Source: Bryobacteraceae bacterium
GTDB taxonomy: Bacteria; Acidobacteriota; Terriglobia; Bryobacterales; Bryobacteraceae
Assembly: GCA_026129905.1 (NCBI GenBank)
Contig: JAHCHE010000005.1
Span: forward strand, 186,001 to 250,000
Reading direction: 5' to 3'
DNA: 64,000 bases
The translations under genes and the position numbers were made by a program. Position 1 is the first letter of the stretch, and every line of letters begins with the position of its first letter. Shown here in pieces: positions 1 to 64,000 of this stretch. The notes beneath the pieces are model-generated. The model searched no databases and was not told the origin of the DNA. It saw only the letters and a program-made list of their open reading frames with translations.

Positions 1-269
1 CGGAGCTGGCGCTGCTCGACCAACACTTCCGTCTTGGCCTGGAGCGAAAGAATCGCCTTCTCGGGACAGAAGAGCACGCTGGCCGATTCCTGCGCCGCCA
101 CGACGTCGCCCGGAAACAGAATATCTCCCGCGCGCGCCTGGAGCGGAAGTTGGGCGCCGGACCGCAACAGCAGCCCTCCGGTGGCCGAGAGCACAAGCCC
201 TGCCGGCTGCGAGGCGGCGACGGCGGTTGTCAGCGCCGCCAGCAGGATGTATCGGCCAGGTGCGCCCAT
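1..269 (-). CDS. FecR-like secreted protein, N-terminal part (runs off window)
   Basis: Only the first 89 codons are visible, reading from 269 toward 1 and off the edge. Residues 1-19 look like a signal peptide (hydrophobic run ILLAALTTAVA). The following segment (GGLLLRSGAQLPLQARAGD.., then GDVV and LFCPEKAILSL) resembles the short beta-rich FecR-type domain that acidobacterial secreted proteins often carry near the N-terminus. Its start codon shares one base with the stop codon of the TonB receptor gene upstream (TGATG at 271-267), so the two are translationally coupled. The downstream domains, and hence the function, cannot be seen. FecR similarity is a pattern judgement on a short stretch. 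Confidence 0.6.
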   Translation of the reverse strand, partial: MGAPGRYILLAALTTAVAASQPAGLVLSATGGLLLRSGAQLPLQARAGDILFPGDVVAAQESASVLFCPEKAILSLQAKTEVLVEQRQL

Positions 270-3200
270 CAGAATTCCACCCGCAGCATGAGCTGTACCT
301 GGCGAGGGGTTTCCACCAGAGGGGCGAGCCCCGGAAAGGTCGATTCCCTGCCCTGGCGGCCGTAAAGAGCGATCCCGAAATCGTCCGACGACAGCGACGC
401 CGCCGGGTTTCTCAGGTTTGCGTGGTTGAAGATATTGTAGGCGTCCGCCCGGAAGCTGAGCCGTCCCGCTTCGCCGATCCACGGCAGCGCGAACGAGCGG
501 CTGAGCGAGAGATCGACATTGTACAGGCCCGGTCCGCGAAACGCGTTCCGGCCCGTGTTGCCAAGGCGGCCCGGCGCGGGCTCGCGGAATGCCGCGCGGC
601 TCAGTAGACGCTGGCCCCCCGGCACGGGAACCGCTCCTCCCACCGCGCCGACAAGGTCCGCCCGATTGTTGACGATCAGCTCGTCGGCGCCCGCGAACCG
701 TTGGGGCACAAGGACCGAGTACGGAAAGCCGGACCGGAACGCGGCTAGTTGCGAGACCCGCCAGTTGCGCAACAGGCGTCCGGAGCCGGGCAGGTCCCAG
801 ATGGAGAAGAAGACGAGGTTATGGCGCTGGTCGAAATCGGAGTTGCCGCGGTCCGCGCTGCTGTCGAACTGGCGCGCGAAGCTCGAGATCGCGTCGCGGC
901 CGGCGCCGGAGGTGGCGCGGGTGAAGCTGAGGTCGAAAAAGTCGCGTGCCAGGGGCTCGCTCTGGTTGTCGATAGCGTGGCTCCAGGTATAGGCGAGTTG
1001 AAGTTGGGACCGGCGGGCGCGATATCGGACCAGCGTCGTCAGCGCGTGATAGCTGGAGCTTCCCTGGTTGGCGCGGTAGGAGATGGGAGGAAGGGCGGGA
1101 TTGAGACGTCCGCCGGGATTGCCGGTTTCCACGGGGCGGCTCAGCAGGCGATTCACCTCATCCGTGGTGATCAGCTTCCGTCCGAGCGAGCCCAAGCCGT
1201 TCACCTCCAGCGCCACCTGCTCGGTGAGCCGATGCTGCAGGCCGGCGAAATAGCTTTGGACGTACGCGTCGCGCAAGCCGGGCTGAAAGAGCGAAACCGG
1301 CGGGAAATCCTGGCTGAAGGCGCGGCCTCGGAAGTCCGCAAGACTTTCGGAGATAGGCCGGAGATAGTCGAAAGACGACACGCTCATGGGAAAAAGCGCA
1401 AGAACAAGGTTGTTGTTCCGCACATTTTCCCAGAGATTATCGAAGGGCCGGTCGTAAAATATCCCATAACCCCCGCGAAGGGTCGAGCGGCCGGCGCCGG
1501 ACAGGTCGTAGGAGACTCCGAACCGGGCGGCCAAGTTGTTGCCGTCGCCGTCAAAGACCTTCTGATCGCCGCCGGATGGCGTTTCGAGGCTTGCGGAGGC
1601 CAGCGCCTCGGCAAGGGGGCGGCCTGACGGGAGGGCGAGCATCGCGTCCTTGACGGCGCCCGTGTTGCGGGGAGCGCCGAAATTTTCGTATCGGAGCCCG
1701 TAGTTCAACGCCAGCCGCCGCGTGGCGCGGAAGGCGTCCTGAATGAAGAAATTGTATTGATTATAGGCGTAATTCCGGTCGAATTGCGGCGTTTGCAGGT
1801 TGGGCAGCGTCTGACGCGACGCGGCGGCCGCGAACAAGTTGGGAGAATCGAAGGCGAATTCGAGGATATCGGAGAAGCCGAACAGCCCATCGCGGCCGGC
1901 CGTGAGCGAGCCTTCCAGACGCCGGACCAGCACGCCGAAGCCGCCCTTGACCACGTGCCGGCCCGCGGACCAGGTCAGGTTCTGGACGATTTCCACGCCG
2001 TCGCCCTTGTTGCTGTAGGCGTACGCCAGCGGGCTTCCCGGCAGCGCCGTCCGGTCGGAGGAGGCGAGCGTCGGAACCTCCGGGCGCGGCCGGTCCCAGC
2101 CGAGGTCGTCGCGGCTCCAGCCCGCGCGAGTCTCTCCCGCCAGGCGCGGCGTGAAGTAGCTGGTGACGGACACAGCGGCGCCGATCGAGTCCTGCCACAG
2201 GCCCGAAACGAAATCCGGATAGGGCGACCAGGAGAAATCGGGGCGGTCGAGGCCCGATAGCGCCAGGCGGCCCATGGCGCGGTGACGGCTGTTGGCGGGC
2301 TGATAGTCGAAGCGTTGCAGGACCAGCGTGCGATCCAGCGAGACCGGCTGGGCGATCCGGAGCGTCGCGTAGGGAAGGTTACGGTCGGTGACCGCCGGCG
2401 GCGCGAAGCGCGCGAGCAACCCGGCGGCGAGGCTGTCCGGGGCCGTGAAGTCGCCGAAGCGGGTCGAGGGCAGGAGCCACTCGGTCTCAGGCAGGAAATT
2501 CCGGTTGCGCAACCGCTCCACCGCGGTGGAAGTGAACAGCGATTTCCACGGCAGCGGTCCGCCGGCCTGAAACCCGCCTTGATGTTCCTTCAGCGGCCGG
2601 CGCGGCAGCCCGGCGCGGTTGTCCTGAAAGGCGTTGGCGTTCAGCGCGTCGTTCTTGACGTAGTAGTAGCCGATGCCGTGCCAGGCGGTTCCGCCGCCGC
2701 GGCTGGCGGCGTTGGCCAGGAAGCCGGCGGAGCGGCCGTACTCGGCCGAAAAGTTGTTGGTGGAAACGCGGTACTCCTGGATGGCCTCGGGCGCGAGCGC
2801 GACCAGCGGGCCGGTGATCGTGTAGTTGTTGAGTTCCAGTCCATCGAGCAGGAAATTGGACGCCGACGGCCGCTGCCCGTTTACCGACAGGCCCAGGCCG
2901 CGGGCCGTCGAGGCGTCGGACGTGACGCCGGGCTGCGCCAGGAGCATGGTGTAGACGTCGCGCCCCGCCAGCGGAAGAAAGCGGACCTGGGCCGGATCGA
3001 TGACGTAGGACACGGTGGATTCGAGCGACCCTTTGCGCCCGCTGTTGCCCTCGAACGAACCGTAGCGGCTGGGATCGACGTCGGGTCCGAAAAACGTCAG
3101 GACCGCCTCGGAGTCCGGAAAGAAGACGCTGCGGTACTGGCCGGCCTGCCAGACGTCGGACAGCAGACGGAGCCGAAAATCGAGATCGAGACGGCCCGCC

Positions 3201-3499
3201 ACCGGCAGCTCCAGCGAGTGCAGTTCCTGAGGCTGGTAGCCCTTCGCCGTAACGCGGATGCGGCAGAAGCCGGGCGGCAACAGGGGCAGCGCATAGTAGC
3301 CGGAGCGGTCGCTCGCGGCCACGCCGCTGTCATTGGTGCCGGCGCTGAAATAGCTGATCTCGGCCCCGGACACGCCCAGCCCCGTCTGAAGATCCCATAC
3401 CCGGCCGGAAATCAGGGCCTGCGTAGTCTGTGCGTACGCCGCGGGCGCGCACAGACAGCACACGAGGACCCACCCCAAATCCCTCCGCATGAAATTCAT
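269..3499 (-). CDS. TonB-dependent receptor, Oar-like, with N-terminal carboxypeptidase-regulatory-like domain
   Basis: This is an outer-membrane beta-barrel of 1076 residues. Residues 1-23 form a signal peptide ending AYA. Residues about 25-110 look like a carboxypeptidase-regulatory Ig-like domain (LISGRVWDLQTGLGVSGAEIS). A plug-like segment follows at about 170-260 (VRFLPLAGRDVYTMLLAQPG, then SVNGQRPSASNFLLDG). The rest is the aromatic-rich barrel and the last residue is Phe, as is usual for barrels assembled by BAM. Proteins of this architecture are highly multiplied in acidobacteria and related to Myxococcus Oar. The substrate is unknown. It lies 34 bp downstream of the cNMP-binding gene and in line with the peptide exporter genes, so it may serve the same peptide pathway; that link is inference. 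Confidence 0.9.
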   Translation of the reverse strand: MNFMRRDLGWVLVCCLCAPAAYAQTTQALISGRVWDLQTGLGVSGAEISYFSAGTNDSGVAASDRSGYYALPLLPPGFCRIRVTAKGYQPQELHSLELPVAGRLDLDFRLRLLSDVWQAGQYRSVFFPDSEAVLTFFGPDVDPSRYGSFEGNSGRKGSLESTVSYVIDPAQVRFLPLAGRDVYTMLLAQPGVTSDASTARGLGLSVNGQRPSASNFLLDGLELNNYTITGPLVALAPEAIQEYRVSTNNFSAEYGRSAGFLANAASRGGGTAWHGIGYYYVKNDALNANAFQDNRAGLPRRPLKEHQGGFQAGGPLPWKSLFTSTAVERLRNRNFLPETEWLLPSTRFGDFTAPDSLAAGLLARFAPPAVTDRNLPYATLRIAQPVSLDRTLVLQRFDYQPANSRHRAMGRLALSGLDRPDFSWSPYPDFVSGLWQDSIGAAVSVTSYFTPRLAGETRAGWSRDDLGWDRPRPEVPTLASSDRTALPGSPLAYAYSNKGDGVEIVQNLTWSAGRHVVKGGFGVLVRRLEGSLTAGRDGLFGFSDILEFAFDSPNLFAAAASRQTLPNLQTPQFDRNYAYNQYNFFIQDAFRATRRLALNYGLRYENFGAPRNTGAVKDAMLALPSGRPLAEALASASLETPSGGDQKVFDGDGNNLAARFGVSYDLSGAGRSTLRGGYGIFYDRPFDNLWENVRNNNLVLALFPMSVSSFDYLRPISESLADFRGRAFSQDFPPVSLFQPGLRDAYVQSYFAGLQHRLTEQVALEVNGLGSLGRKLITTDEVNRLLSRPVETGNPGGRLNPALPPISYRANQGSSSYHALTTLVRYRARRSQLQLAYTWSHAIDNQSEPLARDFFDLSFTRATSGAGRDAISSFARQFDSSADRGNSDFDQRHNLVFFSIWDLPGSGRLLRNWRVSQLAAFRSGFPYSVLVPQRFAGADELIVNNRADLVGAVGGAVPVPGGQRLLSRAAFREPAPGRLGNTGRNAFRGPGLYNVDLSLSRSFALPWIGEAGRLSFRADAYNIFNHANLRNPAASLSSDDFGIALYGRQGRESTFPGLAPLVETPRQVQLMLRVEF

Positions 3500-3533
3500 A
3501 ATACGGGTTGCCGAAACCGGCGCGCCGGGGCGC

Positions 3534-4085
3534 TCAGAGCGTTTGCAGCGAGGCGCCGGACAGCCGCCTCAACAGTTCCTCGAAGCGCGTGCCGGCCAGA
3601 GCCATCGAGTCGAGAAAATCGGGCGCTACTTCATCGAGATCTTCCACTTCCTCGTCCAGGCGCAGCTTCTCGCCGTATCCCAACCGGCTGGTGGTGGTGC
3701 GCAGGCGGTCCGTCAGAAAGGCCGCAATCGAGCGATAGAAACGGGCGGCGAAACCGGTGTCCTCCTCGAGCTTGGCCCGCAATTCGTGCCGCGAGATGAC
3801 CAGAACCACCGACTCGCGGCGGGCGCGGACGGAGGCCGACGGCGGGCGCGAATCCACAAACGACATTTCTCCCAGCACTTCGCCCGCGCGTAACAGCGCG
3901 ATGCCTTTGCCGTTGCCGATGTAGACTTCAAATTCGCCGTCGAGAACAAAAAACAAAGAATCGAGGGCCTTCTTTTCCTCGATGAGGATCGTGCCATCCG
4001 GCACGCTGCGCTTCAGGCCTGTGCGAATGATCCATTCGATGTCCATGTCATCGAGGATTCCCAGAAAAATCAGCGCCTTTCTCAT
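3534..4085 (-). CDS. Cyclic nucleotide-binding domain protein without DNA-binding domain
   Basis: A 183-residue cytoplasmic protein. Residues about 10-125 follow the cNMP-binding fold: RSVPDGTILIEEKKALDSLF, FVLDGEFEVYI, GEVLGEMSFVDSRPPSASVRA. The phosphate-binding cassette (GEMSF...R..SV) looks intact. No helix-turn-helix follows; the C-terminal 55 residues are charged and helical, so it is not a CRP-type regulator. ATG at 4085 is chosen because GGGAGG lies just upstream; an upstream in-frame ATG at 4124 would overlap the preceding gene. It starts 31 bp after the stop of the second exporter ABC gene. Similar domains accompany NHLP exporters, where their role is not established. Confidence 0.85.
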   Translation of the reverse strand: MRKALIFLGILDDMDIEWIIRTGLKRSVPDGTILIEEKKALDSLFFVLDGEFEVYIGNGKGIALLRAGEVLGEMSFVDSRPPSASVRARRESVVLVISRHELRAKLEEDTGFAARFYRSIAAFLTDRLRTTTSRLGYGEKLRLDEEVEDLDEVAPDFLDSMALAGTRFEELLRRLSGASLQTL

Positions 4086-4116
4086 GCAACCTCCCTTTTC
4101 CCTTAACGGGCGAGCG

Positions 4117-7014
4117 TCACGCAAGCTGCCTGGTAGCCAGTTCGGCGAACAGGCCCCCTCCCGCCATCAGCTCGCTGTAGGTACCGCTTTCGACCACCGC
4201 GCCCTTGTCCAGGACAAAGATGCGGTCCGCGCGAACAATTGTACTCAACCGGTGCGCGATCACGACGCGCGTCGCCTGGAGTTTTTCCAGGCTCCGGCTG
4301 ACGACGGCCTGCGTCTCGTTGTCCAACGCGCTGGTGGCTTCGTCGAATAACAGGATGCGCGGCTTGTGGACGATCGCCCGGGCGATCAGCAAGCGCTGGC
4401 GCTGCCCGCCGGACAGTCCGCCTCCGCCCTCGCTGACGACGGTGTGCATGCCCATGGGCATCGCCTTGATGTCCTGGTCGAATCCGACCATCCGGGCCGC
4501 TTCCCACGCGTCTTCGATGGTGAGCGGCGCCGAACCGATGATGTTCTGCAGAATATTGGCGGTAATCAGCTTGCTGGTTTGGAGCACCACGCCGATCTGC
4601 CGCCGGATTGCGCGGATATCGCGGCCGGCAAGATCCTGGCCGTCGTAGTAAATGGCTCCGGACTCCGGCTTATCGAAACCCAAAAGAAGCCGGAATACCG
4701 TGGATTTTCCGCTGCTGGAGGCGCCCACGATGGCCACGAACTTGCCGGCCGGCGCGCTCAGCGACAGATCCTTCAAGACGAGTGGCGCATCCGGGCGATA
4801 GCGGAACGAGACGCGCTTCACTTCGATGTCGCCGGCGAGCGCGCCCGGCTTGCACTTGGCGCGATCCACCTCCGGCAGCGTCTCCAGGATCGGCTTGGCC
4901 CGCTCGTACAAAGGAACGATGGCGGCCACCGAAACAACCGCCGCGCTCAGTTGCAGCATCGCGGCCAGGTACTGCCCGAAGGCTACGTAGAAGGCGAGGA
5001 ATTCCCCCGTTGACAGCGCCGCGTGGCCGGGTCCCTCCGCCAGCGCGGCCATGGCGTAGAAAACCAGCATCGCGCAGACCACCGGAAAGACCGCATGGAA
5101 CACCGCCAGCGCGTTCGACACGCCGCGGGCCTTCAGGGCCTCCCGTTTCTGGGCCGCGAACTCGCCCGCCCAGACCGCGAACGCCCGGCTTTCCGCGCCC
5201 GCGACGCGGAGCTTGGAGATGCCGCCGATGAGTTGCAGCGCCAGGCTGGCGATGCGGCCGCGAATCCGGGTAATCTCTCGCTGGCGGCGCACCTGCAGGT
5301 AACCGCAGAGGGCCGTGACCAGAACGGCGATCGTCACAAGCGCTAGAGCCAGGAATGCGAGCCGCCAACTGTAGTAGAAGAGGAGCGCGAAATTCAGAAC
5401 GGAGAAGATGCCGGACAGGAGAGCTGAGAGCGCCGGCCCGGTGAGCGCCTGGCGCATCTGGTCGATGCCCAGCCCGCGCGAGGCAAGGTCGCCCGAGGAG
5501 TAATCGCGGAAGAACTGAACGGGCAGGCCGATCAGGCGGTCCCAGACGGCGGCCTGAATGGACGCTTCCATCTTGCCTTCCAGCCGCAGCGCGGCCAGCC
5601 CGCGCGCCAGGTGAAACAGCGCGCTGCAAACCGCCATCGCCAGCAGGAACAGGGAGAGTTGAAAAAGCTGCTGGCGCTCGGCGCCCGGAATGACGGAATC
5701 GAAGATGATGCCGGTGGCGACGGGAACAACCAGGCCCGCCACACCGATCGCGGCGCCGAACACCGCGATCCAGAGGAGATCCTTGCCGCAGCCCCGGACG
5801 CCGAACGCCAGCAGGTCGCCGGCGCCCAGTCTTCTTTCCGGAAACGCGCGGTAGAAGGCGAACGCATAGGGACCGAGCTTCGACGCGATCCGCGAATCGA
5901 CTTTCCCAGGGCGGGCTTCCGCCGGATCGTGCAGCGCGTACCGCCCTGAAGACGTCGGAATCAGCGCGATAGGGCGGTTGCCCTCTTCGAAGAACGCCAC
6001 CAGCGGTCCGCTGTCGGTCCGCCACCAGCGTCCTGACAGTATCACGCGCCGCACCCGGACTCCGGAAGCGTGGGCGATGTCCTCAACCGTCGCCGGGCCG
6101 CCCAGGCGCGCGTCGGGAGGAAGCTCGATGGCGATGCCCAGGCGGCGGCCGACGATGCGGCAAGCAGCGAGCAGAGGATTGCCTGCTTCATCCTCGAGCG
6201 GGGCGGCGTCGGAGCGATCGCGAAGCGGCGCGCCCAATCGCCGGAGTGCGGCATCGAGGCGCGAGGCGTCAGACCGCGCCTTTTGCCGGAGGCGCTCCGA
6301 TTCGGCCGCTTCCTCGCGGTCGGCGTTCTCCTCGAGCCGAGCCATCATCAGGCGATGGAACAGGTGGAGTCCGGCGGCGTCCCGGTCGGCCGCGAGCATC
6401 TGGCGGGTCGAAACGCCGGAAAGCCTGGCTTTGGGCCGCGCTTCCAGCCATCCAGGCGCCGAAACCGGAAAGTACTCGTCTGCCCCGAGCGGCGAACGGT
6501 CGTCTCCAAGGAAGCGCGACTCGCCTTCCGAATGCGCCACCCACACGACGCCCTCGCGCGGAAAGACGGCGGCCGCGTCCCTGCCGATCGCGATCTCCTT
6601 GCCGGGCTCCAGGGCCTCGAAAGCTTTCGGCGCCAAGTCGCCCGAGGCGGCCCCGGCGAAGGCGACGATCCAGCCTTCCAGCAGTTCCGCGGCGCCGCCG
6701 GTTTCCACCGAGGCCGCCATCTCGCGCAAACGGGCCTGGGACGCCTCCACCACGCGCGCGTCGGGCGACAACCGCGCCAGCAGCCGGCGGCCGGTTTCCG
6801 GTTCCGGCAGACCGAAGATGGCCGCGCCTGCGCCCACTCGCAACGTGTGCCGCAGCGCGCCGCGGAGTTCGCCGTTTTCGGCCCGAACGACGAACAGGTC
6901 CACGCTGCCGGCCTCCACCAGCCAGGCCTTCTCCGGATCGTGGACAAGGAACTCGCGGCCGGCGCCGGCGCGGACAGCCGCCGTGCTCTCGCTGGATGCC
7001 GGAATGGCTTGCAC
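4117..7014 (-). CDS. NHLP-family bacteriocin export ABC transporter, permease/ATPase subunit without peptidase domain
   Basis: A 965-residue inner-membrane exporter subunit. It lacks a C39 peptidase; residues 1 to about 400 are a large soluble N-terminal region typical of the second ABC protein of nitrile-hydratase-leader peptide (NHLM) export systems. Membrane segments lie at about 415-690 (LLWIAVFGAAIGVAGLVVPV and others). The nucleotide-binding domain spans about 730-960, with Walker A GASSSGKST, signature LSGGQRQR, Walker [13 protein letters not shown] and switch His in VIAHRLST. It follows the C39-containing partner by 12 bp, so the pair probably forms a heteromeric exporter coupled to the HlyD and TolC-type proteins upstream. 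Confidence 0.88.
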   Translation of the reverse strand: MQAIPASSESTAAVRAGAGREFLVHDPEKAWLVEAGSVDLFVVRAENGELRGALRHTLRVGAGAAIFGLPEPETGRRLLARLSPDARVVEASQARLREMAASVETGGAAELLEGWIVAFAGAASGDLAPKAFEALEPGKEIAIGRDAAAVFPREGVVWVAHSEGESRFLGDDRSPLGADEYFPVSAPGWLEARPKARLSGVSTRQMLAADRDAAGLHLFHRLMMARLEENADREEAAESERLRQKARSDASRLDAALRRLGAPLRDRSDAAPLEDEAGNPLLAACRIVGRRLGIAIELPPDARLGGPATVEDIAHASGVRVRRVILSGRWWRTDSGPLVAFFEEGNRPIALIPTSSGRYALHDPAEARPGKVDSRIASKLGPYAFAFYRAFPERRLGAGDLLAFGVRGCGKDLLWIAVFGAAIGVAGLVVPVATGIIFDSVIPGAERQQLFQLSLFLLAMAVCSALFHLARGLAALRLEGKMEASIQAAVWDRLIGLPVQFFRDYSSGDLASRGLGIDQMRQALTGPALSALLSGIFSVLNFALLFYYSWRLAFLALALVTIAVLVTALCGYLQVRRQREITRIRGRIASLALQLIGGISKLRVAGAESRAFAVWAGEFAAQKREALKARGVSNALAVFHAVFPVVCAMLVFYAMAALAEGPGHAALSTGEFLAFYVAFGQYLAAMLQLSAAVVSVAAIVPLYERAKPILETLPEVDRAKCKPGALAGDIEVKRVSFRYRPDAPLVLKDLSLSAPAGKFVAIVGASSSGKSTVFRLLLGFDKPESGAIYYDGQDLAGRDIRAIRRQIGVVLQTSKLITANILQNIIGSAPLTIEDAWEAARMVGFDQDIKAMPMGMHTVVSEGGGGLSGGQRQRLLIARAIVHKPRILLFDEATSALDNETQAVVSRSLEKLQATRVVIAHRLSTIVRADRIFVLDKGAVVESGTYSELMAGGGLFAELATRQLA

Positions 7015-7026
7015 GACGGCGGCCCC

Positions 7027-9195
7027 CTATCCTGCCCTGATCAGGCGGGCGTACGGCCCGTCGCGTCCGATCATGTCGTCGTGCGAGCCGCGCTGGACCA
7101 CCTTGCCTCGCGAGAGCACGATGATTTCGTCGCAATCGCGGATCGTACTGAGGCGGTGCGCGACGATGAGACAGGCGCAGCCCCGGCGGCGGACATTGTC
7201 GTCTACCATCTTCTCCGTGCGGGCGTCCAGGGCGCTGGTGGCCTCGTCCAGAATCAACAGGCGCGGATTGCCGGTTAACGCTCGGGCTATTTCCAGACGC
7301 TGGCGCTGCCCTCCGCTGAAATTACGGCCATTTTCCTCCACAAGCGAATCGTAGCCGCCGGGGCGTTCCGAAATGTCGTCATGAATTAAGGCGTCCTTGC
7401 CCGCCTGAACGATCGCCTGGTCATCCACGGAACTGTCCCACAACGTAAGGTTTTCGCGGACCGTGCCCTCGAAAAGCAGGACGTCCTGGTCCACCAGCGC
7501 AATGGAGTTGGTCAGCGCGGGGCGGGGCGTCTCGCCGGCCGGCTTTCCGTCGAAGAGCACCTCGCCGGACCACGGCTCGTACAGACCCGAAGCCAGCTTG
7601 GCTACCGTCGATTTCCCGCTCCCCGTTCCGCCCACCAGCGCGATTCGTTGGCCCGGCTTCACCGTCAGATTGAACCCTTCGATCAGGGGAGGCTCGAGGC
7701 GGCTGTAGCCGAACGTCACGTTTCGCAGTTCCAGAGCGCCTTCGAGGCGGCTTGCTGCGGTCCCCTCGCGCGCTGTCTGAGGATCGACAGGGTAGCGGAA
7801 GACGTCATCGAGGCGGTTCATGTCGCCTTCGGCCTGCTGGAGCTTACCGCCGAGTTCCACCAGTTTGTTCACCGGCTCAAGGAAACTCAGCATTAATGCT
7901 TGAAACGCCACGAGCATCCCGATGGTTAGAAAACCGTCCATCACCCGCAGGCCGCCGACGCCGAGGATGGCGACCATGTTCAAGGAAGTGAGAAAAATCG
8001 GGAAAACGGACAGGGCCTGCGAGGCGGCGCCGAGCGATTGCTCCGCGTTGACCACTTTGGCCTGGTAGCCGGCCCAGCGGGCGAAGAAATCCGACTCCGA
8101 ACCCATCGCCTTCAACGTCTCGATGATCTGCAGGCCGCCCAGCGAGGCCCCCAGCAGCTTGCCTTTTTCCTGAAGCAGCTTCCGGTTGTCGTCCGTCCGT
8201 TTCCGCGAGACGAAGTGGAGCGCCAGCATATTGGCCGCGGCGATGGCGATGGCGACGACGGTGAGCGCGGCGTCGTACTGGAACATCAGCGCGGCGTAGA
8301 ATCCGATCACCGCGATGTTCACCAGGTTGGTCGCGACGTCGCCGGCCAGGAGCGCGGCAAGGCGGTCGTTAATCTCGACTCGCGCGCCGATTTCGCCGCC
8401 ATAGCGTTGGGCGAAGAACTCCATCGGCAGCCGTAGAACGTGCCAGAAGAAGCGGCTGGAGGAACTCAGCGCGAGCTTCGTTTCCAGCCGCGAAAGCGAA
8501 TTTTGCTGCAACCAGGTAAGAATGGCGCGGACAATCGCGGTCAGCGCCATGGCGATTAACAACGGCTTAAGCCAGGAATCCAGACCCTGCACCAGCACAT
8601 TATCGACGTAAATCTTGGAAAAAACCGGGATGAGGATGCCGGGCGCTACCAGGATCAGCGTGGCGAGTACGACATAGAGCAGGGCGAGGCGGCTCCCGGG
8701 CAGCCGCCGGCCCAGCGCCTGCCGAACGGTGTGGCGCTCGCCGCCGCGCCGGAAGTCCGGGCTCTTTTCAAACACAAGCGCGACGCCGGTAAACGACTGG
8801 TCGAATTCCTCGTCGCTGACCGTGCGCCGGCCGCTGGCCGGATCGTTCAGGTGGACGCGTCCCCGGGAGAAGCCTTCGACCACCAGGAAGTGGTTGAAGT
8901 TCCAGAAGACGATCATCGGCAGGGGAAGCCGGCGCAGGTCGGCGGGCTCTTTCTTGTAGCCTTTGGCCAGCAGGCCGTACTGGCGGGCGGCCTTGACGAT
9001 ATTGCTCGCCTTGCTGCCGTCGCGGGACACGCCGCAAGCGACGCGCAGTTCCTCCAGCGGCGCGATGCGGCCGTAGTAGCCGAGCACGATGCCAAGCGCC
9101 GCCGCGCCGCATTCGACGGCCTCCATCTGGAGCAGGGTCGGGGTTCGCACGCGGGAGGCCGGCCGCGACAGCTTTTTCCAGAACGAGTGGCCCAT
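7027..9195 (-). CDS. NHLP-family bacteriocin export ABC transporter with C39 leader peptidase
   Basis: A 722-residue peptidase/permease/ATPase that should cleave the precursor after Gly-Gly and export the core. Residues 1 to about 140 are the C39 peptidase: the catalytic Gln and Cys are in [12 protein letters not shown], the His in [11 protein letters not shown] and the Asp in HLNDPASG, so it appears active. Membrane segments run about 165-450. The ATPase spans about 485-722, with Walker [31 protein letters not shown] and [11 protein letters not shown] at 9195, 14 bp after the HlyD stop, fits the family N-terminus; upstream extension would run into that gene. It is the key argument that the divergent small gene at 12212 is a secreted peptide precursor. 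Confidence 0.92.
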
Positions 9196-9209
9196 AGCGC
9201 CGGCCGGGG

Positions 9210-10463
9210 TCAGCTCAACCCCAGCTTCTCCTTGAGAAACGGAAAGACCAGCTTCACGGGAGGATCCTCCCGGGTCACGATCCGCACCGAACAAATGGTG
9301 CCGCCGCTGATCTTCACCGGCGCTCCTTGCGGCGACGACCACCGGAAACCGCTGGGCGTGGACGGGTCCTCTTCCATGCGGAGCCGCAGTTCCGTCACGG
9401 GCCCAGCCGAGGCGAGCGCGCGCGCGAGGGGTGCATTCTCGAAGATCCGCATCAGCGCGGCCTCGGTGGCCGGATAGTCGGCCACCTGCACGACGCTGCC
9501 CCGGATGTAGCCATGCTCTTCGCGGCGCACCATCGAGGGCGAAATCTCCGCCTTCATTCCCGGCTGCACCTGCTTGGCGATGTCGGCGGGGATGTAGGCC
9601 ACCACCTCGAGTTCGCGGACGTCGGGCTGCACGCTGAGCAACGCGGTGCCGACATCCACCAGGTTGCCCACGCCGACCTTGAGTTCGAGGACCTGGCCGG
9701 AATACGGGCTCACGATGCGGGACGCGGCGGTGGTCTCCTTCTCGAGTGCCTCGAGGTTGCGTTCAAGGTCCATGATGCGCGCCTCGAGGCGAACGTCGTC
9801 CTCCAGGCCGTGCGTCTCCGTCTGAAACCGCGTGGCTTCCAGTTGGACGATCTGCGTCCGGAGCCGCTCGATGCTGCTCTGGATCTGCACCAGCTTCTGC
9901 CGGGCGACGATCACCTGCTGCCGCGTAATCAGGCCCTTGGAGAAAAGCTGTTCGTCCACGGGAATCTGTTCGCGCGCCAGCTTGGCCTGTTCCTCGAGGT
10001 CGCGGATCTCCTGCTCGGTATTGGCGCGCTGCTTGGCGATGGATTCAAGCTGGAGCTTCACGGCCCCGTCGCGGACGCGCCGCAGTTCCTCGCGCTCGCG
10101 GATGGCGTCGGACCGGCGGGCCTTGGCGATGCGGATCTGCTCCACCAGCGACGGCTGCGCGACAACGGCCACCACCTGGTTGGCCGACACGTGATCACCG
10201 ACCTTGGGATAGAGTTGCATTACCTGCCCCGCGCCCAGGCTGGCGACGTTCAACACGCCACCGGACCGGATCACGACCCCCTGACCGGAGGCCCGCGTGG
10301 CGATGATGCCCTGGTAGCCCCAGACCACCGCGACGCCCACCAGAATCATCAGCGCGGCCAGAGCGATCCAACTCCGGATCGTGACGACCCGCAGAAGCTG
10401 ATCCAACTGTTCCGGCGACGAGAGGCGGGCCAGCGAAACTTTGCGGAAGATATCGGTGTTCAT
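9210..10463 (-). CDS. NHLP bacteriocin system secretion adaptor, HlyD family
   Basis: A 417-residue periplasmic adaptor anchored by one N-terminal membrane segment (residues about 35-55, [19 protein letters not shown]). A lipoyl-like half motif ([13 protein letters not shown]) is followed by a long coiled coil at about 125-230 and by the second lipoyl half and barrel ([20 protein letters not shown]). Such adaptors bridge the inner-membrane exporter and the outer-membrane channel. It lies between the TolC-type gene (18 bp upstream) and the C39 ABC gene (14 bp downstream), so the five exporter-related genes probably form one operon. Confidence 0.88.
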
Positions 10464-10481
10464 ACGCCCGGCCGGTCCACG

Positions 10482-12068
10482 TTACTTCGGCGCCTCTCCC
10501 TGAAATGGCATGACGCGGAAGATGGAGCCGTCCACCGGCTGCGCGATGCGGTCCGGATCGATCAGCGAGCCGGTGGCGAACCGGAAACGGGTGAGCGCCT
10601 CGGCATAGGCGAATTGCGCGCTCACAAAGTTGTTGAGGGCGTTGGTGAGGCGGTCCTCCACCGTTAGCAGATCCACCAGCGACCCGACGCCCAGCCGCAG
10701 TTTGTCGCGCTCGCCTTCCAGCGCGATTTCGTAGCCGCCCACCGACTCCCGCGCCTGCTTCAACCGCATAATGCCGTTGTGTACGCCGTTCAGGGCGGCC
10801 ACCACGGAAGCGGCGATCGTCCGCTCGATATCGTTGATGCGCAATTCCGACTGGTCGTAGGCGGCCTCGGCTTGCGCGAGGCGTCCTCGCGCGACGTTGT
10901 TGGAAGGCGCGAAGTTGTAGCGCAGGCTCAAGATAGCGTCCATGCCCTGGACGCGCGTGACGGGAGAAACCAGCAGGCGGTCGGGCCGCCGGCCTTCCTC
11001 CAGGCCGGAGAAGCCCGTGCTGAGGTTCAGGTCCACCTGCGGCATAACCTGGTTGCGGGCCGAAACACGCAACGTTGCGGTGGCTTCCCGCCGCTTCAAC
11101 GAGGCCAGGTGATCGGCCCGCCGCTCCAGCGCCTGTCGAATGTAGAACTCCACCGTTTCGCGCGCCAGCGAAGGCAGCGGCTGCGATTCGCCGTCGGGAA
11201 AGTCTTCTACTGGGCCGGGCATCGCCGCCATTTCCCCGCTGGTAAGGCCGATGGCCAGCGCCAGCGCCTGCTTCGCTTCAATGCTGCGCTGTTCGGCGGC
11301 GATTCTTCCCGCCGAGCGGTCGGCGAGGTTGGCCGCAATCTGGTGGATCTCGTTCCGCGGAACCTTGTCGGCCTCGATCAGCGTCCTGACATTGTCCAGC
11401 AGCAGGCGGCCGCGCTGTTCGGAACCGGCGATCACGTCCAGGCTCTTGCTTGCCGCCAGCGCTCGCCAGTACGCGATGGCCGTGTCGGCAATCGTTTCGG
11501 CCGCCACCTGGTTCAGATCGAAGAGGCTGGCGTCGACGACGTGCGCCGCCGCGGTTTCCCGCGCGGTTACCGCCTCGCGTCCGCGGTCGCGCAACAAGGG
11601 CAGGTTTACCTGGAAGCTGAACCGCGAGTGGTTGACGCCCAAGCGGTTCAGAATGTTGTCCGTCGTGCGGGTCATCTCGAGCACCGGACCGAAGCTGACG
11701 CCGGAGCGCAGCCGCTTGATGGCGTTGACGTTGTAGGAATACAGGTTGAGCCCGCGGTTGCCGGTGAGGACGCCGGTCTGCTCGGCCTGCAAGCGCTCGA
11801 ACGACGAGAGCGGATTATTGAGTCGGCCTTGGTCCGCCGACCAGTCGAGCAGCGTGTCGAACCGGCCGCTTTCCTCCTGCCGGACGCCGCGGCTGATATC
11901 CACCTGGCGCTGCTGAATCGTGATCAGAGGATTGCGCGAGAGGGCGGACCGGACGGCCTCGACGAGGGTAAGCCCCTCGCGATACGGAGGTTGCGTCGCC
12001 GGATCGCCCGCCGGCGCCGGTATCGCCGCGACGGCGAGACAAACGGTCAGTGCCCAGGTACAGCGCAC
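10482..12068 (-). CDS. TolC-family outer-membrane efflux channel
   Basis: A 528-residue outer-membrane factor: signal peptide at residues 1-20, then two long helical-hairpin repeats typical of TolC trimers (AETIADTAIAYWRALAASKS and LAQAEAAYDQSELRINDIER). It is the first gene of the exporter operon and supplies the outer-membrane exit for the peptide. The start is GTG at 12068 with only a weak ribosome-binding site. A TATACT element at 12119-12114 on the minus strand is a possible -10 box. The divergent peptide gene begins 143 bp away, so the two transcription units share one control region. Confidence 0.88.
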   Translation of the reverse strand: MRCTWALTVCLAVAAIPAPAGDPATQPPYREGLTLVEAVRSALSRNPLITIQQRQVDISRGVRQEESGRFDTLLDWSADQGRLNNPLSSFERLQAEQTGVLTGNRGLNLYSYNVNAIKRLRSGVSFGPVLEMTRTTDNILNRLGVNHSRFSFQVNLPLLRDRGREAVTARETAAAHVVDASLFDLNQVAAETIADTAIAYWRALAASKSLDVIAGSEQRGRLLLDNVRTLIEADKVPRNEIHQIAANLADRSAGRIAAEQRSIEAKQALALAIGLTSGEMAAMPGPVEDFPDGESQPLPSLARETVEFYIRQALERRADHLASLKRREATATLRVSARNQVMPQVDLNLSTGFSGLEEGRRPDRLLVSPVTRVQGMDAILSLRYNFAPSNNVARGRLAQAEAAYDQSELRINDIERTIAASVVAALNGVHNGIMRLKQARESVGGYEIALEGERDKLRLGVGSLVDLLTVEDRLTNALNNFVSAQFAYAEALTRFRFATGSLIDPDRIAQPVDGSIFRVMPFQGEAPK

Positions 12069-12174
12069 CGTAGTGTTCCCGGAAATCCCAGTCAGGGTAT
12101 TTAGCGTCCTTCGAGTATATCAAATGGCCTTCGCGCCTAAAGATTCTGAGGGACATTTCGGACGGAAGCCGATA

Positions 12175-12180
12175 TATAAT
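12175..12180 (+). promoter_or_regulatory. Probable -10 box of the RiPP precursor gene
   Basis: TATAAT is a perfect match to the housekeeping -10 consensus and lies 31 bp upstream of the GTG start at 12212. The bases 17 nt upstream of it (12152-12157, GACATT) are a poor -35. A strong ribosome-binding site, GGAGGGG at 12202-12208, follows. The combination of a consensus -10 and a consensus Shine-Dalgarno suggests a well-expressed peptide gene. Confidence 0.5.
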
Positions 12181-12211
12181 CGGAGGGTATCTCTACATTC
12201 CGGAGGGGAAC

Positions 12212-12505
12212 GTGTCTGGCGCAGAGAATCTGACTGTCGAGCAGATGGAGGCCCGGCTGGCGAGCCGGACCGGATCCGACGAGGCTTTCCGCAGCGAACT
12301 GGTCAACCACCCGCGACGGACGCTCGAATCGGAGTTCAATATCAAAATCCGCCCCGCATACGACGTGAAGGTGACCCTGGACGCCTCCAATCGTCCTCGC
12401 GTGGTGGTCGCGCGCCGCGAGAACTCCACCGAGCTTTCCGACGCGGATCTCGAATCCGTGGCCGGCGGTGCGTTGACCTGGCCCTTGCCTCCCGACTGGC
12501 CGTAA
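12212..12505 (+). CDS. RiPP precursor peptide, NHLP (nitrile hydratase-like leader) family, core ALTWPLPPDWP
   Basis: A 97-residue precursor beginning with GTG after the site GGAGGGG. Residues 1-86 resemble the nitrile hydratase alpha-subunit leader (EQMEARLASRTGSDEAFRSE, then HPRRTLESEFNIKI, then DVKVTL). The leader ends in ELSDADLESVAGG, the usual recognition and double-Gly cleavage motif for C39 exporters. Cleavage after Gly86 would release residues 87-97, ALTWPLPPDWP. This core has four Pro and two Trp, no Cys or Ser and one Thr. It is divergent from a complete NHLP exporter set. No lanthionine synthetase, YcaO, radical SAM or other known modifying enzyme is visible in the window. The family call rests on motifs and context; the product and its activity are unknown. 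Confidence 0.85.
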   Translation: MSGAENLTVEQMEARLASRTGSDEAFRSELVNHPRRTLESEFNIKIRPAYDVKVTLDASNRPRVVVARRENSTELSDADLESVAGGALTWPLPPDWP

Positions 12506-12535
12506 CGTAAGCGGCGCGTCCGGAAGCCCAGCCCG

Positions 12536-13957
12536 TTGCGAGACAATATACCTGTGCGTCCGCTCATCGCCTCTCTTACTCTGCTCGCGGCTGGGTTCAC
12601 GCTCGCATCGTACGAACCAAAGATCGACCCACGGCTCGACCGCGCCTATAAGCTCGAGCCGCGCAACGGCTGGACATTCGTTCACCTGGAAGGCGCGCCG
12701 TCGGAAATCGGCTTCCAGCACGGCTACCTGCTGGCCAAAGAGATCGAGGACGGCTACAAGGTCATCATCTTCGAAACCGAGCACGACACCGATAAGGACT
12801 GGGAGTTCTTCCGGCGCGCCGCCCGCGAGGTCCACTGGCCGCGCATCGAGCGCGAGTACCGCGAGGAGATGCAGGGCATCGCCGACGGGCTGAAGGCTCG
12901 CGGCGTGAAGTTCGACGTCTGGGACGTCGCCGCGGTGAACGCCTGGCTGGAGTGGGGCGGCTACGTGAAGCTCTACGACAAGGAGCACGGTAAGCAGCCG
13001 CCGTCCACCGTAACGCCGCGCGAATCGTGCAGCGCGTTTGTGGCCACCGGAAGTTACTCGAAGGACGGCCGGGTGGTGATGGCGCATAACGCCTGGACGT
13101 CCTACATGGACGGGCAACGCTGGACGATGGTGTTCGACATCGCCCCGCGGAGCGGTCACCGCATCCTGATGGACGGCTATCCCGGTTTGATCCACAGCGC
13201 GGACGATTTCGGCGTGAACGCGGCGGGCATCATGATTACCGAGACGACGATCTCGAAATTCTCCGGCTACGATCCGAAGGGCGTCCCCGAATTCGTGCGG
13301 GCGCGAAAAGCGATGCAGTACTCCGCCTCCATCGACGATTTCGCGCGAATCATGCGGGAGGGCAACAACGGCGGCTACGCCAACAACTGGCTGGTGGCGG
13401 ACCGCAAAAACGGGGAGATCGGCAGCCTGGAGCTCGGCCTCAAGAACACGGAACTACGGCGCACGAAGGACGGCTATTTCGTCGGCTCCAACTTTCCGGT
13501 CAACGAAAAACTAGCGCGGGAGGAGACCGACTTCCCCCTGGACAACATGAGCCTCAGCCCGAACGCGCGGCGCGTCCGCTGGACCGAATTGATGGAACAA
13601 AACAAGGGACGCATCGACGTCGAGGCCGCTCAGCGGTTCCTGGCCGATCACTGGGACAGCTACGAAAACAAGGAGGCGCCCAGCGAGCGCACCCTGTGCG
13701 GCCACGTGGACCTCTCGCCCCGCGGCGTTCCGGACTGGCAGCCTCCCTATGGAATCGCCGGCGCGGTGCAGAACAAAGCCATCGATTCGCGCCTCGCCGA
13801 GGGCATGTCGCTTGTCGTGGCCGCCGGCCATGCCTGCGGCCGGGATTTCCATGCCGCGGAGCACCTGGCGAAGCATCCCGAGTTCGCCTGGCAGAAGGGC
13901 GTCCTGCGCGACATGCCGTCGCGGCCCTGGACGCCATTTCGTATCGATCAGCGCTGA
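12536..13957 (+). CDS. C45-family autoproteolytic acyltransferase/hydrolase-like protein (phospholipase B-like), secreted
   Basis: A protein of about 473 residues with an N-terminal export signal (RPLIASLTLLAAGFTLA). The fold is that of the AAT/C45 Ntn-hydrolase group: a Gly-rich FQHGYLLAKEI segment, then PRESCSAFVATGS, where Cys165 would be the nucleophile exposed by self-cleavage, then VVMAHN. Members cleave or form amide bonds (isopenicillin N acyltransferase, acid ceramidase-like and phospholipase B-like enzymes). The start is uncertain: TTG 12536 gives six extra residues, while GTG 12554 gives a cleaner signal peptide. It begins 30 bp after the peptide precursor and in the same direction, so co-transcription is likely. 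A role in peptide acylation, hydrolysis or immunity is speculation. Confidence 0.8.
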   Translation: MRDNIPVRPLIASLTLLAAGFTLASYEPKIDPRLDRAYKLEPRNGWTFVHLEGAPSEIGFQHGYLLAKEIEDGYKVIIFETEHDTDKDWEFFRRAAREVHWPRIEREYREEMQGIADGLKARGVKFDVWDVAAVNAWLEWGGYVKLYDKEHGKQPPSTVTPRESCSAFVATGSYSKDGRVVMAHNAWTSYMDGQRWTMVFDIAPRSGHRILMDGYPGLIHSADDFGVNAAGIMITETTISKFSGYDPKGVPEFVRARKAMQYSASIDDFARIMREGNNGGYANNWLVADRKNGEIGSLELGLKNTELRRTKDGYFVGSNFPVNEKLAREETDFPLDNMSLSPNARRVRWTELMEQNKGRIDVEAAQRFLADHWDSYENKEAPSERTLCGHVDLSPRGVPDWQPPYGIAGAVQNKAIDSRLAEGMSLVVAAGHACGRDFHAAEHLAKHPEFAWQKGVLRDMPSRPWTPFRIDQR

Positions 13958-14011
13958 GGCCCGCCGCGCCGCGCAAGATGGCTGGGCCGGCGCGCCGCTA
14001 GCGGGCGCCAC

Positions 14012-14722
<711 letters not shown>

Positions 14723-14761
14723 CCCCGGCGCAGCCCGAACGCCGCCACAAAGATCGGCATC

Positions 14762-17125
14762 ATGCGAGCGCTGGATAAAAAGCTGTTGCGCGACCTCTGG
14801 CACATGAAGGGCCAGGCGCTGGCCATCGCGCTGGTGATCGCCAGCGGCGTGGCGACGTTCATCATGTCGCGCAGCACGCTGGACTCGCTCACCACGACGC
14901 AGGCGCGCTTTTACGAGGAATACTATTTCGCGGACGTCTTCGCCACCTTGAAGCGCGCCCCTGAAAGCCTGCGGACGCGCATTGAGGAGATCCCTGGCGT
15001 CCGGTTTGTCCAGACCCGGGTGGTTGCGCCGGCCAACCTCTCGCTGGAGAACTATCCGGATCCCGCGACCGCGCTCATCGTTTCGATTCCCGATCATGGG
15101 CAACCGCTTCTCAACCGCCTTTATTTGCGGAGCGGCCGCCTGCCCGATGCGTCCCGCGACGACGAAGTCGTGATCGGCGACGCGTTCGCCGAGGCCCACA
15201 AGTTCCGGCCGGGCGACCGGCTGTTCGCCACCATCAATGGCCGCCGCCGTGGACTGCGCATCGTCGGCGTGGCCCTGTCGCCGGAGTTCGTCTACCAGCT
15301 CGCGCCGGGCAGCATTATTCCCGATTTCGAAAGCTACGGCATCTTCTGGATGGCGCGCACGCCGCTGGCGACGGCGTTCGACATGGAAGGAGCGTTCAAC
15401 GACGTCTCGCTGGGGCTCTCGGCCGGCGCCAAGCGCGAGGACGTCATCGACCGGCTCGACGCCCTCCTGCGGCGATACGGCGGCCAGGGCGCGCTAGGCC
15501 GCAAGGACCAGATGTCGAACCGCTACCTCTCCGAGGAGTTCCGGCAGCTTGAGAACATGGCCACCATGTTCCCGGCCATCTTCCTGGGGGTGGCGGCGTT
15601 CCTGCTGAACGTGGTGGTGACGCGGCTGATCGCAACGCAACGCGACCAGGTGGCCATTCTGAAAGCCTTCGGCTACAGCACGGCGTACGTCGTGCGCCAC
15701 TACCTGAAGCTGATCGTTCTGGTGGTGGCGCTGGGCGCCGCGGGCGGCATCGTGTTCGGCGCGTGGCTGGGCCAGGGCATGAGCCGGATGTACATGGACT
15801 TCTACCGATTCCCGTTTCTCGAATACATTCTGCGTCCGCCGGTGGCGATGACGGCCGTCCTCATCAGCGCGGCCGCGGCGATGCTGGGAACGGTCTACTC
15901 GGTGATCCGGGCCGCCGGGCTGCCGCCGGCGGAAGCGATGCAGCCGCCGGCCCCTCCGCGCTATCGGGAAAGCGTTCTGGAGAAGATCGTGTTCGCCCGG
16001 CGTCTCACGCAGCCAACGCGAATGATCGTCCGCAACCTGGAACGCCGTCCGTTGAAAGCGTTCCTGGCGATGCTGGGCATCGCCTTCTCCTGCGCCATTC
16101 TGGTGATGGGCGGTTTCTTCGGCGACTCCGTGGACTACATGGTCAATCTCCAGTTCAAGCTGGCCCAGCGCGACGACATCGCGATCGCCTTCATCGAGCC
16201 GACCTCCGAGCGCGCCCTTTACTCGCTGCGTTCCTTGCCGGGCGTCGAATATGCCGAAGGATATCGCAGCGTTCCGGCGGAATTGCGTTTTCAACACCGG
16301 TCGTACCGCACTTCGATTCAAGGACTGCCGCCGGACAGCGATCTCAACCGTCTGTTCGACGACCGGCTCCGGCGTGTAACGCTGCCTCCCGATGGATTGG
16401 TCCTCACCGATTACCTTGCGAACTATCTTGGCGCGCGGCCCGGCGACCTGATTACCGTGGAAGTGCTGGAGGGCGGACGGCCGGTACGGCAGGCGCCGCT
16501 TTCGGGAACCGTCCGTGAGTTTGTGGGACTGTCCGCGTACATGCAACTGGCGGCGTTGAATCGCCTGATGCGCGAGGGAAACGCCATTTCCGGCGCCTGG
16601 CTGGAAACGGATTCCCGCTATGAAGAGGCGATTTATCGGGAATTGAAGGAAATTCCCCGTATTGCCGGCGTAACCGTGAAGCGAAAAGCGCTGGAAAGCT
16701 TCTACGAAACGATGGCTAGGCAAATGCTCACCTTCGCCTTTTTCAGTACGCTGCTGGCGTCCACGATCGCTTTCGGCGTGGTGTACAACACGGCCCGCAT
16801 CGCGCTGTCGGAGCGCAGCCGGGAACTGGCGAGCCTGCGCGTGCTCGGCTTCACCCGCGGCGAAATCTCCTACATCCTGCTGGGCGAGCTGGCGATTCTC
16901 ACGCTCGCGGCGCTGCCTCTGGGTTTCCTTGTGGGATGGGCGCTCTGCGCGAACATGGTAGCCTCGTTCCAGACGGATCTGTACCGGTTCCCCCTGATCT
17001 TGGAACCGGCCTCCTATGCTTATGCGGCGACGGCGGTGCTGGTCTCCGCATTGATTTCCGGTCTCATCGTCCGCCGCCGGCTCGACCATCTCGACTTGGT
17101 GGCGGTGCTCAAAACGAGGGAGTAA
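14762..17125 (+). CDS. ABC transporter permease with two FtsX domains
   Basis: A 787-residue inner-membrane protein. An N-terminal membrane anchor (about residues 17-37) and a large extracytoplasmic domain are followed by a first FtsX core at about 265-400 ([20 protein letters not shown], then [12 protein letters not shown]). A second anchor, periplasmic domain and FtsX core lie at about 430-780 ([20 protein letters not shown]). The duplicated MacB-PCD/FtsX layout is typical of permeases served by LolD-like ATPases. The adaptor gene begins 6 bp after its stop. The substrate is not predictable. Confidence 0.88.
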
Positions 17126-17131
17126 TCGCGC

Positions 17132-18334
17132 TTGCGCTGGAAACGCTGGGTTCTCTGGATCGTGATTCTCGCGGTGGTGGTCGGGCTGATCGTTTGGGCC
17201 TATCGACCCCAGCCGCAACTCGTCGACGTGACGACGGCGGAGCGCGGACCGATGCAGGTGACCGTCGAGGAAGAAGGCAAAACGCGGGTGGTTGACCGGT
17301 TCGTGGTCTACGCGCCCGTAACTGGGTTCGCGCGCCGCATCCAGTTGCGCGTCGGCGACGCGGTGCGACAGGGACAGACGGTGGCCCGCATCGAACCCAT
17401 GCGCGCGCCGTCGCTCGATCCCCGGGCCAGGGCCGAAGCGCAGGCGCGGGTGGAGGCGGCGCAAGCGGCGCTGGCGGCGGCGCGGGAACGCGTTCGAGCG
17501 GCGGAATCCGACGTGGCCTACTGGAAGGGCGAGATGGCCCGCGTCCAGCAGTTGATGAAATCGGGCGACATTGCCCGGGCGCAGTACGACCGCGCGTCCA
17601 ACGAGGAACAGCGCGCCGAAGCCGCCCTGTCCGCCGCGCAATACAGCGTGCGCCAGGCCGAAGCGGAACTGGAGGCGGCTCGCGCCCTGCTCCGGGTCAC
17701 TTCGGAAACCCGCCCGCACAACCCGGCGGACGTCACCGACGTTCGGGCGCCGGTGAGTGGCCGCGTGCTGCGCCTCGTTCGCGAGAGCGAGGGCGTCGTC
17801 AACGCCGGCGAGCCTCTCATCGAGCTGGCCAACGCCACCTCCCTGGAAGTGGTGGTGGAAGTCCTGTCCGCCGACGCGGTGAAAATCGCTCCGGGAACCC
17901 GCGTGCTGTTCGAGCGCTGGGGAGGAGAAGCGCCGCTGGAAGGCCGCGTTCGCCGCATCGAGCCGGTGGCGTTCACCAAGCTCTCGGCCCTCGGGGTGGA
18001 AGAGCAGCGGGTGCTTGTCATCGCCGACATCGTTTCTCCGCCCGAGCTGTGGCAGAGGCTCGGCGATCAGTATCGCGTCGAAGCGCGGTTCATTCTGTGG
18101 GAATCGCAGGACGTGCTTCGAATACCCGCCAGCGCGCTGTTCCGCTTCGAGGACGGGTGGGCGGTGTTCGTGGTGGAGAATGGCGTAGCGCGGCGGCGAA
18201 GGGTCGAAATCGGACGCCGCAGCGGCTTGACGGCCGAAGTGCTCGGCGGGCTCGAACCCGGCGAGCAGGTGATCCCTCACCCCGACGACCGCCTAACCGA
18301 CGGCTTGACGGTGACGCCAGCCCACGGCGCTTAG
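17132..18334 (+). CDS. Efflux periplasmic adaptor, HlyD/MacA type
   Basis: A 400-residue membrane-fusion protein with one N-terminal anchor (WVLWIVILAVVVGLIVWAY). It has a barrel and lipoyl domain (VYAPVTGFARRIQLRVGDAV), an alpha hairpin at about 95-190 rich in Ala and Glu, the second lipoyl half (VRAPVSGRVLRLVRESEGVV), and a C-terminal beta region (VARRRRVEIGRRSG). Translation from TTG at 17132, 6 bp after the permease stop, gives the standard MRWKRW start preceded by GAGGGAG. It completes an ATPase-permease-adaptor operon. No outer-membrane channel gene is adjacent; the TolC-type protein at 10482 could be shared. Confidence 0.88.
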   Translation: MRWKRWVLWIVILAVVVGLIVWAYRPQPQLVDVTTAERGPMQVTVEEEGKTRVVDRFVVYAPVTGFARRIQLRVGDAVRQGQTVARIEPMRAPSLDPRARAEAQARVEAAQAALAAARERVRAAESDVAYWKGEMARVQQLMKSGDIARAQYDRASNEEQRAEAALSAAQYSVRQAEAELEAARALLRVTSETRPHNPADVTDVRAPVSGRVLRLVRESEGVVNAGEPLIELANATSLEVVVEVLSADAVKIAPGTRVLFERWGGEAPLEGRVRRIEPVAFTKLSALGVEEQRVLVIADIVSPPELWQRLGDQYRVEARFILWESQDVLRIPASALFRFEDGWAVFVVENGVARRRRVEIGRRSGLTAEVLGGLEPGEQVIPHPDDRLTDGLTVTPAHGA

Positions 18335-18394
18335 GGGCTGTCCGAAGATCACAATTCCAAGCTACGGTTGTGGCGTTGGCCGAAGGCAACCTGC

Positions 18395-18415
18395 GGGCCG
18401 ATCGGCGATCGGCCC
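18395..18415. terminator. Stem-loop between convergent genes
   Basis: A perfect 9-bp inverted repeat, GGGCCGATC-ggc-GATCGGCCC, lies between the adaptor gene (ends 18334) and the convergent hypothetical gene (ends 18420). There is no U-tract, so it is either a weak bidirectional terminator or an mRNA 3'-end stabiliser. Confidence 0.45.
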
Positions 18416-18419
18416 GGCG

Positions 18420-19007
18420 CTAACGGCTCTTCTTCTCGCGGGTACTGCCGGGCCGTCCGAGGTCGGCGTGTATGCCGGCAAAGGACCAGCCGGCCGAACG
18501 CAGCGCAACCACGTGTTCGGCGCGGCAGCGGTAGTATTCGGAGATGAACTTCAGGTTCACCAGGTTGACGATGTCGGCGTCGGAGAGACCCGGATCGCTC
18601 CAGGCGCGGCGGGCTTCGTCCCATAGATCCTCGTAGGGCCGTCCGGGGAATACCGTGGTAGGACTGCCGACCGGGACGTAGAAGGCGTTGTGGGATACGT
18701 GGAGATCTTCCAGGATATTGGTCCAACGAAGACCTTCGCGACGGAGACGCGCCACCAAGCCCGCCTCGACGGCGGCGCTCCGGGCGATGTGAAAGACGAC
18801 CGCTACTTCATCCAGCGGGCAACCGGAGGCGCGCGCCTCCGACAACTCGTCCTCGGAGGCCCGGTAATACTTACCAATGGCCTGATAAAAATGCCGGATC
18901 TCTTCGTCTTCAAGAGGATTGTGGCTGCCCAGTCGAACGTCGGCGGACCGGAGCAGGAGAGCCAGAAAAGCCAGTTCGGCCTCACGTGGCGAGCGTATGC
19001 GAGACAT
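18420..19007 (-). CDS. Hypothetical protein, 195 residues
   Basis: I do not recognise a family. The protein is acidic and helical, with no signal peptide or membrane segment. Segments such as PREAELAFLALLLRSADVRL, HFYQAIGKYYRASEDELSEA and LSDADIVNLVNLKFISEYYR suggest an all-alpha cytoplasmic protein. The phrase DEVAVVFHIARSAAVEAGLV, followed by LRREGLRWTNILEDLHVSHN, has the look of a helix-turn-helix, but that is only an impression. ATG 19007 is chosen over an upstream ATG because GAGGGAG sits 6 bp before it. It stands alone between convergent and co-directional neighbours. Confidence 0.7.
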   Translation of the reverse strand: MSRIRSPREAELAFLALLLRSADVRLGSHNPLEDEEIRHFYQAIGKYYRASEDELSEARASGCPLDEVAVVFHIARSAAVEAGLVARLRREGLRWTNILEDLHVSHNAFYVPVGSPTTVFPGRPYEDLWDEARRAWSDPGLSDADIVNLVNLKFISEYYRCRAEHVVALRSAGWSFAGIHADLGRPGSTREKKSR

Positions 19008-19128
19008 GACGTCTCCCTCAACGCAGTATCCGTGCGGAAGCACGGATGCAAGGAAGCAGTTACAGGGCCAAAGCCTCGCCGCGCGAATCCCGCGGACCGC
19101 GCGGCGTCCCGGCTTTGTCCCGAGGGTA

Positions 19129-21483
19129 CTACTTCATCGCGAGTACGGCAAGCCGCTCGGCGAGTTCCGGCACGACTTCGGCGAGCGCCTCCTCGATCCG
19201 CTCCACGAAGATGAACTGCGTGCTCTGACGGACTTCGTCCGGCAGTTCCCGAAGGTCCTTTTCATTGGCCTTCGGCAGGATGACCCGAAGGATCCCGGCG
19301 CGGCGCGCGGCCAGCACCTTCTCCTTCACGCCGCCAATCGGCAGCACCAGGCCGGTCAGGGTGATCTCTCCGGTCATCGCCGTGTCGGTCCGCGCGGCGC
19401 AACGTGTGAACGCGGACGCGAGAGCCACCGCGGCAGTAATGCCGGCCGACGGCCCGTCCTTGGGCGTGGCGCCCGCCGGCACGTGGAGGTGTACGCCGTT
19501 CTTGTTGAAAGCCGACGGATCGATGCCCAGTTCGGCCGCATGGGCGCGAATATAGCTCAGCGCCGCCTTGACGGACTCCTGCATCACTTCCCCAAGCTGG
19601 CCGGTGAGGGTAAGGTCCTTTCCTTCGGGCAACAGGGTGGCTTCCACGTACAGCACTTCGCCCCCCACCTGGGTCCAGGCCAACCCGGTAGCCACGCCCG
19701 GTGGAACCGATTTGCGCGCCTCCTCCGGCATGAAGGGTTGCGGACCAAGATAGTCCACAAGGTCCTGCGGGTGGATGACGACGGGCTCCGTATTGCCTTC
19801 GGCGTACTTGAGCGCCGCCTTGCGAGTCAACCTGGCGATGGCGCGCTCCAGCCTTCGAAGTCCGGCCTCGCGCGTGTAGTTGCGGATCAAGGATTGTAGG
19901 GTCTCATCCGTGATCCGGCACTGCTCTTCGGTCAGGCCCGCCTGCTTCAACTGCCGGGGAACCAGGTATCGCCGCGCGATCTGCATCTTCTCTTCTTCGA
20001 TGTACCCGGCCAGGCGCAGGACTTCCATGCGGTCCAGCAGCGGTTGCGGGATCGTCTCCAGAGCGTTGGCCGTGGTTACGAAAAACACCTTCGAGAGGTC
20101 GAACGGGAGATCCAGGTAATTGTCCCGGAACGTGTTGTTCTGCTCCGGATCCAGGATCTCGAGTAGAGCCGACGCCGGGTCGCCCCGGAAATCGCGCCCC
20201 AGCTTGTCCACTTCGTCCAGCATGATGAGCGGGTTGTTGGCCCCCGCCCGCCGGACAGCCTGGATCAGCCGCCCCGGCATCGCGCCGATGTACGTGCGCC
20301 GGTGCCCCCGCAGTTCCGCTTCATCGTGCATGCCGCCCAGGCTGAAACGCTCGAACTTCCGGCCCAGCGCGCGGGCGATGGACTGTCCCAGCGACGTCTT
20401 CCCCGTTCCGGGAGGCCCCACGAAGCACAGGATCGGCGCTTTCGCGTTCGGGTTCATTTTCAAGACGCCCAGGTGCTCGAGTATGCGCTCCTTCACTTCC
20501 TTCAGGTCATAGTGGTCCTCGTCGAGCACTTGGCGAGCCCGGGAAATATCGAGGCTGTCCTCGGTGGAGACCCGCCACGGCAGATCGATCACGTACTCCA
20601 GGTACGTCCGCACGACGTGGTAGTCCGGGGCGGCTGCTGGGAGCCTTTCCAGCCGCTTGAGTTCCCGCTCGGCTTCCTGCCGCACCTCGTCCGGCAGGTC
20701 CACCTCCTCCAGCCGTTCGCGCAGGATCTCGACGTCGGCCTGTTCGGGATTCTTCTCGCCGAGTTCCTGCTGGATGGCGCGCATTTGTTGCCGGAGCAGA
20801 TATTCGCGCTGCTCCTTGCTCATCTCGCTGCGGGCCTGGTCGGCGATCTTCGAGCGCAGTTCGAGCACCTGCAGCTCGTGCGACAGGTAGGTGTGCAGCA
20901 GCCTCAGCGCGTCGGTGCAGCTCTGCGCCTCCAGCAGAGCCTGCTCTTTTTCCAGACCCAGGCCCATCATCGAAGCAAGCATGAAGACCAGCTTCATCGG
21001 GTCGTCCGAACTCGACGCAAGCTGGCTGACGTCAATCTGGGCCTGCGGCTGCGCCATCGCGATCGCCTTGGCTGCCAGGTCCAATACCGATCGCTGGAGC
21101 GCCTCGTTCTCCGGGCTTACCTCGCAGGGCGGAGGAGACACGCGCACCTTCGCCATCAGGTAGTCGCCCTGTTCCTCGACCGACAGCAGCATGATGCGCT
21201 CGACGCCGAGCACCAGCAACTCGACCGAGTTCTGGTTGGGCCGGGCCACTTTCCGCACGACGGCCTTGGTGCCGTACGTATAAAGATCGTCGTGTCCCGG
21301 CACCTCGACCGTGGCGTCCTTCTGCGCGATGATCGCCAGTTCCTTCTCCTCGGTGGCCAGCGCCGCTTCCACGCCGGCCACGGACTTGGTCCGGCCGACC
21401 GACAGCGGCATCAGCAGGTGCGGGAACAACGCTGTGTTCTTCAGCGGAAGCAGCGGCAGCGTCTGGATTAACTCATTACTCAT
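19129..21483 (-). CDS. lon: ATP-dependent endopeptidase La (Lon)
   Basis: A 784-residue cytosolic AAA+ protease that degrades misfolded and regulatory proteins. Order of domains: N-terminal substrate-binding LonN (LPLLPLKNTALFPHLLMPLS, residues 8 to about 200), a coiled linker, AAA+ with Walker A GPPGTGKTS near residue 355 and Walker B LIMLDEVDKL, then the protease domain with the catalytic Ser in PKDGPSAGIT and the Lys in IGGVKEKVLAARR. The length is normal. Its ATG overlaps the hsp20 stop by 4 bp (21480-21483), so it is the last gene of a clpB-hsp20-lon operon. Confidence 0.97.
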   Translation of the reverse strand: MSNELIQTLPLLPLKNTALFPHLLMPLSVGRTKSVAGVEAALATEEKELAIIAQKDATVEVPGHDDLYTYGTKAVVRKVARPNQNSVELLVLGVERIMLLSVEEQGDYLMAKVRVSPPPCEVSPENEALQRSVLDLAAKAIAMAQPQAQIDVSQLASSSDDPMKLVFMLASMMGLGLEKEQALLEAQSCTDALRLLHTYLSHELQVLELRSKIADQARSEMSKEQREYLLRQQMRAIQQELGEKNPEQADVEILRERLEEVDLPDEVRQEAERELKRLERLPAAAPDYHVVRTYLEYVIDLPWRVSTEDSLDISRARQVLDEDHYDLKEVKERILEHLGVLKMNPNAKAPILCFVGPPGTGKTSLGQSIARALGRKFERFSLGGMHDEAELRGHRRTYIGAMPGRLIQAVRRAGANNPLIMLDEVDKLGRDFRGDPASALLEILDPEQNNTFRDNYLDLPFDLSKVFFVTTANALETIPQPLLDRMEVLRLAGYIEEEKMQIARRYLVPRQLKQAGLTEEQCRITDETLQSLIRNYTREAGLRRLERAIARLTRKAALKYAEGNTEPVVIHPQDLVDYLGPQPFMPEEARKSVPPGVATGLAWTQVGGEVLYVEATLLPEGKDLTLTGQLGEVMQESVKAALSYIRAHAAELGIDPSAFNKNGVHLHVPAGATPKDGPSAGITAAVALASAFTRCAARTDTAMTGEITLTGLVLPIGGVKEKVLAARRAGILRVILPKANEKDLRELPDEVRQSTQFIFVERIEEALAEVVPELAERLAVLAMK

Positions 21484-21848
21484 TTGCGTTCCCCCTCCAG
21501 GTTGACGCGGACGAGCAGCAGACCGTTCTTATATTCGACGCTCCAGTCGTCGGCGCCCACCTCGCACGGCAGATGAACCGTACGTTCGAACTTGCTGTAG
21601 GAAATCTCCATCGAGTAGTGCCAGCAGTCCTCCTCGACCATCCGGTCCCGTCGCACGCCGCTCACCGTGACGCTGGAGCCCAGCACGCTGACGCTGATGT
21701 CGTCGAGCTGGACGCCGGCCAGCTCGAACTTCAGCACCCAGCCGCCCCGGGTCCGGTAGACATCCGCCGCGGGCCTCCACGTGATCTCCCTGGCCGGCTG
21801 GGCGAAAGCCGAGTAGAACATGGCCAAATGCGTTGGTTTTTCCGACAT
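21480..21848 (-). CDS. Small heat-shock protein, Hsp20/alpha-crystallin family
   Basis: A 122-residue holdase chaperone. It is almost only the alpha-crystallin domain (WRPAADVYRTRGGWVLKFEL, then GVQLDDISVSVLGSSVTVSG, then the final VEYKNGLLLVRVNL), with a short N-terminal arm and no long C-terminal extension. The usual A-x-x-x-n-G-x-L element is represented by EYKNGLLLVRV. It sits 17 bp after clpB and overlaps lon by 4 bp. The arrangement couples aggregate binding (Hsp20), disaggregation (ClpB) and degradation (Lon). Confidence 0.93.
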   Translation of the reverse strand: MSEKPTHLAMFYSAFAQPAREITWRPAADVYRTRGGWVLKFELAGVQLDDISVSVLGSSVTVSGVRRDRMVEEDCWHYSMEISYSKFERTVHLPCEVGADDWSVEYKNGLLLVRVNLEGERK

Positions 21849-21865
21849 TTATCCTCTCAGGACTA

Positions 21866-24490
<2,625 letters not shown>

Positions 24491-24511
24491 GGTAGAAACC
24501 GTCCTGCTGAC

Positions 24512-24540
24512 AGTCTAACATATTAGCGCTATGCATTCAA
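24512..24540 (-). promoter_or_regulatory. Probable promoter of the clpB-hsp20-lon operon
   Basis: On the minus strand TTGAAT (24540-24535) and TAGACT (24517-24512) are separated by 17 bp, a fair sigma-70 type promoter about 22 bp before the clpB ATG at 24490. The -35 overlaps CTTGAA, which also fits the -35 of a heat-shock sigma factor, but no CCCCAT-like -10 is seen. No CIRCE or HAIR repressor site is visible. Confidence 0.45.
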
Positions 24541-24584
24541 GATTTCTTTAGTCCATTATTATAAAGGTTCGACCGCACCCACTT

Positions 24585-25904
24585 CTACCACGCCCACATG
24601 TGAGGAAACTCTATCAATTCAGAGACCTTCACGCGCTTCCCCGTTTCAATCGACTGCCTGGCCCCAATGCCGATCAGGCTCGCCATCACTCCCGCCCGGC
24701 TGCCTGCGGCCTTACCCAGCGGATCGGGCGTTCCCGGCCTGAAGAGAAGGTCCTTGAGTTTGACGTCCGCGCCGCCGTGCTCGCCCGGATCGGATTTGAC
24801 GCTCCACGTTTTGGTTCCCTTAAAGCTCTGCGTCAGCCGAAATTCCGCCTCCGCGTCCACCTTCCACGGCTGAGCCTGGTACATGCGCACGTCGAGCCGG
24901 CCCTTTTCGCCGTTGAAGGCGATGGTCTGGCCTTCATAGGGCATGTAAGCGTCCAGGCTGTAGCTCATCAGGACGTCGTTGGCGTACTTCACCTCGACCG
25001 TCATCGAATCGTAGGTGTCGATATCGTTGTCCCAGACGCAGCCGTCGCGGAGATAGCCGTCGGCGCTCTCGGCGTCGACATAAAGATCCATCAGCCGCTG
25101 GCTCTTGGTGATATCCCAGTAGAACTCGCACTGGCTGGTGAAGGGGCACTTGCGGCAGTGGGTGGAGCGGAAGGAGTGATTCTTCCCGTAGAAGGCGACC
25201 CGGCCGAACCCGTGCACTTGCTCGGGCTCGGCGTCCAGCCACCAGTTCATCTGGTCGAAGTGGTGCGAGGCCTTGTGGCAGAGCAGCGAACCGGAAAACC
25301 GCTTCTTGCCGTGCCACCGGCGGAAGTAGTCCGCGCCGTGGCGGACGTCCAGAAACTCGTGGAACTCGGCCGAAATGATGCGGCCGAGATCCCCCGACAA
25401 GATCACCCGCTTCACCTCTCCGTCGGCGTTGCCGTGCCGGGCGTTGAAGGTGGTGATGACCTTCTTGCCGGTGCGGGCTTCGGTTTCGAGAATCGCCTGG
25501 CATTGGGCGGCCTCGGTTGCCAGCGGCTTCTCGCAGATGGCGTTGGCGCCCAGTTCCAGCGTCCGCACGACGTACGGCGCGTGAAAGCAGTCGGTGGTGG
25601 TGATGATCACCGCGTCCGGCCGGGTCTCCTTCACCATGCGGTCGAAATCCGCCGCCGGAAACGTTGGCGCGTTGACGCCGCAGTAACCGGGCGCCCGGGC
25701 GAGGCGCTTCGGGTTGATGTCGCAAAACCCCACCAACTCGATGTGGCTGCTATGCGTAGACACAAGCTCCCTGCCCCACGTCTCGGTTCCCCGCGAACCC
25801 GTCCCAACCATTGCCAGGCGCATCCGGCCCCCGCCGGGCGCGCCGTGAGCCAGCGCGCCGAGGGCCACCGCCCCCGTGCTCCCAAGAAAAGCTCTTCTGT
25901 TCAT
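24585..25904 (-). CDS. Gfo/Idh/MocA family oxidoreductase, Tat-exported
   Basis: A 439-residue NAD(P)-dependent sugar or polyol oxidoreductase. The N-terminus MNRRAFLGSTGAVALGAL is a twin-arginine signal. The Rossmann domain starts at RLAMVGTGSRG and carries the family motif ICEKPLA, whose Lys is catalytic. The C-terminal alpha/beta domain includes SHHFDQMNWWLDAEPEQVHG, and a Cys pair in HCRKCPFTSQCEF is unusual and may bind metal. Exported members are common in Acidobacteria and Planctomycetes and act on glycans. It is monocistronic as far as can be seen, in the same direction as glpK upstream. Confidence 0.88.
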   Translation of the reverse strand: MNRRAFLGSTGAVALGALAHGAPGGGRMRLAMVGTGSRGTETWGRELVSTHSSHIELVGFCDINPKRLARAPGYCGVNAPTFPAADFDRMVKETRPDAVIITTTDCFHAPYVVRTLELGANAICEKPLATEAAQCQAILETEARTGKKVITTFNARHGNADGEVKRVILSGDLGRIISAEFHEFLDVRHGADYFRRWHGKKRFSGSLLCHKASHHFDQMNWWLDAEPEQVHGFGRVAFYGKNHSFRSTHCRKCPFTSQCEFYWDITKSQRLMDLYVDAESADGYLRDGCVWDNDIDTYDSMTVEVKYANDVLMSYSLDAYMPYEGQTIAFNGEKGRLDVRMYQAQPWKVDAEAEFRLTQSFKGTKTWSVKSDPGEHGGADVKLKDLLFRPGTPDPLGKAAGSRAGVMASLIGIGARQSIETGKRVKVSELIEFPHMWAW

Positions 25905-26114
25905 GGCATTCGCCTTCCGATCGATTCCTTTATTCCGTACCGCGCGGCACTACTGAATTATCCACCGAATCGGATACGCGCGTCCGGGGAGGCGCGGATC
26001 ATCTCGCTCTGCCAACGTTGGCCGAAGAACCGAAGGCGCCCTCGACGACTGAAGAGTCTCGCTCTTGGACTTGGCCGCCACAATGAACGACTGTACCGGG
26101 AATCCGCGCGCAGG

Positions 26115-27593
26115 TCACAACCGGCAGCGGCGCACGGCGCGGCGCCAGCCGTCCAGGAGGGCATCGCGGGCGGGGGCCGTTATGGAAGGCTCGAACACGC
26201 GTTCGGCTTTCCAGAAGCCTTCGAGTTCGGCGGGGTCTTTCCAGAAGCGGGTTGCCAGCCCCGCCAGATAGGCGGCGCCCAGCGCGGTGGTTTCCGTGTC
26301 CACCGGACGCACCACCGGGATGCCGAGGATGTCCGCCTGGAATTGCATCAGGAAGTTGTTCACCGCCGCCCCGCCGTCGGCGCGGAGTTCCGTGATGCGC
26401 TGGCCGCTGCCCGCCTCCAGCGCCTCCACCAACTCCCGCGTCTGGTAGGCGATGGCCTCAAGAGCCGCTCGCGCCAGTTGCGCCCGGCCCGCGCCACGCG
26501 TGATGCCGGTGATCAGCCCGCGGGCCGAGGAATCCCAGTAGGGCGCTCCGAGCCCGACAAAGGCCGGAACGAAGTAGACGCCGCCGTTGTCCGGAATCGA
26601 CGCGGCAAGCTGCTCGGATTCCTCCGCGCTGCGCAGCGTCCCCACCTCGTCTCGGAGCCACTGTAGAGCGGCGCCGGCGATGAAGACGCTGCCCTCCATT
26701 GCGAACTGCGCCACGGAATCCGCCGAGGCGGCGCGGGTGGCCACCAGCCCGGAGTTCGACGCCGGTAGGCGGCTTCCGGTGTGAATCAGGGCGAAACAAC
26801 CGGTGCCATAGGTGTTCTTCGAAAGTCCGGGCCGGAAGCAGGCCTGTCCGAACAGCGCCGCCTGCTGGTCTCCGGCGATGCCGGCGATGGGAATCTCCGC
26901 GCCGAGGTGTTCGGCCATCGCCGTCCCGATCACGGAACTCGAGGGGACGATCCGCGGCAGCATCGAGCGCGGAACGTCGAAGATGCCCAGCAGTTCGTCG
27001 TCCCAGTCGCCGGTGGCCAGGTCCATCAGCATCGTGCGCGAGGCGTTGGTGAAATCGGTGGCGTGCACGGCGCCGTTGGTGAGCTGCCAGACGAGCCATG
27101 TGTCGACGTTCCCGAACAGCAGATCGCCGGCGTCGGCCCGCTCCCGCGCGCCGGGCGTCTCCTCGATAATCCAGCGGATCTTGCTGGCGGAGAAATAGGC
27201 GTCGATCACCAACCCGGTTTTCCCCGTGATCGGCGCCCCCGCCGGCGAGGAAGCCAAGGCGGCGCAGTAGTCCGCGGTCCGCCGGCACTGCCAGACGATT
27301 GCGGGCGCCACGGGCTGTCCGGTCTGCCGGTCCCAGACGATCGTGGTTTCCCTCTGGTTGGTGATGCCGAGCGCGACGATTTCCGAAGGCCGGACGGCCG
27401 CCGCCCGCATCAGGCGCCGAGCGGATTCCCGTTGCGCCCGCCAGATGGCGCCGGGGTCCTGCTCTACCCAACCCGGCTGCGGATACGCGCACTCCACCGG
27501 ACAGGATTCCATCGCCAGGCGGCGCCCGCTCTCGTCGTATAGAACGGAGCGTGCGCTGGTGGTTCCTTCATCGAGCGCGAGCAGGTATTGCAC
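26115..27593 (-). CDS. glpK: Glycerol kinase
   Basis: A 492-residue FGGY-family kinase converting glycerol and ATP to sn-glycerol 3-phosphate. Signatures: LLALDEGTTSARSVLYDE (ATP-binding phosphate 1), TNQRETTIVWDR, DAYFSASKIRWIIEE, GTGCFALIHTG (phosphate 2) and the adenosine motif TELRADGGAAVNNFLMQ. The glycerol contacts (RET, the W-Q-R segment, and Asp and Gln in AGDQQAALFGQ) are present. It starts at GTG 27593. The divergent gene starts 14 bp away, so the two promoters must overlap coding sequence. No glpF or glpD is adjacent. Confidence 0.95.
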   Translation of the reverse strand: MQYLLALDEGTTSARSVLYDESGRRLAMESCPVECAYPQPGWVEQDPGAIWRAQRESARRLMRAAAVRPSEIVALGITNQRETTIVWDRQTGQPVAPAIVWQCRRTADYCAALASSPAGAPITGKTGLVIDAYFSASKIRWIIEETPGARERADAGDLLFGNVDTWLVWQLTNGAVHATDFTNASRTMLMDLATGDWDDELLGIFDVPRSMLPRIVPSSSVIGTAMAEHLGAEIPIAGIAGDQQAALFGQACFRPGLSKNTYGTGCFALIHTGSRLPASNSGLVATRAASADSVAQFAMEGSVFIAGAALQWLRDEVGTLRSAEESEQLAASIPDNGGVYFVPAFVGLGAPYWDSSARGLITGITRGAGRAQLARAALEAIAYQTRELVEALEAGSGQRITELRADGGAAVNNFLMQFQADILGIPVVRPVDTETTALGAAYLAGLATRFWKDPAELEGFWKAERVFEPSITAPARDALLDGWRRAVRRCRL

Positions 27594-27607
27594 CCGGGCA
27601 TTATAGA

Positions 27608-28060
27608 ATGAAGGCGATGTTCTTTCGCAGGGCGAAGCCGCGCCAATACTCGTTCGCCGAGCGCCTCGAGATGGTCAAACAGGGCGGCTTTGCCGTGCAA
27701 GACCTGGACTCCCGCCAAGCCGTCGCGGTGCGCAGCGGCTGCGCCGCTCTGATCGAGGACGGCGACAAACCGCGGATCGTCCGCGCCGGGTGGCTGGTCG
27801 GTCGCGAGATCGGGGAACTCGTCGATCTCGGCTATCAGAAGGAATGGCGCGCGGCCTCGGGCGCGCGGGAACCCGCCCTCGCCAATCAGCTTAAGTCCCT
27901 GCACGCCTTTCTGGAGGACCTGCGGGAAACGCTGGGTCTCGCCAGCTACTACAACGAATCGCTCGGTACGGTGAACGATTCGCACCTCTACGACCGCGTC
28001 GAGGGCCGCGAGAGCGGCGCCCCCAAGACGCTGCTTTCCCCGGCCGGCCGCGCGCATTGA
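27608..28060 (+). CDS. Conserved hypothetical protein, 150 residues
   Basis: I do not recognise a family. The protein begins MKAMFFRRAKPRQYSFAERL and has compact mixed secondary structure with no membrane segment. FAVQDLDSRQAVAVRSGCAA and RAGWLVGREIGELVDLGYQK look like beta strands, and the segment at about 90-125 is helical. ATG 27608 or ATG 27617 could be the start; the hexamer TATAGA immediately before suggests a very short leader. It is divergent from glpK (14 bp between start codons) and convergent with the frameshifted gene at 28067-28458. Confidence 0.65.
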   Translation: MKAMFFRRAKPRQYSFAERLEMVKQGGFAVQDLDSRQAVAVRSGCAALIEDGDKPRIVRAGWLVGREIGELVDLGYQKEWRAASGAREPALANQLKSLHAFLEDLRETLGLASYYNESLGTVNDSHLYDRVEGRESGAPKTLLSPAGRAH

Positions 28061-28066
28061 CGGCGG

Positions 28067-28458
28067 TTATAGTTCTTTTTCCAGGACCTGGCGGATTTCG
28101 TTGTCGCTGTACATCCCGTCGGTGCGCAGCGCGTAAGCGCAGTGCATTTCCAGCACGCCATTGTCGAAGCCGATGCGCATCGCCGTCTTGTCGTTCACGT
28201 TCTTCAGGCGGATCAGCTTCAGTCCCTCGCGCACCGCTTCCTTCCCCATGTCGTCCTGGCATATCACGCGCAGCGCCATGTTCACGCGGTGACAGGAGAT
28301 GTTGTCGATGAAATTCAGCGCCTCGGCGTCGTCGGCCAGGCTGTTCCAATCGACCTCGTACGGGATCGCCGCCCCGCAGATTTCTTCGATCTCTTTTACC
28401 CGGCCGGGAACGTCACCTCCTGCAGTTCCTTGATCTTCCGCCGTTCGTTCAAGCCCAA
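28067..28458 (-). pseudogene. Conserved small protein interrupted by a one-base frameshift
   Basis: A single open frame covers only 28285-28067 (72 codons), but sequence upstream of it reads as protein without a usable start: VKEIEEICGAAIPYEVDWNS and further. Another frame starts at TTG 28458, seven bases after GAGGAG, reads LGLNERRKIKELQEVTFPAG and hits TAA at 28398-28396. Adding one G to the GGG at 28401-28399 would join the two into a continuous 130-residue protein. So this is either a recent one-base deletion, a base-calling error in a G-run, or a -1 frameshift (GGG-TAA-A). The protein is cytoplasmic, with a possible metal-related Cys in NISCHR; the family is not recognised. Confidence 0.65.
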
Positions 28459-28506
28459 GGGTGCTCTCCTCTTCTGGATAGAATAGAGGGCGCCGCCCGC
28501 GGCGGC

Positions 28507-28740
28507 AACTAGAACGTTCTCACGCCCATCGCAACGACGTCGTCGATGCGGATGGTTTCCTTAACGACAAACGGCTCGCCATAGCGGACGCCGATCTGCT
28601 GTCCGTAGAATCGGGCGATCGCGGCCAGTCGCTCGCGGATCTCCTCTTTCGACGGAAAAAAGGCCGGCGCCGTCGGGCGAGCCGCCATACTGCGACTCGT
28701 AACAGAACACGCTTCCATCCGGCGGTCGAACTGGGCGGTG
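28507..28740 (-). repeat. Decayed direct-repeat copy of the bshB1-like gene 3' end
   Basis: This 234-bp stretch matches 31182-31415 with about ten mismatches and two compensating one-base indels (near 28660 and 28712). It encodes the last 75 codons of the LmbE-like deacetylase, from TAQFDRRMEA to the stop codon, but a block in the middle is out of frame (ACSVTSRSMAARPTA in place of ALFCYESQYGGSPDG). The match stops two bases past the stop codon. It is joined in frame to the DUF4258 fragment. Together with the intact copy it brackets a 2.4-kb accessory segment. Confidence 0.85.
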
Positions 28741-28916
28741 CGACCGCCCGCGGTCTGGCCGATCGCTACCTGGGCGCCGTCTCTTGCAGTTCGGTCCTCT
28801 CCCGCACTATCCTGGGCCTCCTCCCCTTCTTCCTCCGTGACGTCGTGACTCCAGATATGTGGTTGACCAGTCGCAGGATCATCCAGGTAAAAGCGAACGT
28901 TATCCTGCTCCAGCAT
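28741..28916 (-). pseudogene. Truncated DUF4258/BrnT-like toxin gene
   Basis: The frame from ATG 28916 reads VRFYLDDPATGQPHIWSHDV, then TEEEGEEAQ and GEDRTARDGAQVAIGQT. This pattern (H-I-x-x-H-x-V-T-E-E-E...GEDR..RDG..VAIGQT) is that of short toxin-like proteins whose C-terminal half normally continues with a YLRVIYVP-type strand. Here it is cut after GQTAGGR and runs into the lmbE 3' fragment, giving a 135-codon chimeric frame (28916-28509). The family assignment is from memory of the motif. It follows an attC-like site, so it may be the last, truncated integron cassette. Confidence 0.6.
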
Positions 28917-28961
28917 AGGAGGCGGCCACCGACGGCACAGACCGGGCCATCGCTCTCATCC

Positions 28962-29025
28962 GCCTGACGTTCCGGTTCAGCGGCGGGCGGCGCAGCGGAC
29001 CGTCCGCTCCAACCGGTTGTTAGGC
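28962..29025 (-). repeat. attC-like recombination site (downstream of M48 gene)
   Basis: On the minus strand the site starts with GCCTAAC (29025-29019; consensus RYYYAAC) overlapping the M48 stop codon and ends with GTCAGGC (28968-28962; consensus GTTRRRY with one mismatch). Inside are paired arms CCGGTTGGAGCGG (29016-29004) and CCGCTGAACCGG (28983-28972), complementary apart from a one- or two-base bulge, as expected for the extrahelical bases that orient integron attC hairpins. A GC-rich loop segment (28984-29003) separates them. Confidence 0.7.
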
Positions 29026-30483
29026 GCCCCCCTCCGCAGCCCTGCTGGCCTCTTCCAAGTCAATACCAAGCTGGCGCGCCAAGAGCACTTGGTAGGCCTC
29101 GCTTATCTCTTCCTCGAGCTTTTCGGCGTCCGATATCAGCGTGATGGCCCCTTGCAAGGGCGTCACCATCAGCGCGTCAGTGGCCACGTCGTTTAGCCCG
29201 ACCTGAAGAGACTGCAATCGCAGTGAAAGGGGCGGATGAGAGTCCGTCGGGTGACTGAGGTGTACTTCTGCGATTCCCTCGAGAGCCTCAGAACCTGCGC
29301 TCTGGCCAACCACTTCGGCGTACGTCCTGCTCGCATTTACAAAGGCCTTGCCCTGCCGAAGCGAATTGGCGGAGGCTTCCTGCAAGCCCTGCCAAACACC
29401 GGTGAACGCATGGAGCTTGACGAGCGCTGCCGCAAGCGTCCGCGAACTCGTGATGCTCGACCCTGCTCGGTCAGCGGCAAGTTCACGGTCTCTGCTGAGA
29501 CGACTCTCGGCTACCGAAAAGCACTCAAGGAAGTAGCTGAAAACGGCAATCGCAGGAAGAAGCGGGATTGATCCAGACCCCTCTCCTGCCACAGCTTGAA
29601 GCGCAGCGAGTGACGAAGCCGTCCCTCTATAGATCGGATAGAAGCGCTCGCTGAACTTCGTATCTTCGCCCTTGAAGTGTCCAAGTTCGTGGCCGATGAT
29701 GGAAGTCAGTTCTTGTTTGCTCAGAATCCTACACAGCGGCAGAGAGCAGTAAAGAGTTCGGCCGTTGAGCTTGCCGCTCAAGCAGGTGACGTCTGCTTCC
29801 GTCACGAAGAAGTTCGGATCTAGCCCTACAACCAGATTGTCTGGGTGCAGTGCATCGAGTTGGTGGGCTGAGCCTTCGACTTCCTTCCACAGGCGGGGCG
29901 CCTCTTGCCGTGTCAGAGCCTTCCCAATGACTAGCGTGTGGGCTTTTCTGACAAGCGAAAACGTGCCGCGCGCAATCGCCCAAACACCGACCGCCGCTCC
30001 CAGACCGATAGTGGCGATGACTCCAACGTGGATGCGACCGATCAGAGCTGATTCGGCGTAGTAAATCGCCGCCATTGCGACTGCAGCGTGAACGAGAACT
30101 AGTCCAATAAGGATGACTGCCGCCAGATAGAGTCCTGGCGTGAAAAGGATAACGAGCAGACGGCGGCTGTTTCTTGCAAAACGACCGGCCAAGCTAATGA
30201 ATAGAAGTAGCGCCACGCCGACAGCGCCGGCACCAAGGGCGCCTCTGCTCATCAAGTTCAAGTTGGCGTTCGTGCCACAGAGGCCACGTAGTTCAGGAGA
30301 GGGGTCCTCACAGAGGCGGGCGACCGTGACCTGAGCGAGTTGCTGTTCTGTGGCAGCCGGGTACTCCTTTCGTAAGACCGAGTGCAACTGGGAATTGAAA
30401 TGTGCTTGGATGGCTTCGGCGATGCCGAACCCGATGAGCGGGACGGCGAGCAGGAGACCGAAGAGCCAAGTTCGACTGACCAT
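29020..30483 (-). CDS. M48-family membrane metallopeptidase
   Basis: A 487-residue zinc protease of the HtpX/Ste24 type. Membrane segments lie at about 5-25, 85-105, 115-150 and 160-180. The zinc motif is HELGH in SIIGHELGHFKGEDTKFSER, and the third ligand is probably the Glu in SRDRELAADRAG. M48 proteases degrade or process membrane proteins under stress. Base composition looks less GC-rich than the neighbours (more A/T third positions such as ttg, aaa, att), which fits acquisition by transfer. An attC-like site overlaps its stop and another hairpin lies just upstream of its start, so it looks like an integron cassette gene. GGGAGG lies about 9 bp before ATG 30483. Confidence 0.87.
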   Translation of the reverse strand: MVSRTWLFGLLLAVPLIGFGIAEAIQAHFNSQLHSVLRKEYPAATEQQLAQVTVARLCEDPSPELRGLCGTNANLNLMSRGALGAGAVGVALLLFISLAGRFARNSRRLLVILFTPGLYLAAVILIGLVLVHAAVAMAAIYYAESALIGRIHVGVIATIGLGAAVGVWAIARGTFSLVRKAHTLVIGKALTRQEAPRLWKEVEGSAHQLDALHPDNLVVGLDPNFFVTEADVTCLSGKLNGRTLYCSLPLCRILSKQELTSIIGHELGHFKGEDTKFSERFYPIYRGTASSLAALQAVAGEGSGSIPLLPAIAVFSYFLECFSVAESRLSRDRELAADRAGSSITSSRTLAAALVKLHAFTGVWQGLQEASANSLRQGKAFVNASRTYAEVVGQSAGSEALEGIAEVHLSHPTDSHPPLSLRLQSLQVGLNDVATDALMVTPLQGAITLISDAEKLEEEISEAYQVLLARQLGIDLEEASRAAEGGA

Positions 30484-30511
30484 CGCGGGATCCCTCCCTT
30501 CTCTTCGCGGC

Positions 30512-30616
30512 GCCTAACCGTATAACTTAACAATGAGCGGAAGCGGCGCGAACTTCACCGTCTTGTCCGGACGAACCCAATGCGCGCCGCTTGTCGGCTC
30601 CATCGTTTTGTATGCC
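30512..30616 (-). repeat. attC-like hairpin upstream of the M48 gene
   Basis: On the minus strand this ends with a perfect GTTAGGC core (30518-30512) and holds a second core-like GTTAAGT (30531-30525). Strong arms AAGCGGCGCG (30541-30550) and CGCGCCGCTT (30583-30592) pair perfectly and extend imperfectly through GAGC and GGCTC, with a 32-nt loop. The 5' partner of the outer core is poor (ACAAAAC or GGCATAC near 30605-30616), so the site may be decayed. Its place directly between two cassette-like genes supports the attC reading. Confidence 0.5.
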
Positions 30617-30637
30617 GCCTTGTCTCACATCTCACCT

Positions 30638-30802
30638 TCAGATGGATGGTTTCGGCCGGATTGGGTGAGCCCGCCTGATTCTAAGACGGCTAAATTCCCA
30701 CAGTGCGAACAATAGCGTCCCTAGCAATGCAGCGGCCTCTCCGAGGCCTTCAGCGGACCCGCCGATTAAACCCAACGCTACAAGCGCCGTCACGCACAAC
30801 AC
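30638..30802 (-). CDS. Possible 54-residue membrane peptide (cassette-like ORF)
   Basis: A frame from GTG 30802 to TGA at 30640-30638 encodes MLCVTALVALGLIGGSAEGL, then GEAAALLGTLLFALWEFSRL and a basic tail RIRRAHPIRPKPSI. That is two hydrophobic segments with a positively charged end. The stop lies about 22 bp before an attC-like hairpin, the standard position for a cassette ORF. There is no convincing ribosome-binding site, and an in-frame TAG separates it from an upstream ATG at 30866. It may be a remnant or not a gene. Confidence 0.3.
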   Translation of the reverse strand: MLCVTALVALGLIGGSAEGLGEAAALLGTLLFALWEFSRLRIRRAHPIRPKPSI

Positions 30803-30960
30803 AGCGACGACTGTACGCTATGCCCGCCGCAGGCCGCCGTCAGCCGGGACGGCGACCATCGTGTTTGCAATCATTTCTGGCGTATCCCCGGAATTTGCCT
30901 TTCTGGATTAGGCCGACCGGGTGCCGGTCTGATCCTGCCGTCACTGGAGACGGCCTTCTC

Positions 30961-31112
30961 GAAACCATCGAGTGGGCCGCGGAACCCTCGACCGCCATGA
31001 TTCAATACGTGGCTGTAGATCATAGTGTGGACGTCCCGTACCGAAGAGTTCCTGGACGGGCCTCGTATTATATCGTAGCCGTCCTCCAATGGGTAGGTCG
31101 CGCGAATGGCAA
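30961..31112 (-). pseudogene. Remnant of an integron integrase (IntI) C-terminus
   Basis: Reading toward lower coordinates, one frame gives LEDGYDI (from 31089), then DVHTMIYSHVLNHGGRGF and RGPLDGF. These correspond to the end of IntI tyrosine recombinases (LEDGYDIRTVQELLGH..DV.TTMIYTHVLNRGG.G..SPLD). The missing VQELLGH is present in another frame as VQELFGT (31067-31047), so two compensating indels have occurred. Just upstream, bases 31112-31090 still resemble the HSFATHL coding segment. MIYSH would contain the catalytic Tyr. The 5' part of the gene is absent. It lies 70 bp from the end of the bshB1-like gene and next to the attC-like sites. Confidence 0.7.
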
Positions 31113-31181
31113 GTAGTGGAGTCCGGACTCCGGTTCTTGGCGGCCGTACTGACGACGAGTAGCGGCCCGACTATTGATCGA

Positions 31182-31415
31182 AACTAGAACGTTCTCACGC
31201 CCATCGCGACGACGTCGTCGATGCGGATGGTTTCCTTAACGACAAACGGCTCGCCATAGCGGACGCCGATCTGCTGTCCGTAGAATCGGGCGATCGCGGC
31301 CAGCCGTTCACGAATCTCCTGTTTCGACGGAAACAGGCCCGCGCCGTCGGGCGAGCCGCCATACTGCGACTCGTAACAAAACAGCGCTTCCATCCGGCGG
31401 TCGAACTGAGCGGTG
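31182..31415 (-). repeat. Intact direct-repeat copy inside the bshB1-like gene
   Basis: This is the 3' 232 bases of the deacetylase gene plus two bases, matched by 28507-28740 at about 95 percent identity. The first 120 bp (nearest the stop codon) are almost identical and most differences fall in the remainder. The repeat ends at the same place as the gene, which is how site-specific insertion at gene 3' ends usually looks. Confidence 0.85.
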
Positions 31416-31927
31416 ATGTCTACGACGAAGGAGGGGCGGACGTCCGCGTAGAGGCTGGAGTAGAGGATCTTGTACGGCCTGTGCGGTTCGGTGTACTCGT
31501 CGAGCTTCCGCAAACCGGCGAGAAAGCAGGCTTCGAATCCCATTTCGCAAGCGCGGTAGTGGTCCGGGTGCCTCGCTTCCCAATAGGGCAGAATCACCAC
31601 GCGAGGGCGCAGGCGGCGGATTTCCGAGGCCAGCGTCATGCGCGGCGCGATCGTGTTTTCCAGCCGCGCGTCGGGAAACCGGAGGTTCCCGCGGAACTGC
31701 AGCCGCATTACCCGGGCGGCCGCCTCGGCTTCCCGCAAGCGAATCTCCGGCGACCCCCGCGTGCCCATATCGCCGGCCGTGAGATCGAGCGCGCCGGCGC
31801 GGTAGCCCTTCTCCGCCATGCCCATCAGCGTGCCGCCGCAGGTCTGCTCGATGTCGTCCGGATGCGCCGCGATGGCGAGGATATCCAGCGGCGGAAGGTC
31901 AGGCGGATCGGAGTAGGGGTCCCGCAC
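31184..31927 (-). CDS. bshB1: LmbE/PIG-L family deacetylase, BshB1-like
   Basis: A 247-residue zinc-dependent N-deacetylase. The metal motif AHPDD is in ILAIAAHPDDIEQTCGGTL and the second His is in ARHPDHYRACEMGF. BshB1 removes acetyl from GlcNAc-malate in bacillithiol synthesis, and the length and the LDLTAGDMGTRGSPEIRLRE segment suit BshB1 rather than mycothiol MshB. bshA and bshC are not in the window, so the specific substrate is inferred from family resemblance. It starts 6 bp after the rhomboid gene in a PfkB kinase-rhomboid-deacetylase run. Its 3' end is duplicated at 28507-28740. Confidence 0.85.
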   Translation of the reverse strand: MRDPYSDPPDLPPLDILAIAAHPDDIEQTCGGTLMGMAEKGYRAGALDLTAGDMGTRGSPEIRLREAEAAARVMRLQFRGNLRFPDARLENTIAPRMTLASEIRRLRPRVVILPYWEARHPDHYRACEMGFEACFLAGLRKLDEYTEPHRPYKILYSSLYADVRPSFVVDITAQFDRRMEALFCYESQYGGSPDGAGLFPSKQEIRERLAAIARFYGQQIGVRYGEPFVVKETIRIDDVVAMGVRTF

Positions 31928-31933
31928 GCGGCC

Positions 31934-32602
31934 TCACCAGTACAGTTCGCGCCGCGCGCGGTATCGCTGACGGGTCGGAATCAGCTTGATGAGCGCGATG
32001 CCGGCCACAAAGCCCCCAATGTGCGCGAAGAAAGCGATGCCGCCCTCCGACGCCTCTGAGTAGGCTACCGACCCGACGCCGCTGAAGATCTGGATAACGA
32101 ACCAATAGACGAGGATGATCCAGGCGGAAATCTCGATCGTCGTGAAAACCACGAAGATCGGGATCAAGGTGAGGATCTTCGAGTGGGGGAACTTGAGGAG
32201 GTAGGCGCCCATCACGCCGGCGATCGCGCCGCTGGCGCCCACGGTCGGGATCGCGGAGCCGGGGTTCGTCAGGATATGCGCGAACGCCGCGGCGATGCCG
32301 CAGGCAAAGTAGAAGACCAGGTACTTGCCCGCGCCAAGAATGTCCTCGACGTTGTCGCCGTAGATCCACAGAAACCACATGTTGCCGATCAGGTGCATCC
32401 AGCCACCGTGGAGGAACATCGAGGTGATCAGCGTCCGATATTGAAGTTCGGCGGGCACCATGCCCCAGACGGAGATGAAGTGATTGAGCGAAAAATGGTC
32501 GAGCGAAACCTCGTACAGGAACACCACCACGTTTACGCCGATCAGCAGCAGGGTTACGAACGGGGTGGAGTTGCTCGGCTGTGAATCGCGGAGAGGAATC
32601 AT
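31934..32602 (-). CDS. Rhomboid-family intramembrane serine protease
   Basis: A 222-residue membrane protease with six or so helices. The catalytic Ser is in GASGAIAGVMGAYLL, the catalytic His in FFAHIGGFVAGIALI, and the oxyanion-side motif HGGWMHLIGNMWFLWIYG is typical of the family. The start overlaps the upstream kinase stop by 4 bp (32599-32602). The C-terminus is short and basic. Substrates cannot be predicted. Confidence 0.93.
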   Translation of the reverse strand: MIPLRDSQPSNSTPFVTLLLIGVNVVVFLYEVSLDHFSLNHFISVWGMVPAELQYRTLITSMFLHGGWMHLIGNMWFLWIYGDNVEDILGAGKYLVFYFACGIAAAFAHILTNPGSAIPTVGASGAIAGVMGAYLLKFPHSKILTLIPIFVVFTTIEISAWIILVYWFVIQIFSGVGSVAYSEASEGGIAFFAHIGGFVAGIALIKLIPTRQRYRARRELYW

Positions 32603-33576
32603 CCGCTCACCGCGCCGGAGCGCCCGGCGAACTCGGGGTGCGAACGCCGCTCCGCCTTGTGCATCAGCGCAAGGGCTTCCTCTCGCGAAGCGATGCCGCC
32701 GCGGGCGCCGAGGGCCTTGCAGTTCAAAGCGGCCATGGCGTTAGAGAATTCGAGCGCCTGCTCAATGGGCATTGCCTGCAAGACAGCATAGCAAAAGGCG
32801 CCGTGGAAGACGTCTCCGGCGCCGGTGGTGTCGACGCAGTCCACCACAAAGCCCGGCGAGTAGACGAACCGGCCGCCGATGCGCGCCAGCGCGCCGTGCG
32901 CGCCCAGCGTCATGGCCGCCATTCGCATGCCGTACTCGTTCTGGATCGTTTCGAGCGCCAGGAACGGATCTTCCTCCGCCGTCCAGTTGCGCGGAAATTC
33001 CGAACTCGCGATGAGGTAATCCACCAGCGGGAGGACTCGCTCAAACCCGGCGTAGATGGTGTCCACGTCGACGCTGACGGGGATCGATGCGCCGCGGGCC
33101 AGGCGGGCGGCATGCTCGACCGCGGGCGTGTCGTGCCCGTCGATGTGCAGCAAACGGGCGCAAGCGATCTGGTCCGCAGTGATCTCGCCCGGCTCGATGC
33201 GGAGACACGGCGGCCGCTTCCAGAAGACGGTTCGCTCTCCGGTGGCCCGGTCAATCAGGATGTAAGCGGACTGGTTTGGGCAGTTGGCGCGAAGCTGGAC
33301 ATGATCGAGGTTGATGCCGGAGCCGCGAAGGCTCTCCATCTGGATGCGGCCGCGTTCGTCATCGCCGACCGTTCCGATGTACTTGACGCGCAGACCGAGC
33401 CGGGCGCAGACGCACATCGCGCTCGCCACCTGGCCGCCGGGGCTTAGGATGTCCTCCTCAAACGGCGCTTTTCCGCTGTATGGGGGAAAACGGGGAACCA
33501 CGATGAGAGTATCGGTGGCGTTCAGCCCTACGCCGACAACGTCGAATGCGGGCTCCAGGGGCGGCGGGCCGGGCAT
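32599..33576 (-). CDS. PfkB-family carbohydrate kinase
   Basis: A 325-residue ribokinase-fold sugar kinase. The N-terminal part DVVGVGLNATDTLIVVPRFP, GGQVASAMCVCARLG (substrate-side Gly motif) and the C-terminal DTTGAGDVFHGAF (anion hole and catalytic Asp) are all present. The sugar is not identifiable from sequence. Its start lies 8 bp after the methyltransferase stop, and its stop overlaps the rhomboid start, so it belongs to the same operon. Confidence 0.9.
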   Translation of the reverse strand: MPGPPPLEPAFDVVGVGLNATDTLIVVPRFPPYSGKAPFEEDILSPGGQVASAMCVCARLGLRVKYIGTVGDDERGRIQMESLRGSGINLDHVQLRANCPNQSAYILIDRATGERTVFWKRPPCLRIEPGEITADQIACARLLHIDGHDTPAVEHAARLARGASIPVSVDVDTIYAGFERVLPLVDYLIASSEFPRNWTAEEDPFLALETIQNEYGMRMAAMTLGAHGALARIGGRFVYSPGFVVDCVDTTGAGDVFHGAFCYAVLQAMPIEQALEFSNAMAALNCKALGARGGIASREEALALMHKAERRSHPEFAGRSGAVSG

Positions 33577-33584
33577 TCGGCGGA

Positions 33585-34142
33585 TCAGCGGGAAGCCGGC
33601 ATCTCGTAGACGTATATGCGGTGCGTCCGTCCGTGAGCGGGCGCCTGCACGACGCGGGCCGGTTTCCAGCCGCGCATCTCGAAATCGTGCGATACCACGC
33701 GGGCGCCGGCTTTCAAGTGCTTTTCCAGGTTTGGCCGGAGCAGTTCGTTGGAGCTTGTCAACAGGTACAGCACCACCACGTCGGCATCGCTGAGGTCCAC
33801 CTCGCGCAGATCGCCCTGGATAACGCGGCAGCGGTTCGCAAGACCGGATTGGCGGATCCGCTCCCTGGCGTCCTCGACCAGTTTTGGCGAAAGCTCCACG
33901 CCAACGGCCTTGGCTTTGAAGTCCTTGGCGGCCATGATCAGGACCCGGCCGTCGCCGGAACCGAGATCGTAAACGGTTTCGTCGGCTTTCAGCGCCGCCG
34001 CGTCGAGCATCGTTCGCACCACCTCGTGCGGCGTGGGCACATACGGCGCCAAGCTTTTGGAATAATCGCCGACCTGGGCCGCCGACGGCGCCTGGACCAC
34101 CAACGCCGCCGCGGCGGCAAGCAACAGAGGCCGAACCTGCAT
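33585..34142 (-). CDS. Exported class I SAM-dependent methyltransferase
   Basis: A 185-residue protein with a signal peptide (LLLAAAAALVVQAPSAAQ) followed by a compact Rossmann methyltransferase domain: PTPHEVVRTMLDAA, motif I VYDLGSGDGRVLI, motif II GVELSP, and VIQGDLREVDLSDADVVVLY. Secreted versions of this small family are common in acidobacteria and elsewhere and their acceptor is unknown. ATG 34142 follows GGAG by 6 bp and lies 2 bp after the stop of the upstream gene. A much longer upstream open frame overlaps that gene out of phase and is ignored. Confidence 0.87.
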   Translation of the reverse strand: MQVRPLLLAAAAALVVQAPSAAQVGDYSKSLAPYVPTPHEVVRTMLDAAALKADETVYDLGSGDGRVLIMAAKDFKAKAVGVELSPKLVEDARERIRQSGLANRCRVIQGDLREVDLSDADVVVLYLLTSSNELLRPNLEKHLKAGARVVSHDFEMRGWKPARVVQAPAHGRTHRIYVYEMPASR

Positions 34143-34144
34143 AA

Positions 34145-35416
34145 TCACTCCGTGCTGGATGGCGGCAATTGCCGCTCCTCCTTGAATTTCGTGACGCGGG
34201 AAACCATCTCGGTGACCGCGTACCAGAGATCTCGGGGACGGCTGATCGTGTATTCCACGCCCTTGAAATACCTCACCGCGTTGCCGATCGCATCGCGCCA
34301 CGGCGTCACGCGCGGATAGAGGTTGTAGTTCATATAGAAGACGGGAAAGGGAATCTCGCCCAGCGCCTCCAGTTCCTGCCGCGGCGGGCTCTTCTCGAGC
34401 AACGCTTTCGGCCCGGCGAAAATCACCGCGTCGGGACGGTCCCCCAACAACTCCTGGCGCAGAAGCTCGGTCAAAAATCGTACCTCGCCGTCCTCTTCGG
34501 ATAAACGCCTCAGATCGATTGTGCCGAGATTCAAGCTCTCCAGCGACGACCCGAGCGCCGGGAAGTCGATCCGGGTGACGCGATCCTGCCGCTGAATGAT
34601 CCTCTGCTCGTGCAGATTGAACGCCACCAGCGAAAACTTTCCGATTCGAGACTCCCTGGAAATCGTCCGAAGTATGGACACTAATGCAGACGTATCGACG
34701 GGCTGCAAGGTTGCCGCGCGGGCATTCTGCGGCGCGAAGTTGACCAGGACCTTGACGTTGAGGCAGTCCTTGCCGGAGGCCCGAATCACCGGCGGTTCCT
34801 CCTTGAACTGCTCGAACTCCATCTCGGCGATCTCGCCCGCCGTCAGCGCCAGATCGATCTGCTTGTCTCGATCCGGCAACGAGGCTTCCATATCCCAGTA
34901 CGACGAGCAGACCCGCTCCGTCCGGTCGCGCATCAGCCAATCGACCTTGTAGACGCCTTCGCCGATATCGAATCCACCCTGGAGAAACGCATCGCCACGG
35001 GCGCTTTCTTCAATCTCGGGGACGCGTACTCGCTGCATGAAATAACGCCGTTCGCCCGCGGGATTCTGAGGCGTGACGCGGAACAGAATCGTGAGCAGGT
35101 TCTCCTTGCCCACCATTTCGCGCAGCGGCACCCCGACTTCATAGTTCGTGTGGAATCGAAGATCGAATCCTAGAACCGGCTTGTTCCACGTGACCACGCA
35201 AGGCAGGTCCTTCCGGGGATCCTGCGCCTCCAGGACCGCCATGTCGGTGTTGTGGATCCGCACCACGCCGGAAGCCGCCGAAGTCTTCATCAGCACCTGA
35301 GCCAGCCCCGTACCCGGCAAGCTCAGCAGGAGCGCGGATACCGCGAGCTTAACGGTGCGGCGGGTTCCTCTGCCGGAGCGTGGCGTGGGCGCACACCAAC
35401 CGTGAACGGCCTTCAC
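34145..35416 (-). CDS. Acidobacterial secreted protein, VWA-like fold
   Basis: A 423-residue exported protein: residues about 20-40 form a signal peptide (LAVSALLLSLPGTGLAQ). The middle (FRVTPQNPAGERRYFMQRVR) contains beta-rich sequence. The C-terminal half has a strand-helix pattern like von Willebrand A-type domains (LNVKVLVNFAPQNARA, then SRIGKFSLVAFNLHEQRIIQ, then DAVIFAGPKALLEKS), but a clear MIDAS DxSxS motif is not seen. Function unknown. It starts with GTG at 35416, the nearest plausible start for the signal peptide. It is first in the four-gene run ending with bshB1. Confidence 0.75.
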   Translation of the reverse strand: MKAVHGWCAPTPRSGRGTRRTVKLAVSALLLSLPGTGLAQVLMKTSAASGVVRIHNTDMAVLEAQDPRKDLPCVVTWNKPVLGFDLRFHTNYEVGVPLREMVGKENLLTILFRVTPQNPAGERRYFMQRVRVPEIEESARGDAFLQGGFDIGEGVYKVDWLMRDRTERVCSSYWDMEASLPDRDKQIDLALTAGEIAEMEFEQFKEEPPVIRASGKDCLNVKVLVNFAPQNARAATLQPVDTSALVSILRTISRESRIGKFSLVAFNLHEQRIIQRQDRVTRIDFPALGSSLESLNLGTIDLRRLSEEDGEVRFLTELLRQELLGDRPDAVIFAGPKALLEKSPPRQELEALGEIPFPVFYMNYNLYPRVTPWRDAIGNAVRYFKGVEYTISRPRDLWYAVTEMVSRVTKFKEERQLPPSSTE

Positions 35417-35527
35417 ACTTGTAGTTTACTACTGAACCGCCGTTTGCCAAGCAGCGGCAGCAAAGCGGTTGCGGGACTCCGGAATGGGTCGCCGTTCCAG
35501 TACCGATGTGTTACATTGCAGGGTAAT

Positions 35528-36028
35528 ATGGCATCGCGAAGCGTCAACAAGGTGATCCTGCTAGGCAACCTCGGCCGGGATGCGGAGACAAAATTCACTC
35601 CATCCGGCGCCGCCCGCACCACGTTCGCCGTAGCCACCAGCCGCCGGTGGAAGGACCAGCAGACCGGCGAGTGGAAGGAGGAGACGGACTGGCACAACGT
35701 GGTTCTGTGGCGGCGCGAGAACCTGGCCAACTACCTCACCAAGGGCCAGCAGGTGTACCTTGAGGGCCGCCTGCAAACGCGGTCGTACGACGACAAGGAC
35801 GGCAACAAGCGCTACATGACGGAGGTGGTTGCCGACGACGTCATCCTGGTCGGCAGCCGCGGCGAGGCGCCGCCGACGCCGGCGGACTCCTCGTTCGACG
35901 AACCGGCTCACGCCCCCGCCGCCCGCGGCGCCCGGGCCGCGGCGCCGGAGCGCAGTGCGCCCGCGCCCCGCTCCGCGGAGCCATCCCCATTCGACGCCGG
36001 CATATCCGACGACGACGTGCCGTTTTAA
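35528..36028 (+). CDS. ssb: Single-stranded DNA-binding protein
   Basis: A 166-residue SSB. The OB fold spans residues 5-110 (VNKVILLGNLGRDAETKFTP, then WHNVVLWRRENLANYLTKGQ). It is followed by a Pro/Ala-rich disordered linker and the conserved acidic tip DDDVPF that binds partner proteins. ATG 35528 follows AGGG by 4 bp and gives the canonical SVNKVILLGN start. It stands alone, divergent from the secreted VWA-like gene. Confidence 0.97.
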   Translation: MASRSVNKVILLGNLGRDAETKFTPSGAARTTFAVATSRRWKDQQTGEWKEETDWHNVVLWRRENLANYLTKGQQVYLEGRLQTRSYDDKDGNKRYMTEVVADDVILVGSRGEAPPTPADSSFDEPAHAPAARGARAAAPERSAPAPRSAEPSPFDAGISDDDVPF

Positions 36029-36081
36029 CCCGATTCGCCTCGGAAGCCGCATGCCCGCACGGCGATTCCCGAACGGGATTG

Positions 36082-37506
36082 CTATCTTCGGACCGCCCTG
36101 CGGATAGCCGGCGTCGGGGGCGCCTCGTGCTCCAGGATGAGGCGAAGCTTTGCCTCATGCAACCGGGTTCGCAGCGCCCTGGCAAGCGTTTCCTCTGCCG
36201 CCGGGTCGAGCGGCGCGTCGGATTTGTAGCGGGCGCGGACAAGAACTTCGTCGGAAGTGAAGCCGACTTCCCAGGAAATGAGCGGCGCCGACTCGCCGGG
36301 CCAGACCTCCGTCAAAGGCTTCTCCACGCGCCCGATCAACTCGGCCCGCATCGAGCTCAGATCCGTCGGCGGCGGGGGCGGCGCCGGCGGCGCGCGGAAA
36401 CGCTCGCGAAGCAGCGCGAGTTCCTCTTCGCTGGCCACCTTTCGGACGGATACCGTCACCTCCTTCCCGGTGCGGCGAAGCAGCAGGTTTTCCGCCTCGC
36501 GGATCTTCTCGTCGCCGACCGCGTCGGTGACAATCATTCTCAGAACGATCCGCTCGGGAGTCACATCCAGTTGTTGCGTGAAGATCATTCCCGGAGAAGC
36601 CAGCAGTCGCACCGCCTCGTTTGCCGCCGTCCGCGCGATCGTTTCTTCTCTCAATTGGTACAACGACTGGCGCAAGGGAATGAACAGCGCGGCGAGGGTA
36701 GCTACCAGCATCAGGACGCGCCAGCGCAACTTGCCGATGTCGCCGAACGCGCGGGCCGCGCGCGTCCGCCCCAACAGACGGTAGAGTCGGTCGGAAGCGG
36801 CATGCTCATGGATGGACTGGTCAATTCGGCTGCGGAGGTCGGGCGCGTCCATTCGGACCGCGTAGAACACGATGAACGCGCTCGCCATGATAGCCGCGAG
36901 GTTCGTCAGGAAGAGCAGCCCGGCGCCCTTGATGATGGGCCAGGAGAAACCGCTGCCGACGCCGAACCCAACCGTACACAAGGGCGGCATCAGGGCGACG
37001 GCAATGGCGACTCCCGGCAGGGCCGTCACGCCGCCGCCGCCGCCCCCCCGGCAGACGACAATCGAGCCGGCCAGCCCGGAGAAGAGCGCGACGCCAAGGT
37101 CCAGCAGGTTCGGCTGCGTGCGGGCCAGAATTTCCTGGGTGGGCGACTGGAACGGCAGGAGCCATACCAGCGCGCCGGCGAACAGAATTGCGCCGGCCAC
37201 GCTGAGCGCCACGCTCAGCAGCGACTTGATCCCGAGATAAACGTCGGCGGCGGCGAGCGCCAGGCCGCTGGCCAGGATCGGGCCCATCAGCGGGGAAATC
37301 AACATCGCGCCGATAACGACCGCGGGGCTGTCCAAGACGAGGCCGAACGTGGCAATGCCGGCGGAGAGGAGGAGTTCCAAAGCGTAGTTGAGGCTGACAA
37401 CCTCCGCGGCGTCAAACACCTGCAGATACACTTTCGGTTTCGATTCCTGGTCGACGGCGAGCAGATGCTCGATTCGAGTGCGCAGCGCGGTTCGCGGCGG
37501 CTCCAT
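36082..37506 (-). CDS. DUF389/TIGR00341-type membrane protein
   Basis: A 474-residue protein. A cytoplasmic start leads into the DUF389 membrane domain: YALELLLSAGIATFGLVLDS, then PAVVIGAMLISPLMGPILAS, then LPGVAIAVALMPPLCTVGFG, with about eight segments to residue 270. The C-terminal 200 residues are soluble with two ACT-like or DUF389-tail repeats (ERIVLRMIVTDAVGDEKIRE). The function of the family is unsettled. It is convergent with ssb (53 bp between stops). Confidence 0.85.
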   Translation of the reverse strand: MEPPRTALRTRIEHLLAVDQESKPKVYLQVFDAAEVVSLNYALELLLSAGIATFGLVLDSPAVVIGAMLISPLMGPILASGLALAAADVYLGIKSLLSVALSVAGAILFAGALVWLLPFQSPTQEILARTQPNLLDLGVALFSGLAGSIVVCRGGGGGGVTALPGVAIAVALMPPLCTVGFGVGSGFSWPIIKGAGLLFLTNLAAIMASAFIVFYAVRMDAPDLRSRIDQSIHEHAASDRLYRLLGRTRAARAFGDIGKLRWRVLMLVATLAALFIPLRQSLYQLREETIARTAANEAVRLLASPGMIFTQQLDVTPERIVLRMIVTDAVGDEKIREAENLLLRRTGKEVTVSVRKVASEEELALLRERFRAPPAPPPPPTDLSSMRAELIGRVEKPLTEVWPGESAPLISWEVGFTSDEVLVRARYKSDAPLDPAAEETLARALRTRLHEAKLRLILEHEAPPTPAIRRAVRR

Positions 37507-37594
37507 CCCTATGAATTGTAGATCCGGTCGAGACGCTTGGGTGGACGGCGACGAAGGGTTGGCCGCGGGGCGACGGCTGCGAATCCGGGCTGCG

Positions 37595-39844
<2,250 letters not shown>

Positions 39845-39967
39845 TCGGACCTCACGTGTTTTCCCGGCGGGCCGGCGCGCCGGAGGCGAGCCCTGGACGC
39901 CATGTAGTACTCATCGGCGGGAATCGCTCGCGCTTTACGCGGCGTGGCCCCACGGCGCTTTCTTACA

Positions 39968-41089
39968 ATGGGCGTAGTGATCCGGCGGAGGGAGTTCCTG
40001 ACGACCCTTGCGGCGGCCGGCGTGGCTTGCCGGCGGCGCAAAGCCGAGGGTTTTCCGGGCTACGCCTTTGTCGCCAACTACGGCGGGCAGGCCGTCGCGG
40101 TAGTGGACCTGTCGGCGTTCGCGGTCGCCCGGCACATCCGGTTGAACGGGAGCCCGACCGTCGTTTTGTCGCACCCTGCCCGGCGGGTCGTCTACGCCCT
40201 GACGCCGGAAAGCAACACGATCCACGAAATCGCCACCGAAGACCTGACGCTACGGCGGCGCGCCCGGTGCCCCGCCTCGCCAATCTCGATGCGCCTTTCA
40301 CCGGACGGCGAGCACCTTTGGGTTCTGTGCCGCCAAGCCCGCCAACTGGCGCGGATTCCGGTCGAGGGACTGGAGCCGGACGTCCGGGTCCGGCTTCCGC
40401 ACCAGCCGGTTGCGTTCGACCTTTCTCCGGATGGCCGGCAGGCGGCGGTGAGCTTCGGCGATGCGGAATTGTTCGGCCTGGTTGAGTTGAAAGACCACCC
40501 GGCGCTGCGCGCCACGCGGGTGGGGATCTACTGCGGCATCCTGCGGTTCCGCAAGGACGGCAAGTGCATCGTGATGGCGAGTCCGAAACAGCGCCTGTTG
40601 TCGGTTCTGGAAACAGCGTCCGGCCGGACGGTGGTGCGGCTTCCGGTGGCGATCGAGCCCGAGTATTTCTGCTCCAAGGATGACGGGGGAGAACTGTTCG
40701 TGACGGGGGCGGGCATGGACGCGGTGGTGACCGTCTATCCGTACGACACCGAGGTTGGGTCGACGACGCTGGCTGGACGGGCGCCGGGGTACCTGGCGGC
40801 GTCCTCGCGGCCGGAGTACCTGTTTGTGGCGAACCCGCTTTCCGGGGACATGACGGTGCTCGACATCGAGACGCAGCGGGTGGTGGCGGTGGTGGCGGTG
40901 GGCCGACAGCCGTGCTTCATTACCATCACACCGGACGACCAGTACGCGCTGGTGCTGAACCGGGCCTCGGGCGACATGGCCGTCGTGCGGATCGCGTCGC
41001 TGAGCGGCCGGCGCCGCAAATTCGCGCCGCTGTTCACGATGATCCCGGTTGGCTCGGAGCCGGTTTCGGCCGTTGTGCAGGCGGTGTAG
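39968..41089 (+). CDS. YncE/YVTN-type beta-propeller protein, exported
   Basis: A 373-residue protein with repeated blades such as FVANYGGQAVAVVDLSAF, LSPDGEHLWVLCRQARQLAR and ITPDDQYALVLNRASGDMAV, typical of 40-residue YVTN propellers. The N-terminus RRREFLTTLAAAGVAC combines a twin-arginine-like signal with a possible lipobox (AGVAC), so it may be an outer-surface or periplasmic lipoprotein. ATG 39968 is preferred over 39944 because it gives a compact signal. Such proteins often accompany oxidoreductases but none is adjacent. Function unknown. Confidence 0.8.
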   Translation: MGVVIRRREFLTTLAAAGVACRRRKAEGFPGYAFVANYGGQAVAVVDLSAFAVARHIRLNGSPTVVLSHPARRVVYALTPESNTIHEIATEDLTLRRRARCPASPISMRLSPDGEHLWVLCRQARQLARIPVEGLEPDVRVRLPHQPVAFDLSPDGRQAAVSFGDAELFGLVELKDHPALRATRVGIYCGILRFRKDGKCIVMASPKQRLLSVLETASGRTVVRLPVAIEPEYFCSKDDGGELFVTGAGMDAVVTVYPYDTEVGSTTLAGRAPGYLAASSRPEYLFVANPLSGDMTVLDIETQRVVAVVAVGRQPCFITITPDDQYALVLNRASGDMAVVRIASLSGRRRKFAPLFTMIPVGSEPVSAVVQAV

Positions 41090-41093
41090 GCGG

Positions 41094-42284
41094 TCAACCT
41101 TCGCGGCGGGCTTTCGCTCCCGTCCGGCCTTTGGAGACTATGGCGACGGCGTCGACGGCGAAGCTGGCGTCGAGCGAGGGCAGCCCTTCGAACTCAACCA
41201 TGGTGGTAGCGGGAGGGGCGGTTTTTCTGAAGTAATCCGAACCGACGGTCCGGATGCGGTCCGCCAACGTCATCGAAATGGGGTAGAAGGAGGCGTGCGC
41301 GATGTCGGCGTAGGAGGCGCCTTGTTCGTCCAACACCTTCCCCAGCCGGTCGAAGGCGAGGCGGATGTCGGCGTCCTGGTGGCGGAAGGCCATCTGAATT
41401 CCGGTGAGGAGCAGGCGGCCGGCGCCGACCAGCGCCACTTGCGAACAGGCGGGACGCTTGTCGAGTCCATCGGGGTTGACAAAGCGTAAAGGCTCCGCCG
41501 GCGTCTGCTTCAAGCGGGTCACCGCTTCGCATTCCACGGAACCGTGCGTGTAGGAGCGCCGGAGCTGGACATAGTTGGCCGCGGCGGCGGGGAAGGCCGC
41601 GTTCATCGCCCCCCGGATCTGGTCGCCATCCTCCACCGAACTGCAATAGCAGGTGACGCGGAGCACGTCGCCGGATTCCAGACCGAGGCCCCGGACCGCC
41701 GCGGCAACCTTATTCAGCGACGCTTGGGCGAGGGGGGCGACCGTCAGGGTCGGCTCGGCGGACTCGGCCAGTTGACCGGAGATGAAGGCGAGACCGTGGG
41801 GGTTCACAGGCTTTTTGGTCTCGGCGACCGATTCAATCACCACCTGCGCCGACTGCGCCGGCAAGGCGCCGACCTGCACCACCGTCAACGCGGGCAGCGA
41901 GAGACGCTTATCCGAGAACTCCTCGCTGAGCACCGTCTGGACGCGGCGCGTGTCGCCGCTGCCGGCCACGAACGCGCGGAGCTTCACGATGCGGGACCGG
42001 CGGTTCGCATCCAGGATGTTCTTCAAGCTGTCGCGCACCTGCTTCGACAGCAGGCCCGTGGTGGTGATGGGCGTGACGTGGAAAACCAGCCGCGAGGCGT
42101 CGGCCAAGACCGCGGCGGGCGGTTCGGGCAGCACATCGAGGGACTGCATCACCTTCTTCTTGCCGATGTGCTCGTCCAGTTGGAGGGATGTATCGTCTTT
42201 CTTTTTCCTTCTCTGCGCATCGCCGGGCAACGCCGCCAACAGCAGCGCGAGAGTGAAAAACGCAGTCAGCCGGCACATCCTCAT
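41094..42284 (-). CDS. Secreted protein with three RidA/YjgF-like domains
   Basis: A 396-residue protein with signal peptide (LTAFFTLALLLAALPGDAQ) and a basic stretch RRKKKDD. Three RidA-like units follow: residues about 50-160 (GLLSKQVRDSLKNILDANRR), 160-275 (NPHGLAFISGQLAESAEPTL, then QASLNKVAAAVRGLGLESGD) and 275-390 (VALVGAGRLLLTGIQMAFRH, then AFDRLGKVLDEQGASYADIA). RidA enzymes hydrolyse reactive enamines using a conserved Arg; whether any unit keeps it cannot be judged with confidence. Export and triplication are atypical. It is convergent with the propeller gene (4 bp apart). Confidence 0.82.
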   Translation of the reverse strand: MRMCRLTAFFTLALLLAALPGDAQRRKKKDDTSLQLDEHIGKKKVMQSLDVLPEPPAAVLADASRLVFHVTPITTTGLLSKQVRDSLKNILDANRRSRIVKLRAFVAGSGDTRRVQTVLSEEFSDKRLSLPALTVVQVGALPAQSAQVVIESVAETKKPVNPHGLAFISGQLAESAEPTLTVAPLAQASLNKVAAAVRGLGLESGDVLRVTCYCSSVEDGDQIRGAMNAAFPAAAANYVQLRRSYTHGSVECEAVTRLKQTPAEPLRFVNPDGLDKRPACSQVALVGAGRLLLTGIQMAFRHQDADIRLAFDRLGKVLDEQGASYADIAHASFYPISMTLADRIRTVGSDYFRKTAPPATTMVEFEGLPSLDASFAVDAVAIVSKGRTGAKARREG

Positions 42285-42386
42285 CGCGTGGCTACGATTT
42301 TAACTTTAACAGAACCGCCGCGCGGGGGAGCGGCCGATCTCAGGACCGCCAGAGCGGGCCGCTGTTCCGGCGCCATCCAAAATGGT

Positions 42387-43883
42387 ATGATTGGACGTTC
42401 GATGCTGTGGAAGCCCCAGTTGGATGCCGGCTCCGAGGTGGCGCTATACCGCCAGCTCTTCGAGCAAATACGGGCTGCGATCGAATCGGGCTCGCTCGGC
42501 GAAGGCGACCGGCTGCCGCCGACCCGCGAATTGGCTGGCCAACTTGGACTGAATCGCACGACGGTGACGGCGGCCTACCGGCTGCTGGAATCGGAAGGGC
42601 TGATCAGCGGGCAGGTGGGACGGGGAAGCTACGTCGCCGGCGCGGCCGCGGGACGAACGGCGCTGCGCTGGGACCGGATGCTGGCGCGCGCGCCGGGCGA
42701 CGCGGTCCATCCACCGTCGCTGGCCGCCTCGGCTGGGACGATCAGCTTCGCCACGTCGCGGCCGTCCGAAGAGTTGTTTCCCACGCGCGAGTTTCGGGCG
42801 ACGATCGATGAAGTGGTGGGCGGCGGGGCGGTGGGCGAACTGCTGCAACTCGGCTCGCCGAACGGATATGCGCCGCTGCGGAGGCACCTGCTGGAGGAGG
42901 CGCGGCAAGCGGGCATCGCGCGTCGCAGCGACGACATCATCGTCACCAGCGGCTGCCAGCAGGCGCTCGATCTGCTGCAACGGGTCCTGATCGCGCCGGG
43001 CGACGCGGTGGCGGTGGAGGATCCGGTGTACCCGGGCGTACATCACGCGCTGGCGCGGGGCGGGGCGCGGGTTTTGGGCGCGCCTGTCGGAGCGGATGGG
43101 ATCGACGTTCCGCGGCTGGAGCAGGTGGTTCGGGAGGCGAGCCCCAAGGCTCTCGTGGTGACGCCGAATTTCCAGAACCCGACTGGGGCCACGCTGCCGC
43201 TGGAGGCGCGCGAGGCGATTCTCCGCATCGCGAAAGCCCACGGCGTGATCGTGGTGGAGAACGACATCTACGGCGAGCTGCGCTATCACGGCGCCGCGCT
43301 GCCGACGCTGAAGCAGTTGGACGAGACGGGCGACGTGGTGCAGCTCCGGAGTTTTTCCAAGATCGCGTTTCCGGGCCTGCGGGTCGGTTGGGTGATCGCG
43401 CCGCGGCCGCTGACGGCGGAACTGGCCGAGGCGAAGCAATGGTCGGACCTGCACACGGACCACCTGTCGCAGGCGGTGCTGCTGCGATTCGCGCAATCGG
43501 GACGGCTGGCGGTTCACCGGCAGCGGGTGGTGAAAGCGGGAGCGGAACGGCTGGCGGCGGCGTTGCAGGCGTGCGAAAAGCTGCTGCCGGACGGCGCGCG
43601 CTTCACGCGGCCGCGCGGCGGCATGAGCCTATGGGTGACCCTGCCGGCGGGGCTGGACGCGGGCGAGATGCTGCCGCGGGCGCACCGGGAGAACGTGACC
43701 TACCTGCCGGGAAAGTACTTCTCGGTGAACCGGCCGCATTCGGGCAGTCTGCGGCTGAGTTTCGCGGGGCTGCCTCCGGATAAGATCCGGAAAGGAATCG
43801 CGGTCCTGGGCGGCGTTTTTGGCGAGGAACTCGAGCGGGCGAGGGAAGCGGCAAATTCCGAGCCCGTTCCGGCGATGGTTTGA
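42387..43883 (+). CDS. MocR/PdxR-type GntR regulator with aminotransferase-like domain
   Basis: A 498-residue fusion. Residues about 5-80 are a GntR winged helix (LYRQLFEQIRAAIESGSLGE, then DRLPPTRELAGQLGLNRTTV). Residues about 110-490 are an aspartate aminotransferase fold with the PLP-binding Lys in SFSKIAFPG and the Tyr/Asn pocket in NFQNPTGATLP. PdxR, a member of this family, controls pdxST, and pdxS starts 61 bp downstream here in the same direction. An aminotransferase function cannot be excluded. ATG 42387 or 42402 are both possible starts. Confidence 0.88.
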   Translation: MIGRSMLWKPQLDAGSEVALYRQLFEQIRAAIESGSLGEGDRLPPTRELAGQLGLNRTTVTAAYRLLESEGLISGQVGRGSYVAGAAAGRTALRWDRMLARAPGDAVHPPSLAASAGTISFATSRPSEELFPTREFRATIDEVVGGGAVGELLQLGSPNGYAPLRRHLLEEARQAGIARRSDDIIVTSGCQQALDLLQRVLIAPGDAVAVEDPVYPGVHHALARGGARVLGAPVGADGIDVPRLEQVVREASPKALVVTPNFQNPTGATLPLEAREAILRIAKAHGVIVVENDIYGELRYHGAALPTLKQLDETGDVVQLRSFSKIAFPGLRVGWVIAPRPLTAELAEAKQWSDLHTDHLSQAVLLRFAQSGRLAVHRQRVVKAGAERLAAALQACEKLLPDGARFTRPRGGMSLWVTLPAGLDAGEMLPRAHRENVTYLPGKYFSVNRPHSGSLRLSFAGLPPDKIRKGIAVLGGVFGEELERAREAANSEPVPAMV

Positions 43884-43944
43884 ATGCGGGTCCGCGAGGG
43901 AGGACAGTCCCGTCGCGGGCGTAACGAATTAATTGGGAGGACTT

Positions 43945-44829
43945 ATGTATCTGGACGATGCCTTTCGGGTAAAGGTCGGTCTGGCGGAGATGCTCAAGGG
44001 CGGCGTCATCATGGACGTAACGAACGCCGAGCAGGCGCTGATCGCGGAGAAGGCGGGCGCGGCGGCGGTGATGGCGCTGGAGCGCGTGCCGGCCGACATC
44101 CGCAAAGAGGGCGGGGTGGCCCGCATGGCGCCGATCCGCAAGATCCGCGAGATCATGGCGGCGGTGAGCATCCCGGTGATGGCGAAAGCCCGCATCGGGC
44201 ATTTCATGGAGGCGCGGATCCTGGAAGCGCTGGCGATCGACTACATCGACGAGAGCGAAGTGCTGACGCCGGCCGACGAGGAGCACCACATCGACAAGCG
44301 CGACTACAAGGTTCCGTTCGTCTGCGGGGCGCGGAACCTGGGCGAGGCGCTGCGGCGGATCGCCGAAGGCGCGGCGATGATCCGGACGAAGGGAGAGGCG
44401 GGCTCGGGGAACATCGTCGAGGCCGTGCGCCACATGCGGACGATCGTCAAGGAGATGCGGCAGTTGACGGTGCTGGGGCCGGAGGAACTGGTGGCGGAGT
44501 CGAAGAAGCTGGCGGCGCCGCTCGAGCTGGTGCAGTACGTGGCCAAGCACGGAAAGCTGCCGGTTCCGAACTTTTCGGCGGGCGGCATCGCGACGCCGGC
44601 CGACGCCTCGCTGGTGATGCACCTGGGCGCGGAGGCGGTTTTTGTCGGCTCGGGCATTTTCAAGTCCGACGATCCGGAGGCGCGGGCGCGGGCCATCGTG
44701 AAGGCGACCACGTACTACAAGGATCCGGCGAAGCTGCTGGAGGCGAGCGAGGAACTGGGCATGGGCATGCCGGGCCTGGACGTCTCCAAGCTGGACGAGT
44801 CGGAGCTGCTGCAAACGCGAGGCTGGTAA
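43945..44829 (+). CDS. pdxS: Pyridoxal 5'-phosphate synthase, lyase subunit PdxS
   Basis: A 294-residue TIM-barrel that builds PLP from ribose 5-phosphate, glyceraldehyde 3-phosphate and ammonia. Family motifs are complete: [20 protein letters not shown], the catalytic Lys in [34 protein letters not shown] with the second Lys, and the phosphate loop [18 protein letters not shown] 43945 has GGGAGG 5 bp upstream and gives the standard length. pdxT begins immediately after its stop. Confidence 0.98.
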
Positions 44830-45399
44830 GTGAAACGGATCGGAGTGCTGGCGCTCCAGGGCGATTTCGAAGCCCACCGGAAGGCGCTCGAGGAAGCGGG
44901 GGCCGAAGCGGTGGAGGTGCGGACGGCGGAGGAACTGGAGCGCGTGGACGGCCTAGTGATACCGGGCGGCGAAAGCACGACCATGCTGAAGCTGCTCCGG
45001 CTGGAAGGGCTGTTCGAGCCGCTGCGCGCGTTCGGCGAGCGGCGGCCGATTTTCGGCACCTGCGCCGGCGCGATTCTGCTGGCGAGGGATGTCGCCAATC
45101 CGCCGCAGGAATCGCTCGGCCTTGTGGACATCGGCGTGGAACGGAACGCGTACGGGCGGCAGGTCGACAGCCGGGTGGCGCGCGTGCCGCTGGCGGAGGA
45201 AAACGGCGGGGGAGAGATGGAGGCGGTGTTCATCCGGGCGCCGATCATCCGCCGGGTGGGCGAGGGCGTGCGGGTCCTCGCCCGGTATAACGGCGATCCG
45301 GTGCTGGTGGCGCAAGGGCGTCACCTGGTGGCGACGTTCCATCCGGAACTGTCGCGGGACCGGCGGGTGCACCAGCTATTTCTGGGGAACGGCCAGTGA
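44830..45399 (+). CDS. pdxT: Pyridoxal 5'-phosphate synthase, glutaminase subunit PdxT
   Basis: A 189-residue class I glutaminase that feeds ammonia to PdxS. Motifs: IGVLALQGDFEAHRKALEEA, the nucleophile Cys in FGTCAGAILLA, and the His-x-Glu pair in VATFHPELS. GTG 44830 follows the pdxS stop with no gap. The end overlaps the phosphatase gene start by 4 bp (GTGA at 45396-45399). Confidence 0.97.
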   Translation: MKRIGVLALQGDFEAHRKALEEAGAEAVEVRTAEELERVDGLVIPGGESTTMLKLLRLEGLFEPLRAFGERRPIFGTCAGAILLARDVANPPQESLGLVDIGVERNAYGRQVDSRVARVPLAEENGGGEMEAVFIRAPIIRRVGEGVRVLARYNGDPVLVAQGRHLVATFHPELSRDRRVHQLFLGNGQ

Positions 45400-45794
45400 A
45401 GAAGCCGCGCGTTTTGTTCGTGTGCATCGGGAACGCCTGCCGGAGCCCGATGGCCTGGGCGCTGGCGAGGGCCCGGGGCGCCGATGTGATGGAGGTGGAA
45501 AGCGCGGGCCTGGCCCCGGCCGTGTTCGTGCCGGAGTTGACGCTCGAGGTGATGAAGGACCGGGGGATCGACGCCAGCGATCACTGGCCCCGGAGCTTTC
45601 GCGAGGTGGACGCGTCCCGGTTCGACCTGGTGGTGAACATGAGCGGCCACCCGATCCGCTGCGCGGTTCCGGTCCGCAACTGGGACGCGCCGGACCCGAT
45701 CGGCGGCGACAAGCAGGAGTACGAGCGAACCGCGGCGCTGATCGAGCGGCTGGTCGGCGAGTTGCTCGAGGAATTTCGGGCGAAGCGCGCGTGA
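45396..45794 (+). CDS. Low-molecular-weight tyrosine-phosphatase family protein
   Basis: A 132-residue protein with the P-loop CIGNACRSPMA (C-x5-R-S) near the N-terminus, starting at Cys10, and the general-acid loop WDAPDP. This fold serves both protein-tyrosine phosphatases and thioredoxin-coupled arsenate reductases. The reductase's pair of resolving cysteines near residues 82 and 89 is represented by a single Cys (IRCAVP), so phosphatase is the safer call, although arsM and arsR lie just downstream on the other strand. It is translationally coupled to pdxT. Confidence 0.85.
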   Translation: MKKPRVLFVCIGNACRSPMAWALARARGADVMEVESAGLAPAVFVPELTLEVMKDRGIDASDHWPRSFREVDASRFDLVVNMSGHPIRCAVPVRNWDAPDPIGGDKQEYERTAALIERLVGELLEEFRAKRA

Positions 45795-45804
45795 GGCCTG
45801 CGCC

Positions 45805-46626
45805 TCAGGGCTTGCGCGCGCGTACGAATCCGCTGAAGAACTTCCCGTCAACCAGCGGCGCGACGCGATCGACGTCGAGGCCTTTCTCAGTGAGGAACTC
45901 GCGGGCCTGGCTGGTCTCGTAGACGCGGGTGGGCTCGATGCCGGCGTCGGTAAAACCGGCGGCGCGCAGCCTGGACAGGTAGTCGTTCTCGTCGAGCGCG
46001 CCGGCGATGCAGCCGACCCAGAGTTCAATGCTGCGGCGGATGTCCGGCGGGATCTCGCCCCTTGTGACCACGTCGGAGACGGCGAAGCGGCCGCCGGGCT
46101 TGAGGACCCGGAAGGCCTCGCGCAGTACCTTGTCCTTGTCGGCGGAGAGATTGATGACGCAGTTGGAGATGACGACGTCGACGGAATTGTCGGGCAGGGG
46201 GATGTTCTCCATTTCGCCCCTGAGAAACTCGACATTCTTCACGCCAGATTTCTCTTTGTTTTCCTCGGCGAGGGCGAGCATTTCGTCGGTCATGTCGAGG
46301 CCGTACGCTTTGCCGGAGGGGCCGACGCGGCGGGCCGAAAGCAGGACGTCGATGCCGCCGCCGGAACCGAGGTCGAGGACCACTTCGCCGGGCTTGAGTT
46401 CGGCGAGCGCGGTGGGATTGCCGCAGCCGAGCGAGGCCAGCAGCGCCTCTTCGGGGATCTCGGAGGCCTGGCCGCTATCGTAGAGGTTGGCGGTGATGGG
46501 ATCGCAGGCGCCGAGCGGCTGCGCTTTTCCGGTTCCGCAGCAGGACGACTTGCCTCCTTCGAGCACTTGCAGCGCGGCTTGTCCGTAGCGTTGCCGCACG
46601 ACTTCCTTGACGTTGGCGGTGGTCAC
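45805..46626 (-). CDS. arsM: Arsenite S-adenosylmethionine methyltransferase
   Basis: A 273-residue enzyme that methylates As(III) for detoxification. Rossmann motif I is VLDLGSGGGIDVLLSA. The three conserved arsenic-binding cysteines are visible in SLGCGNP, SNCVINL and WVGCIAG, and an N-terminal Cys pair SSCCGTG is also typical. GTG 46626 is chosen because AAGGAG lies 6 bp upstream; earlier in-frame codons overlap arsR. It follows the regulator gene by 14 bp, so it is the second gene of an arsR-arsM operon. Confidence 0.93.
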   Translation of the reverse strand: MTTANVKEVVRQRYGQAALQVLEGGKSSCCGTGKAQPLGACDPITANLYDSGQASEIPEEALLASLGCGNPTALAELKPGEVVLDLGSGGGIDVLLSARRVGPSGKAYGLDMTDEMLALAEENKEKSGVKNVEFLRGEMENIPLPDNSVDVVISNCVINLSADKDKVLREAFRVLKPGGRFAVSDVVTRGEIPPDIRRSIELWVGCIAGALDENDYLSRLRAAGFTDAGIEPTRVYETSQAREFLTEKGLDVDRVAPLVDGKFFSGFVRARKP

Positions 46627-46640
46627 GTTATTCTCCTTAT

Positions 46641-46991
46641 TTAACGGCAAATTCGCACGATTTCTTCCGGTTCGACGGCCTTGTTCCGCGTGCAGCACTC
46701 GGCGTAGAGGAAGGTCAGCAATTCCTGAAGCGCCTCGGCGTTGGCGCGATAGCGCAGAAAGGTTCCTTCGCGCGAAACGAGGACGAGGCCCTCGCTCTTC
46801 AGCTTCTCGAGGTGGTGGGAGAGCGTGGAGGGGGCGATGTCGAGCTCCGACTGGATGTCGCCGACCACGAGGCCATCCGGGTGGGCCGACAGCAAGATGC
46901 GGAGAATGCGCAAGCGGGCCTCGGCGCCGATGGCGGCGAACATGTCGGCGTAGCGGACGATCTGTTCCTGACGAATAGCGGTCCTGGGCAT
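46641..46991 (-). CDS. arsR: ArsR-family metalloregulator
   Basis: A 116-residue winged-helix repressor: MFAAIGAEARLRILRILLSA, then the recognition helix in DIQSELDIAPSTLSHHLEKL. A C-terminal Cys pair in YAECCTRNK could form the As(III) site; the classical CxC in the DNA-binding helix is absent, so the sensor type differs from plasmid R773 ArsR. ATG 46991 has no ribosome-binding site and lies about 6 bases from the predicted transcription start, implying an almost leaderless mRNA. The family is known to repress its own operon. Confidence 0.9.
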   Translation of the reverse strand: MPRTAIRQEQIVRYADMFAAIGAEARLRILRILLSAHPDGLVVGDIQSELDIAPSTLSHHLEKLKSEGLVLVSREGTFLRYRANAEALQELLTFLYAECCTRNKAVEPEEIVRICR

Positions 46992-47032
46992 CGAACTAAT
47001 TCGATGATAGCAGAAGTATAGAATAACGGCAA
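46990..47032 (-). promoter_or_regulatory. arsR-arsM promoter and palindromic operator
   Basis: On the minus strand TTGCCG (47032-47027) and TATCAT (47009-47004) are spaced by 17 bp. A perfect inverted repeat ATCGAA-ctaa-TTCGAT (46990-47005) starts inside the -10 box and runs to the first bases of the arsR ATG. Its position just downstream of the -10 is that expected for an ArsR operator. Confidence 0.7.
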
Positions 47033-47151
47033 GAGAAAAAACACGCCGGGCGCGGACAGGGGAGGCAGAGCGGAGCGCGTCGCCACGAATGGCGACGCGA
47101 AGCCGGCAAGAAAGCCGGCTTGCAAGCGTGGACGCTCGCCCCACCCCGGGG

Positions 47152-48012
47152 CTATTTTCTGCGGATTAGGCCGGAATTCGCCGGGATATTTGCCGGAGTT
47201 TCGCCATTCGCGGGGCTCGAAACGGGCTCGACGGGCGCCGGCGGGTTCGTTTGGTTGGAGGCGGAGGCCGCGGCGGTCCTGGGGGGCGGCGCGGTTGGCT
47301 TCGTTTCGCTTGCGGCGGCGTTCGGTTCGGGTTCGACGGGCTTGGCCATCGAGGGCGGCGGTTCCTGGGGCAGGTAGCCGGCCTGGCCGGTGCGGACCCG
47401 CTCGAGTTCCTTCAGCGCGCGGTAGTAGTCGCGGCGGGACTGCGCCTGGTAGCGGACCAGTAGAGAGAAGGCCTGCGGGTTGTTGGCCCATGCGAGGCCG
47501 GCCATCAGTTCCTGCACGTCCTCGGGCTCTTCGGCGAGCGCGGGCGGGTCGGGCTCGGAGGCTTCGGGCGTTTTCGGAGGGATGGTATCGCCGTAGAAAG
47601 AGCAGTCGTCGGGCATGGACTCGCGCCAGCGCGGGATGATCCGCTTGGGTTCCTCGGTGGCGTGGACGTAAGCGTCGTGCATCTGGGAGGCGAGGAGGCC
47701 GGTTTCGATGCGGGCGAGGTGTTTCATGCGCCAGGCGGCGACGGCGATTTCGTCGACCAGGGTCCGCTTGTGGACGGAGGAGGGCCGGAAGTCGGCGCGG
47801 TAGTCGGTGAGGAGGGATTCGAGTTCCCGGTTGGGTTTGGCGAGCAGGGTGGCGGCGGAGGCGAGGATGCGATGCCGGGTGGAATTCGCGCTGGAGCGCT
47901 TTTTGCCGGCTTCGGAGACGGGGCCAGTAGATTTCAGGGCGTTGGCGCGGTTGGCTTCGAGCTTGCGGGGGCTGACCGAGCCGGGGAGGGGCTGGGAAAC
48001 GGCGTCGTGCAT
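47152..48012 (-). CDS. Acidobacterial multi-copy family protein (KLEANRANALKSTGP type), function unknown
   Basis: A 286-residue protein that starts with the motif VSPRKLEANRANALKSTGP followed by EAGKKRSSANSTRHRILA. This N-terminus is shared by large paralogous families in acidobacteria and planctomycetes. A helical middle (RTLVDEIAVAAWRMKHLARI, then FSLLVRYQAQSRRDYYRALK) is followed by a Pro/Ala-rich disordered tail from about residue 225. No signal peptide or catalytic motif is seen. A GC-rich hairpin plus T-rich stretch lies in its leader. The function is not known to me. Confidence 0.75.
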   Translation of the reverse strand: MHDAVSQPLPGSVSPRKLEANRANALKSTGPVSEAGKKRSSANSTRHRILASAATLLAKPNRELESLLTDYRADFRPSSVHKRTLVDEIAVAAWRMKHLARIETGLLASQMHDAYVHATEEPKRIIPRWRESMPDDCSFYGDTIPPKTPEASEPDPPALAEEPEDVQELMAGLAWANNPQAFSLLVRYQAQSRRDYYRALKELERVRTGQAGYLPQEPPPSMAKPVEPEPNAAASETKPTAPPPRTAAASASNQTNPPAPVEPVSSPANGETPANIPANSGLIRRK

Positions 48013-48029
48013 GGTTGAAGTACCTCGGA

Positions 48030-48061
48030 AAAAGGAAAAGCCCCGGGACGGCGCCCGGGGC
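48030..48061 (-). terminator. Intrinsic-terminator-like hairpin in the leader of the 48012 gene
   Basis: An 8-bp perfect stem GCCCCGGG / CCCGGGGC (48040-48061) with a 6-nt loop is followed on the minus strand by TTTTCCTTTTT, then by the start codon of the 47152-48012 gene at 48012. A terminator facing into the gene suggests transcriptional attenuation or the end of an upstream transcript. Confidence 0.5.
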
Positions 48062-48247
48062 CTAAGGAGTTGCTTATCGCTTCGCTACCAGTATGGCATG
48101 GAAGTCAAAGAAAACGGATCGGAGGGAAGCGGGGAAGGAGGAGGTAAGTGCAATGGATGGAGGAGGTTAGGAATATTTTGTAGGGGGTGTGACTGAGCGT
48201 TCACGGCTTAGCCGTGCTATGTTCGGAGGGACAGGCGGCAGGCTCCC

Positions 48248-49738
48248 ATGATTTCCCTTGACCATGTCCTGATCATTGCCGCAGCACTTCTGATAGCCGG
48301 CGTGCTGGCCAGCAAGGCGGCGAGCCGCCTTGGGGTACCCGCTCTGCTACTGTTTCTGTTCACGGGGATGCTTGCAGGCGAGGAGGGGCCGGGGGGCATT
48401 CCGTTTGACGACGCGGCGCTCGCGCAAGTGCTGGGCATTATCGCGCTGTCATTCATTCTGTTCGCAGGCGGGTTGGATACGGACTGGGCCAGCGTGTCGG
48501 CCGTGAAGTGGCGAGGCTTGAGCCTGTCGACGCTCGGGGTTTCGATCACCGCCGGTATTTCCGGCGGCCTGGCCGCGCCGCTACTGGGTTTCTCGTGGCG
48601 CGAAGGACTGCTGCTCGGGGCGATCATGTCGTCGACGGACGCTGCCGCGGTTTTTGCCGTGCTGCGGTCGCGCGGGGTCAGCCTGAAGGGTTCCAGCCGG
48701 CCATTACTGGAACTGGAGTCCGGCAGCAACGATCCGATGGCGGTGTTTCTGACGCTGGCATTCATCCGGCTGGTAAATCGGCCGGACAGTCCGGTGCTGG
48801 ACCTGGCGCTGATGTTCGTGTTGCAGATGACGGTGGGGGCCGCGATCGGCTACGGCCTGGGGAAAGCGTCGGTGGCGGCGCTCAATCGGGTGAAGCTCGA
48901 AACCGACGGACTCTATCCGGTCCTGACGCTGAGCGTCGTTCTGCTGACGTATGGCCTGGCTTCCTTCCTCCAAGGGAACGGCTTTCTGGCCGTGTACCTG
49001 GCGGGCATCGTCATGGGGAACAGCGACTTCATTCACAAGCGCAGCCTGATGCGGTTCCACGACGGGCTGGCGTGGCTGATGCAGATCACGATGTTCGTGA
49101 CGCTGGGACTGCTGGTGTTTCCATCGCACCTGTTGCCGGTGGTTTGGCGGGGACTTTTCATCGCGGGTGTTCTCATGTTCGTGGCGCGGCCGGCGGGCGT
49201 ATTTCTCAGCCTGGCGTTGGCCAGCATGGGAGTCCGGGAAAAGGCGCTGGTGTCGTGGGTGGGGCTACGCGGCGCCGTACCGATTGTGTTGGCCACGTTT
49301 CCGTTTGTCGCGGGCGCGCCGAACGCCGAGCTGTATTTCAACATCGTCTTTTTCGTCGTTCTCACATCGGTGCTTCTCCAAGGGACATCGATTCCGCTGG
49401 TGGCGCGGTGGCTGGATCTCGAAGCGCCGCTGGAGAAGAAGAGGGAGTACCCGCTGGAGTATGTCGCCGGCGGCAAAACGCGGAACGATCTTATCGAAGT
49501 CCCTATCCCGGACCACTCGCCGGCGATCGGGCGTCAGATTGTGGATCTTCGCCTGCCGAGGTCGGCCTTGATCGTCCTGGTGAGCCGCGGCGACGATTTT
49601 CTGGTACCGCGCGGGGGAACGACGCTGGAGCGGGGCGACGTGATGCTGGTGCTCGGGGAGAGCACAGACATCGAGGCGGTGCGGTCGGCGGTGGAGGCTG
49701 GTGCGCCGCCGGCGGACGGGGGCGGCCGGCCCGCCTGA
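48248..49738 (+). CDS. K+/H+ (or Na+/H+) antiporter, CPA1 family, with RCK_C domain
   Basis: A 496-residue membrane antiporter resembling NhaP2/CvrA. Twelve or so helices span residues 5-390, including SSTDAAAVFAVLRSRG with the conserved Asp, and ESGSNDPMAVFLTL. A TrkA-C (RCK_C) ligand-sensing domain follows at about 410-485 (LIEVPIPDHSPAIGRQIVDL, then LVPRGGTTLERGDVML). This domain pattern points to potassium/proton exchange. Its last 138 coding bases recur in decayed form at 52542-52680. It is convergent with the ADOP permease. Confidence 0.9.
   Translation: MISLDHVLIIAAALLIAGVLASKAASRLGVPALLLFLFTGMLAGEEGPGGIPFDDAALAQVLGIIALSFILFAGGLDTDWASVSAVKWRGLSLSTLGVSITAGISGGLAAPLLGFSWREGLLLGAIMSSTDAAAVFAVLRSRGVSLKGSSRPLLELESGSNDPMAVFLTLAFIRLVNRPDSPVLDLALMFVLQMTVGAAIGYGLGKASVAALNRVKLETDGLYPVLTLSVVLLTYGLASFLQGNGFLAVYLAGIVMGNSDFIHKRSLMRFHDGLAWLMQITMFVTLGLLVFPSHLLPVVWRGLFIAGVLMFVARPAGVFLSLALASMGVREKALVSWVGLRGAVPIVLATFPFVAGAPNAELYFNIVFFVVLTSVLLQGTSIPLVARWLDLEAPLEKKREYPLEYVAGGKTRNDLIEVPIPDHSPAIGRQIVDLRLPRSALIVLVSRGDDFLVPRGGTTLERGDVMLVLGESTDIEAVRSAVEAGAPPADGGGRPA
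49561..49698 (+). repeat. Antiporter 3'-end repeat, intact copy
   Basis: Bases coding SALIVLVSRGDDFLVPRGG to RSAVEA of the antiporter. They match 52542-52680 with about 16 mismatches and one indel, in direct orientation. The ADOP permease gene lies between the copies. Confidence 0.8.
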
Positions 49739-49780
49739 GTGCAAGCCGCCCCAAGCGGACGCCTCTGTAGCAGGTATCGA

Positions 49781-52225
49781 CTACTCATGGCGGAGAGCTT
49801 GCGCAGGATTCAGTTTGGTCGCCGAACGGGCGGGTACGTAACAGGCGAGCATGACCGCGGTGAATAGGAGAGCCGCGATGGCGGCAAACAGGAGGGGATC
49901 GTTGGGCCGGTCGAGCACAACCCGGCCGGACAAGGCCCGGCTTAGCGCCGCCGCGGCGACGATGCCGATGGCAACACCGGCCAAGGCGATGCGCGCGCCG
50001 CGGCGGATCACCATCCAGATAATCTCGGATTGCCGGGCGCCCAGCGCTGTCCGTACCCCGAATTCTTGGGTCCGCTGGCGCACGGCGTAAGCCATGACGC
50101 CATAGATTCCGATGAGCGCCAGGACAAGCGCCAGCAAGCCGAAACCGCCGGCGAGAACGCCTCCGATGGTGGTTGGATACTGCGAGGTCTCCAAGTGACG
50201 CGCCATCGTGTTGAGTTGGCACGGCGGCAGAGCGGGGTCGAGTTCCGAGATCGCCCTTCCAACGCCTGCCAGAACCTTCGCCGGCGCATCCCGGGTGCGG
50301 ACATGGAGGGTGACAAAGGGCGCGTAGTGCTGGTCGTAAGGAAGGTAGAAATAAGGCAATGGCGGGTCAGAAAGCTGGAAGTACTTGCCGTCGCCCGCCA
50401 CGCCGACGATGCGAATGCGCTCTTTGCCAATACGGAAGGCGCTGCCGATCGGGTCGCGGCCGGCCCAGTAACGGAGCGCCAGGGTCTGATTGATGACCGC
50501 CACCGGCCCGGCGCCCTCGCGGTCCCATTCCTGGATGGCCCGCCCACGCAGGATCGGGATGCCCAGAGTATCGAAATAGCCGGCGCTCACCGAGTTGAAA
50601 TCGGCAAAGATTCGCCGGCCACCCACGGCGGCCGGGTATCCTTCCGGGACAATTTCCATTGTCTGTCTCCCGTAGCTCACCGGCGCCAGGACGGCGAACG
50701 CTGTTGAGCCCACACCGGGCAACTGTTTGACGCTCTCCTGCAGGCGTCTGAGGAAGGCGCGGCCTTGAGGCTCGGAATAGCCGCCATAGCTCAGATTGAG
50801 GCTGGCGACAATCTGCTTGTCGACGTCGAAGCCCGGATCCAACCGCAAAGTCATCCGCGCGGTCCTGAGAAACAGCACCGTCATCACCAGCAGAACCAGG
50901 GCCGCCGCCACCTGCGCGCTTACCAACGCCGCTTGGAGCCGCGACTGCCGCGGGCCGCCTCCGGAACTGGCCCACCGGTCCCGTAGGGATCCGATCAACC
51001 GCAGGCGGCTGTTTCTGAGCGCGGGGAGCGCCCCGAATGCCAAACCGGCGCCCGCCGACACGGCCAGCGTGAACCAGAGTACGACCGGGTCAAGGCCGAC
51101 CTGGAGGTCCAGCGGAAGCGGCGCCGGCGGATCGACGAGGTTCCACAGCTCGAGCAACCAAGCGGCGACCAGGAGACCAACGGCGCCGGCCACCACTGAC
51201 ATCGCCACGCTCTCGGTCAAGAGCTGGCGAAGCACCCGCCCGCGGCCTGCTCCCATCGCGAAGCGCAAGGCGATTTCCTGCTCGCGGCCCACGCCGCGCA
51301 CCAAGAGCAGGTTGGCGACGTTGGCGCAAGCGATTGCGAGCACTATGCCGACCAGACCCATCATGACGCTGAGGAAAGCCGTCACCCCTTGGCCAATTGC
51401 GACGATGGGAAAGCGGGACGCGACGCCCCCTATAAGTCGAAAGGTCGTACCCCTGTTCTCGTCGGGGTGATCGCGACTCAACCTGGCGGCCAGCACATCC
51501 AGGGCGGCCTGCGCTTGCCGAGGCTTGATGCCCGGCGCCAAGCGAGCCGTGTAATCCAGCCAGCCGCTGGCGCGGGAGTGAATACTCTGGCGGCCCGGTA
51601 TCAGGGGAGCGCTCATGGTAACAGGAACCCAGAGATCGGTCGCGAAACCTGTCGTCACTCCACGGAAACCCGGCGGCCCGACGCCCACTACCGTGAACGG
51701 GAACCGGTTTACCCGAAGCTTCCGTCCAACGATAGCCGGGTCCGAGCCAAAATGCCGGTTCCACAGACGATGGCTGATGACTGCCACTGCCCTTTCGCCA
51801 TCATCGAGGACGTCATCCTGCCGCAGCGTTCGGCCGAGATGGGGCGCGACTCCGAGAACATCGAAGTAGTTACCTGAAACCAGCAAGCCGAGAACAACCA
51901 CCGGCCGGTCGCCGGCCATCACGCTAACCGGCCAGTAACTGCTGGCAAGGACTCCCTCGAGGGGCTCACAATGGTCGCGCAGATCCTCGTAATTCGGATA
52001 GGAACCCCGGCTCCCTTCGAGTCCCTCTTTCCGGGTCTCGATCGCCAGCAGGCGGCCCGGATCCCTGACGGCAAAAGGCCGCAGCAAAAGACCGTAGACA
52101 ACGCTGAACATGGCGGTGTTGGCGCCGATACCCAGCGCCAGCGAAAGGCCGGCCGCCAACGCGAAGCCCGGACTGCGAGCCAGCAACCGCAAACCAAAGA
52201 GGAGATCCTTCCAGATGCCGCCCAT
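49781..52225 (-). CDS. ADOP-type ABC transporter permease (two MacB/FtsX units)
   Basis: An 814-residue permease of the acidobacterial duplicated orphan permease type. The start WKDLLFGLRLLARSPGFALA, then LSLALGIGANTAMFSVVYGL, is diagnostic. Each half has a periplasmic MacB-like core (VSGNYFDVLGVAPHLGRTLR; SVSAGYFDTLGIPILRGRAI) and an FtsX membrane part; the final FtsX includes RQRTQEFGVRTALGARQSEI. No ATPase is adjacent, hence orphan. ATG 52225 fits the family start, although the frame is open to GTG 52495. It sits between an antiporter gene and a decayed copy of that gene's 3' end. Confidence 0.9.
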   Translation of the reverse strand: MGGIWKDLLFGLRLLARSPGFALAAGLSLALGIGANTAMFSVVYGLLLRPFAVRDPGRLLAIETRKEGLEGSRGSYPNYEDLRDHCEPLEGVLASSYWPVSVMAGDRPVVVLGLLVSGNYFDVLGVAPHLGRTLRQDDVLDDGERAVAVISHRLWNRHFGSDPAIVGRKLRVNRFPFTVVGVGPPGFRGVTTGFATDLWVPVTMSAPLIPGRQSIHSRASGWLDYTARLAPGIKPRQAQAALDVLAARLSRDHPDENRGTTFRLIGGVASRFPIVAIGQGVTAFLSVMMGLVGIVLAIACANVANLLLVRGVGREQEIALRFAMGAGRGRVLRQLLTESVAMSVVAGAVGLLVAAWLLELWNLVDPPAPLPLDLQVGLDPVVLWFTLAVSAGAGLAFGALPALRNSRLRLIGSLRDRWASSGGGPRQSRLQAALVSAQVAAALVLLVMTVLFLRTARMTLRLDPGFDVDKQIVASLNLSYGGYSEPQGRAFLRRLQESVKQLPGVGSTAFAVLAPVSYGRQTMEIVPEGYPAAVGGRRIFADFNSVSAGYFDTLGIPILRGRAIQEWDREGAGPVAVINQTLALRYWAGRDPIGSAFRIGKERIRIVGVAGDGKYFQLSDPPLPYFYLPYDQHYAPFVTLHVRTRDAPAKVLAGVGRAISELDPALPPCQLNTMARHLETSQYPTTIGGVLAGGFGLLALVLALIGIYGVMAYAVRQRTQEFGVRTALGARQSEIIWMVIRRGARIALAGVAIGIVAAAALSRALSGRVVLDRPNDPLLFAAIAALLFTAVMLACYVPARSATKLNPAQALRHE

Positions 52226-52541
52226 AGCGGGAAGACATCTGGCAAGCCTCGTGCCAAACCGAATAGGGGCGGTTTCGAGCGTTCCAGCGGTCCAGGACGC
52301 GGCAGGCGTTCCAATTCGGACAAGCAAATCCCGAATTCGGACATACTCGGATAGTCCGGCGGTCGGCGGCGCTCGGCAGCACTGCCGTCGAAACGGTCTC
52401 CGGCTCCTGGAGGCCAAGTGAGATCTCCATACATCGCTCCCATTCGAGGTTTGTCCGCGGAACGCGAACAACCGGAGGCGTAACATGGTGAGCACTCCGA
52501 CGACGCGCCCTTACCGCGCCTGTGGGGATCGTGGCCCGTAG
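52226..52541. other. Leader region of the ADOP permease, no gene seen
   Basis: A 316-bp stretch. On the minus strand it remains open in the permease frame up to GTG 52495, but the translated sequence (Arg-rich, RSHLASRSRRPFRRQCC) does not resemble a protein domain. No PadR regulator gene, which often precedes ADOP genes, is present. Confidence 0.5.
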
Positions 52542-52680
52542 CAGTCGGCCTTGATTGTCCTGGAAAGCCGCGGAAAGGATTTTCTGGTTCCGCGCGGGGG
52601 GAGCGACGCTGGAGCAGGGCGACGTGATGCTGGCGCTCGGCGAAAGCAAGGACATCGCGGCGGTGCGGTCGGTGGTGGAG
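52542..52680 (+). pseudogene. Antiporter 3'-end repeat, decayed copy
   Basis: Reads like the RCK_C tail of the antiporter at 48248: LESRGKDFLVPRGGS, then after an inserted G, TLEQGDVMLALGESKDIAAV and RSVVEAG. Identity to 49561-49698 is about 88 percent. It has no start or upstream part of the gene and ends in a run of G at 52681-52688. It is a leftover from duplication or from displacement of the original 3' end by an insertion. Confidence 0.75.
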
Positions 52681-52755
52681 GCGGGGGGGGCCAGATGGCG
52701 AGCGAAGGCCGCCGGAGCAATTACCCCAGTGAAGGCAGCAGCCACATGGTGGTGC

Positions 52756-53106
52756 TCAGAATACCAGCACGCGGTCGGCTTCTTTCGTCCAGGCGACGAA
52801 CTCCTGCAATGCGCCGCGGTATGTTCCGGAAAGCAAGTTCTCATCGCGGATGCCGCGCTCGTCCATACACGCGCCGCAGACCGCGGCGGGGTGGCCGGCC
52901 GCGAGGTACCGGCGGAGCGTCCACTCGATGTTGTGGCGGCCGACGGGAACCGGTTGGCCCGCGACGGCGCACCAGGCGCCATCGCCGAGGAAGAAGAGGC
53001 GGACGGCGACTTCTTCGTCCGCGGCGAAGGCGGTGGCCACGCGGATCGCGTTGTAGGGGCGCTCGCCGGAGTAGGGGGCGTCGTTGATGGCGATGAGCAC
53101 GGTCAT
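52756..53106 (-). CDS. DsrE-family-like small protein
   Basis: A 116-residue protein: VLIAINDAPYSGERPYNAIR, then AVRLFFLGDGAWCAVAGQPV, then GACMDERGI and a final ADRVLVF. This is the DsrE/YchN-type alpha/beta fold. Cys residues at WCAVAG and VCGACMDERG sit where sulfur-relay members carry the reactive Cys. No dsr or tus genes are nearby. ATG 53106 follows AGGA by 5-6 bp. Confidence 0.8.
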   Translation of the reverse strand: MTVLIAINDAPYSGERPYNAIRVATAFAADEEVAVRLFFLGDGAWCAVAGQPVPVGRHNIEWTLRRYLAAGHPAAVCGACMDERGIRDENLLSGTYRGALQEFVAWTKEADRVLVF

Positions 53107-53282
53107 GGGATTCCTGCCGATGATCACAGAGTAGCCGAAGCGGAACCAAAGCTCCGGCGCACAGAAGCAGGGCGCGTCAAGCGAACGGGCGGGGATGAAA
53201 GCCCCGCGCGGACTCAAAGCCCAGCCCCCTGGGTTTGACACGCCGCGCGGGCTCTTGGAGAATAGAAGTGAGCCCCAATCCC

Positions 53283-53369
53283 GCGGATGTGGCGGAACTG
53301 GCAGACGCGCATGGTTCAGGTCCATGTGGGAGCAATCCCGTGGAGGTTCAAGTCCTCTCATCCGCACCA
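53283..53369 (+). tRNA. tRNA-Leu (anticodon CAG)
   Basis: Class II tRNA with acceptor stem GCGGATG / CATCCGC, D-arm region TGGCGGAACTGGCAGACGC, anticodon loop with CAG at 53317-53319, a long variable arm (GTGGGAGCAATCCCGT), T-arm GAGGTTCAAGTCCTC and an encoded CCA at 53367-53369. It reads CTG codons. Confidence 0.96.
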
Positions 53370-53448
53370 ATCAAGAGCAGCGTGATCGTTCCCGCTCGAT
53401 GGCGATCTGTCCCCGCGTCGCGCCCGTCGCGAGATATGATGAACGCTC

Positions 53449-54600
53449 ATGCGGCTGATTGTCGTTCTTGCGCTGTTCGCGGTTTGCATCCGGGGCGCGG
53501 AATCGGACCCCCGCTGGAAGCGGCACGTCATCGCGGAAGGCTACTTCAACCAGACCGCCATCTCGGCTGACTTCACGGGCGACGGGCTGCCGGACGTCAT
53601 TGCGACCGATAACGACCGGCTCCGAACCATCCTCTACGTAGCGCCGGACTGGAAGCCGGTGGCGATCCACGAGGGAACCGAACTCATCCACAGCGCGGTG
53701 ATCGACGTCGATGGGGACGGCGATCCCGATTACATCGGCTGCCGGTACTCGCCCGGCTATATCTTCTGGCTCGAACGGCCGGACAATCTGCTCCGGGGAC
53801 CGTGGCCGCTGCACGTCATCGACGATGTCCGGCAAGGCGGGGGGGACGGCATACACGGCCTGATCACCGGCGACGTTGACCGGGATGGAAAGCTCGATCT
53901 CATCGGCAACAGCGCCCAGCCGGAAGGCGCCTTTGCCAACTCGCTGGCGTGGTTTCGCATCCCGGGCGATCCCCGCGCCGCGAAGAGGTGGGAGCGCTAC
54001 GTCTTCGCCCGCGGCGACGCCCCTGGTCTTAGCCACTATCACGGTTTCGGCGACGTGAACGGCGACGGCCGCCCGGACATCGCCAGCGCCGCCAAAGTTC
54101 CGCCGGACGGCAACTGGTTCGCCTGGTGGGAACAGCCCGCCGATCCCCGCGGCGCCTGGAAGAAACATGTCATCGCAACCGGCCAAGAGGGCGCAACCAA
54201 CATCCTCATCGTCGACGTTAACGGCGATGGCAAAGCGGATTTCGTCGCCTCCCGCGGCCACGGGGTGGGCCTGGTCTGGTACGAGGCGCCGGGCTGGAAG
54301 GCGCACGAGATCGACCGCGAACTGCGCGGGCCGCACTCGCTCGACATCGGCGACATCGACGGGGACGGCGATATCGACGTCGTCACCACGGCCAAGGACT
54401 CGTTTATCACCGCCTGGTTTGAAAACGACGGCCGGGGCAATTTCCGCACCCACTACGTGCATCAGAAGCAAGCGTCGTACGATATCCGGCTGGTCGATAT
54501 GGACGGCGACGGCGACCTGGACATCCTCAACGCCGGCCAGGAAAGCCGCAACGTCGTCTGGTTCGAAAACCGGATCGGGATTCCCGCCAAGCCGAAGTGA
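53449..54600 (+). CDS. Secreted FG-GAP/VCBS repeat protein
   Basis: A 383-residue exported protein. The signal peptide is LIVVLALFAVCIRGAES. At least six calcium-binding-like repeats appear: DVDGDGDPDYIG, DVDRDGKLDLIG, DVNGDGRPDIAS, DVNGDGKADFVA, DIDGDGDIDVVT and DMDGDGDLDILN. They predict an integrin-alpha-like seven-bladed propeller. These proteins are abundant in acidobacteria and planctomycetes and bind glycans or proteins; no catalytic domain is visible. It starts about 80 bp after tRNA-Leu. Confidence 0.88.
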   Translation: MRLIVVLALFAVCIRGAESDPRWKRHVIAEGYFNQTAISADFTGDGLPDVIATDNDRLRTILYVAPDWKPVAIHEGTELIHSAVIDVDGDGDPDYIGCRYSPGYIFWLERPDNLLRGPWPLHVIDDVRQGGGDGIHGLITGDVDRDGKLDLIGNSAQPEGAFANSLAWFRIPGDPRAAKRWERYVFARGDAPGLSHYHGFGDVNGDGRPDIASAAKVPPDGNWFAWWEQPADPRGAWKKHVIATGQEGATNILIVDVNGDGKADFVASRGHGVGLVWYEAPGWKAHEIDRELRGPHSLDIGDIDGDGDIDVVTTAKDSFITAWFENDGRGNFRTHYVHQKQASYDIRLVDMDGDGDLDILNAGQESRNVVWFENRIGIPAKPK

Positions 54601-54637
54601 GAATCGCAGAGGCCTCGCCGTTAGCCAACCTGCGCCG

Positions 54638-54680
54638 CGCTCATGATGCTTCTGATGCTAGCATAGAAGCATCATGAGCG
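54638..54680. promoter_or_regulatory. Perfect palindromic operator of the vapBC-like operon
   Basis: Two 16-bp arms, CGCTCATGATGCTTCT (54638-54653) and AGAAGCATCATGAGCG (54665-54680), are exact inverted copies separated by 11 bp. The right arm covers the ATG of the antitoxin gene (54674). Antitoxins of this type repress their own operon, so this is the likely VapB-VapC operator. As RNA it could also hide the start codon. Confidence 0.75.
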
Positions 54681-54922
54681 TCAGAACGACAGTCACCCTT
54701 GATGACGACGTCGTGGAACGGGTAAGGCGCGAAAGCCGGTCCAGGGGAGCGTCGTTCCGTGACACGCTGAATGATCTGCTGCGCACCGCGTTGAGCATCG
54801 AGAACCGGCCCCGGCGCCGGACGCTCAGGATCAAGCCCGCTCACATGGGGTACCGGCCGGGCCTGAACTACGATGACGTCGAGTCGCTGCTCGAATATGG
54901 GGAAGGCGAACAGCACCGGTGA
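54674..54922 (+). CDS. Type II antitoxin, ribbon-helix-helix (VapB-like)
   Basis: An 82-residue protein. The N-terminus SVRTTVTLDDDVVERVRRES, then GASFRDTLNDLLRTAL, is a ribbon-helix-helix DNA-binding domain. The C-terminal 35 residues (MGYRPGLNYDDVESLLEYGE) would wrap around the toxin. Its stop overlaps the toxin start by 4 bp (GTGA at 54919-54922). A perfect inverted repeat covers its start codon. Confidence 0.88.
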   Translation: MSVRTTVTLDDDVVERVRRESRSRGASFRDTLNDLLRTALSIENRPRRRTLRIKPAHMGYRPGLNYDDVESLLEYGEGEQHR

Positions 54923-55353
54923 CAATCGTCGATGCCAACTTGCTGCTGTACGCCTATAACGCCGATGCGCCCCAACAATCGGCCGCCTCGAGGTGGCTGG
55001 AGGAACTGCTGCAAAGCGAAGAGGGCATAGGGTTGCCGTGGGTAACCATCTGGGCGTTTCTTCGGATCGCGACAAATTCGAGGATCTGGTCCAACCCGTT
55101 GTCCGCGCAGCAAGCGTTCGCCATCGTCGAGAAATGGCTTGCGCAACCGGGCGTTGTTCTCCTGCAACCAGGGCCGCGGCATGCGGGTATTCTCCAGAAG
55201 TTGCTGAGCGAATATAGGGTGACCGGACCGCTCGTCATGGACGCTGTCATGGCTGCGCTCGCGATTGAAAATGGAGCGCGCCTGGCGTCGACGGATCATG
55301 ACTTCCGGCGGTTTCCGGAATTGCGGTGGACGAATCCGCTCAGCCAAGAGTGA
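54919..55353 (+). CDS. PIN-domain toxin (VapC-like ribonuclease)
   Basis: A 144-residue PIN nuclease. The acidic active site is seen in IVDANLLLYAYN (Asp near residue 5), an Asp in LVMDAVMAALAIE and DHDF near the C-terminus (STDHDFRRFPEL). VapC-type PIN toxins cut tRNA or rRNA. It is translated from GTG within the antitoxin stop and followed 11 bp later by the MFS gene. Confidence 0.9.
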   Translation: MTIVDANLLLYAYNADAPQQSAASRWLEELLQSEEGIGLPWVTIWAFLRIATNSRIWSNPLSAQQAFAIVEKWLAQPGVVLLQPGPRHAGILQKLLSEYRVTGPLVMDAVMAALAIENGARLASTDHDFRRFPELRWTNPLSQE

Positions 55354-55364
55354 GAAAGAGAAAA

Positions 55365-56576
55365 ATGGAAGAGGCCTCAATTGGCATCAGAATTCGACTG
55401 AGCGGCATGATGCTGCTCCAGTACATGATGTTTGCCGTGTGGTGGGTGCCCCTGGCGGCGTACCTCAAAAACATGGGGGTCTCGGCAACCTACCAAGCGT
55501 GGATACTGAGCGTCATGCCGCTCGGCTGCCTGGTCTCCCCGGTTATCTGCATGGTAGCCGACAGGCATTTCGCCAGCGAGAAAGTGTTGACGATTCTAAA
55601 TCTCGGTTGCGCCGTGTTTTTCTTCCTGGGCGCCCGACAGACAACTCCGGAGTGGATGTTCGTCGTCTTGTTACTGGGGATGTGCTTTTACATGCCCACC
55701 TGGAGCCTGACGAACGCCATCGCCATGGCAAACTACCCGTCGGAAATGTTCCCGCAAATACGTGTTTTCGGCTCGATTGGCTGGGTCGCCAGCGCCGTCT
55801 TCAGCCTGATAGCCGCAACGAGTCTGTTCGACAAGGTCATCGACGGTACCGCGATTCCCCTCTACTGCGGCGCGGGCGTCGCACTAGCCGCGGCCTTACT
55901 GAACCTGACACTGCCCAATACGCCGCCTCCGGCCAAGGGGAAGGCAGCGTCGGTAATAGACGCGCTCGGCCTCCGGGCTCTCACTCTGCTCAAAGATCGC
56001 AATTTCGCGTTGTTCATTGTTATCTCGTTACTCTCCATGATCCCCTTCACGCTGTATTTTTCGCTTGGCTCTCAGTTCTTCGAAAGCCAGGGCTTCCAGC
56101 AGGTCACGGCAACCATGAACCTCGGGCAGCTCGTCGAGATATTCCTGATGTTTGTTGTGCCGCTGGCCCTGATGCGCTTCGGCGTCAAGTGGACGATGGC
56201 GGGCGGGCTGGCCGCGCTGGCCATACGCTACTTCGCGCTCTGGGGAGGAGTTGCCGCCGACCAGGTGTTTCTGTACTACATCGCGATCCTTGTGCACGGA
56301 CTCATTTTCGGTTTTTTCTACGTCAGCGGCCAGGTCTACGTCGATCAAAAGGCCCCACCCGAGATCCGCGCCCAAGCTCAGGGATTGATCGTCCTGATCT
56401 GTTTCGGCACCGGCATGCTGATCGGCACATTCGTCAGCGTCAGGTTGATCGAACGCTTCACCACCGGCGGCGTGAGCAACTGGAATCCGGTTTTCGTGAT
56501 CATGGCGCTCGTATCGGCCGCGTTGGTAGCGGCCCTATCTGTGCTCTTCCGGAACGATGTCAAGCAGGCTGCGTAG
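55365..56576 (+). CDS. MFS transporter, nucleoside:H+ symporter-like
   Basis: A 403-residue inner-membrane protein with twelve predicted helices. The N-terminal IRLSGMMLLQYMMFAVWWVP and YMPTWSLTNAIAMANYPSEM, then IRVFGSIGWVASAVF, match the NupG/XapB-type nucleoside symporter branch, as does the C-terminal FFYVSGQVYVDQKAPPEIRA. The substrate is inferred at family level. It lies 11 bp downstream of the PIN toxin, so it may be read through from the TA promoter. Confidence 0.85.
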   Translation: MEEASIGIRIRLSGMMLLQYMMFAVWWVPLAAYLKNMGVSATYQAWILSVMPLGCLVSPVICMVADRHFASEKVLTILNLGCAVFFFLGARQTTPEWMFVVLLLGMCFYMPTWSLTNAIAMANYPSEMFPQIRVFGSIGWVASAVFSLIAATSLFDKVIDGTAIPLYCGAGVALAAALLNLTLPNTPPPAKGKAASVIDALGLRALTLLKDRNFALFIVISLLSMIPFTLYFSLGSQFFESQGFQQVTATMNLGQLVEIFLMFVVPLALMRFGVKWTMAGGLAALAIRYFALWGGVAADQVFLYYIAILVHGLIFGFFYVSGQVYVDQKAPPEIRAQAQGLIVLICFGTGMLIGTFVSVRLIERFTTGGVSNWNPVFVIMALVSAALVAALSVLFRNDVKQAA

Positions 56577-56656
56577 GCGGAATCGACCGTAAACCGGCAG
56601 GATTTATCCGCGCGGGGCCTGAGCCCGCAAGATCGAGGGAGCGGGGCCGGGGATCG

Positions 56657-58138
56657 TTATCGCCCCAGCTTTTGCTTGAGAAGGTCGTTGACCGCCTGCG
56701 GATTGGCCTGTCCGCGCGTGGCCTTCATCACCTGCCCGACAAAGAAAGCCGCTACCGCCGTCTTTCCGCTCCGGTATTGTTCCACCTGCTTGGGGTTTCG
56801 GGCCAGCACGTCATCCACGATTTTCTCGATCTCGCCGGCGTCGGAGATCTGGCGCATGCCCTCGCGCTCGACAATCTCCCGCGCGGCGGCGCCGGTGGCG
56901 AACATCCGGGCGAAGACTTGCTTGGCCATCTTGCCGCTTAGTTCCCCCTTGGAGACCAGAGCGAGAAGCTCGCCGAGTTGCTCCGGGGCGACAGGGGACT
57001 CGGCGATCGGCTTTCCCTGCGCGTTCAACAGAGCCATCAGATCGCCCTGGACCCACTTGGAAGCCTCTACAGGGTTGCGGGAGACCGTAGCGGCCTTCTC
57101 GAAATAGGCGGCCAGTTCCTGGGTCTGCGTCAGGACTTCGGCGTCGTACTCGCGCAGGCCGTAGGACTGGACGAAGCGGGCGCGCTTTTCGCCCGGCAGT
57201 TCGGGCATGGCGTTGCGCAGGCCCTCCAGCCAGCAATCGCCGATCTGAAGCGGAAGCAGGTCCGGCTCGGGAAAGTACCGGTAGTCGTGGGCGTGCTCCT
57301 TGCTGCGCATGCCCACGGTGATGTTGTTCTGGGCGTCGTAGAGGCGCGTCTCCTGCGAGACGGTTCCGCCATCCTCGATGACGGCCACCTGCCGGGCGAT
57401 CTCGTAATCGAGCGCCATGCGAAGGAAACGGAACGAATTCAGGTTCTTGACCTCGGCTTTGGCGCCGAATTTCTCCGCCCCGCGCAGCCGGACGGATACG
57501 TTGGCGTCGCATCGGAGGTGCCCCTTCTCCATGTCGCAGGTGGAGACCTGGAGGTATTGCAGCCGTTGCTTCAGCTCCGTGAGGTAGGCATACGCCTCTT
57601 CGGAGCTGCGCATGTCGGGCTCGCTCACGATCTCGATGAGCGGGGCGCCGCAGCGGTTCAGATCGACGTAGGTGTAGCGTTCGGAATCGCGAAAGCCCTC
57701 GTGAAGGCTCTTGCCGGCGTCATCCTCCATGTGTACGCGGGTGACGCCGATGCGTTTCACAGCGTCGTTGATCCGGATGTCAATAAATCCGTGTTCGGCC
57801 AGCGGCGACTCGTATTGCGAGATCTGATAGCCCTTCGGGAGGTCCGGGTAGAAGTAGTTCTTGCGCGCCAGGCGGGAGACGGCGTTGACGCGGCAGCTCA
57901 GCGCGAGGGCGGCCTGCGCCGCCAGTTCCACGGCCCGTTCGTTGAGCACCGGGAGGGCGCCGGGCAGGCCGAGGCAGACGGGACAGACGTTGGTGTTCGG
58001 CGGGGCGCCGAAGCTGGTGGGGCAGCCACAGAAGATCTTCGTGCGCGTCGCGAGCTGGACATGCACCTCGAGACCGATCACGGGCTCGTATTTATCGAGG
58101 ACCTCGGCGGAAGCGAGCACATCGGCGCGGGAAGCCAT
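56657..58138 (-). CDS. gatB: Asp-tRNA(Asn)/Glu-tRNA(Gln) amidotransferase subunit B
   Basis: A 493-residue subunit that phosphorylates and amidates mischarged tRNA with GatA and GatC. Signatures: [40 protein letters not shown] (zinc Cys), [53 protein letters not shown], and the C-terminal YqeY-like tail [20 protein letters not shown]. gatA and gatC are not in the window. Confidence 0.97.
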
Positions 58139-58165
58139 GATTCCCCACTATTTTACAGGGGCCGG

Positions 58166-58708
58166 TCACCGTCCCCGGGCGAGATCGCCCCGGAGGGTCA
58201 TGCAGGTGGAGGAGGCGCGGGCCACCAAACGGTCCTGTTGGTCGAGGACGTCGGACTCCAGCAGCGTCAAGGTCTTGCCGTGCTTAACCACCCTACCGAT
58301 TGCCCGCAGCCGCCCGTTCCAGACGGGCCGAAGGAAGTTGATCTTGAGTTCGATGGTAGTGGAGGTCTCGCCCTCGACAAGCATGCTGCCGTGGGCGATG
58401 CCCATGGAGGTGTCGGCGATGGTGGACAGGACGCCGCCGTGCAGGGTGCCCATCGGGTTGAGGTGCTGTTCGCCGGACTGGAGCTCGATGACGGCGCGGC
58501 CCGGCGCCACTTCGAGAAGCTGAAATCCGATCAACCGGCTTAGCGGAAAGGCGTAGGTTCCCCGCCGCGCGGCGTCCTGGTATTTTTCCAGCAAGGTCTT
58601 GTATTTGCGGGTGTTAGCGCGTTCCGGCACCACCTTATTATCGCCGATCGGCAAAATGAAGCCGGAGGCCGTCAAAAAGAACGCAAGAACCACTAACAAG
58701 TCGCGCAA
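58166..58708 (-). CDS. PaaI-type hotdog thioesterase
   Basis: A protein of up to 180 residues. The hotdog core is clear: HLNPMGTLHGGVLSTIADTS, MGIAHGSMLVEGETSTTIEL, KINFLRPVWNGRLRAIGRVV. The conserved HGG and the Asp of the IAD segment fit acyl-CoA thioesterases of the 4HBT/PaaI group. The start is uncertain: TTG 58708 gives a hydrophobic 20-residue N-terminus, while GTG 58633 or 58630 gives a soluble enzyme. It lies 27 bp upstream of gatB. Confidence 0.85.
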   Translation of the reverse strand: MRDLLVVLAFFLTASGFILPIGDNKVVPERANTRKYKTLLEKYQDAARRGTYAFPLSRLIGFQLLEVAPGRAVIELQSGEQHLNPMGTLHGGVLSTIADTSMGIAHGSMLVEGETSTTIELKINFLRPVWNGRLRAIGRVVKHGKTLTLLESDVLDQQDRLVARASSTCMTLRGDLARGR

Positions 58709-58732
58709 TACGTCCGATAAGCATTACCAGCC

Positions 58733-59086
58733 ATGGACCGCCGAAAAGAACCGAGGATTGAAGCCGGCGGGCGCGTCACGGTCACCCTCCTTACAGGTCA
58801 TCCGATGAGCTGCGCCGGACAGGTGGTGAACTTCTCAGGCCGCGGCATGCGGCTTGTGCTGGAACAGCCTCTGCCGCGCAACGCGCCGATTCGTGTGGAC
58901 TGGAACGATTCCCTGCTGATGGGCGAGGTCTGCTACAACGCGCAGCAAGGCGATCATTACGCCGTGGGCGTGATGCTGGACCAGGCGCTGTTACAGGCAT
59001 CGGAGTTGATGCAACTGGCCGAAGCGCTGGGCACGGCCGCGGCGGCGGCGACGGAGCCGCCAACGGTCCACGAACGTACCGGCTAA
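58733..59086 (+). CDS. PilZ-domain protein
   Basis: A 117-residue single-domain protein. The c-di-GMP-binding pattern is present: RRKEPR at residues 3-8 and NFSGRGMRL (the D/NxSxxG motif with Asn) near 34-42, followed by small beta strands (APIRVDWNDSLLMGEVCYNA) and an Ala-rich helical tail. It is divergent from the thioesterase gene by 24 bp. Its partner is unknown. Confidence 0.87.
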   Translation: MDRRKEPRIEAGGRVTVTLLTGHPMSCAGQVVNFSGRGMRLVLEQPLPRNAPIRVDWNDSLLMGEVCYNAQQGDHYAVGVMLDQALLQASELMQLAEALGTAAAAATEPPTVHERTG

Positions 59087-59171
59087 GGCCCTGCTTGGGC
59101 CGTTCCCTTCGGTTTGGGGCGGTCCTGCGTGCTTGTGACCCTCACTTCCTTCAAGTGGTATTCTGCGGGGG

Positions 59172-60041
59172 ATGCCCTCGAAAGTGGTGGTTTTCGGCGG
59201 CGCCGGGCAGCTTGGGCGCGAACTGGTTCGTGAGTTCCAGGGACGCGGCCATGCCGTGGCGGGCCTTGACCGCACCCAAGTCGACATCACCAAGGCGGAG
59301 CGCGTGGAGGCGGCGCTGGCGTCGAACAATCCCTCGGTCGTCCTAAACGCCGCCGCCTACAACCAAGTGGACGTCGCCGAACGGGAGCCGCAGGACGCCT
59401 ACCTGGTGAATGCCCTGGCGGTCCGGAACATCGCCGTCGCTTGCCGGCAGCTCGACGCGCGGCTGGTGCATTTTTCGACCGACTATGTGTTCGACGGCCG
59501 CAGCCGGCGCCCCTACGTGGAGGAAGACCCGACGCACCCGCTGGGGGCGTACGCCGTGTCGAAGCTGGCGGGAGAACTCTACGCGCAGGCTTACCTGGAC
59601 CGGCCATTGGTGATCCGGACATCGGGCGTGTTCGGACCGGGCGGGCGCTTCACCGGGCGAGGCAACTTCATCGAACTTATGCTGCGCCTAGCCTCGCAGC
59701 ACAGCCCGATCCGCGTGGTCGAGGATCACATCGCGTCGCCGACGTACGCGCCGTACCTGGCCGCGCGGACGGCGGACCTGGTGGAGCGGGGCGTGACGGG
59801 CGTGTTTCACATCGGCGGCGGCACGCCGATGTCATGGTTCGAATACGCCCGGATGATTTTCCGCGTGGCCGGCGTCGAGGCCTCGCTCACGCCGACGAAC
59901 GAACGGGAATACCGGACAGCCGCCCGCCGTCCGAAGTACTCCGCCCTGTCCAACGCCAAGATGGAGTCACTGGGCCTCCAGGCGATGCCGGCGCTGGAAG
60001 ACGCCGTTCGCGAATACTTCGCCGCGCGCAATCCGGCGTGA
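59172..60041 (+). CDS. rfbD: dTDP-4-dehydrorhamnose reductase
   Basis: A 289-residue short-chain dehydrogenase that makes dTDP-L-rhamnose. The NAD(P) motif is VFGGAGQLGREL, with NAAAYNQVDVAE, the active-site FSTDYVFDG, YAVSK (Tyr-x3-Lys) and the family-typical GVFHIGGG and DAVREYF tail. The other rhamnose genes (rfbA, B, C) are not in the window. GGGGG precedes the ATG. Confidence 0.92.
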   Translation: MPSKVVVFGGAGQLGRELVREFQGRGHAVAGLDRTQVDITKAERVEAALASNNPSVVLNAAAYNQVDVAEREPQDAYLVNALAVRNIAVACRQLDARLVHFSTDYVFDGRSRRPYVEEDPTHPLGAYAVSKLAGELYAQAYLDRPLVIRTSGVFGPGGRFTGRGNFIELMLRLASQHSPIRVVEDHIASPTYAPYLAARTADLVERGVTGVFHIGGGTPMSWFEYARMIFRVAGVEASLTPTNEREYRTAARRPKYSALSNAKMESLGLQAMPALEDAVREYFAARNPA

Positions 60042-60132
60042 GGCGCTCTCCCCAAGTTTGACTGTCACAGCCTGCAGCGCCGGGCTGTCTACGAAAAAGA
60101 GCCGGCCGTCGTTGAGTCTTTCGTCTCCGGGC

Positions 60133-61242
60133 ATGTCGAACAATAAAATTCCCGCGCGCGCCTTCAATTCAACCGTGGTGGCGCTGCTGGCGATCATAGC
60201 CATCATCCTGACCGGCTGGATGCTGAAGGCCACCCGCACGGTCATGGTCCCCTTGACGCTTGCTCTCTTCATCGTCGTGCTGGTGCAACCGGTCCAGGAG
60301 TGGCTTTGCCGCAAGCTGCCGCCGCGCCTGTCGGCGCTTAGCATCGCGTTGACGATGGTGCTGATTGTGGCCGTGCTCGCGTTAGGCGCCGGCGCGGTCT
60401 GGCTGGCGGTGGAAAGCGCTTCCGAGAAAGCGCCGGAATACGGCCGGAAGCTGATTGATGGCTGGGAGCGGGTTACCGAATGGGCGAAGGAGCGCAAACT
60501 CCCCGTATCGGACTCGGCCGACCTGCCCAAGTTGGCGGGGCGGGCCGCGGGCTCGTGGCTGGTGTCGGCCGCGTCCGCGATCACCGGGCTGGTTCTCGTG
60601 TTCTTCCTTGCGCTGCTGATGCTGATCGAGGCGCGGATTTGGCGCGAGAAAGCGGCGGCCGCCACCGAGGGCAGCAGCGCCAGGCGCTTCCTCGGCGCGG
60701 TCGAGGTGATATGCAACAAGATCCGCCAGTATTTCTACATCCGGATCGTTATCGGGGTGGCCTCGGGAATCGTCGCGGCGGTGTGGCTGTGGATCGCCGG
60801 ACTGGACTTCATCTGGATGTGGGGGCTGCTCACCTTCGCGCTGAACTTCATCCCGAACATCGGCGCCGTCCTTTCGGTGGTTCTACCCACCGCGCAGGCG
60901 CTGGCTCAAGGCGGCTCGACCCGGATTCTGCTGGTAGGCTGCGGGTTGACCGCGATTCACCAGTTCATCGGCAACTACGTAGAACCACGGGTTGAGGGCA
61001 AACGGCTGGCGATTTCGCCGGTGGTGATCTTCGTATCCGTCCTTCTGTGGGGCTGGATCTGGGGCCCGGTGGGGACGGTGGTGGGCGTGCCGATCACGGT
61101 GACGCTGATCATTGTGTGCGCCCACGTAGCGGCGCTGCGGCCGATCGCGCTGATGCTGAGCGACACGGCCGACGAGGAGGCGCTGGACGAACAGACGGGG
61201 GCGGGGGAAGAGGAAGCGGACCGCCGCAAGCCGGCGGCTTGA
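60133..61242 (+). CDS. AI-2E family (UPF0118) transporter
   Basis: A 369-residue membrane protein with helices at the N-terminus (VVALLAIIAIILTGWMLKAT), at the centre (SAASAITGLVLVFFLALLML) and in the hallmark C-terminal part (GLLTFALNFIPNIGAVLSVV, then LLWGWIWGPVGTVVGVPITV). Members include TqsA and YdiK and several sodium antiporters, so the substrate is not known. ATG 60133 is preferred; an upstream TTG 60058 would add 25 atypical residues. The C-terminus is acidic. Confidence 0.88.
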   Translation: MSNNKIPARAFNSTVVALLAIIAIILTGWMLKATRTVMVPLTLALFIVVLVQPVQEWLCRKLPPRLSALSIALTMVLIVAVLALGAGAVWLAVESASEKAPEYGRKLIDGWERVTEWAKERKLPVSDSADLPKLAGRAAGSWLVSAASAITGLVLVFFLALLMLIEARIWREKAAAATEGSSARRFLGAVEVICNKIRQYFYIRIVIGVASGIVAAVWLWIAGLDFIWMWGLLTFALNFIPNIGAVLSVVLPTAQALAQGGSTRILLVGCGLTAIHQFIGNYVEPRVEGKRLAISPVVIFVSVLLWGWIWGPVGTVVGVPITVTLIIVCAHVAALRPIALMLSDTADEEALDEQTGAGEEEADRRKPAA

Positions 61243-61291
61243 GTCGTCGCTGAAACGAAGTGGGCACTGCGCAGTCACATACTATGGCTGG

Positions 61292-61528
61292 TTGAACGTG
61301 CCACGAACCCGTATTTCCGCTGCGCGGCGAAAGCGCCGTCTCGTCCCCTGGTGGTTGGATGAGGGTTCGGAGCAGTGTCCGCTGTGCCTGCAACGGTATG
61401 CCTATCATGCAGCCGTCTATTGCGCCGTCTGCGACCTGAGCCTGTGCATCATGTGCGCCGAGCGGCTGGATTCGGGCGAACTGGCGTGCCGGGGTTGCAG
61501 CCATCTCGAACTCGAGCACGAGGACTAG
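61292..61528 (+). CDS. Small zinc-ribbon/B-box-like protein
   Basis: A protein of 76-78 residues. After a basic start (RTRISAARRKRRLVPWWLDE) it carries four CxxC motifs: CPLC, CAVC, CIMC and CRGC, plus His residues, enough for two zinc sites of cross-brace or zinc-ribbon type. TTG 61292 or GTG 61298 is the start. It ends 4 bp before the first ku gene, so it is probably co-transcribed with it. Function unknown; a role in DNA end repair is only suggested by position. Confidence 0.75.
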   Translation: MNVPRTRISAARRKRRLVPWWLDEGSEQCPLCLQRYAYHAAVYCAVCDLSLCIMCAERLDSGELACRGCSHLELEHED

Positions 61529-61532
61529 GCCG

Positions 61533-62321
61533 GTGGCCCGCGCGATCTGGAAGGGAGAGGTGACGTTCGACGGCGTGCGCCTTCCCGTCAAGCTTTATTC
61601 CGGGGTCGAGGACCGGACCATCCGTTTTCACCTGCTGGACAAACACACTCTGACGCGGGTAAAGCAGCGGCTGGTCGATTCAGAGACCGGCGAAGAAGTC
61701 CCATCCGACCAGGTTCGAAAAGGGTACGAGGTGGAATCGGGCACGTTCGTGCTGCTCGACGACGAGGAGTTGAACCGCCTGGAGCCGGAAGCCTCCCGCG
61801 CGATCGAGATTGAGCAATTCCTGAAAGCGGGGACCATCAAACACCAGTGGTACGACCGGCCGTACTACCTTGGTCCGGACGGCGGCGCGGCCGAGTATTT
61901 CGCGCTCGCCGAGGCGATGGAGCGGCGCCGGAGCGAAGCCGTCGCGCGGTGGGTGATGAGGAAGCGCGAGTACCTCGGCGCGCTGCGTTCGGAAAACGGC
62001 TACCTCATGTTGATGACGCTGCGGCGCGCGGAAGAGGTGCTGTCGGCCCGGGAGTTGCCCGCGCCGGCGGGGCGGCCTCCGGACGCGAAGGAGCGGGCCA
62101 TCGCCTCGCAACTGGTAGCGGCGCTCGAAGACGAGTTCCGGCCCGAAGACTATCGGGACGAATACCGGGAGAGGGTGATGAAGCTCATCGAGGCCAAGGC
62201 GCACGGCGAGAAGCCGCGGCTGAAAGTGGTCCGCGCCCGGCCGAAAGCCGGATCGCTGAGGGCGATGCTGGAAGCGAGCCTGAAAGCCGCGAAGTCGCGT
62301 CAGGAGGTGGCCGCTGCCTGA
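61533..62321 (+). CDS. ku: Ku DNA-end-binding protein, paralog 1
   Basis: A 262-residue bacterial Ku that rings broken DNA ends for non-homologous end joining. Ku signatures: ARAIWKGEVTFDGVRLPVKL, IRFHLLDKHTLTRVKQRLVD, GYEVESGTFVLLDDEELNRL, and a basic C-terminus for DNA and LigD contact. It starts at GTG 61533. The second ku gene follows 4 bp later; the two share the fold but are clearly diverged, so they may form a heterodimer. Confidence 0.94.
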   Translation: MARAIWKGEVTFDGVRLPVKLYSGVEDRTIRFHLLDKHTLTRVKQRLVDSETGEEVPSDQVRKGYEVESGTFVLLDDEELNRLEPEASRAIEIEQFLKAGTIKHQWYDRPYYLGPDGGAAEYFALAEAMERRRSEAVARWVMRKREYLGALRSENGYLMLMTLRRAEEVLSARELPAPAGRPPDAKERAIASQLVAALEDEFRPEDYRDEYRERVMKLIEAKAHGEKPRLKVVRARPKAGSLRAMLEASLKAAKSRQEVAAA

Positions 62322-62325
62322 CGAG

Positions 62326-63192
62326 TTGGAGAATGAGGACCAGCAGCAGAGCTCACGCCCGTTCTGGAGCGGCGCGCTCACGTTCGGCTTGGTGAGCATC
62401 CCGGTGAATCTCTACCCGGCCAACCGGAGCAGCCGCGTCTCCCTTCGGATGATCGGTCCCAGCGGCGCGCCGGTCAGCAGGCGGTACTACTCGCCCGAGA
62501 CGGGCAAGGAACTCGAGGCGGAGGACCTGGCGCGCGGCTATGAATGGGAGGACGGCCGGTACATCCTGGTATCGGACGAAGAACTCGAGCGGGTGGCGCC
62601 GGAGAAGTCCCGGACGATCGACCTGCGCCGCTTTGTGCGAACCGACGCGATCCCGCCGCTGTTCTTCGAGAGGTCGTACTTCCTTGCGCCGGGCGAGGCC
62701 TCGGCCAGGGCCTACCGCCTGCTGGCGTCGTCGATGGAGGAGACCGGCCGGGCCGGAGTGGCGACATTCGTCATGCGCGGGAAGGAATACCTGGTGGCCA
62801 TTTTCGCCGAAAATGGCATCCTGCGCGCGGAGGCGCTGCGCTTCCGCGAGGAGATCCGGTCGCCCCAGGACGTCGGCCTGCCGGAGCCCGAAGCGCCGGA
62901 TGCGCGCAAGACGGCCAAGTTCGAAAAGGCCATCGCGGCGAACTGGTCTCCTCGGCTGAAGCGCGAGGCCATGCGCGACCGCAAGGCGGAACGAACGCTC
63001 CAGTTGATCGAGCGCAAGCGGAAGAAACGCGAGGATGTCGTCCATAACGCAGCCGAAACGACGCCATCGAAGGTGGTGGACCTGCTCAGCGTTCTGAAGA
63101 AGAGTCTCGCCGAGGCGGGCGACAAGCCGAAAGGGAACCGGCGGGCTACCCCGAAAAAACAGCGGAAACCCACTCGGGCCCGTGCGCGATAG
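62326..63192 (+). CDS. ku: Ku DNA-end-binding protein, paralog 2
   Basis: A 288-residue Ku. Core: FWSGALTFGLVSIPVNLYPA, VSRRYYSPETGKELEAEDLA, GYEWEDGRYILVSDEELERV, FFERSYFLAPGEASARAYRL. It has a longer, very basic C-terminal tail (KKQRKPTRARAR) than paralog 1, which may give extra DNA binding. It starts at TTG 62326, 4 bp after ku1. No ligD gene is in the window. Confidence 0.94.
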   Translation: MENEDQQQSSRPFWSGALTFGLVSIPVNLYPANRSSRVSLRMIGPSGAPVSRRYYSPETGKELEAEDLARGYEWEDGRYILVSDEELERVAPEKSRTIDLRRFVRTDAIPPLFFERSYFLAPGEASARAYRLLASSMEETGRAGVATFVMRGKEYLVAIFAENGILRAEALRFREEIRSPQDVGLPEPEAPDARKTAKFEKAIAANWSPRLKREAMRDRKAERTLQLIERKRKKREDVVHNAAETTPSKVVDLLSVLKKSLAEAGDKPKGNRRATPKKQRKPTRARAR

Positions 63193-63203
63193 CGCCGCCG
63201 CAT

Positions 63204-64000
63204 TTATATGGAAATAGCGGCGATTTCGTAGTCCTCGATTCTCGGAATGGTGAACTCGATGATGCGTCCCTTGATCGAGAATTTCACTTCCCTTCCCGCC
63301 TTCAGCAGTTCCACGCGCGCCGGCTTGCCTCCGCCGGGCAGCGTCATCCGCACCTTCTGCGGACCGATGGGATAGTGGCGCCGGAGCCATCCGCGGTGCA
63401 GGTTCGGATTCGTGTAGTTCAGCGCGTGGAGCGCGAAGCCCGCCTCGGTTTCCCAGGCGAACGTCTCGATGAGGCCCTCGCCTTCGATGGAGACCGGCGA
63501 GGAATCGCGCAGAATCCAGCGGACGGCGTTCTGAAGCAAGCGGCTCAGATCGGTGTGCCCGGAGCGCCACATCGACCTTTCGACATCGCCGGCGAAGTGG
63601 ATCCTCCGGCTGCGGCCTTGCTCAAGGACGACGACCGCCGGTTCATCGGTACGGCGGCGCAGGTACGAAAGCTCCGGCGGATAGGACGGGTAGGGCGGAA
63701 CAACCGTCAGCACGGGAGACGAGACCGGCTTCAGCGGCGCGCGGTACTCGGCGCCGGGAAGCCAGCAGGTGTCGGAGAATCCGGCGAGGATTTCGTGCTG
63801 CCGCTCGATCCAGGCGTAGAAGGAATTGCCGTTCGGCCCCTGCACGGCGGAGGCTCGATGGACGCCGAAGACGTCCGCCAGGCCGAAGTCAGGGCGCGGT
63901 TCGTTTCGCTCGGTGTACAGGCCGGTCTCGAACGTCGAAAGCAGCGATCCGCCGGACTCGGCGTAGGCGCGCAACTGGCGGCACTGCTCGTCGCTGAGCA
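63204..64000 (-). CDS. C-terminal part of a glycoside-hydrolase-like protein (runs off window)
   Basis: 265 codons are visible, reading from the window edge to the stop at 63204. The segment LSDEQCRQLRAYAESGGSLL, then STFETGLYTERN, resembles the beta-galactosidase trimerisation domain or class I glutamine-amidotransferase-like fold found in GH42-type and uncharacterised acidobacterial hydrolases. It is followed by a beta-sandwich tail (EAGFALHALNYTNPNLHRGW, then IIEFTIPRIEDYEIAAI). The catalytic domain is outside the window, so the activity cannot be stated. Confidence 0.7.
   Translation of the reverse strand, partial: LSDEQCRQLRAYAESGGSLLSTFETGLYTERNEPRPDFGLADVFGVHRASAVQGPNGNSFYAWIERQHEILAGFSDTCWLPGAEYRAPLKPVSSPVLTVVPPYPSYPPELSYLRRRTDEPAVVVLEQGRSRRIHFAGDVERSMWRSGHTDLSRLLQNAVRWILRDSSPVSIEGEGLIETFAWETEAGFALHALNYTNPNLHRGWLRRHYPIGPQKVRMTLPGGGKPARVELLKAGREVKFSIKGRIIEFTIPRIEDYEIAAISI

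Follow-up and report, generated by a model that had tools for sequence, protein, structure and literature searches.

Precursor peptides that carry a nitrile-hydratase-like (NHLP) leader and have known products are generally modified. What, then, becomes of an NHLP-type precursor whose core is nearly devoid of residues on which the common chemistries act? The question is raised by a short ORF in a 64,000-nucleotide stretch of DNA from a Bryobacteraceae bacterium, hereafter the window. Here, we describe using profile searches, structure prediction and comparison of related loci that this ORF combines a recognisable leader and a Gly-Gly cleavage motif with an adjoining complete NHLM exporter that retains the key residues of its C39 peptidase, and that the neighbours scanned include no recognised maturase. 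We propose, with a probability of roughly 0.55, that the precursor enters NHLM export, is cleaved after Gly86 and yields a linear, largely unmodified 11-mer. The features that enter the argument are collected in Table 1.

Table 1. Coordinates of the precursor, its neighbours in the window, and two fused frames of related genomes.
Feature	Position	Strand	Remarks
NHLP-type precursor	12212..12505	+	GTG start, 97 aa, TAA stop
Ribosome-binding site GGAGG	12202..12206	+	5 bp ahead of start codon, read from sequence
Leader, residues 1-86	12212..12469	+	LSDADL-ESVA-GG end (LXXXXL motif, four residues, Gly-Gly)
Core ALTWPLPPDWP, residues 87-97	12470..12502	+	
C45-type acyltransferase/hydrolase	12557..13957	+	51 bp downstream of precursor
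TolC-type outer-membrane channel	10482..12068	-	PF02321 7e-27; TIGR01844 75.6 bits, below cut-off 225; divergent from precursor
NHLM secretion adaptor, HlyD type	9210..10463	-	TIGR03794 330 bits, cut-off 156
NHLM peptidase/permease/ATPase (ABC1) with C39 peptidase	7027..9342	-	TIGR03796 1111 bits, cut-off 853
NHLM permease/ATPase (ABC2)	4117..7014	-	TIGR03797 970 bits, cut-off 709
cNMP-binding bacteriocin-transport-associated protein	3534..4124	-	TIGR03896 172 bits, cut-off 161; model positions 139-317 of 317
Fused NHLP-like/terpene-cyclase-like frame	L008:1360-2775	+	similar in L006, L011, L012
Fused NHLP-like/terpene-cyclase-like frame	L010:965-2332	+	similar in L006, L011, L012

The original prediction had divided the ORF into an 86-residue leader ending LESVAGG and the core ALTWPLPPDWP, and this division holds on re-reading of the sequence, the terminal residues of the leader being ELSDADLESVAGG. 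Its NHLP assignment, for which it had proposed a search against the leader models, stands as well: the NCBIfam model TIGR03793 matches residues 10-86 (E 7.3e-12), reaching the end of the model and terminating at the Gly-Gly of the precursor, at 45.0 bits against a curated cut-off of 50.9 that is a naming threshold and not a biological feature. The precursors of two related exporter loci, L043 and L104, also score below this value (45.2 and 41.4 bits, respectively). Nitrile hydratase alpha is matched more weakly (TIGR01323, E 0.003; Pfam PF02979, E 0.002); the leader shares this homology without the metal-binding Cys motif, and the whole protein is free of Cys. A leader profile of 36 other precursors, with the window's own left out, found the ORF as its sole match (54.3 bits) among 268 window ORFs of 60-300 aa and gave zero matches in 20 dinucleotide shuffles of the window, but is not fully independent because its rows were recruited by an iterative search begun from the window protein; TIGR03793, unlike this profile, provides fully independent support. 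The AlphaFold model of the precursor is of modest confidence (mean pLDDT 67, pTM 0.45) and shows three helices and two strands, with a separate helix over the LSDADL motif. Foldseek returned no match to this model at E 0.001, its top two being NMR structures of proteusins, 9cjx (E 0.014, probability 1.00) and 8tb1 (E 0.066, probability 0.99), the latter of which is also the best PDB match by sequence (E 0.0014). Proteusin leaders, as described in the excerpted text of PMC10858898, place an LXXXXL motif four residues ahead of Gly-Gly, and the spacing in LSDADL-ESVA-GG is the same.

Conservation ends where a leader should be cut. Eighteen precursors can be aligned up to a Gly-Gly or Ala-Gly and diverge beyond it, and a census of 44 cores, discussed below, likewise has the Gly-Gly as the end of conservation with a hypervariable core beyond; exceptions that lack Gly-Gly occur among other matches of the same leader. 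One detail counts against our reading, as the leader reads VVA where most aligned leaders have V(L/I)P. The original prediction had regarded a leader-like sequence conserved straight through the Gly-Gly as speaking against a precursor; such continuity is absent from the 18 aligned sequences but is seen in part elsewhere, in five of the ten precursor-matched genomes (L006, L008 and L010-L012), where an NHLP-like domain opens frames of 456-472 aa. These fused frames have no Gly-Gly and run on into a region weakly similar to squalene/hopene cyclases; the NHLP-like domains of the two that were scanned score 48 and 43 bits with TIGR03793, and several frames lie, by coordinates, near an NHLM permease gene (G099, G105, G106 and G120). 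Some NHLP-like domains are therefore something other than cleaved leaders. For the window we keep the precursor reading, at unchanged odds, since the protein is short, retains LESVAGG and stops 11 residues later. The fused NHLP-like/terpene-cyclase-like proteins may be more novel than the window precursor.

The precursor ORF has a base composition of coding type. No sigma-70 promoter consensus was found in 11900-14100, and Rfam gave no match above gathering score in positions 1-30000 of the window. A regular-expression scan of the window and 40 kb of contig upstream found no further convincing GG-type precursor. Across the genome, one NHLP-like gene has a meaningful score, two other matches standing at E 0.44 and 1.1, and no Nif11 leader exceeds its cut-off.

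The strongest functional evidence for the precursor is the adjacent NHLM exporter, a full transporter set that is divergent from it and goes unmentioned in the original prediction. The HlyD-type adaptor, ABC1 and ABC2 each fall into their NHLM equivalog family, and the C39 domain aligns with the LahT protease domain 6mpz at E 8e-46, its Q, C, H and D positions paired with identical residues, which we take to be the catalytic ones. The true start of the ABC1 gene may lie downstream of the listed one, as the TIGR03796 match begins at residue 66. Judged by sequence, the ORF is very probably an NHLP precursor with its own exporter; that this exporter acts on this precursor we infer from adjacency and precedent.

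The NHLM permease/ATPase is found in 21 of 250 related genomes (E <= 1e-100), and a collection scan with the peptidase subunit, for which 65 loci were fetched, returned loci of 65-69% identity from assemblies labelled Acidobacteria, Bryobacterales and Terriglobia. Across the phylum, TIGR03793 matches 39 of 396 genomes at E <= 1e-4 and 16 over its cut-off. In genome G031, the HlyD-ABC1-ABC2-cNMP genes of the sister locus L104 have an NHLP precursor immediately upstream, whose core, a 31-mer, contains three Trp and neither Cys nor Ser. In the literature searched, we identified no publication on NHLM or NHLP systems of soil acidobacteria; PMC9426513, in the portion drawn on here, describes NHLP-type RiPP clusters with modifying enzymes as well as a high biosynthetic potential of Acidobacteriota in sponge microbiomes, and that portion does not link the two.

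A separate observation at the sister loci concerns an unclassified Cys-rich protein of 356 aa (L104:15783-16853), which has no Pfam or NCBIfam match at E 0.01 and has other copies at L102:19179-19997 (cut), L246 and L247/L248. It is present in four of 250 relatives and absent from the window's genome at E 1e-15. Three of the four holders (G045, G020 and G031) also rank first to third by score among the other genomes with the window's NHLM permease; the gene shares a contig with the exporter in G020 and G031 but not in G045, and in all three genomes short-leader GG-type precursor ORFs (58-96 aa as listed) adjoin it. The fourth holder, G003, is outside the 21 exporter holders and has a two-piece match, with no such precursor seen. 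Very short GG-leader precursors occur at L102:17644-18488 (- strand), at L104:16921-17130 (+ strand) and as three ORFs of L246, many with Ala/Pro in their tails and one weakly similar to CTB-family bacteriocins. The Cys-rich protein may be an undescribed NHLM-associated partner or maturase, and may be more novel than the window precursor.

Which chemistries could the core of the window precursor support? Its composition is exactly as originally stated, with four Pro, two Trp, two Leu and one each of Ala, Thr and Asp, and without Cys or Ser; Lys and Arg are lacking too, Thr89 is the sole Thr, and Pro follows both Trp. The calculated [M+H]+ of the unmodified core is 1292.667 and its [M+2H]2+ 646.837. 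Lanthionine chemistry is excluded because the core has no Cys, which places the peptide outside the lanthipeptides. The azol(in)e peptides (TOMMs) fit no better, with Thr89 as the only possible azol(in)e residue and the YcaO gene on another contig, so that the original judgement that both chemistries are essentially excluded is upheld. Selidamides and the products of peptide arginases, enzymes treated in PMC12703449, involve Lys, Arg or Orn in the core; the window core has neither Lys nor Arg, so the peptide belongs to neither group.

No RiPP maturase was recognised by Pfam among 29 window proteins, the precursor included, or among 10 of the 15 called ORFs in the upstream 20 kb, one of which is without a match; three further window proteins were scanned with NCBIfam only. 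Coverage was sparse at 49.8-64 kb and extended upstream over the nearer 20 kb; Lon and ClpB (named by eye) are among several window genes beyond the scanned set. The window proteins at 27551-28057, 34148-35416 and 42447-43517 have no Pfam match at E 1e-5. Methyltransferase-type proteins are present (45808-46698 and L121:12348-12986), with nothing that ties them to the peptide. At the related loci L038, L042, L082, L102 and L104, ten further genes, three of them without a match, include no recognised maturase either. DUF4135 (LanM) has no match in the genome, but its control was equally silent, so that the absence of LanM is unproven. With no maturase recognised among the neighbours scanned and hardly a core residue on which the common chemistries could act, we favour a linear and largely unmodified exported peptide, although the sequence makes this only somewhat more probable than not.

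In the mechanism that we propose, the leader would fold as a truncated nitrile-hydratase-like domain whose LSDADL helix the exporter recognises, ABC1 would cut after Gly86 with its C39 domain, and ABC1/ABC2 together with HlyD and TolC would carry the 11-mer across both membranes. The exported peptide, linear and largely unmodified, might then act as a signal or competition factor, a role that is a guess from the family. Several points count against this explanation, among them that the leader scores below the curated cut-off, that no homologue of the core was found, and that enzymes can act in trans.

The last of these points would apply if a maturase from another part of the genome, for example a radical-SAM enzyme or flavin halogenase that targets Trp or a YcaO that targets Thr89, modified the core before its export by NHLM, which we consider possible, clearly short of an even chance. 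The genome has candidates, all of them on other contigs and none on contig C45: a YcaO over cut-off on contig C3, two loci with flavin-halogenase-like genes, and SPASM radical-SAM genes with four matches over cut-off, of which two are on C58. NHLP precursors distant from modification and export genes are described in Haft et al, 2010 (PMC2887384). The halogenase SrpI, according to the excerpted text of PMC10858898, adds bromine to the Trp at the C-terminus of an NHLP core and also takes the Cys-free core LTVLPW as substrate; a ThiF-like enzyme is described as cyclising through the Trp indole in the part of PMC12150305 used here. Against such trans-modification stands that six stretches near the YcaO, radical-SAM and halogenase-like genes, searched by GG-motif scan and by eye, contain no convincing precursor, that neither Trp of the window core is C-terminal, unlike in SrpE, and is instead followed by Pro, and that a single Thr gives azoline chemistry little to work on. 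The Trp- or Asp-directed chemistry floated in the original prediction, if carried out by an unlinked enzyme, is conceivable as the alternative to an unmodified product. On contig C58 (L238:1082-4764), the two SPASM radical-SAM genes follow a small PqqD-like ORF and are accompanied by a radical-SAM ORF of B12 type, where "PqqD-like" and "B12" are labels assigned by eye; no precursor was recognised there.

A degenerate or orphaned precursor, in which the maturase was lost, the core drifted or was truncated and nothing active is made, is in our view improbable. It would account for a core without a detected homologue, a leader score below the curated cut-off and the lack of a recognised maturase, and there is a parallel in a related NHLP gene (L116:8894-9787, core LYYCV) that adjoins an apparent ABC transporter ATPase remnant, recognised by eye, which suggests a decayed NHLM locus. 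In the window, by contrast, the exporter genes keep their full length and score above curated cut-offs, and the precursor retains a Shine-Dalgarno site, a coding-type base composition and a leader recognisable to its last Gly.

The remaining neighbour is the C45-type gene downstream, after which ABC-exporter genes follow on the + strand. Of 151 relatives, 75 have a C45 homologue, with identities reaching 74%; among the genomes with a precursor match, the window's own is the only one in this set of 75. No NHLM gene, and no copy of the precursor at >=35% identity, was seen in the 29 further C45 loci that the search returned (3-4.4 kb each) or in eight extended C45 flanks (15-20 kb). We therefore treat the C45 gene as an incidental neighbour, and a functional link with the precursor was judged unlikely. 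An operon whose enzyme acylates or processes the peptide would suit the shared strand, the short gap and the lack of a + strand terminator-like site in 11900-14100, but is very improbable given how widespread C45 is at loci of other kinds and that the core, without Lys, offers one Thr as side-chain acceptor.

How unusual is the core of this precursor, which we continue to read as the probable source of a largely unmodified peptide? A clear boundary delimits 44 distinct cores; Cys is missing from 12 of them, and both Cys and Ser from eight, the window core included, which is not an unbiased frequency as the census mixes leader-fetched with exporter-fetched loci. The census began with 70 distinct precursor-like rows, from which those without a recognisable Gly-Gly-type boundary, longer than 230 aa or weaker than E 1e-6 were dropped, and ORFs longer than 330 aa never entered. 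Another look at 39 loci without a length limit found one more Gly-Gly precursor (L126, whose core has Cys and Ser) together with fused NHLP-like and nitrile-hydratase-like proteins, none of which was added to the 44. The original premise that NHLP cores are normally rich in Cys, Ser or Thr is thus right in that most cores have Cys or Ser, but exceptions recur. Haft et al, 2010 had already noted NHLPs in species where neither TOMM nor lanthionine enzymes are known. Among other relatives, the NHLP cores RCCCCA, RCCCCF and LYYCV were seen, and L130/L160 and L172:11269-11520 encode LCCCW, identical to the core of the sponge-associated SrpE as given in the excerpt of PMC10858898.

Homologues of the core itself, for which a pattern like W-P-x-P-P-D-W had been suggested, were not found. 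Exact peptide patterns gave no whole-precursor homologue in the genome and viral contig collections. Precursor matches at E <= 0.001 occur in 10 of 151 related genomes, its own included, at 11 places; the places read hold no core similar to ALTWPLPPDWP, and the genomes searched comprise no other species of the same genus. A tblastn search with the precursor led to three plasmid records (Tistrella, Nostoc and Azospirillum). The five cores of the Tistrella and Nostoc records are all Cys-free and differ from the window core; one of the three from Tistrella is also Ser-free, and the other two and both Nostoc cores bear Ser. The Nostoc sp. UHCC 0926 plasmid pn1 (L250, ~8600-10200) carries two unannotated NHLP precursors, with cores ATIGIYGPLQIVKS and AVIGVIGPLQYVKS, which lie near a radical-SAM-like ORF recognised by eye. 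With Cys/Ser-free cores recurring, no maturase recognised nearby and no core homologue found, the undescribed RiPP class that the core had seemed to imply is not borne out: the ORF belongs to a peptide family already known, within which it is slightly unusual.

On a wider scale, an NHLM lineage in Bryobacterales-like acidobacteria may have given up its maturases, so that its NHLP leaders would now do no more than mark small unmodified Trp/Pro peptides for export and cleavage, a tentative idea whose chance we put slightly below even. If true, an NHLP leader and an NHLM exporter would make up an independent system for peptide secretion as well as serving as the final stage of RiPP pathways. With one precursor, one complete exporter and no recognised enzyme adjoining, the window provides a minimal and clean case for asking whether NHLM also secretes unmodified peptides. 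Cys/Ser richness is, moreover, an unsuitable filter in NHLP precursor mining.

Comparison with known systems places the locus as follows. The other seven Cys/Ser-free cores, which include RRAPHEEENWWG (L118), VNRNNVNL (L043), the Trp-bearing 31-mer of L104 and three KAVAG-type cores of 9-10 residues such as KAVAGMLPVK (L107), resemble the window core in that those of L118, L043, L107 and L104 are short or Trp-bearing and come after an NHLP leader, but have no evident similarity to it in sequence. Their loci can differ as well: L107 has a LanM-type gene, and L043 (4372-18808) combines its precursor and NHLM exporter with GNAT, UPF0489 (peptide-arginase-like), DUF7005 and B12 radical-SAM genes and is a candidate for an ornithine-containing, possibly acylated or methylated product. 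The SrpE/SrpI and MprE7 proteusins share with the window the NHLP leader and the placement of its LXXXXL motif relative to the Gly-Gly. SrpE also has a very short core with Trp, LCCCW, in which Cys are cyclodehydrated and the C-terminal Trp is brominated, whereas in the window each Trp precedes a Pro and no halogenase was found nearby. With the NHLP/proteusin family at large (TIGR03793; PMC2887384, in excerpt), the window has in common a nitrile-hydratase-alpha-like leader without the metal site, the Gly-Gly, a hypervariable core and an adjoining three-gene NHLM transporter, and it departs from the family in its leader score, its one-Thr core free of Cys and Ser, and the lack of a recognised maturase nearby. 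As to export, all four families of the NHLM export system (TIGR03794, TIGR03796, TIGR03797 and TIGR03896) are represented over their cut-offs, the C39 key residues are in place, TolC comes next in the same orientation, and no essential difference from the known system was seen.
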